Shown one piece after another: positions 1-47,596 of a DNA stretch of 47,596 nucleotides (position 1 is its first letter; each line of letters starts with the position of its first letter). The notes under the pieces are model-generated. The model made no database searches, was not told the DNA's origin, and was given only the letters and a program-made list of their open reading frames with translations. A program made the translations under genes and the position numbers. The DNA lies in assembly GCA_024640045.1 (NCBI GenBank), contig JAHEFS010000008.1:1-47596 (forward strand). The letters run 5' to 3'. This DNA comes from Chromatiales bacterium (GTDB taxonomy: Bacteria; Pseudomonadota; Gammaproteobacteria; Xanthomonadales; SZUA-36).

Positions 1-910
1 CGAGTTCCAGCATCATTTCCATGTCATAGCGGGTGCGCTGCTCGAGCCTCTGGGCTTCCACCAGCTGCTGATGCTCACGCAGGTAGGCCAGCCGTTCCTT
101 GAGTTCCAGTCCGATGGCATCCACCGCGTCCAGCACGATCTGCCTGGGTGTAACGTAGTGCGACTTGGGGTAAATGGTGACCCGCGGTAGCTTGCGCAGC
201 ATTTCGCCGGTCAGGGGGTCGAACTCCGAAATGGACTCAACCTCTTCGTCGAAAAGCTCAATGCGAACCGCATTGGTTTCCTCGTCTCCCGGAAAGATGT
301 CGATGATTTCACCACGGACGCGATAGGTGCCGCGCCGTAATTCCATGTCATTGCGGCTGTACTGCATTTCGGCCAGCCGCCGAAGAATGCTGCGCTGGTC
401 GATCACATCCCCCCTGGAGACATGCAGCACCATGCTGAGATACAAAGTCGGATCACCCAGGCCATAAATGGCCGACACGGTTGCAACGATCACCGTGTCC
501 CGGCGCTCCAGCAAGGCCTTGGTTGCCGACAGACGCATTTGCTCGATATGCTCATTAATCGAGGCGTCTTTCTCGATATAGGTATCTGATGAAGGAACGT
601 AGGCTTCCGGTTGGTAATAGTCGTAGTAGGAAACGAAGTACTCCACGGCGTTCTCCGGAAAGAACGCCCTGAATTCGCCGTAGAGCTGGGCGGCCAATGT
701 CTTGTTGGGCGCCATCACGAGCGTTGGGCGCTGCAGACGTTCGATCACGTTGGCCATGGTGAAGGTCTTGCCGGAGCCTGTAACACCCAGCAGCGTCAGG
801 TGCGATAGTCCTGCCTGCAGGCCATCGATTAATTGCTCGATCGCGGCCGGCTGGTCACCCGCTGGGCTGAACTCGCTACGCAAGCTGATCTTTTTTTCTG
901 CTTCGGACAT
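1..910 (-). CDS. uvrB: UvrABC system protein B (partial)
   Basis: N-terminal part of the damage-verification helicase of nucleotide excision repair, which is loaded on DNA by UvrA and then recruits UvrC. About 303 codons are present; the family is about 670 residues, and the rest lies left of the window. The translation begins [14 protein letters not shown] and shows Walker A ([10 protein letters not shown], near residue 43) and the damage-probing beta-hairpin region ([12 protein letters not shown]). The start ATG at 908-910 follows a perfect TATAAT 26 bases upstream on the same strand. It is divergent from the aminotransferase gene at 1099. I looked for a CTG-N10-CAG LexA-type box in the gap and found none, so SOS control is not supported here. 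Confidence 0.96.
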
Positions 911-936
911 TGTGCTACCGGGGACCCAAACCCTTC

Positions 937-942
937 ATTATA
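937..942 (-). promoter_or_regulatory. -10 element of the uvrB promoter
   Basis: A perfect TATAAT on the minus strand, placed so that transcription would start about 20 bases before the uvrB ATG. No convincing -35 hexamer lies 16-18 bases upstream, so this rests on the -10 alone. It lies in the 188-base divergent gap between uvrB and the aminotransferase gene. Confidence 0.45.
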
Positions 943-1098
943 CCGGCCGTACACTGTTCGAATGCGCTCCGATTCCGGCCACCCGTCCGGGCTATGGCAA
1001 GACCCCGTTACAGGCACACAAGTCGTGCAATCTTGTTATCATGCAAGGGCAAGTGGCTCGTGGCGCCAGTGTTTGCTGGAGTTGAGACCGGGGGAACC

Positions 1099-2292
1099 AT
1101 GACTATCAAAATCGCGAGCCGCATGGCCCAGATCCGGCCAGCGGCCACCATTGCCGTTAATCAAAAAGCTGCTGCCCTACGCGCCCAGGGCCGGGAAATT
1201 ATTTCACTGGCCTTCGGCGAGCCGGATTTTGATACACCAGAGCACATCCGCGATGCTGCCAAACGCGCCATCGACGCGGGTGAAACCCGCTACCCTCCGA
1301 TCGCGGGGACGCCAGCACTCAACCTGGCCATCCGCAACAAGCTGGAACGTGAAAACCGGCTGCAGTTCAAGGAAGACCAGATCGTCGTTACCTGCGGCGC
1401 CAAGCAGGCCATTTTCAACCTGCTGCTGGCGGTCCTCAACGAAAACGACGAGGTGATCATCCCGGCGCCCTACTGGGTCTCTTATCCTGACATGGTAAAA
1501 CTGGCGGGCGGGCAACCGGTAATCCTCAATGCCGGCGAAGATTCCGACTTCAAGATCACCCCCCGGCAACTGGAAAGCGCGGTCAACGAGGATACCCGGC
1601 TGCTGATTCTCAATTCTCCGTCCAACCCGACGGGTAAGGTTTACAGTGCTGCCGAGTACCGGGCTTTGGGTAAGGTGCTGGCCGAGCATCCGCGACTGAT
1701 CATCGTGTGCGACGATATCTATGAACACATTTACTGGGGTAGCGCGAACTTCTCCACGTTGCTGAACCAATGCCCCGAACTGACGGCCCGAACCGTCGTT
1801 ATCAACGGAGTTTCCAAGGCTTACGCCATGACCGGGTGGCGAATTGGCTACGCGGCTGGCCCCGTTGAAGTCATCGAGACCATGCGTAAAATCCAGGGGC
1901 AAAGCACGTCCGGCGCCTGCTCGATTTCCCAGGCTGCGGCCGCGGCTGCACTGGATGGCCCCCAGGATTGTTTAGTCCCCATGCGCGAAGCTTTCCGCCA
2001 GCGTCACGATTTTGTGGTCTCCGCGCTCAATGCGATCGACGGTGTAGAGTGCCCCTCTGCCGATGGCGCTTTTTACGCATTCCCCAGTTTCGAGCAGGTC
2101 ATCGAGCGCATGGAACACATGCGCGATGACGTCGACCTGGCCGAGTGGTTGCTCGAAAACGCTGGAGTCGGCCTCGTACCCGGCACGGCTTTCGGCGCTC
2201 CGGGTCGCCTGCGGTTGTCTTTTGCTGCCAGCATGGATGTCCTGGCCGATTGCATCGGCAGAATAGATCGAGCGCTGTCCAGCGCTGGTTGA
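1099..2292 (+). CDS. class I aminotransferase, aspartate aminotransferase type
   Basis: PLP-dependent transaminase of about 397 residues that likely interconverts aspartate/2-oxoglutarate and oxaloacetate/glutamate in the cytoplasm. Visible motifs are SLAFGEPDFDTPEHI near the N-terminus, NSPSNPTG with Asn176, and the Schiff-base lysine Lys240 in SKAYAMTGWRIGYAAG, all typical of the bacterial I-gamma subgroup. The reading frame is open upstream to 910, but the ATG at 1099 is preceded by GGGGGAA and begins MTIKIASRMAQI, like family members, so the 63-residue extension is rejected. Residues deciding Asp versus aromatic substrate cannot be judged by eye, so the exact substrate is inferred. Confidence 0.9.
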   Translation: MTIKIASRMAQIRPAATIAVNQKAAALRAQGREIISLAFGEPDFDTPEHIRDAAKRAIDAGETRYPPIAGTPALNLAIRNKLERENRLQFKEDQIVVTCGAKQAIFNLLLAVLNENDEVIIPAPYWVSYPDMVKLAGGQPVILNAGEDSDFKITPRQLESAVNEDTRLLILNSPSNPTGKVYSAAEYRALGKVLAEHPRLIIVCDDIYEHIYWGSANFSTLLNQCPELTARTVVINGVSKAYAMTGWRIGYAAGPVEVIETMRKIQGQSTSGACSISQAAAAAALDGPQDCLVPMREAFRQRHDFVVSALNAIDGVECPSADGAFYAFPSFEQVIERMEHMRDDVDLAEWLLENAGVGLVPGTAFGAPGRLRLSFAASMDVLADCIGRIDRALSSAG

Positions 2293-2375
2293 GACTGCAA
2301 CAAGCTCGAGTCTCCTACCCTGTATCGCTAAGTTTTGCCGTAGCTCGTCAACAGGGCTGGCGTCACACTGTCGCC

Positions 2376-2933
2376 ATGACACTTGCACGCCACATTCCGC
2401 CACTTTCGAAAACCCGCGGCTTGACCGCCCTCGACCTGGCGGTGAGCCTGGCGATCATTGCCGTCCTGGTGGCCGCAGCCGTACCGGCTATTCGTCAGAT
2501 CGGAATGCATCAGCGCATGAAGGCTGCTATCGGTCAATTCCACTCCGACCTCAATTTGGCGCGCAGCCAGTCTATCAATCAGGCTTTCCACGCGGTCATG
2601 TGCCCGCGGGATGCAACAGGCGCCTGTGCTGACACAGGGACGTGGCAGCATGGCTGGCTGGTCTTCTTCGATGGCAACGACGACCGGGAATGGCAACAGC
2701 ATGAAACCCTGTTGCGTGACGCTCCAGCCGTCGATGGCCCCCGCATTCTGAGTTCCGGGCACCGGACCCGCTTGCGCTTCTTTCCCAACGGCACCGCGCC
2801 AGGCAGTAATGCGACGATTACCTTCTGTGATGACCGCGGCAATGAGGCCGCTCGCCAACTGACGCTTTCAGCTTCCGGCAGAACCCGGCTAAAATCGGCC
2901 GGCGAGACCGACACGCGTCAATGCGAGGCTTGA
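2376..2933 (+). CDS. GspH/FimT-like pseudopilin
   Basis: About 185 residues. After a short basic leader comes a type III signal-like segment (RGLTALDLAVSLAIIAVL), then a helix ending in LNLARSQSINQAF and a beta-rich domain with CPRDATGACAD, as in FimT/GspH minor pseudopilins (LARSEAIKRN-type helix, paired Cys). The motif deviates from GFTLIEL: position +1 is Leu and the usual Glu+5 is Asp. Such proteins initiate type IV pilus or type II secretion pseudopilus assembly in the inner membrane. The gene stands alone between the aminotransferase and tRNA-Asn; the other pilus-type genes of the window are at the far right. The start ATG has only a weak Shine-Dalgarno. Confidence 0.8.
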   Translation: MTLARHIPPLSKTRGLTALDLAVSLAIIAVLVAAAVPAIRQIGMHQRMKAAIGQFHSDLNLARSQSINQAFHAVMCPRDATGACADTGTWQHGWLVFFDGNDDREWQQHETLLRDAPAVDGPRILSSGHRTRLRFFPNGTAPGSNATITFCDDRGNEAARQLTLSASGRTRLKSAGETDTRQCEA

Positions 2934-2958
2934 CTCCCCCCGGCAAAGCATCGAAAAT
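2930..2958 (+). promoter_or_regulatory. promoter of tRNA-Asn
   Basis: TTGACT (2930-2935), a 17-base spacer and GAAAAT (2953-2958) give a near-consensus sigma-70 arrangement about 38 bases before the tRNA. The -35 overlaps the stop codon of the pseudopilin gene. Evidence is match and spacing only. Confidence 0.45.
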
Positions 2959-2995
2959 ACCGCGCCTTGCCGGACCCCGTGTCCGCAAGATCTCT

Positions 2996-3072
2996 TCCCC
3001 GGTAGCTCAGCTGGTTAGAGCGGGTGACTGTTAATCACTAGGTCGTTGGTTCGAATCCGACCCGGGGAGCCA
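2996..3072 (+). tRNA. tRNA-Asn (anticodon GTT)
   Basis: Cloverleaf of 77 bases. The acceptor stem TCCCCGG pairs with CCGGGGA, followed by discriminator G and an encoded CCA. The D-loop reads AGCTCAGCTGGTTAGAGC. The anticodon stem GGTGA/TCACT encloses loop CTGTTAA with anticodon GTT at 3030-3032, and the T-loop is TTCGAATC. It decodes AAC and AAU. A strong intrinsic terminator follows eight bases after the CCA. No duplicated tRNA 3' end or integrase was seen, so there is no sign of an integrated element here. Confidence 0.97.
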
Positions 3073-3080
3073 AATAAATC

Positions 3081-3113
3081 AAGGGCTTGCAAGCAATTGC
3101 AGGCCCTTTTTTT
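3081..3113 (+). terminator. intrinsic terminator after tRNA-Asn
   Basis: A ten-base stem AAGGGCTTGC (3081-3090) pairs with GCAGGCCCTT (3099-3108) with one T-G wobble and an eight-base loop, and runs into a tract of seven T (3107-3113). This is a textbook Rho-independent terminator. Confidence 0.85.
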
Positions 3114-3305
3114 CGGGCCGGAAGACCTGTGAATCATGTCCACGATCAACTCGAGGGGCATGCAATTGACGGGCGTCAGTGAAATATCTCCCGGCTCGGG
3201 CTAAAGTGAAGCAATAACGAAGGTGGAAACTGGATTTTCCGCCGCGAATCCATTCAAGCCGGCAGAAGGATTCTTGAACGCTTGTCTTCGTGGGAGGGGC
3301 TTCCC

Positions 3306-3617
3306 ATGAACATGAGCCTGAAAGACATCTTCCAGTGGCTACTGTCATTGGATTTTCCGAGTATTTCCAGCATCTGGAACTGGCTGATCACCGTGCCCTG
3401 GTGGTTGTCGCTGATCACGCTCTGTTTTTTCTGGCTGATGGCTAAGGCCCTGGTCAACCTGACCTGGAACACTTACGTCTGGCTCAGTAACCATTCCTAT
3501 GGCCTTGGAGAATGGGTTCGTTACTGGTCTGCACGGGCGCGCAATTCCATGCGCCAGGTAGTATATCGAACCCGGTCCTTTGGCCGGTGGTTGCTGCACC
3601 TGTTGGCGATTCGCTGA
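3306..3617 (+). CDS. Trp-rich small membrane protein, unknown function
   Basis: A 103-residue protein I do not recognise. It has 11 tryptophans (about one residue in ten), several paired or in aromatic clusters (IWNW, PWW, CFFW). One hydrophobic segment near residues 27-52 (starting LITVPWWLSLITLCFFWLMA) looks like a transmembrane helix. A strongly basic tail follows (about residues 73-103, with many Arg), which would lie in the cytoplasm by the positive-inside rule. The frame opens at a TTG at 3282, but the ATG at 3306 has an excellent Shine-Dalgarno (GGGAGG, 8-base spacing), so that start is used. It stands alone between tRNA-Asn and the SYLF gene. Confidence 0.7.
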   Translation: MNMSLKDIFQWLLSLDFPSISSIWNWLITVPWWLSLITLCFFWLMAKALVNLTWNTYVWLSNHSYGLGEWVRYWSARARNSMRQVVYRTRSFGRWLLHLLAIR

Positions 3618-3764
3618 CAGCCCCTCTTCCCTCAGCAACGCCTTCTCTGAGCAGCCCCATTCCACCAGACGCATTGTCACAAGGGCCGGTTGACTCTCGA
3701 CTGCCGCCTGTTCGGGTGAAACATTTTCAATGCTTTTTTAACGCTATCACGGGGCCCGATGGGG

Positions 3765-3770
3765 TAGAAT
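3765..3770 (+). promoter_or_regulatory. -10 element before the SYLF-protein gene
   Basis: TAGAAT followed by a GC-rich discriminator (CGCACCCGC), 111 bases before the ATG at 3881. No good -35 at standard spacing was found. A short inverted repeat, CCAAAA-CCTG-TTTTGG (3811-3826), lies between it and the gene and could be an operator or simply chance. Confidence 0.3.
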
Positions 3771-3880
3771 CGCACCCGCTTCCCCGGTCGACGTGTCGGG
3801 TCGCTCTCCTCCAAAACCTGTTTTGGCAGATTGGCGCGCGGCCGGGGTGGCTCACAATTCAAATGCCTTTGGAGAACACG

Positions 3881-4417
3881 ATGAAAAAATCAATGCTGTA
3901 CTTACTGCTCGCTGCCCTGCTGAGCTTTGCGATCGATACGATGGCCTGGGAACCGAACTCCAATGACAAGATGGAACTGTCGGTTGCCAAATCAATCCTT
4001 GAGGCCAAGCAGAAAGACGAAGCGCTGAAATCTTGGTTCGATACTGCCGCTGGCTATGCCGTGTTCCCGAAGGTCGGAAAAGCTGGAATCGGTGTCGGCG
4101 GCGCGCGCGGCAAAGGCCTGCTGATCACCGGCGATAAGGTCGTTGCCGACGTCACGTTGACCCAGTTGACGGTCGGCTTCCAGCTCGGCGGCCAGGTCTA
4201 CCAGGAGTACGTATTTTTCAAGGATCAGACCGCACTTGACGACTTCTTGCGCGGCAACTTTGAAATGGGTGCGCAGGTATCCGCCGTAGCAATCACGGCA
4301 GGCGCTTCAGCAGACGCCGACTACAGCAAGGGTGTCGCCGTTTTCACCATCGCCGAAGGCGGCCTGATGTATGAAGCCACCGTTGGCGGACAAAAATTCA
4401 ACGTCAAGAAACGCTGA
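3881..4417 (+). CDS. SYLF-domain (Ysc84-like) exported protein
   Basis: A 178-residue protein with an N-terminal hydrophobic signal segment (MKKSMLYLLLAALLSFAI, cleavage likely near residue 22) and a SYLF/Ysc84 domain. The domain is marked by AAGYAVFPKVGKAGIGVGGA, GKGLLITGDKVVADVTLTQL and a C-terminal AEGGLMYEATVGGQKFNV. The domain binds phospholipid in eukaryotic relatives; in bacteria these proteins are periplasmic or outer-membrane associated, with unclear roles. The ATG has GGAG eight bases upstream. It is convergent with the lipid kinase gene, and a GC-rich hairpin separates the two. Confidence 0.88.
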   Translation: MKKSMLYLLLAALLSFAIDTMAWEPNSNDKMELSVAKSILEAKQKDEALKSWFDTAAGYAVFPKVGKAGIGVGGARGKGLLITGDKVVADVTLTQLTVGFQLGGQVYQEYVFFKDQTALDDFLRGNFEMGAQVSAVAITAGASADADYSKGVAVFTIAEGGLMYEATVGGQKFNVKKR

Positions 4418-4443
4418 TTCCAGGGCGTCACCAAAATCCTTGG

Positions 4444-4466
4444 GGCCGCGGTTGACTACCGCGGCC
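4444..4466. terminator. hairpin between convergent SYLF and lipid kinase genes
   Basis: Perfect eight-base inverted repeat GGCCGCGG (4444-4451) / CCGCGGCC (4459-4466) with a seven-base loop. It overlaps the stop codon of the minus-strand kinase gene. No clear U-tract follows on either strand, so it may act with Rho or only stabilise the mRNA ends. Confidence 0.45.
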
Positions 4467-5388
4467 GCTCGGCGAACAACTCCAGGTCACGTGCCAGACA
4501 GGTAATTTCCACGGGCGTCGTTCCGCGAAACTCCCCATCCACCGCCAACGGCATGCCCGGTGGCCCCGAAATTCTGATTTTCCGGGCTTTCAGGGTTCTG
4601 ACTTCTTCGAATGCCACGTGCTGGCCAGAATAGATCGTTGGAAACAGGCGCAGCACCCTGGCCCTGCTCAGCTTTCGAAGCATTACGACGTCCAGCAAAC
4701 CATCGTCCATCCGGGCATCAGGCGCGATCATGAAATGCGTGCCCGTGTAGCGCGTATTGGAAATTTCTACGAAGACGTTTTCCTCCGCCAGAAACTGCCC
4801 ATCGATTTCGATTTCAAGCGGGTAACTGTGCAGCTTCAGCACCTGCCATAAGGTGGCCAGCGTGTAAGCCCCGTTGCCCAGGAACTTCAGCCTGTGCGCC
4901 GTCAACCCGGCGTCGACCGCGAACCCCATGCCGATGATATTGAGGAAATGAAAACTGTCCTCTTCGCAGACCACCTGCCCGACGTCTACGGCCCGTGTGT
5001 GGCCCGCGGCCAGCACCTCAACCGCCTTCTTCCATGCCCATGGATCCAGCCCCAGGTCCCGTGCAAAGGCATTGCCCGTGCCGATAGGCAGCACGCCCAG
5101 TGGGATTCGATCCCCGGGACTTCGCGCGTATAAACCGTTGACCACTTCGAACAGCGTCCCGTCACCACCAGCAGCCACCAGCCCGTCGACACCCTCCAGG
5201 TCGGCTTCTGAAACCAGCCGCGCCGCATCACCAGGACCGCGGGTAAACCGGAAATCCGGCTTCAATCCTGACGCCAGCAGGAACTGCTCGATGTCCGTGC
5301 GATATCGCTGGCTGCGGCCCGCGGCTGCGTGACCGTTGAAGATCACCAGCAGCCTCACGGAAAACGCGCCCCGAGCAGAGCGATCCAT
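4456..5388 (-). CDS. YegS/diacylglycerol kinase family lipid kinase
   Basis: About 310 residues with the DAGK catalytic domain: LLVIFNGHAAAGR near the N-terminus, the nucleotide-binding GGDGT motif (VAAGGDGTLFEVVNGL, about residue 80) and GVLPIGTGNAFARDLGL. The C-terminal half (TRYTGTHFMIAPDARMDDGLLDVVML) is the beta-sandwich of the YegS/BmrU/DgkB fold. It would phosphorylate a lipid such as diacylglycerol or phosphatidylglycerol at the membrane; the substrate cannot be told from sequence. The ATG at 5388 gives MDRSARGAFSVRLLVI; a TTG four codons upstream is the alternative, and neither has a strong Shine-Dalgarno. Its 5' end faces gdhA. Confidence 0.88.
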   Translation of the reverse strand: MDRSARGAFSVRLLVIFNGHAAAGRSQRYRTDIEQFLLASGLKPDFRFTRGPGDAARLVSEADLEGVDGLVAAGGDGTLFEVVNGLYARSPGDRIPLGVLPIGTGNAFARDLGLDPWAWKKAVEVLAAGHTRAVDVGQVVCEEDSFHFLNIIGMGFAVDAGLTAHRLKFLGNGAYTLATLWQVLKLHSYPLEIEIDGQFLAEENVFVEISNTRYTGTHFMIAPDARMDDGLLDVVMLRKLSRARVLRLFPTIYSGQHVAFEEVRTLKARKIRISGPPGMPLAVDGEFRGTTPVEITCLARDLELFAERPR

Positions 5389-5399
5389 GACCTGTCGCA

Positions 5400-5428
5400 A
5401 TTACACCCACGTGTTCGCTTGATATATT
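5400..5428 (+). promoter_or_regulatory. candidate gdhA promoter
   Basis: ATTACA (5400-5405, four of six consensus), a 17-base spacer and TATATT (5423-5428, five of six). It would give a leader of about 26 bases carrying the GAAAGAGG ribosome-binding site of gdhA. Confidence 0.4.
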
Positions 5429-5460
5429 TCGTCGCACCCATAGCGAAAGAGGATGCTGCC

Positions 5461-6810
5461 ATGGTCGATTCTGTGCAAGCACAAATCGCTGACTTCATAT
5501 CCCTCATCACTACCCGAAACCCCAATGAACCTGAGTTTCATCAAGCGGTCCACGAGGTCGCTTGCAGCGTCATCCCCTTCATGGAGGACAAACCGGAATA
5601 TCGCGAGGCGCGTATCCTTGAGCGTATCGCCGAACCCGACCGCATCGTTTCATTTCGGGTGAGCTGGGAAGATGACCAGGGGCGTGTACAGATCAATCGC
5701 GGCTACCGCGTGCAAAACAACAACGCGATCGGACCCTACAAGGGAGGTTTGCGTTTTACGGGGGACCTGAAGCTTTCCGTGCTCAAGTTTCTGGCTTTCG
5801 AACAGACCTTTAAAAACAGCCTGACCGGTTTGCCCATGGGCGGCGGCAAAGGCGGCGCCAATTTTGACCCCAAGGGAAAATCTGACCGGGAAGTCATGCG
5901 GTTCTGCCAGTCGTTCATGACCCAATTGTTCCGGTACATCGGGCGGCATACTGACGTTCCGGCCGGGGATATCGGCGTGGGGGCCCGAGAAGTCTCCTTC
6001 CTCTTCAGTCAGTACAAACGCCTGACCAACGAATTCGCGGGGGTCCTCACCGGCAAAGGATTATCATTTGGCGGCAGCCAGGTGCGAACTGAAGCGACGG
6101 GCTACGGGACCGTGTACTTCATGGAAGATATGCTCCACACCAGGAACCAGGCGCTGGAAGGCAAAATCGCCCTGGTCTCTGGATCCGGTAACGTGGCTCA
6201 GTACGCCATCGAAAAACTGCTCCACAAAGGAGCACGGGTAGTGACCGCATCGGATTCCGGCGGCTTCATTCACGACCCGGCCGGTATTACACCGGAGCGC
6301 CTCGCATGGATCAAGGAGCTTAAGAACAAACGTCGCGGGCGAATCTCGGAATATGCCGATGAATTCAATGTTCCCTATTTTCCGGGTGAAAGACCGTGGC
6401 GGGTGCCTTGCGATGTTGCTCTGCCCTGTGCCACCCAGAATGAAATTCACCGGAAGGATGCCATCGCGCTGTGTGAGAATGGCTGTATGAGCGTCGCTGA
6501 GGGCGCCAACATGCCGACGACAAACGACGGTATCGACATTTTCCATGAATCCGGGATGCTCTATGGCCCAGGCAAAGCGGCCAACGCGGGCGGCGTTGCC
6601 ATATCCGGCCTGGAAATGAGCCAGAATGCCATGCACCTGTCGTGGAGCGCCGAGGAACTTAACGAGCGCCTCCGCAACATCATGACCAACATCCATGAAA
6701 AATGCCGGGAATACGGGGAAGAAAGGGATCGCATCGACTACGTCAAAGGCGCCAATATCGGCGGCTTCGTTAAGGTCGCAGATGCCATGCTGGCTTACGG
6801 CATCCACTAG
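5461..6810 (+). CDS. gdhA: NADP-specific glutamate dehydrogenase
   Basis: A 449-residue hexameric-type enzyme making glutamate from 2-oxoglutarate, ammonium and NADPH in the cytoplasm. Motifs are RGYRVQNNNAIGPYKGGLRF, the catalytic lysine Lys130 in GLPMGGGKGGANFDPKG, PAGDIGVGAREVSFLF, and the NAD(P) Rossmann fold beginning IALVSGSGNVAQYA. Length and the SFGGSQVRTEATGYG motif match the NADP-linked E. coli GdhA group rather than the long NAD-linked forms. The frame stays open upstream to 5329, but the ATG at 5461 has GAAAGAGG seven to eight bases before it. With the transaminase at 1099 it supports glutamate-centred nitrogen assimilation. Confidence 0.96.
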   Translation: MVDSVQAQIADFISLITTRNPNEPEFHQAVHEVACSVIPFMEDKPEYREARILERIAEPDRIVSFRVSWEDDQGRVQINRGYRVQNNNAIGPYKGGLRFTGDLKLSVLKFLAFEQTFKNSLTGLPMGGGKGGANFDPKGKSDREVMRFCQSFMTQLFRYIGRHTDVPAGDIGVGAREVSFLFSQYKRLTNEFAGVLTGKGLSFGGSQVRTEATGYGTVYFMEDMLHTRNQALEGKIALVSGSGNVAQYAIEKLLHKGARVVTASDSGGFIHDPAGITPERLAWIKELKNKRRGRISEYADEFNVPYFPGERPWRVPCDVALPCATQNEIHRKDAIALCENGCMSVAEGANMPTTNDGIDIFHESGMLYGPGKAANAGGVAISGLEMSQNAMHLSWSAEELNERLRNIMTNIHEKCREYGEERDRIDYVKGANIGGFVKVADAMLAYGIH

Positions 6811-6816
6811 CGCGTA

Positions 6817-6845
6817 GAACGACCCGGATCGGAACCGGGCCGTTC
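6817..6845 (+). terminator. hairpin downstream of gdhA
   Basis: Inverted repeat GAACG-A-CCCGG / CCGGG-C-CGTTC with a seven-base loop and one mismatch, seven bases after the gdhA stop. There is no T-tract, so termination may need Rho or the hairpin may serve mRNA stability. Confidence 0.45.
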
Positions 6846-6897
6846 AGAACCGCGGCGTCAGGACTGCGCCGGGCACGTTTGTGCGTTGGCTCGGGAC

Positions 6898-7140
6898 TCA
6901 GTCTTTCAGGGCCTTGCGAACCCGCTTGTAGCCGTCTTTTAATTCGTGCCCCAGTTGCCCGAGGGCAGTTCCGAGACCTTCGGCGGTTTGTTCAACATCG
7001 GCCCGCGCCTTGAAGTTCTCCCATTTCCCTTCGAGCTCATCCCAATCCTCACGCACCTCCATCGAGGCCAGGTGCACACGCAGTGCCAACTCGTCCCGGG
7101 TTTGCTTGAGTTCTGACACCAAATCCTTGATTTCGACCAT
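6898..7140 (-). CDS. small charged helical protein, unknown function
   Basis: An 80-residue protein without a signal peptide or membrane segment. It is almost wholly made of charged amphipathic helix (starting MVEIKDLVSELKQTRDELAL, ending ELKDGYKRVRKALKD), so a coiled-coil or helical hairpin is likely. Similar short proteins occur widely in Pseudomonadota as hypothetical proteins; I know no function. It is a real gene: a perfect AGGAGG Shine-Dalgarno sits five bases before the ATG. It is convergent with gdhA, and the gap upstream holds strong inverted repeats. Confidence 0.75.
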   Translation of the reverse strand: MVEIKDLVSELKQTRDELALRVHLASMEVREDWDELEGKWENFKARADVEQTAEGLGTALGQLGHELKDGYKRVRKALKD

Positions 7141-7255
7141 GATGTCCTCCTGCTAACGTTCATGTGACAGGACCGCGCCTGCCTTCCACCAGTCTACGCT
7201 TAGAAACGCGGGTTCGATTGACGCGGGTCAGCCATATTTTCGACACCTGAACAAA

Positions 7256-7289
7256 GGCCGGGGCCGGAAATTTCTCTCCGGCCCCGGCC
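7256..7289 (-). terminator. 12-bp perfect inverted repeat, likely terminator of the SLC13 permease transcript
   Basis: GGCCGGGGCCGG (7256-7267) pairs perfectly with CCGGCCCCGGCC (7278-7289) around a ten-base loop. Read on the minus strand it is followed by TTTGTTC, a short T-rich stretch, and it lies about 250 bases past the permease stop codon. The stem is unusually stable. Confidence 0.5.
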
Positions 7290-7308
7290 TGATGCCCCGG
7301 CAATAAAG

Positions 7309-7364
7309 CCCGCGGCTCGGCACCGGAGGTTTGAGCCTCCAATACTGGCGCCGGGAACCGCGGG
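7309..7364. repeat. nested inverted repeat
   Basis: An outer stem CCCGCGG (7309-7315) / CCGCGGG (7358-7364) encloses a second partial stem (TCGGC / GCCGGGA) and an inner hairpin GGAGG-TTTGAG-CCTCC. The whole 56-base unit could fold into one branched structure in RNA from either strand. I do not recognise it as a known RNA family. Confidence 0.4.
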
Positions 7365-7535
7365 ATTGCGCGTCGGTTCTTAGCGGAACGATCCTGCTGG
7401 CATGCGGCGACTTCACTTTGAAGTCCAGCGTCCCGGGGCTCCGTTCCGCTCCCCGTTGTGCAGTTTCATGTTAACTCCAACACCGGGCGGTGAATTGACT
7501 CGCGTCAACTCAACAACCGAATTCTTCCCGAACCC

Positions 7536-9353
7536 CTACAACTGGTATGCGAAGGACAAGACCAGGCTCAATAACACCCAGATCATCAGGGTCAGTGGCG
7601 TACCGACACGCACGAAATCGCCGAATTTGTAGCCGCCTGCGTTCATCACCAGCAGGTTGGTCTTGTAAGCCATCGGCGTAACGAAACTCAGGTTGGCGCC
7701 AAACAGCACGGCCAACACGAAAGGCTCCAGGGGCAACCCAAGTTCAGTCGCAATACTGATCGCGATGGGGGTTCCGATCACGGCCGCGGCATTGTTGGAA
7801 ACAACGTTGGTCAACACCGCCATGAGCAACATCAGCAATGCCAGAACCATGGACGGCGACATCCCCATGGTGGACACCAGGAAAACCTGGGCCAGGTAAT
7901 CCGCCCCGTGAGTCCTCATCAACGCCGCACCCAGGGCCAACGAAGCTACGATGATCAGAATGACCTGCGCACTCAGCGCCTGCGTGGCATCACGCCAGGA
8001 CAAGCAACCGGTGATGATCAACACGAAACACCCAAGCAGCGCGCTGATATGAATGGGCAACAGGCCGAAGGCCGCCAGGCACACCACCGAGACCATGGTT
8101 ACCAACGCCAAAGGCGCCTTGCGGGTGTGGGGCATGTCCGTAGTACTGTCCAGAACCAGCAGTTCACCGCCACGCTTAAGCGCGGAGATATCCTGAGATT
8201 TACCCTGCACCAACAACACGTCACTCGCGCGCAACTTTCGTTGGTGCAGGCCCGGGGAGCGAAACCCCATGACGCCACCGGCGTGATGCAGAGCCAGTAC
8301 CTGCAAGCTGTACTGCTGCTTCAGCCGTGCTTCACCCAACTTGAGACCATGCAGGCGTGAGCCACCAATCACAGCGACTTCCGCCAGCTGCTGGCTGCCC
8401 CCGCCAGCCTCCATCTCGGCGCCTTCTGCGATCAACTCGGCATTCAGCAGCGCCTTGAACTCTCGTAGCTTTTCGACCGTGTCAGAGACCAGCAACTTGT
8501 CACCAGCTTTGACCGTGACATCGGGCAAAGGTGAGATCACCAGGCTGCTACCACGCAGGATACGTTGAATCTGCATCTGGTTGGCCGTTTTCTTGAATAC
8601 TTCGGCCAGGCGCTGCCCGACCAGGTCGTTATCTTCTGGTATGGCCAATTGCGCCTCGAAGACCCGGGTACTGGCATCGACCATTGGCGGTTTGCGCTCC
8701 GGAATCATGCGCGGGGCCACCAGCCACAGATACAGTATCGCGGCACCGCCAGCGATCAACACCGGTGGCAGAAAGTCGAACATGCCAAACCGCTCCATAC
8801 CCATGTCGGCCGCCACCGCCACGACCAGCAGGTTGGTCGAAGTACCGATGGTAGTGCTCATGCCCCCCACCAGGGTCGCCAGCCCCATGGGCAGCAGCAC
8901 ACCCGAAGTCGAGGTGTTGTTGCGCAGCGCCGCGCCAATCAGCATGGGCAGCATCAGCACCACGATGGGCGTGTTGTTCATGAACGCGCTGAGGAAAGCG
9001 CCCAGCACGAGGGTAGCCAACAAGGCAAACTTGGGGCTTCTTTTCCAGAAGCGAGCCAACCGGCGAGCGACAGGCTCCAGGGCACCGGTTCGCACCAGGG
9101 CGTGGCCAGCGATCATCAGGGAACAAACGGCGACCAGCGCTTCGTGCCCAAAACCGTGAAAGAAGTCCACGGGATTGAGCCGTTCGGTGCCAGTGTCATA
9201 GGGAAAAAGCTCGAACCCGACCACCAGGGCCACCAGCACAAACAGGCTCGAAGACTCCAGTGGAATCTTTTCCCGCGTGAACAGATAAAGTGCGACGCCA
9301 GTCAACACAAGGATCGCAACGGCGTGCTCGTTGGGAAGAGCCGGAAAGTCCAT
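7536..9353 (-). CDS. SLC13-family anion permease with two RCK_C domains
   Basis: A 605-residue inner-membrane transporter of the divalent anion:sodium symporter superfamily. Hydrophobic helices flank a central soluble region (about residues 228-395) that contains two TrkA-C/RCK_C modules (each ending in a DKLLVSDTVEKL- or SDVLLVQGKSQDI-type strand). The repeated substrate/ion motifs MNNTPIVVLMLP and VVSNNAAAVIGTP mark the two halves. This architecture is common in sulfate, dicarboxylate or silicate-annotated permeases; the substrate cannot be assigned from sequence. The ATG has ACAGGAGC at good spacing. It is divergent from the lipoprotein gene. Confidence 0.9.
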   Translation of the reverse strand: MDFPALPNEHAVAILVLTGVALYLFTREKIPLESSSLFVLVALVVGFELFPYDTGTERLNPVDFFHGFGHEALVAVCSLMIAGHALVRTGALEPVARRLARFWKRSPKFALLATLVLGAFLSAFMNNTPIVVLMLPMLIGAALRNNTSTSGVLLPMGLATLVGGMSTTIGTSTNLLVVAVAADMGMERFGMFDFLPPVLIAGGAAILYLWLVAPRMIPERKPPMVDASTRVFEAQLAIPEDNDLVGQRLAEVFKKTANQMQIQRILRGSSLVISPLPDVTVKAGDKLLVSDTVEKLREFKALLNAELIAEGAEMEAGGGSQQLAEVAVIGGSRLHGLKLGEARLKQQYSLQVLALHHAGGVMGFRSPGLHQRKLRASDVLLVQGKSQDISALKRGGELLVLDSTTDMPHTRKAPLALVTMVSVVCLAAFGLLPIHISALLGCFVLIITGCLSWRDATQALSAQVILIIVASLALGAALMRTHGADYLAQVFLVSTMGMSPSMVLALLMLLMAVLTNVVSNNAAAVIGTPIAISIATELGLPLEPFVLAVLFGANLSFVTPMAYKTNLLVMNAGGYKFGDFVRVGTPLTLMIWVLLSLVLSFAYQL

Positions 9354-9437
9354 AACTCACTGCTCCTGTTTCCAGCACGATATTAGCCGATTATGGGAAA
9401 ATAGTTCGGTTTGAGCGGCTGTTCCGGTTTGCCCGGA

Positions 9438-9462
9438 GGTTTCATTCTGTCAAAATGAAACC
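9438..9462 (+). promoter_or_regulatory. hairpin abutting the lipoprotein start codon
   Basis: Perfect nine-base inverted repeat GGTTTCATT (9438-9446) / AATGAAACC (9454-9462) with loop CTGTCAA, ending on the base before the ATG at 9463. The best Shine-Dalgarno, GGAGG at 9435-9439, is 23 bases from the ATG in linear sequence but would be brought next to it if the hairpin folds. A three-codon ORF (ATG AAA CCA TGA, 9455-9466) overlaps the true start. Confidence 0.5.
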
Positions 9463-13120
<3,658 letters not shown>

Positions 13121-13148
13121 ACCCTAACCCCAAGCGCTTTTCGGCGCG

Positions 13149-16100
13149 CTAACTGGCAGCCAGGCTGGCTGCCTCTTCGATGTCCACCTGCACCAGGCGT
13201 GATACTCCCGGCTCGCGCATGGTCACGCCGCTGAGCTGGTTCATCGTTTCCATCGTGATCTTGTTGTGCGTCACGACAATGAACTGAACCGCCTCCGACA
13301 TTTCCTTCACCAGCGTGGAGAACCGGCCCACGTTGGCATCATCCAATGGCGCATCCACTTCGTCAAGCAGGCAGAACGGAGCCGGGTTGAGTCGGAAAAT
13401 AGCGAAGACGAAGGAGACTGCAGTCAGTGCCTTCTCGCCACCCGACAACAGGTGGATGCTGGAAACGCGCTTTCCGGGTGGACGTGCCATGATGCTGACG
13501 CCGGTCGTCAGCAGATCTTCGCCGGTCAACTCCAGGTAGGCATGACCGCCACCAAACAGGCGGGGAAAGAGTTCCTGGATACCCTTGTTCACCATCTCGA
13601 AGGTGTCCTTGAACCGCGTGCGGGTCTTACGGTCGATCTTGGCAATGGCATTTTCCAGGGTGGTCAGCGCCTGTACCAGGTCGTCGTTCTGGGAATCAAG
13701 GTATTCCTTGCGCTTGAGCTCTTCTTCGTACTCCTGGATCGCCGCGAGATTGACCGGCTCGAGGCGGGTAATCCGCATACCGAGACGCTCGATTTCCTCC
13801 TGCCAGGCTTCGCTGGTGGCATCATCCGGAAGCAGTTCAGCCAGTTCCTCGATATTGCCCTCGTTGGCCTCCACCTGGCGCTGCAGGCTGCGGGCATGCA
13901 ATTCCACTTCCTGCTGTTCCAGCCGTGCGCGTTCCAGGTTTTGCCGCTGTTCGTCCACTTTCAGCACTGATTCCTGCCGCACTGCATCCTGCTGCCGGTA
14001 GTGCTCTTCCAATTCCTGGGTTCCCTGGCGCGCTGCGGCCAGGCGTTTTTCCACTTCGATTCTTTGGGCCAGGAGTTGGTCCATTTCCGCCTTGTGCTCG
14101 ACCTCAGGGTCTGCTTCGGTCGCAATCTGCTCGCTCAAGGCCAGATAGCGCTGCTGCAACTGATTGACCTGTGAATCCATGCGTTCCAGTGACTGACGCA
14201 AAGAATCCAGGCTGGCCCGATGCGATCGCGCATCCAGCGCCAGCGTGTGGCTGCTGTCCCTCGCCGTCAGTGCTGCGGCCCGCGCGCTGTCGCGACGCTG
14301 CAGCAACTCGGACCGCCGCCGGTCCAGTTCGGTCCGGCGAGCTTCGCTGCCAGCCATCTTCTCCAACGCCGCATCGAGTTCCTTGCGTGCGGACTTGACG
14401 CTCCCGGCATCCTGTTGCTGCTGTTGCTCCAGGCGCCCCAATTCTTCGCTGATCTGCTCACTGCGTCGCGTCAGGTAGGAGACTCGATCCCGCTCGCTTC
14501 CGAGCTTACCTTCCAGTTCAGAACGCGAACGATGCAAGTCGTTAACCCTCGCCTGCAATTCCTGGATAGTAGATTCCAGGCCCTGGATACCGTCCCTGGC
14601 CTTGTCGTTGTCCTTCCGCTGCTTGTGCCACTGCGAGCGAACCGCGCCGACTTCGTCTTTTAACCGGGCGATCTCCTGCTCGCGCTCCAGCTTACCGGCC
14701 TTGCCGCCGCCGGATCGCGCCACCCGCACCCAACCCGGTCCAATCCATTCACCAGCGCGGGTAATCGCCGATTCCTCGCCCGCAACGCCATCAAAATATT
14801 CGATCGCGGCACCGAGGTCTTCCGCCACCATGACGTGATTGAGCTTGGCCATGACAGTATCGGGGGCCTTGACCTTCTCGGCCAGGGAACCCGAACGCGG
14901 CCGAACGTGTCCGCTGGCATCGTTTAAAATTCCAAGCGAGGCCCCCTCCAGATCGCCCAGGCGCTCCGCCGGGCGACGAGGGTTGGCACTGACAACGAAA
15001 TCCAGCCACTCTCCCAACACCGTCTCGACCGCAGCTTCCCAACCCTTGTCGGTCTGAATGGAAGACAGCAACCGGGGCGCGTCAGCCAAATCCTGACGCT
15101 GTAGCCAGGCTTCAGCTCCATTGGATTCCCGGGCCGCCTTCTGCAGGGCCTTGAGCGCCTCCAGCCGTCCTTCCAGCGTGTGCAGCGTACCTTGCAAACC
15201 ATTCTCATGCTCGGCACCCTGACGCAGGTTGTCTTGTCCCTCGGCCAGTTCCAGCCGCAATTGCTCAAGTTCCCGCTGTTTACGATCCTCATCACCAAGG
15301 ACGGCCTGGCTCTTTTTGACCAGGTCCTCGATCGTTTCATTCAAGGGCACGATATCCACGCCTTCGGTCTGCTTCTCGAGCTCCGACTTGCGGTCGACTG
15401 CCGACACCATGCGCTGATCCAGCACCTCGATTCGCGCCCTCAGTTGATCGGCCGTACGACTCAGATCCTTGCTTTCCTGGTACTGGACTTCCAGCTGGTC
15501 CTGCCAACCCTGAACTTCCGCTTCAGCCGCCAGCAGCTCCTGTTCGGCGGCGGACTCGGCTTCCTGGGCCTTGCGCAGCTCGGGATCGGTCCTGGCGAGT
15601 TTTTGGGTCAGATCCTCGACCTGGGCCCGGTCCAGCACCATGTGCTGCTCCAGGTCCTTAAGTGAGCCGGAGACCTCCTCGTACTCTTTCTTCTGGCGAG
15701 CCTGAATCTCACGGCTGTGCTGAATGGTCTGTTCCAGCCGGGCAATATCGCTACCTACGGAATACAACTCGGCCTGTACCTCGTTGAATTGCTCAGTGGC
15801 CTCAGCCTGTTGTTGATGGATTTGCTCCAGCTCGCGTTCGGCTGAACGCTGCGCGGCCAGGTGTTGCTGCAGGGTGGTTTCCTGCTGCTGTAAACCCTCT
15901 TTTCCACTGGCGGCCACCACCATCTGGTCTCGCCATTGCAAGGCGAGCAAGCGGGATTCGAGTTCACGCCGCTGCTTTTTCAGCTTGCTGTAGCGCTCGG
16001 CGGCACGCGCCTGGCGTTTCAGGCGATCGAGGTGAGCGCCTACTTCGTCGCGCAAATCTGAAAGCCGCTCGAGGTTCTCCCGCGTGTGACGAATCCGGTT

Positions 16101-16643
16101 CTCCGTTTCCCGGCGTCGTTCCTTGTACTTCGAAATGCCGGCCGCCTCTTCCAGGTGCGAGCGGATGTCTTCCGGCTTCGCCTCGACTACCTGGGAAATC
16201 ATGCCCTGTTCGATAATCGAGTAGCTCTTCGACCCCAGCCCTGTACCCAGGAACAGGTCACGGATGTCTTTGCGGCGGCACCGGGTTCCATTCAGCGTGT
16301 AGTGCGAAATGCCGTCCCGGCCGACGATGCGCTTGACAGAAATTTCGTTGAAACGCGCGAACTCACCGCCGACCTTGCCGTCGGAATTGTCAAAGACCAA
16401 TTCGACCGTGGCGGTACCGACCGGCTTGCGGGTCGAGGAGCCGGAGAAAATGACGTCTGACATCAACTCGCCGCGGAGCACCCGGGCCGAGCCTTCGCCC
16501 ATGACCCAGCGCACGGCATCGATGACGTTCGACTTGCCGCACCCGTTGGGGCCGACCACGCCGGTCAGGTTGGTTGGCGCCTGGAAGGTGGTGGCGTCGA
16601 CAAAGGATTTGAAACCCGCCAGCTTGATTGCAGTTAGTCGCAT
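13149..16643 (-). CDS. smc: chromosome segregation protein SMC
   Basis: A 1164-residue structural-maintenance-of-chromosomes ATPase. The N-terminal head has Walker A (GPNGCGKS, residues 31-38). Two long coiled-coil arms, rich in Glu, Gln, Arg and Leu, flank a hinge (about residues 520-650). The C-terminal head has the signature LSGGEKALTA and Walker B (FCLLDEVDAPLDDANV). With the ScpA and ScpB encoded at 18579-20130 it would form the condensin ring that compacts and individualises sister chromosomes. Enterics use MukBEF instead, so this supports a non-enteric host. It is divergent from queF with a 66-base gap. Confidence 0.97.
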   Translation of the reverse strand: MRLTAIKLAGFKSFVDATTFQAPTNLTGVVGPNGCGKSNVIDAVRWVMGEGSARVLRGELMSDVIFSGSSTRKPVGTATVELVFDNSDGKVGGEFARFNEISVKRIVGRDGISHYTLNGTRCRRKDIRDLFLGTGLGSKSYSIIEQGMISQVVEAKPEDIRSHLEEAAGISKYKERRRETENRIRHTRENLERLSDLRDEVGAHLDRLKRQARAAERYSKLKKQRRELESRLLALQWRDQMVVAASGKEGLQQQETTLQQHLAAQRSAERELEQIHQQQAEATEQFNEVQAELYSVGSDIARLEQTIQHSREIQARQKKEYEEVSGSLKDLEQHMVLDRAQVEDLTQKLARTDPELRKAQEAESAAEQELLAAEAEVQGWQDQLEVQYQESKDLSRTADQLRARIEVLDQRMVSAVDRKSELEKQTEGVDIVPLNETIEDLVKKSQAVLGDEDRKQRELEQLRLELAEGQDNLRQGAEHENGLQGTLHTLEGRLEALKALQKAARESNGAEAWLQRQDLADAPRLLSSIQTDKGWEAAVETVLGEWLDFVVSANPRRPAERLGDLEGASLGILNDASGHVRPRSGSLAEKVKAPDTVMAKLNHVMVAEDLGAAIEYFDGVAGEESAITRAGEWIGPGWVRVARSGGGKAGKLEREQEIARLKDEVGAVRSQWHKQRKDNDKARDGIQGLESTIQELQARVNDLHRSRSELEGKLGSERDRVSYLTRRSEQISEELGRLEQQQQQDAGSVKSARKELDAALEKMAGSEARRTELDRRRSELLQRRDSARAAALTARDSSHTLALDARSHRASLDSLRQSLERMDSQVNQLQQRYLALSEQIATEADPEVEHKAEMDQLLAQRIEVEKRLAAARQGTQELEEHYRQQDAVRQESVLKVDEQRQNLERARLEQQEVELHARSLQRQVEANEGNIEELAELLPDDATSEAWQEEIERLGMRITRLEPVNLAAIQEYEEELKRKEYLDSQNDDLVQALTTLENAIAKIDRKTRTRFKDTFEMVNKGIQELFPRLFGGGHAYLELTGEDLLTTGVSIMARPPGKRVSSIHLLSGGEKALTAVSFVFAIFRLNPAPFCLLDEVDAPLDDANVGRFSTLVKEMSEAVQFIVVTHNKITMETMNQLSGVTMREPGVSRLVQVDIEEAASLAAS

Positions 16644-16646
16644 GGA

Positions 16647-16675
16647 TTGAATCTGTCACCCGGGATGCGTAGAGT
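16647..16675 (+). promoter_or_regulatory. queF promoter
   Basis: TTGAAT (16647-16652), a 17-base spacer and TAGAGT (16670-16675), giving a leader of about 28 bases with TTGGAG before the ATG at 16710. The -10 and the following GCCC closely resemble the tRNA-Leu promoter at 26187-26215. The leader is too short and unlike a preQ1 riboswitch. Confidence 0.5.
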
Positions 16676-16709
16676 GCCCGTCCTGTTTTAGTTTGTTTGG
16701 AGTCCGAAG

Positions 16710-17099
16710 ATGGTCACCCAACCGAGCAGGGACCTCGAATTGTTCCCCAACCCCCAGCCGGAGCGCGATTATACCATTCGCATCCGGATGCCGGAGTTCA
16801 CTTGTTTGTGTCCGAAGACGGGGCAACCCGACTTCGCGACCCTGTTGCTGGAGTATATTCCGAACCGGATGTGTGTCGAGCTCAAATCCCTGAAGTTTTA
16901 TATCTGGAGCTTTCGGGATCAGGGCGCCTTTCATGAAGCCGTCACCAACCAGATGCTGGATGACCTCGTCACCGCCACGGAGCCACGCTTCATGCGCCTG
17001 ACCGCCATTTTCAATGTCCGCGGCGGTATCGATACCACGGTGGTAGCCGAACACCGCGAGGACGGTTGGCAGGCGCCTCCGCCGGTCGAGTTGCCCTGA
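16710..17099 (+). CDS. queF: NADPH-dependent preQ0 reductase (QueF type I)
   Basis: A 129-residue T-fold enzyme reducing the nitrile of 7-cyano-7-deazaguanine (preQ0) to the amine preQ1 in queuosine synthesis. The active-site Cys34 and Asp41 lie in [11 protein letters not shown]. The QueF NADPH motif is ELKSLKFY (residues 57-64), and the His75-Glu76 pair in AFHEAV binds the substrate. The short length is that of the unimodular type I (B. subtilis-like) form rather than the 280-residue E. coli type II. The last queuosine step, queG, is at 38219. The start is supported by a promoter and Shine-Dalgarno. Confidence 0.95.
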
Positions 17100-17118
17100 G
17101 CCACCGGGCAGCTGCGGA

Positions 17119-17394
17119 TTACAGCTCGTCACTCGCGGTGGCTTCGATAGCGAGGGCGTGGATGTCGGTCACCATCAAGTCGCCCAGCGCCTGATAAATC
17201 GCCCGGTGCCGGGCCAGCGGTGACTGGCCATTGAAGATTTCGGCCACGACAAAAACCCGGAAATGCCCACGTCCGTCACGAGCGCCGGCGTGACCCACGT
17301 GCAGGTGTCCTTCATCCTCCACCAACAGCGACTCCGGCCGCAACGCACTTTCCAGGCGCTGCCTGATTGCTTCCATCCTTTCAGCGGAGTCCAT
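17119..17394 (-). CDS. bolA: BolA family protein
   Basis: A 91-residue class II KH-like protein: an N-terminal helix (RMEAIRQRLESAL), HLHVGHAGARDGRGHFRVFVV with candidate [2Fe-2S]-ligand His residues, NGQSPLARHRAIYQAL, and a final IHALAIEA strand. BolA proteins pair with monothiol glutaredoxins in iron-sulfur trafficking and affect cell shape and stress responses. The start ATG overlaps the TGA of the preceding yciI-like gene by one base (TGATG), so the two are coupled. The frame also extends upstream, but that would run through the neighbour. Confidence 0.92.
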   Translation of the reverse strand: MDSAERMEAIRQRLESALRPESLLVEDEGHLHVGHAGARDGRGHFRVFVVAEIFNGQSPLARHRAIYQALGDLMVTDIHALAIEATASDEL

Positions 17395-17696
17395 CAGGGC
17401 AATACTCGCTTGAACGGCGAAACTTCCACTGACTCGTAGACACCGGCCATCACATAAGGATCGGCATCGGCCCACGTTCGAGCGGCTTCAAGCGATTCGA
17501 ACCGGGCGATCACCAGGGAACCTGAGAATCCGGCTGGCCCAGGATCTGCGGCATCGATGGCCGGCCGGGGTCCGGCCACCAATAAACGCCCCACGTTCTG
17601 CAATTCAACCAGACGTTCCAGGTGAGCAGGGCGCGCCGACAATCTATCGTCGAGGCTGTTTTCTCGATCCCGCGCATAAATGACGTACCACAGCAA
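17394..17696 (-). CDS. YciI-like protein
   Basis: A 100-residue YCII-domain protein ([14 protein letters not shown] at the start; [59 protein letters not shown]). The fold is a dimeric alpha-beta barrel related to muconolactone isomerase; function in bacteria is uncertain. An ATG at 17720 opens the frame, but family members begin MLWYVIYA, and a GAGGAG lies six bases before a TTG at 17696 encoding exactly that, so the TTG start is chosen. It sits directly before bolA. Confidence 0.85.
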
Positions 17697-17840
17697 GACG
17701 TTCTCCTCACCCACAATCATGCCTGAAGCTTACGTGCAGGCACGCCTTCTCTCAAGCTCTGTTTCCCTGGTCGGCAAAGCGCTGCCCAAATGCCGCCTGT
17801 CATCTTGCCGATAACACTGTCGGATGAGCGCACGCGTAGG

Positions 17841-17846
17841 TAAAAT
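17841..17846 (+). promoter_or_regulatory. -10 element of the yciO-like gene
   Basis: TAAAAT followed by GCCCGGG, 28 bases before the ATG at 17874. No clear -35 at standard spacing. The discriminator resembles those of several other promoters in the window. Confidence 0.4.
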
Positions 17847-17873
17847 GCCCGGGTTACGCAGGAATCGGGAGTC

Positions 17874-18491
17874 ATGAGCGAGCGAGTCACTATCAGGGTC
17901 GAGAGCATCAAGCCAAGGCAGGTGGAGCACATCGTGGGTGTGCTGGTCCGCGGCGGATTAATTGCCTATCCCACCGACTCCGGTTATGCGCTGGGGTGGC
18001 GAGCGGATAACCGCAAAGCCCGTGACCGTGTCATCCGCCTGCGCCAGTTGAGCCGGAACCACCCGTTTACTTACTGCTGCCGCAGTCTGTCAGATGTGGG
18101 CCATCTGACCAAGGTAGGTAACCAGGGCCACCGCCTGATCCGCCAGCTGACACCCGGGCCTTACACTTTTATCCTGACGGCTACCAGCCGCGTACCCCGC
18201 ACCGCCAAGACGCAAAAACGCCACACCATCGGCGTGCGCATCCCCGATCATCCCCTGGTGCAGGCACTGCTGGCATCACTGGATGAGCCCTTGCTCAGTT
18301 CCTCACTGATCCTGCCGGACCCGAGCGAAGAAATCCTTGACAGCGAGGATCTCTACGACGAAATCCACGGTGAAGTGGATCTGTTCGTCGATGCCGGCTT
18401 CTGTCCCCTGGAGCCGACCACTCTGCTCGATCTGACCGGCAGTCACCCCGTGGTGCTGCGACGTGGCACCGGCGTGATAGACTTTCTCTGA
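17874..18491 (+). CDS. yciO: YciO-type Sua5/YrdC family protein
   Basis: A 205-residue YrdC-like protein. The core reads GGLIAYPTDSGYALGWRADN, RVIRLRQLSRNHPFTYCCRSLSDVGHL, TPGPYTFILTATSRVPRTAK, KRHTIGVRIPDHPLV and EPTTLLDLTG. This matches the YciO subgroup rather than TsaC/Sua5, which make threonylcarbamoyl-AMP for tRNA t6A. Whether YciO proteins share that activity in vivo is unsettled. TsaE, a genuine t6A-complex protein, is encoded at 36227. The gene is followed by scpA on the same strand, 87 bases to the chosen ATG. Confidence 0.88.
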   Translation: MSERVTIRVESIKPRQVEHIVGVLVRGGLIAYPTDSGYALGWRADNRKARDRVIRLRQLSRNHPFTYCCRSLSDVGHLTKVGNQGHRLIRQLTPGPYTFILTATSRVPRTAKTQKRHTIGVRIPDHPLVQALLASLDEPLLSSSLILPDPSEEILDSEDLYDEIHGEVDLFVDAGFCPLEPTTLLDLTGSHPVVLRRGTGVIDFL

Positions 18492-18578
18492 GCACGCCGG
18501 ACGATCAATTTGGAACCTACGACGGAACAGACAAGCACGGGCCCAGCAGTCCAGGAAGAAACAGTACACCAGGGTGAA

Positions 18579-19376
18579 ATGCCCTTCGCTGTCGTCCAGG
18601 GGCAACCGTACACCGAGATACCGCACGACCTGTACATCCCGCCGGATGCGCTGGAGGTTATCCTCGAGGCCTTCGAAGGCCCGTTGGATCTGTTGCTCTA
18701 CCTGATCCGCCGCCAGAATCTCAATATCCTGGATATCCCCATTGCTGAAATCACCCGGCAATACACCAAGTACATCGAATTGCTGCAGGACTTGCAGTTT
18801 GAACTCGCGGCGGAATACCTCGTGATGGCCGCGATCCTGGCCGAGATCAAATCACGGATGCTGCTGCCCCGGCCCACTCGCGACGATGATGAGGAGGGCG
18901 ACCCCCGCGCCGAACTGGTGCGGCGGCTGCAAGAGTACGAACGATTCAAGCAGGCCGGCGAGGACATGGACCTGCTGCCCAGGGAAGGCCGCGATTTCTG
19001 GACCGCCGGAGCCCACGTGGACGATCGTAACGTCGTGCGTCTGCCCCCTGAGGTGGACCTGCGGGAAATGCTGACCGCCTTGCGCGATGTGATGAGCCGG
19101 GCGGCGTTGTTTACCCGCCACGCAATCCAGTCAGAACCCTTATCTATCAGGGAAAGAATGTCAATGATTATCAATACATTGCGCTCTAATCCTTACATCG
19201 AATTCCAGAAGCTTTTCACCCCTGAGGAAGGCCGTCGGGGGGTCGTGGTCAGTTTCCTGGCTTTGATGGAATTGTGCCGGGAACGCCTGGTCGACCTGGT
19301 CCAGAACGAACCCCTGGGAAGAATCTACGTCAAAGCACCCGGTGCGGAACAACAAGCGAAAGAACAAGATGACTGA
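18579..19376 (+). CDS. scpA: segregation and condensation protein A
   Basis: Kleisin subunit of the SMC-ScpAB condensin, about 265 residues. The signature is FEGPLDLLLYLIRRQNLNILDIPIAEITRQY, a helix that contacts the SMC neck (given here by position: about residues 30-60), followed by SRMLLPR and a C-terminal winged helix that binds the SMC cap. An upstream TTG at 18510 would add 23 residues; the ATG at 18579 is preferred for its AGGGTG Shine-Dalgarno at five-base spacing. Its 3' end overlaps scpB by eight bases. Confidence 0.94.
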   Translation: MPFAVVQGQPYTEIPHDLYIPPDALEVILEAFEGPLDLLLYLIRRQNLNILDIPIAEITRQYTKYIELLQDLQFELAAEYLVMAAILAEIKSRMLLPRPTRDDDEEGDPRAELVRRLQEYERFKQAGEDMDLLPREGRDFWTAGAHVDDRNVVRLPPEVDLREMLTALRDVMSRAALFTRHAIQSEPLSIRERMSMIINTLRSNPYIEFQKLFTPEEGRRGVVVSFLALMELCRERLVDLVQNEPLGRIYVKAPGAEQQAKEQDD

Positions 19377-20130
19377 ATCCGCTGAATTAAGCGCCGAGCA
19401 ACTCAAGCATATTATCGAGGCCGCCCTGCTGGCCGCGGGCGAACCACTGAACATGGCCCAGTTGGGCGCATTGTTCAGTGATGACAATCCGCCCGCCAAT
19501 GCCGAAATCGGCAAAGCGCTGGAAGCCCTGGAAAGCGATTGCCAGGATCGCGGTATCGAATTGCGCAAGGTAGCCAGCGGTTATCGCCTGCAGGTCAAAC
19601 AGGCCTACCAGGACTGGATCAGCCGGCTCTGGACCGAGCGCCCCAAGCGCTACACGCGGGCCGCGCTCGAAACGTTGGCGCTCGTGGCCTATCGCCAACC
19701 GATCACACGGGGTGAGATCGAGGAAGTGCGTGGGGTTTCACTCAGTTCGAATATCATACGAACCTTGCAGGAAAGGGACTGGATACGGGTAGTGGGACAT
19801 CGGGATGTACCCGGCAAGCCCGCCCTGTTTGGCACCACCCGCACGTTCCTGGACTACTTCAACCTGGAAAGCCTGGACGAACTGCCCACGCTGGCCGAAA
19901 TCAAGGATATGGAAAGCCTTGAACCCGAACTGGATTTGGAACCTTCCCTCTCCGTCATGAGTGATGAGGAAGATGAAGTGCCAGCGGCCATCGAGGTTGG
20001 TGACGGCGGATCCGCCATCGAAGAACCCGGGTCCGAAGGGGACGAACCTGCTGATGAGCCCGTCGGCGCAGACGAACCAGAAGCGGACCAGTTCAGCGAC
20101 GAGACTGAACAGGACACCCCCCCTGGATGA
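19369..20130 (+). CDS. scpB: segregation and condensation protein B
   Basis: A 253-residue partner of ScpA with two winged-helix domains (from LKHIIEAALLAAGEPL, and ALETLALVAYRQPITRGEIE), ending at the conserved LFGTTRTFLDYFNL. After about residue 175 comes a tail of about 75 residues very rich in Glu and Asp with Pro and Gly, and almost no basic residues, much longer than the typical core protein. It is likely disordered. The ATG overlaps the scpA stop, and the gene's own TGA overlaps the rluB ATG (ATGA), so the three are translated in tandem. Confidence 0.94.
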   Translation: MTESAELSAEQLKHIIEAALLAAGEPLNMAQLGALFSDDNPPANAEIGKALEALESDCQDRGIELRKVASGYRLQVKQAYQDWISRLWTERPKRYTRAALETLALVAYRQPITRGEIEEVRGVSLSSNIIRTLQERDWIRVVGHRDVPGKPALFGTTRTFLDYFNLESLDELPTLAEIKDMESLEPELDLEPSLSVMSDEEDEVPAAIEVGDGGSAIEEPGSEGDEPADEPVGADEPEADQFSDETEQDTPPG

Positions 20131-20966
20131 ACCGAAAAACCTCTGGGCCCACTCCGGCACCCTCCGGAGAACGACTGCAAAAATTGCTCGCATCCGCTGG
20201 CGCCGGCTCACGCCGCGCGCTGGAACGGCAGATCGCTGCGGGGGACGTAACCCTGAACAACAAGGTGGCCACCGTCGGCCAGTCCGCAGGCCTTGGTGAT
20301 GTCGTTTGCCTCGGTAAGCAATGCTGGCGCGTGGTCGCTGAAGAAGCCGGTCACCGAAGCCTGGTTTACAACAAGCCGGAGGGTGAAGTCACCACTCGTT
20401 CGGACCCCCAGGGCCGCCCCACGGTTTTCGACCGCATGCCCCCGGTCAAGAACGCACGCTGGGTCGCGGTCGGGCGGCTGGACATCAACACCACCGGCCT
20501 GTTGCTGTTAACGACCGACGGTGAACTGGCCCACGCCATGATGCACCCTTCCAATCGAGTGGACCGAGAGTATGCCTGCCGCATCCTTGGCACCGTAGAG
20601 CCTGCCATGATCGAGCGCCTGAAAAGCGGCGTTGAACTCGAGGATGGACCCGCGCACTTCAGCGACATCGTTGAGTTCGGGGGCAGCGGCGAGAACCGCT
20701 GGTACCACGTGACCTTGCTGGAGGGCCGTAACCGCGAAGTGCGCCGCCTATGGGCCTCGCAGGGTGTTCGCGTGAGTCGCCTGAAAAGGGTGCGTTACGG
20801 GGCCGTGTTCCTGCCCAAAAGAATGCGCATGGGTGAATTCAAGGAACTTTCCGCCGCTGATCACCGGGTGTTACGCGAAGACGTGGGGCTTCCCAGCCAG
20901 CAGGCCGGACTGTTTCTCCAGGCAATGCGCACGCCGGCAAAAACGCCACGGAAGCGGAGAAAGTGA
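20127..20966 (+). CDS. rluB: 23S rRNA pseudouridine synthase RluB
   Basis: A 279-residue RsuA-family pseudouridine synthase expected to modify position 2605 of 23S rRNA. The S4 RNA-binding domain is at the N-terminus (ERLQKLLASAGAGSRRALE). The catalytic Asp119 lies in GRLDINTTGLLLLT, and LEGRNREVRRLW is the third family motif. The C-terminal tail is basic (TPAKTPRKRRK). The scpA-scpB-rluB order recurs in many gammaproteobacteria. RluB is preferred over RluE or RsuA from length, motifs and context. Confidence 0.92.
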   Translation: MNRKTSGPTPAPSGERLQKLLASAGAGSRRALERQIAAGDVTLNNKVATVGQSAGLGDVVCLGKQCWRVVAEEAGHRSLVYNKPEGEVTTRSDPQGRPTVFDRMPPVKNARWVAVGRLDINTTGLLLLTTDGELAHAMMHPSNRVDREYACRILGTVEPAMIERLKSGVELEDGPAHFSDIVEFGGSGENRWYHVTLLEGRNREVRRLWASQGVRVSRLKRVRYGAVFLPKRMRMGEFKELSAADHRVLREDVGLPSQQAGLFLQAMRTPAKTPRKRRK

Positions 20967-21607
20967 GTCCCGCTGACCTGCAGCAGCACTGCCTGAGCTT
21001 TCTGGAACAGCGCATGGCGGCAGATCCCGCACATGACATCTCGCACATAAGAAGAGTTGTCAAGACTACACTCTATCTCACTGATATTGAACAAGCTAAT
21101 TTGAGCGTGACACTGCCGGCAGCGTGGCTGCACGATTGCGTCAGCGTACCCAAGGATTCGCACCTAAGGGCGCAGGCATCACGCCTGGCGGCGGATGAAG
21201 CCATCGAGTTCCTGCAAGGCATCGCCTATCCCGATGAGAACCTGGAGGCTGTCCACCACGCGATCGAGGCACACAGCTTTTCCGCGGGCATCACACCGAG
21301 AACGTCAGAAGCCCGTATCGTGCAGGATGCCGATCGGCTGGAAGCACTGGGTGCGATCGGAATCGCCCGCTGCCTGTTGACTGGCGGGGCCATGGGCACC
21401 GCATTGTACGAAGCCAGTGATCCATTCTGCGAACGGCGTGAACCCGACGACCGGCAATTCACCCTGGATCATTTCTACTGCAAGTTGTTCAAGTTACCCG
21501 GCACCATGCAGACCCGGGCCGGGAAAGACGAAGCAGACCGCCGGGTCGCCTACATGCGGGCGTTCCTGGATCAATTACGACTCGAGATTGCCGGAGAGCA
21601 GATCTGA
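20963..21607 (+). CDS. HD-domain phosphohydrolase
   Basis: A 214-residue HD superfamily protein with the metal-binding series H24-D25 (AHDISHIRRVV), H57-D58 (AAWLHDCV) and D122/D124 (VQDADRLEALGAIG). This is the YedJ-like arrangement of soluble metal-dependent phosphohydrolases acting on nucleotides or other phosphate esters. The start is GTG at 20963, overlapping the rluB TGA (GTGA), so it is the fourth gene of the scpA operon. Substrate unknown. It is convergent with the nitrilase gene, only 12 bases away. Confidence 0.88.
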   Translation: MSPADLQQHCLSFLEQRMAADPAHDISHIRRVVKTTLYLTDIEQANLSVTLPAAWLHDCVSVPKDSHLRAQASRLAADEAIEFLQGIAYPDENLEAVHHAIEAHSFSAGITPRTSEARIVQDADRLEALGAIGIARCLLTGGAMGTALYEASDPFCERREPDDRQFTLDHFYCKLFKLPGTMQTRAGKDEADRRVAYMRAFLDQLRLEIAGEQI

Positions 21608-21619
21608 GCGCTGGCCGCT

Positions 21620-22573
21620 TCAGGTCTCTCCATCCTTGAAACTGGCCGTAGACTGACGACGACGATCCACCTCAAGGCGGGTTACGTCCGGACGAGAGTA
21701 ATGACCTGCGGGATCAAAATTCTGCCGTTCCCTGTAAATCACGGACAAATCGAGATCGGCGCAGGTCACGAACTCGCACTCTGTGCGGGGTTCCAGCACC
21801 CACTCACCATCCGGTCCAGCGATGCAAGAGCCGCCGTCCGTCATCCAGGGCGGTGCTTTTTCGCGCAGCCTGTCTGCATAGGGCACGTGCGAACCAATCC
21901 AGTCGCGGTGCATCAAGCCCGAAACCGAGATCACGTACGACCTGCCCTCGCGGGCCATAAAGCGGGTGATGTCTTGGGTGTTGCGCTGGCTCCCGGGCCA
22001 CGCCGCCACATGAACGTTTTCGCCCTGCGCGTACAATGCAGCGCGGGGTAATGGCATCCAGTTTTCCCAACAATTCAGACCCCCTAGCCTGAAGCCATCC
22101 AACGCGTGCACCTTGAGGCCGTGACCATCACCCGGTGACCACACCAGGCGTTCCTCATGAGTCGGACACAGCTTGCGGTGCACCGACCCAATGCTGCCCC
22201 CGGGAGAGATATAGACCAGGCTGGCGTAGAGGCTGTGGGCGCTGCGATCGGTTGCTCGTTCGATACACCCGAGGTACACCGCAATGGCCCGCTGGCGGGC
22301 CAGTTCACACAGATCCTCGAGACCACCACCCGCGATATCAACCGCCTGCTCCGCATAGTGCGCAAAAAAAGTTTTCTGCACGTCCGATTCGAACCGGGCG
22401 CCTTCGGTCAGTTCAGGCCAGAACGGGTAACCCGGAACCAGCGCCTCCCCGAAAACCACCAGGCGGGCACCTTCATCAGCCGCCGCGACGACTCGTTCCA
22501 TGACCTTGTTCAGCGTAGCATTCCGGTCAAGCCAGACTGGCGCCATCTGTGCTAAAGCAACACGCAGTTGCAT
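21620..22573 (-). CDS. nitrilase-family carbon-nitrogen hydrolase
   Basis: About 317 residues with the complete Glu-Lys-Cys catalytic set: Glu43 (VVFGEALVPGYP), Lys134 (HRKLCPTHEERLVW) and Cys168 (GLNCWENWMPL). The CWEN motif plus the HRKL-PTHEER loop places it with true nitrilases (nitrile to carboxylate plus ammonia), not amidases or omega-amidase. The natural nitrile is unknown. A GTG at 22579 precedes, but AGGAG sits seven bases before the ATG at 22573. It begins two bases after the deaminase stop, so the two form a pair at the end of the rnr-rlmB transcription unit. Confidence 0.9.
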   Translation of the reverse strand: MQLRVALAQMAPVWLDRNATLNKVMERVVAAADEGARLVVFGEALVPGYPFWPELTEGARFESDVQKTFFAHYAEQAVDIAGGGLEDLCELARQRAIAVYLGCIERATDRSAHSLYASLVYISPGGSIGSVHRKLCPTHEERLVWSPGDGHGLKVHALDGFRLGGLNCWENWMPLPRAALYAQGENVHVAAWPGSQRNTQDITRFMAREGRSYVISVSGLMHRDWIGSHVPYADRLREKAPPWMTDGGSCIAGPDGEWVLEPRTECEFVTCADLDLSVIYRERQNFDPAGHYSRPDVTRLEVDRRRQSTASFKDGET

Positions 22574-22575
22574 TG

Positions 22576-23154
22576 TCACTCTCCTGCTTCGCGTTGAGCG
22601 TTGTAAATCTCGCCACCTTGATCAAGGTACGCTGCAATCAGGCTGATGGCCTCCTCGCGCAGCACTCCCTGGTGCACCTCGATACCGCGCTGGGCCAATG
22701 CCTGCACCCATTCCGCCGGTTTGTCACCTTCGTCGAAACCAGCTGCCTCAGCGTCGATTTGACCCGCCCCGCAGACCAGGCGGCGGATGCCGGACCAGGG
22801 GACTGCCCCATAACACATGGCGCAGGGTTCACAGGTCGTCACCAGGGTCAGAGCGTACGGCGCCAGGTCCCAGGTCTCCAGCGACTGCTGGGCCAGGCTG
22901 ATGGCCATGATTTCGGCATGCGCTACAGAAAGGTTCAGTGCCGTGACGCGGTTAACGCCTGCCGCCACGACGGCTCGCCGGGCCGGGTCGAAGACGACGG
23001 CGCCAAACGGACCGCCACTACCACGCCGGACGTTTTCCGAGGCCAACGCCAGAGCCAGGCGCATGACCGCCTGATCGCTATCAAACGGCTCCTGCCAGTC
23101 CGCCAGCAGGTTCTGGGCCCAGCGCGGAAAATCCACCTGGCAGGAAAACGCCAT
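22576..23154 (-). CDS. nucleoside/nucleobase deaminase (CDA fold)
   Basis: About 192 residues of the cytidine deaminase-like zinc family. The active site is His79-Ala-Glu81 (AHAEIMAI) and Cys111/Cys114 in CEPCAMCYGAV, with GGPFGAVVFD upstream. This pattern is closest to guanine deaminase and related nucleobase deaminases rather than TadA, but the substrate is uncertain. The N-terminus is longer than in typical 155-residue guanine deaminases. A GTG at 23160 is the alternative start. It lies directly after rlmB and directly before the nitrilase gene. Confidence 0.87.
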   Translation of the reverse strand: MAFSCQVDFPRWAQNLLADWQEPFDSDQAVMRLALALASENVRRGSGGPFGAVVFDPARRAVVAAGVNRVTALNLSVAHAEIMAISLAQQSLETWDLAPYALTLVTTCEPCAMCYGAVPWSGIRRLVCGAGQIDAEAAGFDEGDKPAEWVQALAQRGIEVHQGVLREEAISLIAAYLDQGGEIYNAQREAGE

Positions 23155-23162
23155 GCTCACCG

Positions 23163-23918
23163 CTAGGCTGGCCCCATGATGCGTTGCCGACGAATTTCAT
23201 AAAGGCACACGCCGGCAGCAACCGAGACATTCAGGCTCTCAATCGTACCCGCCATGGGAATGCGTACCAGGAAATCGCACAGTTCGCGCGTCAGGCGACG
23301 CATGCCCTGCCCCTCACTGCCCATGACCAGCGCCAGGGGCCCGGTCAGGTCGCGCCGGTGAATGTCATCGCGGGTCTGGTCGTCGGTCCCGGCCAGCCAG
23401 ATACCTCGCTCCTTGAGTGCACGGAGCACGCGGGCCAGGTTGGTAACCTGAAGCACCGGCACCAGCTCCGACGCGCCGGCTGAAGTCCGACGGACCACGG
23501 CGGTAATACCGGCGGAGCGATCTTTGGGAATAATGACCAGATGCACGCCTGCCGCTTCAGCCGTGCGCAGACACGCACCCAGGTTATGCGGATCCTGAAT
23601 GCCATCGAGCACCAGGATCAGAGGATCGCCTTCCACGGCATCCAGGAGACTTCCCAGATCGGACTCTCCCAGGCTCTTGTCGTCGAGTTCCGCGATGATG
23701 TCCTGGTGGCGGGTATTTCCCGCCAACTGGTCGAGCCGGGAGCGCGGTTCTTCGATCACTTCCACGCCCGCATCCTGCGCGATCATGGCGAGGTCGCGTA
23801 CCCGTTGGTTTTGCGTGTCGGCGGACACACGCACCAGGCGCACACCGTTGGCGCCGGTCTTCAGGGCGGTGGCAACTGGCTGAATGCCCGCCAGGATGTT
23901 ATCGGATGTCGAATTCAC
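23163..23918 (-). CDS. rlmB: 23S rRNA 2'-O-ribose methyltransferase RlmB
   Basis: A 251-residue SpoU/TrmH-type (SPOUT) methyltransferase for Gm2251 of 23S rRNA. An N-terminal substrate-binding domain (ILAGIQPVATALK) is followed by the knotted catalytic domain: motif 1 LDGIQDPHNLGACLRTAE, motif 2 LVMGSEGQGMRRL and motif 3 GTIESLNVSVAAGVCLYE. It starts at GTG immediately after the rnr TGA (TGAGTG), the order seen in E. coli. Confidence 0.95.
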   Translation of the reverse strand: MNSTSDNILAGIQPVATALKTGANGVRLVRVSADTQNQRVRDLAMIAQDAGVEVIEEPRSRLDQLAGNTRHQDIIAELDDKSLGESDLGSLLDAVEGDPLILVLDGIQDPHNLGACLRTAEAAGVHLVIIPKDRSAGITAVVRRTSAGASELVPVLQVTNLARVLRALKERGIWLAGTDDQTRDDIHRRDLTGPLALVMGSEGQGMRRLTRELCDFLVRIPMAGTIESLNVSVAAGVCLYEIRRQRIMGPA

Positions 23919-26084
23919 TCATTCCACCAATTCAAAGTCGATCTTGCGATCGGTGATATCGACGCCCGTTACACGAACCTGGACCCGGTCGGCCAGCTGA
24001 AACACCTGCCGCCGCCGTTCGCCAGTCAGGCGGTGGGAAACCGGATCGAAATGATAGTAATCGTTGGGCAGACCAGTGACATGAACCAGGCCATTCACCG
24101 CGCCGAGATCCAGCTCGACAAACAGGCCGAACGAGGTGACCCCCGAGACCATGCCCGCAAACGTTTCGCCCAGGTGGCGCTCCATGTAAATACACTTCAG
24201 CCGGTCGTCCACATCCCTTGAGGCTTCCTCGGCCCGGCGCTCCAGCTGAGAACTTTGCTCACACAAACGCTCCATCTGCTTTCTTGTGTACAGCAATTCG
24301 CGCTCCTGGCCACGCTGCAACGACCGGTGGATAACTCGATGCAAAAGCAAGTCGGGATAACGTCGAATCGGGGATGTGAAATGGGCGTAGGCCTGCAAGG
24401 CCAGGCCGAAATGCCCCTCGTTTTCTGCGCGGTAGGCCGCCAGACTCTGCGAACGCAACAGCACTGCCATGATGAGTTTTTCGTCGGGACGACCGCGAAT
24501 CTTCTCAACGATTTTCTCAAAATCACGTGGCGTCGGCTGTTCCCGAAAGCCGGGACGAATACCCTGTCCCTGCAGGAATTGCACCAGCGATTCGACCTTG
24601 AGATCCGGCGGTGTCGCGTGAACCCGGAAAGGCGCCGGCAGCTTGAGTCGCAGCAGGTAGCGCGCCGCTTCGACATTGGTCAGGATCATGCACTCTTCAA
24701 TCAGTTTATGGGCATCGTTCCGTTCGGTGGTTCGTAACTCGCATACCGACCCTTGCGGATCGAACATGAACTGCACTTCCTGGCTTTCGAAGTCAATCGC
24801 GCCGCGCTTGAGCCTGGCCTGACGAAGTACTTTGTAGAGCGCGTACAGGTCGTCAAGATTCTGCCGCACTGCATCATTCGCAACCCGGTGCGGGCGCTCA
24901 CCACTGGAAAGGTATTGCCAGACCTGCTGATAGGTCAGACGAGCGTGAGACCGCATCACGCCGGCGATGAAGCGCGAACGCGTCACGGTGCCTTCCTCGT
25001 TCACGGTCATGTCGCACGCCAGGCACAAGCGGTCCTCGTCCGGCTTCAGCGAGCACAGGCCGTTGGACAGCGCCTCCGGCAACATCGGAATGACACGGTT
25101 CGGAAAATACACACTGGTGCCCCGCTCCAGCGCCTCCCCGTCCAGCCCGCTGCCAGGCAGTACGTAAGAGGAGACATCAGCAATCGCCACCACCAGGCGC
25201 CAGCCGTTGCGGTTTCGCTGGGCGAACACTGCGTCATCGAAGTCCCGGGCATCCGCGCCGTCGATGGTCACCAGCGGCAGGTCGCAATAGTCTTTACGGC
25301 CCTCCCGCAGACTATCAGGCACGGTTTCACCAAAGGCGCTCGCCGCCGCTTCTACACCTTCCGGCCAGTCGTGCGGCAAGCCAAAATCGCGGATGGCGAT
25401 TTCCGTCGCCATCCCCGGTGCCCCAGCCTGGCCCAGGATCTCAACAACCCGTCCCAGCGGGGGTTTGTGCTCACCAGGTTGCTCCAGTAACTCGACCACC
25501 ACGACCTGGCCGGGCTTGGCGCCTCCCGTGTGGTTCAGCGGCACCAGGACATCCTGGGTCACTTTTGGGTTATCCGGCACCACCAGCGCCACGCCACTTT
25601 CCTCGACGAACCGTCCGACGATGGACGTGTGTGCGCGCTCCAGCACCTCGTGGATGGCGCCTTCCTTGCGACCTCTTTGATCAACACCGACCACAGCCGC
25701 CAGCACCCGGTCACCATGCAGTACCTGGCGCATGTTGCGCGGAGACAGGTACAGGTCATCCCCCCCCTCTTCCGGCACCACGAAACCGAAACCGTCACGG
25801 TGAGCGCTGACTCTGCCGCAGACGAGATCCATCTTGGCGGGCAAGCCGTAGGCTCCGCGCCGGTTCTTGATCAACTGTCCGTCATTGAGCATGGCACGCA
25901 GACGCCGGCGAAGAATTTCGCGGCTGTCGTCGCTTTCCACTTTGAGCGCCTCGGCAATGTCGCGACGCTGCATGGGGTGCCCTTTCGACTCCATCAGGAT
26001 GAGGATCGATTCCCGATCCGGAGCCGTGGCGTTGATCAGGCTTCCGGGACTGATTTTTTTCTTGTTTCGAGGACGCTTGGACAT
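23919..26084 (-). CDS. rnr: ribonuclease R
   Basis: A 721-residue 3'-5' exoribonuclease that degrades structured RNA and acts in rRNA and tmRNA-linked quality control. Order: N-terminal winged helix (RESILILMESKGHPMQRRDI), cold-shock domains, the RNB catalytic domain with IDGADARDFDDAVF (metal-binding Asp cluster), and a C-terminal S1 domain. It lacks most of the long basic tail found in E. coli RNase R (813 residues). A TTG at 26129 extends the frame by 15 residues; the ATG at 26084 giving MSKRPRNKKK is preferred. It is divergent from tRNA-Leu. Confidence 0.95.
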   Translation of the reverse strand: MSKRPRNKKKISPGSLINATAPDRESILILMESKGHPMQRRDIAEALKVESDDSREILRRRLRAMLNDGQLIKNRRGAYGLPAKMDLVCGRVSAHRDGFGFVVPEEGGDDLYLSPRNMRQVLHGDRVLAAVVGVDQRGRKEGAIHEVLERAHTSIVGRFVEESGVALVVPDNPKVTQDVLVPLNHTGGAKPGQVVVVELLEQPGEHKPPLGRVVEILGQAGAPGMATEIAIRDFGLPHDWPEGVEAAASAFGETVPDSLREGRKDYCDLPLVTIDGADARDFDDAVFAQRNRNGWRLVVAIADVSSYVLPGSGLDGEALERGTSVYFPNRVIPMLPEALSNGLCSLKPDEDRLCLACDMTVNEEGTVTRSRFIAGVMRSHARLTYQQVWQYLSSGERPHRVANDAVRQNLDDLYALYKVLRQARLKRGAIDFESQEVQFMFDPQGSVCELRTTERNDAHKLIEECMILTNVEAARYLLRLKLPAPFRVHATPPDLKVESLVQFLQGQGIRPGFREQPTPRDFEKIVEKIRGRPDEKLIMAVLLRSQSLAAYRAENEGHFGLALQAYAHFTSPIRRYPDLLLHRVIHRSLQRGQERELLYTRKQMERLCEQSSQLERRAEEASRDVDDRLKCIYMERHLGETFAGMVSGVTSFGLFVELDLGAVNGLVHVTGLPNDYYHFDPVSHRLTGERRRQVFQLADRVQVRVTGVDITDRKIDFELVE

Positions 26085-26186
26085 GATTTGCCGGTCAGCA
26101 GAATGACTGCTTATTGTACCCTTTGACAACAGGCGCGTGCGTGCATTCCAAAGCGCGGCGAAAAGTCACAAAGGGGCAGCGAACGA

Positions 26187-26215
26187 TTGACATGCAAGGG
26201 TCGAATCGGTAGAGT
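26187..26215 (+). promoter_or_regulatory. promoter of tRNA-Leu
   Basis: Perfect TTGACA (26187-26192), a 17-base spacer and TAGAGT (26210-26215) with discriminator GCACGCC. Predicted start near 26222, about 65 bases before the mature tRNA. This is the best -35 in the window. Confidence 0.65.
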
Positions 26216-26286
26216 GCACGCCGGTTCGTTGGTTCCCCTTACCGCGGACCACCCTGGGCTGGTGTTTCCCCTGACATCAGCCTTTT

Positions 26287-26373
26287 GCCCAGGTGGCGGA
26301 ATTGGTAGACGCGCCAGCTTCAGGTGCTGGTTATCGAAAGGTAGTGGAGGTTCAAGTCCTCTCCTGGGCACCA
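26287..26373 (+). tRNA. tRNA-Leu (anticodon CAG)
   Basis: An 87-base class II tRNA with a long variable arm. The acceptor GCCCAGG (26287-26293) pairs with CCTGGGC (26363-26369), with discriminator A and encoded CCA. The anticodon stem CCAGC/GCTGG encloses TTCAGGT with CAG at 26321-26323, and the T-loop is TTCAAGTC. It decodes CUG. It lies between rnr and purA, the position held by nsrR in E. coli. Confidence 0.97.
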
Positions 26374-26407
26374 ATTTTCCCAAGCGAAATCCAGATAAAC
26401 TGCTTCG

Positions 26408-26488
26408 CACCGGTACTTCCCTGAGCCGGTGAATGGGTTCTGCTGTGTGGATTCAGAACCTCCGAAGCGGGCAACCTTCCCGCCTTCT
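26408..26488 (+). repeat. three tandem hairpins after tRNA-Leu
   Basis: CACCGG/CCGGTG (26408-26431), then GGTTCTG/CAGAACC (26436-26460), then a bulged GAAGCGGG/CCCGCCTTC (26464-26487) followed by a T-rich TTCC. They could end the tRNA-Leu transcript or be processing structures. The rest of the 248-base gap to purA shows no gene. Confidence 0.4.
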
Positions 26489-26608
26489 TCCTTGCACGGA
26501 TTCGTCAAGCCAGTGTTCCCGAGCGCAAAAATAGCCCATGAACATGTCACTTTCATGACAATGTCCTGAGCTTATGCCCTTGGTCCGGGCTGTGGAGCGG
26601 AAAGAAGC

Positions 26609-27947
<1,339 letters not shown>

Positions 27948-28133
27948 TCAATGCAGGAACTGCAGAAGTATCGCCCCGGCCACCATGCAGGCAATGCCCG
28001 CTATCCGAATGCCACGCGGCCCGAGTCGGGCGACATCACTCATCATCTTCAGCCATGCGCTGGGCGCCAGCCCAGGCAACAATCCTTCCAGGATCAGGAC
28101 CAGGGCCAGCGCAGTGAGCAGGTCTTGTGCCAT
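27948..28133 (-). CDS. yjeT: DUF2065 inner-membrane protein YjeT
   Basis: A 61-residue protein with two hydrophobic helices (LLTALALVLILEGLLPGL and IRIAGIACMVAGAILLQFL) joined by a short loop with GPRGIR, the DUF2065 pattern. Function unknown. The gene is conserved in position between hflC and purA, which with the protein pattern makes it real in spite of its size. The Shine-Dalgarno is weak, suggesting translation linked to hflC. Confidence 0.85.
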   Translation of the reverse strand: MAQDLLTALALVLILEGLLPGLAPSAWLKMMSDVARLGPRGIRIAGIACMVAGAILLQFLH

Positions 28134-28165
28134 GCGACAGCGGCCCGGCTACGCTGCCCGGGCAC

Positions 28166-29035
28166 TCAGTCCTGGCCCGAGCGGTAGCGGTCGAAATACT
28201 CGAAGAAATCGGAACCGGGATCCAGCACCATCACGTCGGTCTGTGCACCAAAGGCGTTGCTGTAAGCCTGCAGACTGCGATAGAAGGCATAAAACTCTTC
28301 GTCCTGACCGTAGGAATTGGCATAGATTTCCGTGGCCTGGGCATCACCCTCACCACGGGTCCTCTGGCCATCGCGCTCCGCCTCGGCCAGGATAATCTGC
28401 ACCTGGCGGTCAGCATCGGAACGGATGCGTTCGGATTCTTCACGACCTTCGAACCGAAGCAGGTTCGCCTCCTTCTGCCGGTCGGTCGCCATGCGGCGGA
28501 ACACCGACTCACGCACGTCATCAGGCAGTTCGATGCTTTTGATGCGAACGTCCACGACCTCGATACCGAAATCATTGGTCGCGCGATTAGCGGCCTCGGC
28601 AATGGCCAGCATAATATTCACGCGCTCTTCGGACACCACTTCGACCAATGTGCGACTGGCAATCTGGTTGCGCATGCCATCACGAATAATCTGCTCCAGG
28701 CGGTTCAGCGCGATGCCTTCATTGCCCTGTGTAGAGGTGTAAAACTTCGCTACGTCGAAGATGCGCCACTTGACGAACGAGTCGACGTTGACGAATTTCT
28801 GCTCCGAAGTAAGCATTTGCTCTGAAGCCGTGTCCAGGGTAAGGATGCGGCGGTCGAATTTGCGCACGTTGTTAATCGCCGGGGCTTTAAAGTGCAGGCC
28901 AGGTTCATAGTCCATGCGCACGATCTTGCCAAGCTGGAATCGTATGGCGTATTCCGTTTCACTAACGGTAAATACGCTTGCCAGGCCCAAGCCTGCCAGC
29001 ACGGCGATCAGAATAAGGATAATTGGCTTGTTCAT
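28166..29035 (-). CDS. hflC: HflC, FtsH protease modulator
   Basis: A 289-residue SPFH/band 7 protein. A single N-terminal transmembrane helix (PIILILIAVLAGLGLASVF) is followed by the SPFH domain (SETEYAIRFQLGKIVR onward) and a helical, Ala/Glu/Arg-rich region that pairs with HflK. HflK-HflC form a large periplasmic cage around FtsH in the inner membrane and restrain its degradation of membrane proteins. The ATG overlaps the hflK TGA by four bases. Confidence 0.95.
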   Translation of the reverse strand: MNKPIILILIAVLAGLGLASVFTVSETEYAIRFQLGKIVRMDYEPGLHFKAPAINNVRKFDRRILTLDTASEQMLTSEQKFVNVDSFVKWRIFDVAKFYTSTQGNEGIALNRLEQIIRDGMRNQIASRTLVEVVSEERVNIMLAIAEAANRATNDFGIEVVDVRIKSIELPDDVRESVFRRMATDRQKEANLLRFEGREESERIRSDADRQVQIILAEAERDGQRTRGEGDAQATEIYANSYGQDEEFYAFYRSLQAYSNAFGAQTDVMVLDPGSDFFEYFDRYRSGQD

Positions 29036-30165
29036 CGCCGTCCCTCCCGGCTTGAGCTTCTTGGGGCGCCACGATCAGCCGGCTGCTGAGCGCTGTTCTC
29101 AGGTGTGACGATCGGCGGCATGTTGCCGGGTGAACTGCTCCCGCCACCGAGCTGGTCGAGCGGCAGATAGAGCACATTGCCGCTGGATTCCACATCCAGC
29201 AAGACCTTCCTGGAGCGGCCAAGAACGTTTTCCATGGTCTGCAGATACATACGTTTGCGCGTGACTTCGGGCGCCTTGGCATATTCACGGCGCAACAAGT
29301 CAAAGCGATCTGCTTCACCCGTGGCCAGGGCGATGGTTGCGTCGCGATAGCCTTCGGCTTCCTGGGTAATGCGGGCTGCCGCACCACGAGCCTCCGGAAC
29401 CACGCTGTTCACGTGAACCTGGGCTTCTTCGACAAATCGTTCCCGATCCTCGCGGGCCTTGTTCACGTCCTCAAATGCTGCCAGCACCTGTTGCGGTGCC
29501 GTCGAGGACTCGAGGTTGAACTTGGTAATCTGGATACCGCTTTCGTAGCGGTCGAGGGTTTCCTGCAACACCCTGCCGGTTTCGTTACCCACGACCTCAC
29601 GCCCGGCGCCGCTGAGAATGAAGTCGAGGCCGTTGGTGCCCACAGACTCACGCAGCGCACTCTCAGCCGCTTCTTTCAGCGTCAGTTCCGGATCACGTAC
29701 GCGGAACAGGAATTGCTGCGCGTCGCTGACGCGGTACTGAACCGAGTAGTTCAGGTCCACGATATTCTCGTCCTGCGTCAGCATCTGTCCGCGGTTTTCC
29801 ATGGAGCGGACGTTACTGACATTGACCTTGGTCAGGGACTCGATCGGCCGCGGTAATGTCAGGTTAATACCGGGCGGCAGGATTCGTGTGTATTTGCCGA
29901 AACGCAACACGACACCCCGCTCGGCTTCGTCGATGATATGCACAGCATCCCAACCGACCCAGAACACGAGCAGTACCAGGATCAAGGGCAACAGGCCACC
30001 GGAGCCAGACCCGGAACCACCACTTGCCTGGCCACCGGAACCGCCTCCAAAAATGGACTTAACCTTCGAGCCGACGTTCTTGAAAACGTCATCCAGATCC
30101 GGGGGTTGTTGACTCCCCGAATTCCATGGATCCTTATCTCCCTTACCGGGTTCTTTCCAGGGCAT
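29032..30165 (-). CDS. hflK: HflK, FtsH protease modulator
   Basis: A 377-residue partner of HflC. The N-terminus is Gly/Pro/Ser-rich and cytoplasmic (MPWKEPGKGDKDPWNSG), then one transmembrane helix (LLPLILVLLVFWVGWDAVHI), the SPFH domain (DEAERGVVLRFGKYTRILPP) and a coiled region. The C-terminal tail (after about residue 335) is Pro/Gly-rich and likely disordered. CAGGAG lies six bases before the ATG. A 176-base gap separates it from hflX, with a TACAAT (30260-30265 on the minus strand) that may be a weak separate promoter. Confidence 0.95.
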   Translation of the reverse strand: MPWKEPGKGDKDPWNSGSQQPPDLDDVFKNVGSKVKSIFGGGSGGQASGGSGSGSGGLLPLILVLLVFWVGWDAVHIIDEAERGVVLRFGKYTRILPPGINLTLPRPIESLTKVNVSNVRSMENRGQMLTQDENIVDLNYSVQYRVSDAQQFLFRVRDPELTLKEAAESALRESVGTNGLDFILSGAGREVVGNETGRVLQETLDRYESGIQITKFNLESSTAPQQVLAAFEDVNKAREDRERFVEEAQVHVNSVVPEARGAAARITQEAEGYRDATIALATGEADRFDLLRREYAKAPEVTRKRMYLQTMENVLGRSRKVLLDVESSGNVLYLPLDQLGGGSSSPGNMPPIVTPENSAQQPADRGAPRSSSREGRR

Positions 30166-30341
30166 GTGTAACTCCTGTAAATGAATTCTTGTGCCGCGAC
30201 ACTACCCGCAAGCTTGGGTTTGCCGGTGGACGTTTCAAGTCCGGAAGGCGTTGGCGGTCATTGTACCCCGAGCCGTTCCGAGAGGCAGGCTCTTTCCATG
30301 CGGTGTTACCCGCCATGCCACGCAGGGGTAAACGGGTTTCG

Positions 30342-31664
30342 TCAGGCGGCATCCTCACGGCCCGCGTCTGGCAGCGCCGAGAACAACTGTTCACGCGCGA
30401 CACGGCCGGAAGGCCCCGGCTGTCGGGCCAGTTTCTCGGCCATCTCCCGCGCCAGGTCAACCTTCAGTCGCCAGGCACCGCCTTCAGTCACCTGCTCTTC
30501 GTTCACGGCACCGAGTTCGAACAACTGGGCCCGCAAGCGGGCATCCTGGGGCGCCAGCTGAATCCAGCAACGTACGCGCCGTCCGGCGAGGCGCTGCAGG
30601 ATGGCCTGGCGCAGGCCTTCGATCCCGGTTTCGCGCAAGGCAGAAACGTAAACCTGGTCGACCGATCCCTCTTCGTCCCGGACCACGCCCGGGGCCTCGT
30701 CACCCTTGTCGATCTTGTTAAAGACACGTAACAACGGGATCTCGTTGGCGCCGATGGAAGTGAGCACGGCTTCGACTTCCTGACGACGTTCCGACCGGAA
30801 GGGGTCGGAAATATCAATCACGTGCAGCAACAGGTCCGCCTCGCGGGTTTCCAGCAAGGTTGCCCGAAAGGCTGCAATCAGCTCTGGAGGCAACGAACTG
30901 ACGAAACCAACGGTATCGGCCAGCAGGACCTGGCCACCGGGCGCGTCGGCCAGTTTTCGGACGGTTGGGTCAAGCGTCGCGAATTGCATATCGCGCGTGT
31001 CGACCGAAGACTCCGTCAACAGGTTGAACAGCGTCGATTTGCCCGCGTTGGTGTAACCCACCAGCGCGACCGTCTGAACTTCGGATCGTGCGCGACGCCG
31101 GCGGCTTTGTTCCCGTTGCCGCTGGACCTTGTCCAGCCGGGAGCGCAGCTGCCGAATCCGGTCACCCACCAGGCGACGATCGGTCTCGAGCTGGGTTTCG
31201 CCGGGCCCACGCAGCCCGATACCGCCCTTTTGCCGCTCGAGATGGGTCCAGCCCCGCACCAGGCGGGTAGACAGGTGGCGCAACTGAGCCAGTTCCACTT
31301 CCAGCTTGCCCTCGTAGGACTGAGCGCGCTGGGCAAAGATATCGAGGATCAACGTGGTTCGATCAAGCACCCGTTGTTGGCAGCGCTTTTCAATATTCCG
31401 CTCCTGGACAGCACTGAGCGGCCGGCTGACGAGAATCAGGCCGGCGTCATGCCTGGCCACACTCTCAGACAGTTCGTCGATTTTACCCTTGCCCACGAAG
31501 TAACGCGCGTCCGGACGGTCGCGAGGGGCAGTCAATACATCAACGATGTCCACGCCCGCGGAGCGGGCGAGTTCGTGGAATTCGTCCAGGGCTTCGGGGC
31601 CGTCACCTGCAAAGACCGGATGCAGTATGACTGCCCGGTCCGAGCGCTCAGCACGCTCGAACAA
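30342..31664 (-). CDS. hflX: ribosome-associated GTPase HflX
   Basis: A 440-residue GTPase that splits or rescues stalled 70S ribosomes under stress. An N-terminal HflX domain (ADARYFVGKGKIDEL-type and KRCQQRVLDRTTLILDIFAQ) is followed by the G domain: G1 VGYTNAGKST, G3 DTVGF, G4 NKID. The predicted start is TTG at 31664, eight bases after hfq, giving MFERAERSD like the E. coli MFDRYD start; no ATG is better placed. Confidence 0.95.
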   Translation of the reverse strand: MFERAERSDRAVILHPVFAGDGPEALDEFHELARSAGVDIVDVLTAPRDRPDARYFVGKGKIDELSESVARHDAGLILVSRPLSAVQERNIEKRCQQRVLDRTTLILDIFAQRAQSYEGKLEVELAQLRHLSTRLVRGWTHLERQKGGIGLRGPGETQLETDRRLVGDRIRQLRSRLDKVQRQREQSRRRRARSEVQTVALVGYTNAGKSTLFNLLTESSVDTRDMQFATLDPTVRKLADAPGGQVLLADTVGFVSSLPPELIAAFRATLLETREADLLLHVIDISDPFRSERRQEVEAVLTSIGANEIPLLRVFNKIDKGDEAPGVVRDEEGSVDQVYVSALRETGIEGLRQAILQRLAGRRVRCWIQLAPQDARLRAQLFELGAVNEEQVTEGGAWRLKVDLAREMAEKLARQPGPSGRVAREQLFSALPDAGREDAA

Positions 31665-31672
31665 GGATGGGC

Positions 31673-31903
31673 CTATTCGGTTTCCTCATCGAAAACCTTG
31701 ACGTTCCGCGCCGGCACCACGGTGGAGATGGCATGCTTGTAGATCATCTGGCTGACCGAGTTTTTCAGCAAGACCACGAACTGGTCGAAAGACTCGACCT
31801 GCCCCTGCAGCTTGATGCCGTTGACGAGATAAATGGATACAGGCACGCGCTCGCGACGCAGTGCGTTGAGGAAAGGCTCCTGTAATGATTGACCCTTTGA
31901 CAT
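31673..31903 (-). CDS. hfq: RNA chaperone Hfq
   Basis: A 76-residue hexameric Sm-like protein that pairs small RNAs with mRNAs. Sm1 ([27 protein letters not shown]) and Sm2 ([12 protein letters not shown]) are intact. The C-terminal tail is very short ([10 protein letters not shown]), so it ends soon after the core, unlike the 102-residue E. coli form. Two in-frame ATGs are present; the second (31903) has AGGAG at eight bases, while the first is only two bases from it, so the second is used. Confidence 0.96.
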
Positions 31904-31961
31904 GGCCATTGCTCCTTTTTTGTTTTAAGCGCGGTCGGACGATAGAAACAGTGATGGGTCC

Positions 31962-32912
31962 TCAGGCTTCTGAATTCAAGAACGCCCTGACTATTTCAAG
32001 TACCTTTTGCTTGGCCCCATCCTCGGCCAGATCATACCACACAGCGTCTGTTTCCTTGCGCAGCCAGGTCAACTGTCGTTTCGCTAATTGCCGCGTCGCG
32101 GCCAAGGCCCTGGAATGCCATTCGTTCTCCGAATATTCCCCCTCCAGCTGACCCCAGGCCTGGCGGTACCCAACGGCCCTGATCGCCGGCAAGCGAGCAT
32201 GCAGGCCCGGCCGTGCATGCAGCCGTCGAACTTCCTGCTCGAAGCCCTGGCGCAGCATCAATTCGAACCGCTCCTTGATGCGTTGGTGCAACGTGGCGCG
32301 TTTGGCTGGGCAGACCACCAGCTTCAGAACCCGGTAGGGAAAAGCCTCCGGGTCCCCCCCCTTCTGCAACTCGCTCAGTTTTCGCCCACTCAGACGGATC
32401 ACCTCCAGCGCACGCTGGATTCGCTGGGGGTCGTTCGGATTGATCCGGGCTGCGGCCTCAGGATCGGACTCCCGTAAGTCCTCGTGCAGCGCCGCCCAAC
32501 CGCGCGCGGAGGCCTCGCTTTCAATTTGCGCACGCAACTCGGGCGAAGCAGCGGGCAAATCAGACAACCCATGCTGCAATGCTTTGAAATAGAGCATGGT
32601 GCCGCCCACCAACAGCGGCACCCGGCCAGCGGCGGTTATTTCCGCCATCGCAGCCAGAGCGTCATCGCGAAACTCTGCCGCGGAATAGGACTCGTGTGGG
32701 TCTTTGAGGTCGATCAGGCGGTGCGGCGCGCGCGCCAGGGTCTGCGCATCAGGCTTCGCGGTTCCAATGTCCATTCCACGGTAGACCAGGGCAGAATCGA
32801 CGCTGATGATCTCCAGGGGGAATGCTTCCACCATCTCCACTGCCAGCCCGGTTTTCCCTGAAGCGGTTGGCCCCATCAGAAAAATGGCGGGTGGTCGTGC
32901 CTGGACATTCAC
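31962..32912 (-). CDS. miaA: tRNA dimethylallyltransferase
   Basis: A 316-residue enzyme adding the isoprenyl group to A37 of tRNAs that read UNN codons. The P-loop is GPTASGKT (residues 14-21). [16 protein letters not shown] and [18 protein letters not shown] are the substrate motifs. The frame opens 75 bases earlier inside mutL, but the GTG at 32912, eight bases after the mutL stop, gives a protein of exactly the usual length (E. coli 316) and start ([14 protein letters not shown]). Confidence 0.95.
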
Positions 32913-32919
32913 CCTGGGA

Positions 32920-34680
32920 TTATCGCCCGCGCAAGAACAGGCGGTCCAGGCTGGGCAGGTCCAGTTGCACCCAGGTCGGGCGCCCATGGTTGCACTGCGC
33001 GGCCCGCTCCGTGCGTTCCATGTCTCGCAGCAGCGCGTTCATTTCAGCGACATTGAGTTGCCGATTCGCACGAACCGAGCCGTGGCAGGCCATGCTCGAC
33101 AGAACCTCGTCCAGGCGCGACTCGATGAGCTGGCTCGAGCCGTCGCTGGCGATCTCCGCCAGCACGTCTTTCACCAGGCCGGGAACGTCGCCATCCTGCA
33201 GCAGCGTGGGCACCTTGCGAATCAGCAACGTTTCCGGACCGCTGCGATCGCAGGAAAACCCCAGCGCCTCGAGTTGTCCGCCGCGAGCCTCGGCCAGTCC
33301 GGCTTCCCGTTCCGAGACATGAATGGTCACCGGAACCAACAGGTTCTGACTGCGAATCCCCTGCCCGTCCAACCCTGCTTTCAAACGCTCGTAGGTGATC
33401 CGTTCATGCGCAGCATGCATGTCTACCAGCACCAGTCCCTGCGCATTTTGCGCCAGGATATAAACACCATGTAACTGGGCCAGGGCGAATCCAAGCGGCG
33501 GCACTTCGGATTCCGCTTCCGTTTGCCAATCGCCTGCGCTGGCGGGCGCCAATGCCTGAGCATAATGGCCGATTTGCTCCGCCACACTGAGCCGCACGGC
33601 TCCTTGCTGCGGTATGGCGAATGCGGGGCCCGGAGACTGCCCCGTTGGCAACCCGCTGCCAGGCCGCAGTGCGCCGCCCCCCACCCCGGCTTCAGCCAGG
33701 CAGCGATGCAACGTCGAATAAAGAAAATCGTGGATGCGTCTGGCGTCCCGAAACCTGACCTCATGTTTTTGTGGGTGTACGTTGACGTCAACGGCCTGCT
33801 CCGGCAACGTCAGAAACAGCACAAAGGCAGGGTGACGCCCGTGCATCAGAACGTCACCAAATGCCTGCCGGACAGCGTGCGCGATCACCTTGTCCCGAAC
33901 GATGCGGCCATTGACGAAAAAAAACTGCCGGTCGGCCCTGGCCCGGTTGAAACGCGGTTCGGCCACCCAGCCCCTGAGACCCAGTTCGCCGCTGCCGGCC
34001 TCGATCTCCATCGCGTGTTCCCAGAACTCCTCCCCGCATATCGCAGTTACACGGGCGGCTGCACCGCGGCTGTCGGTCGCGGGCGGCAAACGCCGAACCA
34101 CCTTGCCATTGTGTTGCCATTCGAAACCCACGTCGAAACGCGCCAGGGCGATACGCCGGAGCAACTCATCGACGTGCTGGAATTCTGTCTGGTCCGTCCG
34201 CAGAAACTTGCGCCGTGCGGGGACGTTGTAAAACAAATCGCGCAGTTCCACCCGGGTGCCGGTATTCCCGGCCGCTGGCTGCGGGGATGCCTCATCTCCC
34301 GCGCGCGAGTCCAACTGCCAGGCGTGCTCCTGCCCCTCTGTTCTGGAAATCAGCGTCAGGCGGCTGACGGAAGCGATACTGGGAAGTGCTTCACCCCGGA
34401 ATCCAAGCGTCCGGACGGACTCGAGCTCATCCAGGCTGGCGATCTTGCTGGTTGCGTGCCGGGACAGCGCCAGGAACAACTCGTCCCGTGGAATGCCCGC
34501 ACCGTCGTCAACCACCTGTATCAGGCGCTTGCCGCCCTGCTCCAGGGTGACGTTGATGCGGTTGGCCCCGGCATCGAGGCTGTTTTCAACCAGTTCCTTG
34601 ACGACCGAGGCCGGCCGCTCAACCACTTCACCGGCGGCAATCTGGTTAATCAGCAGTTCAGGCAGTGCGCGAATGGGCAT
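32920..34680 (-). CDS. mutL: DNA mismatch repair protein MutL
   Basis: A 586-residue GHKL ATPase linking MutS to downstream repair. N-terminal motifs are [22 protein letters not shown] and GFRGEAL. The C-terminal domain carries [12 protein letters not shown] near residue 420, fitting the DQHA(X)2E(X)4E metal-binding nickase motif with Met for Gln, plus [17 protein letters not shown] and a final FLR. It is therefore likely an endonuclease-type MutL. The ATG at 34680 is preferred over a GTG six codons upstream. The heptamer repeat lies 65 bases before the start. Confidence 0.96.
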
Positions 34681-34744
34681 GGGGTTGGATCGTGTCACTC
34701 ATCGGGCCGAGATGATAGCAGGTGTGGTGTGAGAGGTGAGGCGG

Positions 34745-34821
34745 GAGACCGGAGACGGGAGACGGGAGACGGGAGACGGGAGACGGGAGACGGGAGACGG
34801 GAGACGGGAGACGGGAGAGGT
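34745..34821. repeat. (GAGACGG)n heptanucleotide tandem repeat
   Basis: Nine perfect copies of GAGACGG (34752-34814), with imperfect copies at both ends (GAGACCG, GAGAGGT). It lies between the amiB stop (34834) and the mutL start (34680), inside a single transcription unit. The unit length is not a multiple of three, and no gene reads through it. Perfect copies suggest recent expansion by slippage. Confidence 0.95.
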
Positions 34822-34833
34822 GACAGTTCCGGG

Positions 34834-36132
34834 CTAGCTGGTAGGAATGATCAGTTCCTTACCGACCAGGATTTTGTCGCTGCGCAGGTTGTTGGCGGCA
34901 CGCAGGCTATTGAGGCTGACCCGGTACCGGGTGGCGATGCCTCCCAGGGTATCGCCCCGCGCGACGATATGACGGTCCGCCGCACGATTGGCCGCAAGCC
35001 ACGTGCCCGGCGGCGGGCGGCGATAGAAGTAGTCACGAATACCGTTGGCGATCGCCCCGCTCATGTTTTCCTGGAACTCGCGCTGAGTCAGGCGTTTCTC
35101 CTCACTGGGGTTGCTGATAAACGCCGTCTCCACCAGGACGGAGGGTACGTCCGGCGATTTCAATACCTGGAAGGCCGCACGACCTACATGGTTCTTGTGC
35201 GCCTTACCGTTGTGCTTCAGTGAACTGAGGATTTGTTCGGCGACTTCGTTGCTCGCACCCATGGTGGCGCTCTGCGAGAGGTCGAGTAACACAGAAGCCA
35301 GCATGTCGTCCTTTTCGTTCAGGCGTACACCACCCACCAGGTCAGACCGGTTTTCGCTATCGGCCAGAAGCCGGGCGTACTCACTGCTGGCGCCACGCCG
35401 GGACAAGACGAAAACGGAACTGCCGCTGACGCGGGAATCTTTGAAGGCGTCGGCATGAACAGAGACGAACAGATCAGCGCGGGCTTTGCGCGCTTTTTCA
35501 TACCGGTCCCGCAACGCAATGTAGTAATCGCCGTCCCGGATCAGGATGGCGCGCATGCCGGGTTCGCGATCGATCTTGTCCGCCAGGCGCCGGGCAATGG
35601 CCAGCACCACGTCCTTTTCACGCGTGCGGCCACGACCCATGGCACCCGGGTCTTCACCTCCGTGGCCGGCATCGATGGCCACCACGACCTCACGGTTTGG
35701 CTTCTGAACGTCAGAGACGTGCTTGATTTTCGGAGCCTGGTGCGATGATTCCTTGTACAGGTCCAGCACCAGCCGGTGACCGTACTCAGCGGTGGGGTCG
35801 AGCATGAAACTTTTCATCTTGACCCGCTCTTCGAGATCGAGAACGATCCGAAGGGTGTCGGATTCCGGGGCACCATGACGGACACTGCTGATCACGCCTG
35901 AATACTTGGGATTCAGTTCGAGAGCGGCCTTCAGGCTGGTTTTGTCGAGATCAATGACGACACGATCGGGGTTCTGCAGGGTGAAGAGTTGGTAGTCGGT
36001 TCGGCTACTCAGATCGATGACGGCGCGGGTTTTGTCTGGGTCAGACCAGACCCGTAGGCTGTCAATCTCTGCGGCGAATACAGGGATCGAGCCTATCAAT
36101 AGCAGTGCTGCGATGAAGCGGCGCAAAACCAT
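34834..36132 (-). CDS. amiB: N-acetylmuramoyl-L-alanine amidase, AmiB type with LysM
   Basis: A 432-residue periplasmic cell-separation amidase. A signal peptide (MVLRRFIAALLLIGSIPVFA) is followed by an AMIN domain (to about residue 110), the zinc-dependent amidase_3 domain (AIDAGHGGEDPGA, SVHADAF, VLVETAFISNPSEE) and one C-terminal LysM (VARGDTLGGIATRYRVSLNS to the end). LysM-tailed AmiB proteins occur in pseudomonads; E. coli AmiB also has this position beside mutL but no such short tail architecture is assumed here. The start is uncertain: a TTG at 36144 lies two bases after AAGGAG, the ATG 14 bases after. Confidence 0.94.
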   Translation of the reverse strand: MVLRRFIAALLLIGSIPVFAAEIDSLRVWSDPDKTRAVIDLSSRTDYQLFTLQNPDRVVIDLDKTSLKAALELNPKYSGVISSVRHGAPESDTLRIVLDLEERVKMKSFMLDPTAEYGHRLVLDLYKESSHQAPKIKHVSDVQKPNREVVVAIDAGHGGEDPGAMGRGRTREKDVVLAIARRLADKIDREPGMRAILIRDGDYYIALRDRYEKARKARADLFVSVHADAFKDSRVSGSSVFVLSRRGASSEYARLLADSENRSDLVGGVRLNEKDDMLASVLLDLSQSATMGASNEVAEQILSSLKHNGKAHKNHVGRAAFQVLKSPDVPSVLVETAFISNPSEEKRLTQREFQENMSGAIANGIRDYFYRRPPPGTWLAANRAADRHIVARGDTLGGIATRYRVSLNSLRAANNLRSDKILVGKELIIPTS

Positions 36133-36226
36133 TGGTCGATGCAACTCTCCTTGTTGACACCGTAATGATGAATTGCTTTTCCGGAAAAATCAAGAGTTTT
36201 ACTTAAAAAACGGTTAGATATGTGCT

Positions 36227-36718
36227 TTAGCTAGAAGAATGTTCAGTTAATGCTCTACAGACCGCATAACCCCGTTGGGTATACGCTTTCAAATACACGA
36301 ACCGGGCATCGTCTGAATGCTCCAGTTCGATCAAAATATCTTCCGGAGGCAAGGCTCCCTTCCCCCGCTCCGGCCACTCGACCAGTAATAGCGTGCGTGC
36401 ATCGAACAGGTCGGCAATAGCCAGGTATTCCAACTCACCAGGGTCGCCGATGCGATACAGGTCCAGGTGCAGGACATCGAGGGCTGGCAGTTCGTACCGT
36501 TCCAGCAGACCGTAGGTTGGGCTCTTCACCCTTCCTTCGTGGCCCAGTGCCTGGACCAGGGCCCGGCACAGGGTCGTCTTGCCCGCACCCAGGTCGCCTT
36601 TCAGAAAAATAACCAGTGGTGGTTCAACCTGACCGGCCAACCGCTGTGCGAACGCGGCCAGCTCCGGTTCATCAAAGCGTCCTGCCAGGGTGGCTGCGGG
36701 GCTGCGGTTACTGTTCAC
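36227..36718 (-). CDS. tsaE: tRNA t6A-complex ATPase TsaE
   Basis: A 163-residue P-loop ATPase (GDLGAGKTTL, residues 41-50; VKSPTYGLLERYE; DLYRIGDPGELEYL; LVEWPERG) that works with TsaB and TsaD in making threonylcarbamoyl-A37 on tRNAs. It starts at GTG, three bases after the nnr stop, the E. coli yjeF-yjeE order. An 82-base AT-rich gap, unusual for this GC-rich window, separates it from amiB and holds a TTTTCCGGAAAA palindrome (36177-36188). Confidence 0.94.
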   Translation of the reverse strand: MNSNRSPAATLAGRFDEPELAAFAQRLAGQVEPPLVIFLKGDLGAGKTTLCRALVQALGHEGRVKSPTYGLLERYELPALDVLHLDLYRIGDPGELEYLAIADLFDARTLLLVEWPERGKGALPPEDILIELEHSDDARFVYLKAYTQRGYAVCRALTEHSSS

Positions 36719-36721
36719 AGC

Positions 36722-38203
36722 TTAGTGCTTGAACACCTGCGGCAAGGCGCCGCTGATATCAGACGCCATCAACCCCTGGACCCCCAGGTGGTCAGCCGCC
36801 CGGTCCCCGGCCAGAGCATGCGCGGCAACACCGGCAAGCGCTGCCTGCCACGGCGACAGGCCCTGCCCCATCAGGCTGGCAATGATGCCGGTCAGAACGT
36901 CCCCGCTGCCCGCCGTGGCCATTCCGGGGTTGCCCAGGGTGCAGATGCCGTAATGCCCGGCGGGATCTGCCACCACGGTCCCGCACCCCTTCAACACGGC
37001 TACGGCGTTGTATCGCCTGGCCAGTTCAAGCGCCCTCTCGACCCGATCCGCCTGGATATCGGCCGTTCGACAACCCAGCAGGCGAGCGGCTTCCGCCGGG
37101 TGGGGCGTCAAAACCCAGTCATCACGTTCTATCGGAGTTCTGGCCAGCAGGTTGAGCCCATCGGCATCGACCACGGTCGGCAGACCGGCTGCGAGGCTGG
37201 CTTGCACCAATGTCTCGCCCCAACCTGCCTGGCCGATCCCCGGGCCCAACGCCAGCACAGTGGCGCGTTCCAGCAGATCCCCAAGGTCAGCGGCCGAATC
37301 CACCGCAGCCACCATCAGTTCGGGACGCGCCACGTTAAGGAAGGCCGAATGTTCTGCATGGGTGGCCACTGTCACCAGTCCCGCACCGCTGCGCAGGGCC
37401 GCCTCGCCTGCCAACCGCACCGCGCCGCTCATTCCTGGTGCGCCACCGACCACCAACACGTGTCCGTAATGGCCTTTATGGCTGTTCCGTTGTCGCCCCG
37501 GGAGCCACCGGTGAATGGTTGATTCACGTATTCGGATTCCGGAGTTGGCAACACAATCATGGATGGCCATCGGCGTCCCCAGTTCCTCGAACAGCAATTC
37601 CCCGGCATAATCGGGGCCGTCACCCGTGAACAGGCCACGTTTTTGCCCGATAAAGCTCACGGTGAGCGCCGCCTGAATCGCCGTTCCCATGACCCTGCCA
37701 CTGTCTGCGTGTAAACCCGAGGGGATATCCACGGCAACCACCGGCCCCGCAGAGTCATTTACCCAATCGACAACCTCGCGGTAGCCTCCGGTCACGTCAC
37801 GGTCGAGCCCGGTACCCAACAAGGCATCGACAATCAGGTCGGCAGCGAACCCGCTCTCCATCGGCCAGGAATTCACTTCACCCCCGCAAGCCGACCAGTC
37901 CGCGGCGGCAAGCGCTGCATCGCCAGCGAGCGTGTCCGGCGCTGTCAACGCGCACACGGTCACCTTTAGCCCCGCTTGCCGGGCAAGTCGCGCAATCACG
38001 TAGCCATCTCCGGCATTGTTGCCTGCACCGCACAATACCAGCCACCTCCGGGCAGAAGTAAAGCGCGCCCGGGCCGCCTCGAAAACGGCCACTCCGGCGC
38101 GATTCATCAGGGTATAGCCCGGTATGCCTTTCTGCTCGATAGCGCAGGCATCCAGGCGGCGCACCTGTTGCGCGGTATACAATCTGTCGGCGACGAGTGA
38201 CAT
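36722..38203 (-). CDS. nnr: bifunctional NAD(P)H-hydrate epimerase / ADP-dependent dehydratase
   Basis: A 493-residue fusion that repairs hydrated NADH and NADPH. The N-terminal YjeF epimerase domain (LVLCGAGNNAGDGYVIARLA; VDALLGTGLDRDVTG; VAVDIPSGLHADSG) is joined to a ribokinase-like dehydratase domain ([51 protein letters not shown]). The open frame extends 65 codons upstream but only as antisense of queG; the ATG at 38203 gives the family-like MSLVADRLYTAQQVRRLD. It is the first gene of the tsaE-amiB-mutL block and lies 15 bases from the divergent queG start. Confidence 0.95.
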   Translation of the reverse strand: MSLVADRLYTAQQVRRLDACAIEQKGIPGYTLMNRAGVAVFEAARARFTSARRWLVLCGAGNNAGDGYVIARLARQAGLKVTVCALTAPDTLAGDAALAAADWSACGGEVNSWPMESGFAADLIVDALLGTGLDRDVTGGYREVVDWVNDSAGPVVAVDIPSGLHADSGRVMGTAIQAALTVSFIGQKRGLFTGDGPDYAGELLFEELGTPMAIHDCVANSGIRIRESTIHRWLPGRQRNSHKGHYGHVLVVGGAPGMSGAVRLAGEAALRSGAGLVTVATHAEHSAFLNVARPELMVAAVDSAADLGDLLERATVLALGPGIGQAGWGETLVQASLAAGLPTVVDADGLNLLARTPIERDDWVLTPHPAEAARLLGCRTADIQADRVERALELARRYNAVAVLKGCGTVVADPAGHYGICTLGNPGMATAGSGDVLTGIIASLMGQGLSPWQAALAGVAAHALAGDRAADHLGVQGLMASDISGALPQVFKH

Positions 38204-38209
38204 GGGTGC

Positions 38210-38215
38210 ATTATA
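38210..38215 (-). promoter_or_regulatory. -10 element of nnr, possibly leaderless
   Basis: A perfect TATAAT on the minus strand, followed by GCACCC and then the nnr ATG. The expected transcription start falls on or next to the ATG, and no Shine-Dalgarno is present. No good -35 was found. Confidence 0.45.
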
Positions 38216-38218
38216 GCC

Positions 38219-39286
38219 GTGAACGAATGGTCCAAAACTGACCTGGAACGCCTGTCCATGCAGGTCAAGGACTGGGGCCTGGAGCTCGGGTTTCAGCAAA
38301 TCGGGATCAGCGATATCGACCTCGGTGAACACGAAACGCGGCTGAACGAATGGCTGGACAAAGGTTTCCACGGCGAAATGGGCTACATGCAGCGCCACGG
38401 CACACGTCGCAGCCGCCCGGACGAACTCGTTGAAGGCACCGTCCGAGTGATCTGCGCCCGCATGGACTACTTACCCGCTGGTGCATTACCCCTGCAGGAT
38501 GTGATGGATGACCCGGGCAGTGCTGTCATCTCGCGCTATGCGCTCGGGCGCGATTATCACAAGGTACTGAGGCGACGCCTGCAGCAACTGGCGACGCGGA
38601 TCGAAGCCGCCATCGGCACGTTTGGTTACCGGGTATTCGTGGACTCGGCCCCGGTCCTGGAAAAAGCCCTGGCCGAAAAGGCCGGACTCGGCTGGATCGG
38701 AAAGCACAGCAACCTGCTCCACCGCCAGGCCGGCAGCTGGTTTTTCCTGGGGGAAATCTACACCGACCTGCCCCTGCCCGTGGACGAACCCGTAAGCGAG
38801 CACTGCGGAGATTGCAGCCGGTGCATCGACGTCTGCCCGACCAATGCCATCGTGGGGCCCTACCAGGTGGACGCGCGGCGCTGTATTTCCTACCTCACGA
38901 TCGAGCTGCGTGGGTCCATCCCGGAACCGCTTCGCCCTCTGTTGGGCAACCGGATATACGGCTGTGACGACTGCCAGTGGGTCTGCCCCTGGAACCGTTT
39001 TGCCCAGCACAGCGAAGAAGCAGATTTCGCCCCGCGCCATGGCCTGGACGAAGCCAGCCTGATCGAACTGTTTGGATGGGACGAGCCCACCTTCCTGGAT
39101 CGTACCGAAGGCAGCGCCATCCGGCGGATCGGATACGCTTGCTGGTTGCGCAACCTCGCTGTCGCGCTCGGCAATGCCCCATTTTCCGATGGGGTAATCC
39201 ACGCCTTGCAGGCCCGGGCCGATCATCAATCGGAGCTGGTACGTGAACACGTACAATGGGCGCTGCAACGCCATTTGGCGCAATGA
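38219..39286 (+). CDS. queG: epoxyqueuosine reductase
   Basis: A 355-residue cobalamin- and iron-sulfur-dependent enzyme that reduces epoxyqueuosine to queuosine in tRNA, the last pathway step. Two 4Fe-4S motifs are intact: CGDCSRCIDVCPTNAI, and a second cluster completed by CDDCQWVCPWN. DSAPVLEKALAEKAGLGWIGKH is the cofactor-binding segment. The start is GTG at 38219; an ATG at 38258 is possible and would avoid the very short divergent gap with nnr. With queF it shows that the host makes queuosine de novo. Confidence 0.95.
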   Translation: MNEWSKTDLERLSMQVKDWGLELGFQQIGISDIDLGEHETRLNEWLDKGFHGEMGYMQRHGTRRSRPDELVEGTVRVICARMDYLPAGALPLQDVMDDPGSAVISRYALGRDYHKVLRRRLQQLATRIEAAIGTFGYRVFVDSAPVLEKALAEKAGLGWIGKHSNLLHRQAGSWFFLGEIYTDLPLPVDEPVSEHCGDCSRCIDVCPTNAIVGPYQVDARRCISYLTIELRGSIPEPLRPLLGNRIYGCDDCQWVCPWNRFAQHSEEADFAPRHGLDEASLIELFGWDEPTFLDRTEGSAIRRIGYACWLRNLAVALGNAPFSDGVIHALQARADHQSELVREHVQWALQRHLAQ

Positions 39287-39364
39287 TACCGGGGTTCTCC
39301 GGCCAAGCGCCGCTGTGATATCCTGACGCCCGATTTTCACCCTCTTCACTACAGGTTTCCACCC

Positions 39365-40867
39365 ATGACCATTCTTGAGAAACTTCACCAACTGCGCAGT
39401 TGCAAAGGCTCGACCCGGACCCACGGAATACCTGATGACGAGATCCTGAGCTTTGCGCAGCAGGATGCGTCCCTGGCCATGGCGGTGGACGCGGCAGTGG
39501 AGGCCTGGCAACAACTGCGCGAAGACTGGCCGGAATTTCTCGACCTGGACGAGGACCAACAACGGGCCGAGGCGCAACAGGGTTTCGTGAACTTTTATGC
39601 GGCCGATTGCGTGGTGCCTTACGTCAGCCTGGCTGCATACGGGCCCTGGCTGGTGACCGTGAAGGGTGCGGTGCTGTACGACTGCGGGGGCTATGGAATG
39701 CTCGGTTTCGGTCATGCGCCCCAATTCGCCCTGGAGGCCATGAGCGGCAAACAGGTGATGGCAAACGTGATGACGCCCAACCTCAGCCAACGCCGACTGA
39801 GTGACGCCTTGCGCGCTGAAATTGGACATCGGAGAAAAGATGCGCCTTTTACGGAGTTCATCTGCCTGAACAGCGGCTCCGAGGCCGTGACCCTGGGCGC
39901 TCGCATCTCGGATATCAACGCCAAGCTGCAAACCGACCCGGGCGGAGCACACGCCAGCCAGACCATCAATATCCTCGGCTTGCAGGGTGCCTTTCATGGC
40001 CGAACGGACCGGCCGGCACACTTCTCGGATTCAACGCGAAAAACCTACTGCAAGTACCTGGCGAGTTTCCGGGATCATGACAACCTGATCACGGTACAGC
40101 CGAACAACCTGGAACAACTGGCCCAGGTGTTCGACTATGCGGACAGCAACCGGTGTTTTATCGAGGCTTTCTTCATGGAACCGGTGATGGGAGAAGGCGA
40201 CCCCGGAAAATCCATTTCTCCGGAGTTTTTCGCCCTGGCGCGCGAATTGACCCTGAAGCACGGCTCCCTGCTGCTGGTCGACAGCATCCAGGCGGGTCTG
40301 CGCGCGAACGGCGTACTGTCGATCTGCGACTACCCGGGTTTCGAGGAACTGCCGCCCCCTGACATGGAAAGCTATTCCAAGGCCCTGAACGCCGGGCAAT
40401 ATCCGTTATCAGTGCTGGCGCTGAGCCCGAGAGCAAGTCAGCTATACCGTGCGGGCGTTTATGGCAACACCATGACCACCAACCCGCGCGCCATGGATGT
40501 CGCGGTATCAGTACTCGAGCACTTTACGCCCGAAGTGCGGAGCAACATCATCCAGCGCGGTGCAGAACTGGTGGAAAAGCTGTCCGCCCTGCAAAAGCAG
40601 CTCGATGGCCAGATTACCAGGGTCCAGGGTACCGGATTATTGGTCAGTGCCGAGCTGGACGGGCGCCGTTTCAAGGCCTACGGGGCCGGCTCCACCGAAG
40701 AATACATGCGGGAGAATGGGATCAACGTGATTCACGGCGGCGCGACCTCGTTGCGCTTTACTCCGCACTTCAAAATGACCAGCGCCGAGATCGATTTACT
40801 GGTCGAGCATACCCGGCAAGCCCTGTTGAACGGCCCCTCCAAAGCGCTGACCAGCGAGGCCGCCTGA
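39365..40867 (+). CDS. class III aminotransferase, substrate unknown
   Basis: A 500-residue fold-type I PLP enzyme, longer than usual (about 430-460), with an extra N-terminal region of about 80 residues rich in Glu, Asp and Gln. PLP motifs are present: CLNSGSEAVTLGARI, GAFHGRT, Asp306 and Gln309 in LVDSIQAGLR, and Lys339 in SYSKALNAGQYPLS. The usual DEVQTG is DSIQAG, retaining the PLP-contacting Asp and Gln. YGNTMTTNPRA replaces the common STFGGNPL-type motif. It stands 78 bases after queG. Substrate could be an omega-amino acid or diamine; I do not assign one. Confidence 0.85.
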   Translation: MTILEKLHQLRSCKGSTRTHGIPDDEILSFAQQDASLAMAVDAAVEAWQQLREDWPEFLDLDEDQQRAEAQQGFVNFYAADCVVPYVSLAAYGPWLVTVKGAVLYDCGGYGMLGFGHAPQFALEAMSGKQVMANVMTPNLSQRRLSDALRAEIGHRRKDAPFTEFICLNSGSEAVTLGARISDINAKLQTDPGGAHASQTINILGLQGAFHGRTDRPAHFSDSTRKTYCKYLASFRDHDNLITVQPNNLEQLAQVFDYADSNRCFIEAFFMEPVMGEGDPGKSISPEFFALARELTLKHGSLLLVDSIQAGLRANGVLSICDYPGFEELPPPDMESYSKALNAGQYPLSVLALSPRASQLYRAGVYGNTMTTNPRAMDVAVSVLEHFTPEVRSNIIQRGAELVEKLSALQKQLDGQITRVQGTGLLVSAELDGRRFKAYGAGSTEEYMRENGINVIHGGATSLRFTPHFKMTSAEIDLLVEHTRQALLNGPSKALTSEAA

Positions 40868-40911
40868 AAAGAAGAAGGCGGGCTGGAGAGGTGCAGCCCA
40901 CCTGTGCACCG

Positions 40912-40939
40912 GCGCCAGGGGTTGAGTATGGCCTGGCGC
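40912..40939. terminator. hairpin between convergent aminotransferase and small membrane protein genes
   Basis: Perfect eight-base inverted repeat GCGCCAGG (40912-40919) / CCTGGCGC (40932-40939) with a 12-base loop. A shorter stem GGTGCA/TGCACC (40890-40910) precedes it. No clear T-tract on either strand. Confidence 0.45.
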
Positions 40940-40955
40940 ACGGGTGGCAAAACTT

Positions 40956-41216
40956 TCAGATCAAACCCGCCAGCTGACCCAGCAACCCGGGGGCTGCCAG
41001 CAGGCCCGCCAACAGGGCGCTGCCGACCACGACGTTGCCGGCCACCTCCATGGCCAACCGCAGTCGTCCGGTTATTTCATCGGTCGCTTCGATAAGCTCA
41101 ATATCACGAGCGTCCGGGTCCGCGACCTGGCGGGGTGTCGGCGCGTTTGGCGCGTTATCCGGATCGAATTCAACCTCGGGGGGATCCAACTGGAACGTGC
41201 TGGGCTGGTTCAACAT
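40956..41216 (-). CDS. small acidic tail-anchored membrane protein, unknown
   Basis: An 86-residue protein I do not recognise. The N-terminal 50 residues are hydrophilic, rich in Asp, Glu, Pro and Ala (LDPPEVEFDPDNAPNAPTP). The C-terminus is a Gly/Ala/Leu-rich hydrophobic segment (VVVGSALLAGLLAAPGLLGQ) ending at Ile86, as in a tail-anchored or pore-like peptide. AGAGG lies at good spacing before the ATG. It is downstream of the WYL regulator, separated by a candidate terminator. Confidence 0.65.
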   Translation of the reverse strand: MLNQPSTFQLDPPEVEFDPDNAPNAPTPRQVADPDARDIELIEATDEITGRLRLAMEVAGNVVVGSALLAGLLAAPGLLGQLAGLI

Positions 41217-41262
41217 CGCTTTCCTCTCATCCGTCGCTTGTTATCCGGACTTAAGGAAAACA

Positions 41263-41282
41263 CAGGGCTTTCTCAAACCCTG
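41263..41282 (-). terminator. candidate terminator after the WYL regulator
   Basis: On the minus strand CAGGG-(10)-CCCTG followed by TGTTTTCC. A modest five-base stem, 16 bases past the stop of the regulator gene. Confidence 0.4.
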
Positions 41283-41298
41283 AGAACATAGACAAAAA

Positions 41299-42273
41299 TC
41301 AGGCGGGCGGGTACATATCCGCAGTCAGTCGGGCGCTATTTGCCACGGCCTCGCGTAAGGAACCGGGAGCCAGCACCTCGACCTCGGGACCGTAACGCAG
41401 GATATCCATGACCAGTTCCCGGGGATCGCTGAACGGCACCTCGAGTGTCCAGGCGCCTTCCTGATCGAAGGCACCGCTCTGATCCGGATGCCACTGTTCC
41501 TCGGCCACCCAGCGCGACATTTCCGGGCTGAAGCGTAACTTTGCCGTATGCCGGGCGGGCCCGGAGAAGATCCCATAGGACTGGTCGAAGTGCGCGGCCA
41601 GCACATCGGGCTCGACTTCCCGCGCCACCTCATCCAGCACCTGCTGCTCGCGAATCCGCTCGAGCGCAAACGAGCGCAAGCCTTGGGCTGTATGGCACCA
41701 CGCATCCAGGTACCAGGAATTGCGATATTGCGTTAGCCGCAGCGGTGAGACGTCCCTTTCACTGACTTCGTCACGGCGCCGGCCGTGATAACTGATATGC
41801 AGACGCTGGCGGCTGATCAACGCACCCAGAACGTCCTGGAACAAATGCTCTGGCACGGCGCGTCCCGCCACGGCCTGGATGTGAATGCGCGAATCGCCCT
41901 CTTCGGGTTCCACGCCTTTCTGCCTTAGCAAGTTGGTAATGCGGCCCTGCAGGCTTTCCAGTTCACCCTCCAGCAAGCCGGGCTGCACGTTTCCCAGCAC
42001 CTGCCGGGCAGTCAGCAGGGCTTGCAGTTCATCCGGACTGATCCAGATTCCGGGCAACTCGAAAGGCTGATCGTAACTGCGGTCGTAGTAGAACCCACGA
42101 GTATCGGGGTCCTGCTCGAGCGGCGCGCCGAGAAAATCCCGCAATTCCGCCACCAGGCGATACAGCGTGGCCTGCGAACATTCCAGGCGCTCCATCAAAT
42201 CATGGCGCGAAATCGGCGTGCGGCGCTGGCTGAGAATGTTATGCAGGTGATAGAGACGTTCGACCTTGGACAT
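41299..42273 (-). CDS. WYL-domain transcriptional regulator
   Basis: A 324-residue regulator. An N-terminal DeoR/HTH_11-like winged helix ([37 protein letters not shown]) is followed by a WYL domain (about residues 135-205: LHISYHGRR, ERDVSPLRLTQYRNSWYLDAWCH) and a WCX-like C-terminal extension. WYL proteins sense ligands, often nucleic acid or nucleotide, and control DNA repair or phage-defence genes, among others. No such target is obvious here. Its ATG overlaps the gltX TGA by one base (TGATG), so it is co-translated with gltX. Confidence 0.9.
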   Translation of the reverse strand: MSKVERLYHLHNILSQRRTPISRHDLMERLECSQATLYRLVAELRDFLGAPLEQDPDTRGFYYDRSYDQPFELPGIWISPDELQALLTARQVLGNVQPGLLEGELESLQGRITNLLRQKGVEPEEGDSRIHIQAVAGRAVPEHLFQDVLGALISRQRLHISYHGRRRDEVSERDVSPLRLTQYRNSWYLDAWCHTAQGLRSFALERIREQQVLDEVAREVEPDVLAAHFDQSYGIFSGPARHTAKLRFSPEMSRWVAEEQWHPDQSGAFDQEGAWTLEVPFSDPRELVMDILRYGPEVEVLAPGSLREAVANSARLTADMYPPA

Positions 42274-43685
42274 CAGGCTTCCGCCGCGCGCATGGCCACG
42301 AAATCGAGTGCGCGCCGGATGCGCTGCAGGCTGCGCTCCTGGCCACACAACCACAGGGTTTTGTCGATGGCGGGCGATACCGCAGTGCCGGCCAGGGCGA
42401 CCCGCAAGGGCTGGGCCACCTTGCCCATCCCCACTTCGAGTTCCGCCGCCACGGCATGAATTACTTCGTGCAAGGCCTCGGGACTCCAGTCGACCTGGTC
42501 CTCGAGCCGGGCCAACAGGGCCTGTAAAGGCTCCGCCACGACCGGGCGCAAATGTTTCTTGGCCGCCCCGGGGTCGAATTGGTCGAAATCCTCGTAGAAC
42601 ATACGGCTGACCTCGGCCATTTCAGCCAGGGTCTTGACCCGGTCTGCCTGCACACCGATCAGGTCGGTCAAGGCAGGCCCGTCGGCCGGATCAATGCCCA
42701 GGGCCTCGAAATGCCAGGCCAGGTGCGCCGCGACTTCCTCTGCCGGCAGGCTGCGCATGTAATGCTGGTTCAACCAGTCCAGCTTGTCGTAATCGAAAGC
42801 GGCCGCCTTGCGATTGACATCCTCGATGCTGAACAGGTCGATCATCTCCTGAGTGCTGAATACTTCCTGATCACCATGCGACCAGCCCAACCGCACCAGG
42901 TAATTGCGCAGGGCCTGCGGCAGGTAGCCGAGATCGCGGTACTGCATGACCCCGACCGCGCCATGGCGCTTGGAAAGACGAGCGCCATCCTCTCCGAGAA
43001 TCATGGGCACGTGCCCGAAAACCGGCGTCTCGGCGCCCAGCGCCCGGTAAATATTGATTTGCCGGGGTGTGTTGTTGATGTGGTCGTCCCCGCGCACGAC
43101 GTGGCTGACCTGCATGTCCATGTCGTCCACCACCACCGTGAAATTATAGGTCGGTGAACCATCTGGCCGGGCAATGACGAGATCGTCGAGCTCAGTGTTG
43201 GAAATACTGATGCGTCCCCGAACCAGATCCTCCCACACGACATCCCCATCCTGCGGGTTGCGGAAGCGCACCACCGGCCTGATGCCCGTGGGTGGAGTAT
43301 CCAGGCCCCGGCAACGGCCGTCATACCGTGGCTTGACCCCGTCTTTCATCTGGCCTTCCCGCAGCTCGGTGAGCCGCTCCTTGCTGCAATAGCAATGGTA
43401 GGCCTTGCCCTCGTCCAGCAGGGTTTGCGTCACCTCCGCATAGCGATCGAAGCGCTGGGTCTGGTAGAACGGACCCTCGTCGTGATCGAGGCCCAGCCAC
43501 TGCATGCCGTCCAGAATGGCCTGGACGGATTCCGGCGTGGAACGCTCCAGGTCAGTGTCCTCGATACGCAGGATGAAGGTGCCGCCGTCGTGGCGCGCCA
43601 TCAGCCAGCAAAACAGTGCAGTACGGGCACCGCCCACGTGCAAAAGCCCGGTAGGGCTGGGGGCAAATCGGGTTCGCATGGTCAT
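42273..43685 (-). CDS. gltX: glutamate-tRNA ligase
   Basis: A 470-residue class I aminoacyl-tRNA synthetase charging tRNA-Glu. The HIGH-type motif is in [15 protein letters not shown] (residues 8-21) and the KMSKS-type motif is RLSKRHG. The zinc-binding region holds HCYCSKERL and the later Cys of GRCRGLD. Two starts, MTMRT and MRT, are six bases apart. A terminator-type hairpin with seven T runs directly into the first ATG, which makes the leader unusual (see findings). Confidence 0.96.
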
Positions 43686-43711
43686 AAAAAAACCGCCTCG
43701 GTGTGAGGCGG
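43686..43711 (-). terminator. intrinsic terminator immediately upstream of gltX
   Basis: On the minus strand CCGCCTC (43711-43705), loop ACACC, GAGGCGG (43699-43693), then seven T (43692-43686) ending at the gltX ATG. It would stop transcription arriving from the pilV-like gene. Confidence 0.75.
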
Positions 43712-43712
43712 C

Positions 43713-43718
43713 ATTTTA
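43713..43718 (-). promoter_or_regulatory. -10 element of gltX inside the terminator region
   Basis: TAAAAT on the minus strand followed by GCCGCC. The expected start (near 43706) falls at the end of the 5' arm of the terminator hairpin. The -35 is poor. It overlaps a TAACAA-AGC-TTGTTA palindrome (43717-43731). Confidence 0.4.
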
Positions 43719-43750
43719 ACAAAGCTTGTTATCTGCGTTAGGTTTTCTCG

Positions 43751-45976
43751 CTATCCTCCACAACTATCTTCTTCAATCGAGATCTGGTAGGTGATGGTAT
43801 CCAGCGCAGCGCTCAGATCGAAGGTAGTGAACGGATTATTCGCGGTGTCTGTCGCGGAGGTACCCGGCAAAGTGACCTCGTAACTGCAGGCCACGTAATT
43901 CGTGTTTCTCTTCTGATAATTGGAGACCCTTATCCACGGGTTGGATGCGTTTGTAGGGACCAGGCAGCTAAATCCATTACCCGTGCGATCACAGGATGCA
44001 TCGTTGGAGGAAATATCGACCTGGCTCGCCTGGAAACCGTTGATGCCGGTAACGATGAGGCCAGTCACGACAACGCCGTCCGGATCCGGTGGGTTTTCGG
44101 TATTGATGATGACCTGGATTTCACCTGAATCCGAAAACGTCTCGTAATCTGGGTCGACGGGGTCCGTGTCGGTCAGCCCCAGGTTGCCGCGATGCCCACT
44201 GGCAGACACCATCGCGTCCCCGGATGTCTGAACCTTGCTCGCCCAGCCGCGACTGTGCGTGTTACCTGTTTCCAGCGGTTCGTTCGTCGTTTCCACCGGG
44301 TCAGCGGGAGGGCTTTCCGTCCAGCGGTTCAGCTTGGTCAGCTGCACATCAAAAAACGGAATGATTTCCAGCACGTTTTCGCTACCGGTTTTGTCCAGCT
44401 TGTAGTAGTAGGGTCCTGTGCTGTCGCCAGCGTCACAGGAATCTGCATCACCACCGTCATTGAGACAGGTAATCAGAGATCGCAAACCATCACTCAGGTA
44501 ATCAATGTAGATACCCCGGGAACGCAACTGCTGCGAGTTGACACCCGTGGCCGTTGGCAGATTGGTGTAGGCCTTGGTCAGGTCATTCGCGGAAGGAAAC
44601 GCCGCGTAGGCTGTGCGCGCCGGAGGCGCCAGCGTAGGAGGTGAGTTCTCGTAGCCATCGGTCATGGACCCGACGAAAGTGCTGACACTATCGGTCACGT
44701 AGGTCGAATATGCGCTCACTTCACTTACCTGGTCGAGGAAATCGTACTGGAACGTGTTGAGTCCCTCCTGCCGGAAGTCCTGCGCCACCCTGAAAAACCC
44801 GTCCTTACGCACCAGCTTGCAGGCTTCGACGTAACGGTCTCCATCAGTGGTCGCTTCACTCAAGTTTCCGCGGCGGTCTCTCTGGTAATGCTTGTGATCA
44901 CCGGCAAACGTGTCGCCATCTGCCCAATAGTCCTCGCTGTGGCGAAACGGGTCATACAGGATTGCGCCGGGATCGCCGCTGGGGTCGTTGCTGCTGCTGC
45001 CGCCATCGTGGTGATCCTGGCAGCAGGTGTCGCACAGAAGGCTTTGCAGATTATTGGCGGAGACTCCGTAGGGTTTGGCCACGAACTCGGGTTCGATATA
45101 CTCATCACCGGCCCAAATCGTTGGCCTTCGCCCGCCATCGCTGGCCGCGTCCGGTGCAACGTTAAGTTCACACTCGCAACTCACCGCTGCGAAATCCTCG
45201 CGCCTCAGGAACAGGGAGCCGTTATCGCTTTGCGAGTAGGTGATTACCTCGAAACGGGTTTCCACCAACTCGTCATCGCGAATCACGGTCGGTTCCGGTG
45301 TTAGCGATTCCTTGAACTTGTTCTGACCCAATGACAGCGAAACGATGTCCGGATTTGCGCCCGGGTTGTAGTTGACGAATGGGTCGAAGTCGTTGTCCTC
45401 TTGCTGCGTGGTCACCCGGCCGGCTGCCTGCATGGAAACGGAAGAGATGATCGCTGACAGGGTGATCTCACCCGTTCCCAGGTCGACATCATTGCCGGAA
45501 GCGTCCTGCTGAAAACCCGCGCTTGCACCCCATGTGACGTTGAGCTCTATCAGTTTGAAATCTGATACTGCCGCTCCATCCGGTTCCGTGGCCGTAAACC
45601 CGCTGGCCGCCGAATCGTAGTAGTAGTCCGTCACATCGAAGGTCACGTCAAAGGCAATACCCCCGTCGGTAATCTGCACGGCGTCGGCCGTGCTGGCGAT
45701 GCATTGGTAACTGGACAAGGCGCCGTCTGCGCCGCAGGCAATCGGGTCACCGCTCGCATCCAGGCTGTCGATGTTGCGAAAAGTCCGCAGATCCTCGATG
45801 GTCCGCTCAGCAATATTCGCCGCCGTCGTGCGCAGATTTGCATCGCTCGACGAACGGGTCAGGCTGCCCTGCAGCGAAGCCAGCGCGAGCATCCCGATTG
45901 CGAAGATCACAACCGCAATCAGGACTTCCAGCAAGCTAAAACCTCGATGCAGTCCTTGAGTCATACTTTTGTCCAT
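43751..45976 (-). CDS. very large PilV-like minor pilin
   Basis: A 741-residue protein with a type III prepilin signal (leader ending HRG, then FSLLEVLIAVVIFAIGMLAL with Glu at +5), matching PilV-type minor pilins. Ordinary PilV proteins are about 150-200 residues; here about 550 further residues follow, with acidic, Asn/Ser/Thr-rich stretches and Cys clusters (CECE, CDTCCQDHH). The gene begins one base after the PilX-like stop, with GGGAG seven bases before its ATG. The C-terminus ends in SIEEDSCGG. It is likely exposed at the pilus tip; no enzymatic motif was recognised. Confidence 0.8.
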   Translation of the reverse strand: MDKSMTQGLHRGFSLLEVLIAVVIFAIGMLALASLQGSLTRSSSDANLRTTAANIAERTIEDLRTFRNIDSLDASGDPIACGADGALSSYQCIASTADAVQITDGGIAFDVTFDVTDYYYDSAASGFTATEPDGAAVSDFKLIELNVTWGASAGFQQDASGNDVDLGTGEITLSAIISSVSMQAAGRVTTQQEDNDFDPFVNYNPGANPDIVSLSLGQNKFKESLTPEPTVIRDDELVETRFEVITYSQSDNGSLFLRREDFAAVSCECELNVAPDAASDGGRRPTIWAGDEYIEPEFVAKPYGVSANNLQSLLCDTCCQDHHDGGSSSNDPSGDPGAILYDPFRHSEDYWADGDTFAGDHKHYQRDRRGNLSEATTDGDRYVEACKLVRKDGFFRVAQDFRQEGLNTFQYDFLDQVSEVSAYSTYVTDSVSTFVGSMTDGYENSPPTLAPPARTAYAAFPSANDLTKAYTNLPTATGVNSQQLRSRGIYIDYLSDGLRSLITCLNDGGDADSCDAGDSTGPYYYKLDKTGSENVLEIIPFFDVQLTKLNRWTESPPADPVETTNEPLETGNTHSRGWASKVQTSGDAMVSASGHRGNLGLTDTDPVDPDYETFSDSGEIQVIINTENPPDPDGVVVTGLIVTGINGFQASQVDISSNDASCDRTGNGFSCLVPTNASNPWIRVSNYQKRNTNYVACSYEVTLPGTSATDTANNPFTTFDLSAALDTITYQISIEEDSCGG

Positions 45977-45977
45977 T

Positions 45978-47582
45978 TCACTGCTCCCAGGTGATCTGCG
46001 GCAAACCGAAGTCTCGCCAGCCACCCGCCACGCCACCCAGGCCACCCCCGCCTCCCGCACTGGTCACGCCAGCCTCAGAATAGATAACCTTGAAGTTACT
46101 ACCGGTTGCACTACTGGGGAAAGGCACGTCCACGACCATTGCGCCGTAGACCGCGGAGGAACCGCCCGGATGAAACTCGGCGTCACCGTCCGTATCCTCG
46201 ACGTCGGCTACGTACAAAATGCCAAAGAAGTCGGAACTCCCGGTAAAACTGGTCAAGCTGTCCGCAGCCGAAACCAGGATGATCGGGTTATTGATGGTGC
46301 CAATATTCCCGGAAATGGTGCAGGTATCACCACTGAACCAGAAAAAGCCTTCGCTGTACTCATCGAGTATGCCGCAGTCATCGATCACCTCGGCATTGGC
46401 CTTGACCGCCTGGTATTGGCTACTCGGGTAACCGAAATAAAATTCGAACAGGTCACAGGGAAACGCATCGTCTTTCATGATGTCGATGCCAATGACCGGA
46501 TCATCCGGCGGATCTGAATAGGTCATGGCTTCCCCCTTGTTGCGGTCGCAGGAGCAGCCGGTCGTGTCGGATTGTGCCGGACACAGTGAATCCGCCGGTA
46601 GCGCATCAACTTCGTACCACTCCTGCAATTCACACGAGGTAAAGTCGCCCTGGAACAGATACCCGTCGGCCGCTTCTGTGTCGCCACCCGGAGCCATCGG
46701 CGGACAACTGTCGTCACCAATGTTGTTGTTGATCCACGTCGACAACGGTACACCCACACCGCCACCGTTCGGATTGGCCACAACTTCGAACGTACCCTGG
46801 CCCTTGACGGCATTTTTCGAGACGAAGGGAACGCTGGGTGAGCCGTTGAAATTTTCGACGGTTCCCAAGGGGCGGGCCACGTTGGCGCGGCCCCGGCACT
46901 CGCCCGGAATTTCAACCGCGCCATCTCCATCATCATCGTTGCAGTCAGAGTAACCATAGGCCAGCACCCAGAAGACAAACTTCGCGTCGGTCTCCAGATC
47001 GCCTGGTTCAGGAACACCATCGATGCCGAGGCAGGTGGTACTGAGCAGGGTTCGAGGGCAAATAACCGCGGTCATGCGAACCTCGGTGCCGGGCGAAAGA
47101 TTACCCAGCACGTCGGCGTCGACCGGCAGGGAGTCGAAGCCTTCCGTATCCGGGTCATCGTAATAGAGGCTACCCGTGCCTCCGGCCGCAATTTCACCGC
47201 CACAAGGATGATCCAGGCCGGGGTCTGCTGGGCATGCTGTCCAACGCGTATTGCCGTCCGAGAACCAGCCCGGATGGTAGGCCAAATCACCATCCTCGTC
47301 TTCATAGGGGCTCGCTTCCGTGGACTTCGAAGAAATTCGCGTGGCGTTGGCCAGCAGAAACTCCAGGGCATAGTCCATACCGGCCTCGGCGGTATGGAAG
47401 GCCAGCTTTTGCCGCAGGTCGTTACTGGACACGCGCTGCTCGAACAAGCCGACGCGCGTTGCGTAGAACAGCATCAAGGTCATCAAAATCAATACCAGGA
47501 TGGCCGTGAAAATCGTCAAGGCGCCACCCTGGCGCGACCTCGGGGCCAGGGCGATTTTCTGGCTATCGCGATTGCTGTTCAT
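45978..47582 (-). CDS. PilX-like type IV pilus assembly protein
   Basis: A 534-residue protein with a PilX-type N-terminus: basic leader (APRSRQGG), hydrophobic helix (ALTIFTAILVLILMTLMLFYA), then LRQKLAFHTAEAGMDYAL, as in PilX proteins that lack a Glu+5 signal of the classical kind. The long remainder is rich in Asp, Gly and Cys, with three acidic loops (DEDGDLAYHPG, NDDDGDGAVEI, DTDGDAEFHPG) and a terminal part of short repeated strands. AAGGAG precedes the ATG. PilX acts with PilV, PilW and PilY1 in priming pilus assembly; the neighbours right of the window are not visible. Confidence 0.82.
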   Translation of the reverse strand: MNSNRDSQKIALAPRSRQGGALTIFTAILVLILMTLMLFYATRVGLFEQRVSSNDLRQKLAFHTAEAGMDYALEFLLANATRISSKSTEASPYEDEDGDLAYHPGWFSDGNTRWTACPADPGLDHPCGGEIAAGGTGSLYYDDPDTEGFDSLPVDADVLGNLSPGTEVRMTAVICPRTLLSTTCLGIDGVPEPGDLETDAKFVFWVLAYGYSDCNDDDGDGAVEIPGECRGRANVARPLGTVENFNGSPSVPFVSKNAVKGQGTFEVVANPNGGGVGVPLSTWINNNIGDDSCPPMAPGGDTEAADGYLFQGDFTSCELQEWYEVDALPADSLCPAQSDTTGCSCDRNKGEAMTYSDPPDDPVIGIDIMKDDAFPCDLFEFYFGYPSSQYQAVKANAEVIDDCGILDEYSEGFFWFSGDTCTISGNIGTINNPIILVSAADSLTSFTGSSDFFGILYVADVEDTDGDAEFHPGGSSAVYGAMVVDVPFPSSATGSNFKVIYSEAGVTSAGGGGGLGGVAGGWRDFGLPQITWEQ

Positions 47583-47596
47583 GTCAGCTCCTTGCA

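Follow-up and report, generated by a model that had tools for sequence, protein, structure and literature searches.

We describe an intact gene for a modular PilV-type minor pilin, PilV_L, and its oversized neighbour PilX_L, at one end of a 47,596-nucleotide stretch of DNA (the window) from a draft genome of a Chromatiales bacterium. Within the family to which this bacterium belongs, genomes contain either the gene set of these two pilins or the gene for PilY1, and no genome has both intact. This suggests that one could take the place of the other. In Gram-negative type IVa pili, PilY1 is regarded as the standard adhesin at the tip and the primer of assembly. We lean, with reservations, towards the idea that PilV_L and PilX_L, together with FimT and PilW, make up a pilin-only tip complex of the type IVa pilus that does the job of PilY1. 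If this is true, such a substitute would separate the tasks that are bound to PilY1 (priming, sensing, adhesion) from those for which any large domain at the tip suffices. Since close relatives bear one system or the other, the question can be tested by comparison.

Two oversized minor pilins and their predicted folds

The pilV_L gene is a single open frame of 741 codons on the minus strand, with its ATG at 45976 and its stop at 43751-43753 (Table 1). Its product has the prepilin motif G/FSLLE, in which the mature residue +5 is glutamate, and a Pfam search matched PF07963 (N_methyl) to residues 10-32. This bears out a sequence-only reading of the window, which had noted a canonical prepilin signal and helix on a 741-residue protein. 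The same reading was right about the unusual size. PilV proteins usually have about 150-200 residues, and PilV_L departs both from this size and from a full-length match to the PilV model TIGR02523; it scores just over the cut-off (52.7 bits against 52.2), and the match is limited to residues 11-73, corresponding to model positions 2-64 of 139. Outside the N-terminus the Pfam search found no significant family. PF05567, the C-terminal beta-propeller of PilY1/PilC, matches neither PilV_L nor PilX_L, and no relative of the extra module of PilV_L was found by a sequence search of solved structures.

The homologues for which the sequence-only reading had proposed a search do exist: relatives of PilV_L in other genomes are collinear with it over the full length and about 50% identical over residues 6-739. 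Since they are collinear over the whole length, we can exclude that the PilV gene itself results from a frameshift or an assembly join, which that reading had named as something that would refute its view. The observation is confirmed: in PilV_L a normal prepilin module is followed by a linker, probably flexible, and by an extra module of roughly 540 residues that has no Pfam match. With a class III signal, a pilin module and an extra module joined by a linker, PilV_L has the structural features of a modular type IV pilin. As to the "Cys-rich inserts" originally described, the extra part is a single C-terminal module behind a linker and not a series of inserts in the pilin.

Table 1. Features of the right-hand part of the window, with their coordinates
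Feature	Position	Strand	Basis or remark
gltX	42273..43685	-	left flank of the operon site, conserved across many relatives
pilV_L gene	43751..45976	-	741-codon modular PilV-type minor pilin
Distal beta domain (predicted), residues 631-741, most variable	43754..44086	-	UafA match; 34% mean identity
Ig/Big-like domain (predicted) with long insert, residues 403-630	44087..44770	-	VIA-align to LigA
Cys/His module, residues 200-402	44771..45379	-	61% mean identity; invariant Cys
CDTCCQDHHD motif, residues 315-324	45005..45034	-	invariant residues in 27/27
Low-confidence linker, probably flexible, residues 181-199	45380..45436	-	pLDDT below 50
Pilin head, residues 65-180	45437..45784	-	pilin part matches XcpV/GspI, VIA-align
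Leader (residues 1-12), prepilin site and N-terminal pilin helix up to residue 64	45785..45976	-	PF07963; AF2 helix 15-64
pilX_L gene, 534 aa, PilX_N domain and predicted beta-solenoid	45978..47582	-	PF14341; AF2; fold searches
Right contig end	47240..47596	.	overlaps contig C15 (1-357) at 95.8%

The AlphaFold2 model of PilV_L has a mean pLDDT of 76.6. As a whole it gives no Foldseek match at E 0.001. In VIA-align comparisons, where a Z under 8 may reflect merely a common arrangement, the whole predicted pilin part matches the minor pseudopilin XcpV/GspI of type II secretion systems (T2SS) with Z 8.2-8.3. For residues 402-628 the match is to Ig/Big domains, with Z 9.3 and an rmsd of 1.9 across 91 residues for LigA; residues 634-737 weakly resemble Ig-like domains of adhesins, with Z 6.7 and an rmsd of 2.9 across 83 residues for UafA. 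Judged by the model, the distal part of PilV_L looks Ig-like. The Cys/His module is barely covered by the fold searches, and we do not claim that its fold is new. It is the best-conserved part of PilV_L outside the N-terminal helix, with a mean identity among f1-type relatives of 61%, while the pilin head reaches 35% and the distal domain 34%.

The gene pilX_L lies one base upstream of pilV_L on the same strand, and the PilX that it encodes is oversized too. We take PilX to be equivalent to GspK, PilV to GspI, FimT to GspH and PilW to GspJ. None of the 19 PilX_L sequences has glutamate at mature position +5, and a single one (L056) has a glutamate further along the helix. The AlphaFold2 model of PilX_L is weaker than that of PilV_L (pLDDT 70.5) and has no Foldseek match reaching E 0.001; its top match is ComZ (6qvi) at E 1.3e-3. 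The solenoid in this model matches ice-binding proteins with Z about 10, including 4nu2 with Z 9.8. A superposition of PilX_L and ComZ over both domains is poor (rmsd 14.8), the two proteins have no sequence similarity, and searching the sequences of solved structures turned up nothing related to the extra module of PilX_L. For PilX_L the prediction is a ComZ-like beta-solenoid.

A ComZ-like fold makes DNA binding a serious rival to adhesion. The complex could be a competence tip, where PilX_L binds DNA as ComZ does, PilV_L is an enlarged partner of the PilA2 kind and attachment is not the main task. The portion of the ComZ report drawn on here argues for a location at the tip from structure, describes DNA binding by ComZ and a GspI-like partner, PilA2, and finds the ComZ solenoid to be most closely related to an ice-binding protein, 4NU2 (PMC6561018). 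The top Foldseek match of PilX_L and the match of its solenoid to that same ice-binding protein fit this explanation. Nevertheless, we consider it unlikely: the lack of sequence similarity to ComZ and the poor superposition speak against it, nothing in the description of PilA2 given there corresponds to the module of PilV_L, and the alternation with PilY1 reported below indicates a broader role at the tip than competence.

The operon and its genomic site

The window is an entire contig (C222) of the draft genome, so that the genes upstream of pilX_L lie beyond the end of the contig. This end overlaps another contig, C15. We regard the join as probable rather than proven, since the overlap is 95.8% identical over 357 bases. 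Beyond it C15 carries pilW and fimT, then a second pilV_L-pilX_L-pilW-fimT set, whose pilV_L is 51% identical to that of the window, and then a divergent pilE, followed by mltF. From the overlap and this content the likely order follows: mltF, pilE, two tandem fimT-pilW-pilX_L-pilV_L sets and gltX. The sequence-only reading had pointed to the DNA right of the window as a place to look for pilY1. Across the probable join there is none; pilW, fimT and another pilV_L set are found instead, and pilY1 is present neither in the operon nor anywhere on C15. The names mltF, gltX, dnaQ, rnhA, gloB, polA and aroE given to genes of the neighbourhood are presumed from the protein sequences rather than from a family search.

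The fimT-pilW-pilX_L-pilV_L operon, single or double, is also found in relatives, often between mltF and gltX. In a Lysobacterales draft genome (L001) the whole arrangement mltF-pilE-fimT-pilW-pilX_L-pilV_L-gltX lies on one contig. Eight genomes with PilY1 allow the mltF-gltX gap to be seen whole (G035, G087, G112, G082, G200, G152, G027 and G097). In six of the eight it contains no pilin gene; of the other two, G027 has a fragment of fimT there and G097 a lone fimT gene. Such relics suggest that the set was lost in some of the PilY1 lineages. The PilY1 operons themselves are located elsewhere. Their order is fimT-pilV-pilW-pilX-pilY1 and, where they are seen complete, their pilins are of usual size.

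Several genomes deviate from this picture. G097 has two PilY1 operons and, on another contig, a type B operon whose PilV has only 223 aa (L085, L116); it is the sole PilY1 genome of the window's family with a type B operon. In G049 and G186 (L051, L053) the type B operon is in another neighbourhood, near other genes. Because of this difference in neighbourhood we think that the operon has probably moved at least once. G007 shows a third kind of arrangement that lacks PilY1 (L107, 13750-18855): the locus encodes small pilins, a short PilV, a PilW and, in tandem, two PilX-like proteins (465 and 469 aa).

The draft genome from which the window comes has 5.9% contamination, and two of its other contigs deserve mention. 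A 3-kb contig, C52 (L049, 1-3044), carries a short pilV-pilW-pilX operon and, at the contig end, the N-terminus of a protein that we take from its sequence to be PilY1-like. This protein has no match in the other 38 genomes of the family. In view of that and of the contamination, C52 is likely, if unproven, to be foreign to the window's genome. On another contig, C126 (L047), there is a third pilV_L together with a second, different gltX, so that each gltX adjoins a pilV_L. The pilV_L of C126 is closer to other genera (68% identity to L005 and 48% to the window), and C126 may be a foreign or contaminant contig.

Distribution relative to PilY1

A search of 398 genomes of the order gave strong long PilV_L matches that cluster in the window's family, with 15 scattered genomes outside it. 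Of 321 genomes of the class, five, the window's own included, were matched by a profile of the extra module; in the four that lie outside the order the module belongs to the same type of operon. PF05567 has no match in two of these four (G399 and G657), a sub-threshold match in G456 and one match in G556, which therefore has both PilV_L and PilY1. PilY1 was searched as PF05567 across the order and with a family PilY1 profile within the window's family.

The window's family is represented by 39 genomes, all of them fragmented drafts. The PilV_L module profile matches 16 of them and the family PilY1 profile 13, two of the latter weakly (G152 and G117); not a single genome is matched by both. Ignoring relatedness, the probability of zero overlap by chance is 1.4e-4. 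The 22 best genomes, at least 90% complete and with at most 5% contamination, give a similar result: ten have PilV_L, nine have PilY1 and the overlap is again zero (chance 4.4e-4, relatedness ignored). Contrasts within the three mixed genera alone give 0.011 when G161 is counted as PilV_L-bearing. G161 is among the ten genomes in which these profiles detect neither protein; it has the N-terminus of PilV_L at a contig end and a full PilX_L. Also among these ten are G127, with a diverged set, and G191, with a partial set that ends at the contig end. The type IVa marker pilM is present in all 39 genomes (above the cut-off in 37).

Outside the family the picture is different. There 13 of the 15 genomes with PilV_L have PilY1 as well, compared to 13.7 expected by chance. 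Some genomes of the order (G273 and G380; L124, L065, L087, L088) have two separate type B operons in addition to PilY1. Since coexistence outside the family is as chance predicts, the exclusion is a feature of the family and not a law. The suggestion in the sequence-only reading that the protein perhaps replaces part of the role of PilY1 is strengthened within the family, where the two do not co-occur and the operon has no pilY1; the exclusion does not extend to the genomes outside it. Shared ancestry may account for part of the family pattern. One could go further and regard the operon as an additional, independent minor-pilin set that makes a second kind of tip, with its exclusion of PilY1 being an accident of descent and missing genes. 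This explanation benefits from the coexistence outside the family and from the fact that several members have the set twice, either in tandem or in the same genome. We hold it to be quite improbable, as it has to account for the zero overlap in the 39 genomes and in the best 22, for the contrasts within genera, for pilM in every genome and for the relics at the operon site in PilY1 genomes.

The cysteines and a proposed architecture of the tip

The sequence-only reading had drawn attention to clustered CDTCC-DHH residues that might bind metal or form disulfides. The motif is at residues 315-323 of PilV_L (window 45008-45034). In an alignment of 27 PilV_L relatives C267, C269, C315, C318, C319, H322, D324 and C386 are invariant, H323 is nearly so, and an HxH at 361-363 is kept in most. 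A first alignment lost L006 and L017 because their start motif was not recognisable; in the alignment of 27, L006 was added with hand-set coordinates, and L017 and L023 were left out. With the leader removed, the number of cysteines is even in all 27 mature PilV_L sequences (12 to 18) and in all 19 mature PilX_L sequences (4 to 20). These counts include L061, even though it is cut by a contig end, and L009 has no ATG at the chosen start. The PilV_L of the window has two additional cysteines, C81 and C92, that it shares with almost no relative. Controls were even in 11 of 17 cases for gltX, 14 of 22 for dnaQ, 16 of 19 for mltF, which is a weak control since most of its sequences have zero cysteines, and 8 of 8 for PilY1; the cytosolic controls are thus mixed. 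As related sequences are not independent, even counts are an indication and not a test.

Because of the even counts in 27 of 27 PilV_L sequences, which would fit pairing of all cysteines, we favour disulfides over metal, and CDTCC-DHH is most likely part of a domain stapled by disulfides. The His and Asp residues of CDTCC-DHHD may nevertheless be metal ligands. A further explanation would make the CDTCC-DHH region a centre of metal binding or catalysis and PilV_L an enzyme or metal sensor carried by the pilus. We consider it very improbable despite the invariant H322 and D324, the nearly invariant H323 and the HxH kept in most relatives, since all mature cysteine counts are even, as fits disulfides, and the fold searches, which barely cover the Cys/His module, returned no enzyme fold.

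A pilin-only tip could be built as follows. The modular minor pilins PilV_L and PilX_L would form, with FimT and PilW, a tip that replaces the usual minor pilins plus PilY1. PilX_L, GspK/PilX-like and without the glutamate at +5, would cap the filament and expose its beta-solenoid. The GspI-like PilV_L would pack beside or below PilX_L and project, tethered by its linker, a disulfide-stapled module made of the Cys/His domain and the Ig-like domains; this module might contact surfaces and bind a ligand there as a receptor or an adhesin. PilW and FimT would connect the two large pilins to the shaft. A bolder version, in which the tip effector of a Gram-negative type IVa pilus is exchangeable, the PilV_L/PilX_L set fully assumes both the priming and the contact functions of PilY1, lineages of the family have switched repeatedly between the systems, and the mltF-gltX island has been gained or lost, seems to us somewhat doubtful. 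In a partial coverage of the literature, judged by titles and the beginnings of abstracts, we recognised no paper that deals with the PilV_L/PilX_L set or describes how it alternates with PilY1.

We know several systems to which this one can be compared. The tip of the T2SS, GspH-I-J-K, resembles it in the XcpV/GspI-like pilin part of PilV_L and in having a large GspK-like cap; here, in contrast, the I-like and K-like subunits bear extra modules and the operon is of the minor-pilin type of type IV pili. The PilV-PilW-PilX-PilY1 tip complex of P. aeruginosa and M. xanthus is similar in that pilins of the FimT, PilV, PilW and PilX types are encoded together in genomes with the type IVa marker pilM. 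It differs from the present set, which is without PilY1, has pilV as the last gene, and has a PilV and a PilX that are two to four times larger. ComZ/PilA2 of Thermus thermophilus, as far as the cited part of PMC6561018 describes it, combines a GspK-like beta-solenoid pilin, with a solenoid nearest to ice-binding proteins, and a GspI-like pilin; PilX_L, with its predicted solenoid, and PilV_L may be such a pair. There is no sequence similarity to it, however, and the GspI-like partner here bears a module of roughly 540 residues.

Also comparable are the modular pilins PilB and PilC of S. sanguinis and CofB of ETEC, which like PilV_L have a pilin module and a bulky module borne on a linker (PMC8179133, PMC9934059, in the parts used here). 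In the PilA/B/C tip complex of S. sanguinis, two modular pilins are the effectors without PilY1, according to the same part of PMC9934059. PilV_L and PilX_L belong to these already known modular pilins, as a variant of them. What sets the variant apart is that it occurs in a Gram-negative type IVa pilus system with pilM, that two modular pilins are encoded in one fimT-pilW-pilX-pilV operon, and that the module is without a Pfam family and alternates with PilY1 within one family of bacteria.
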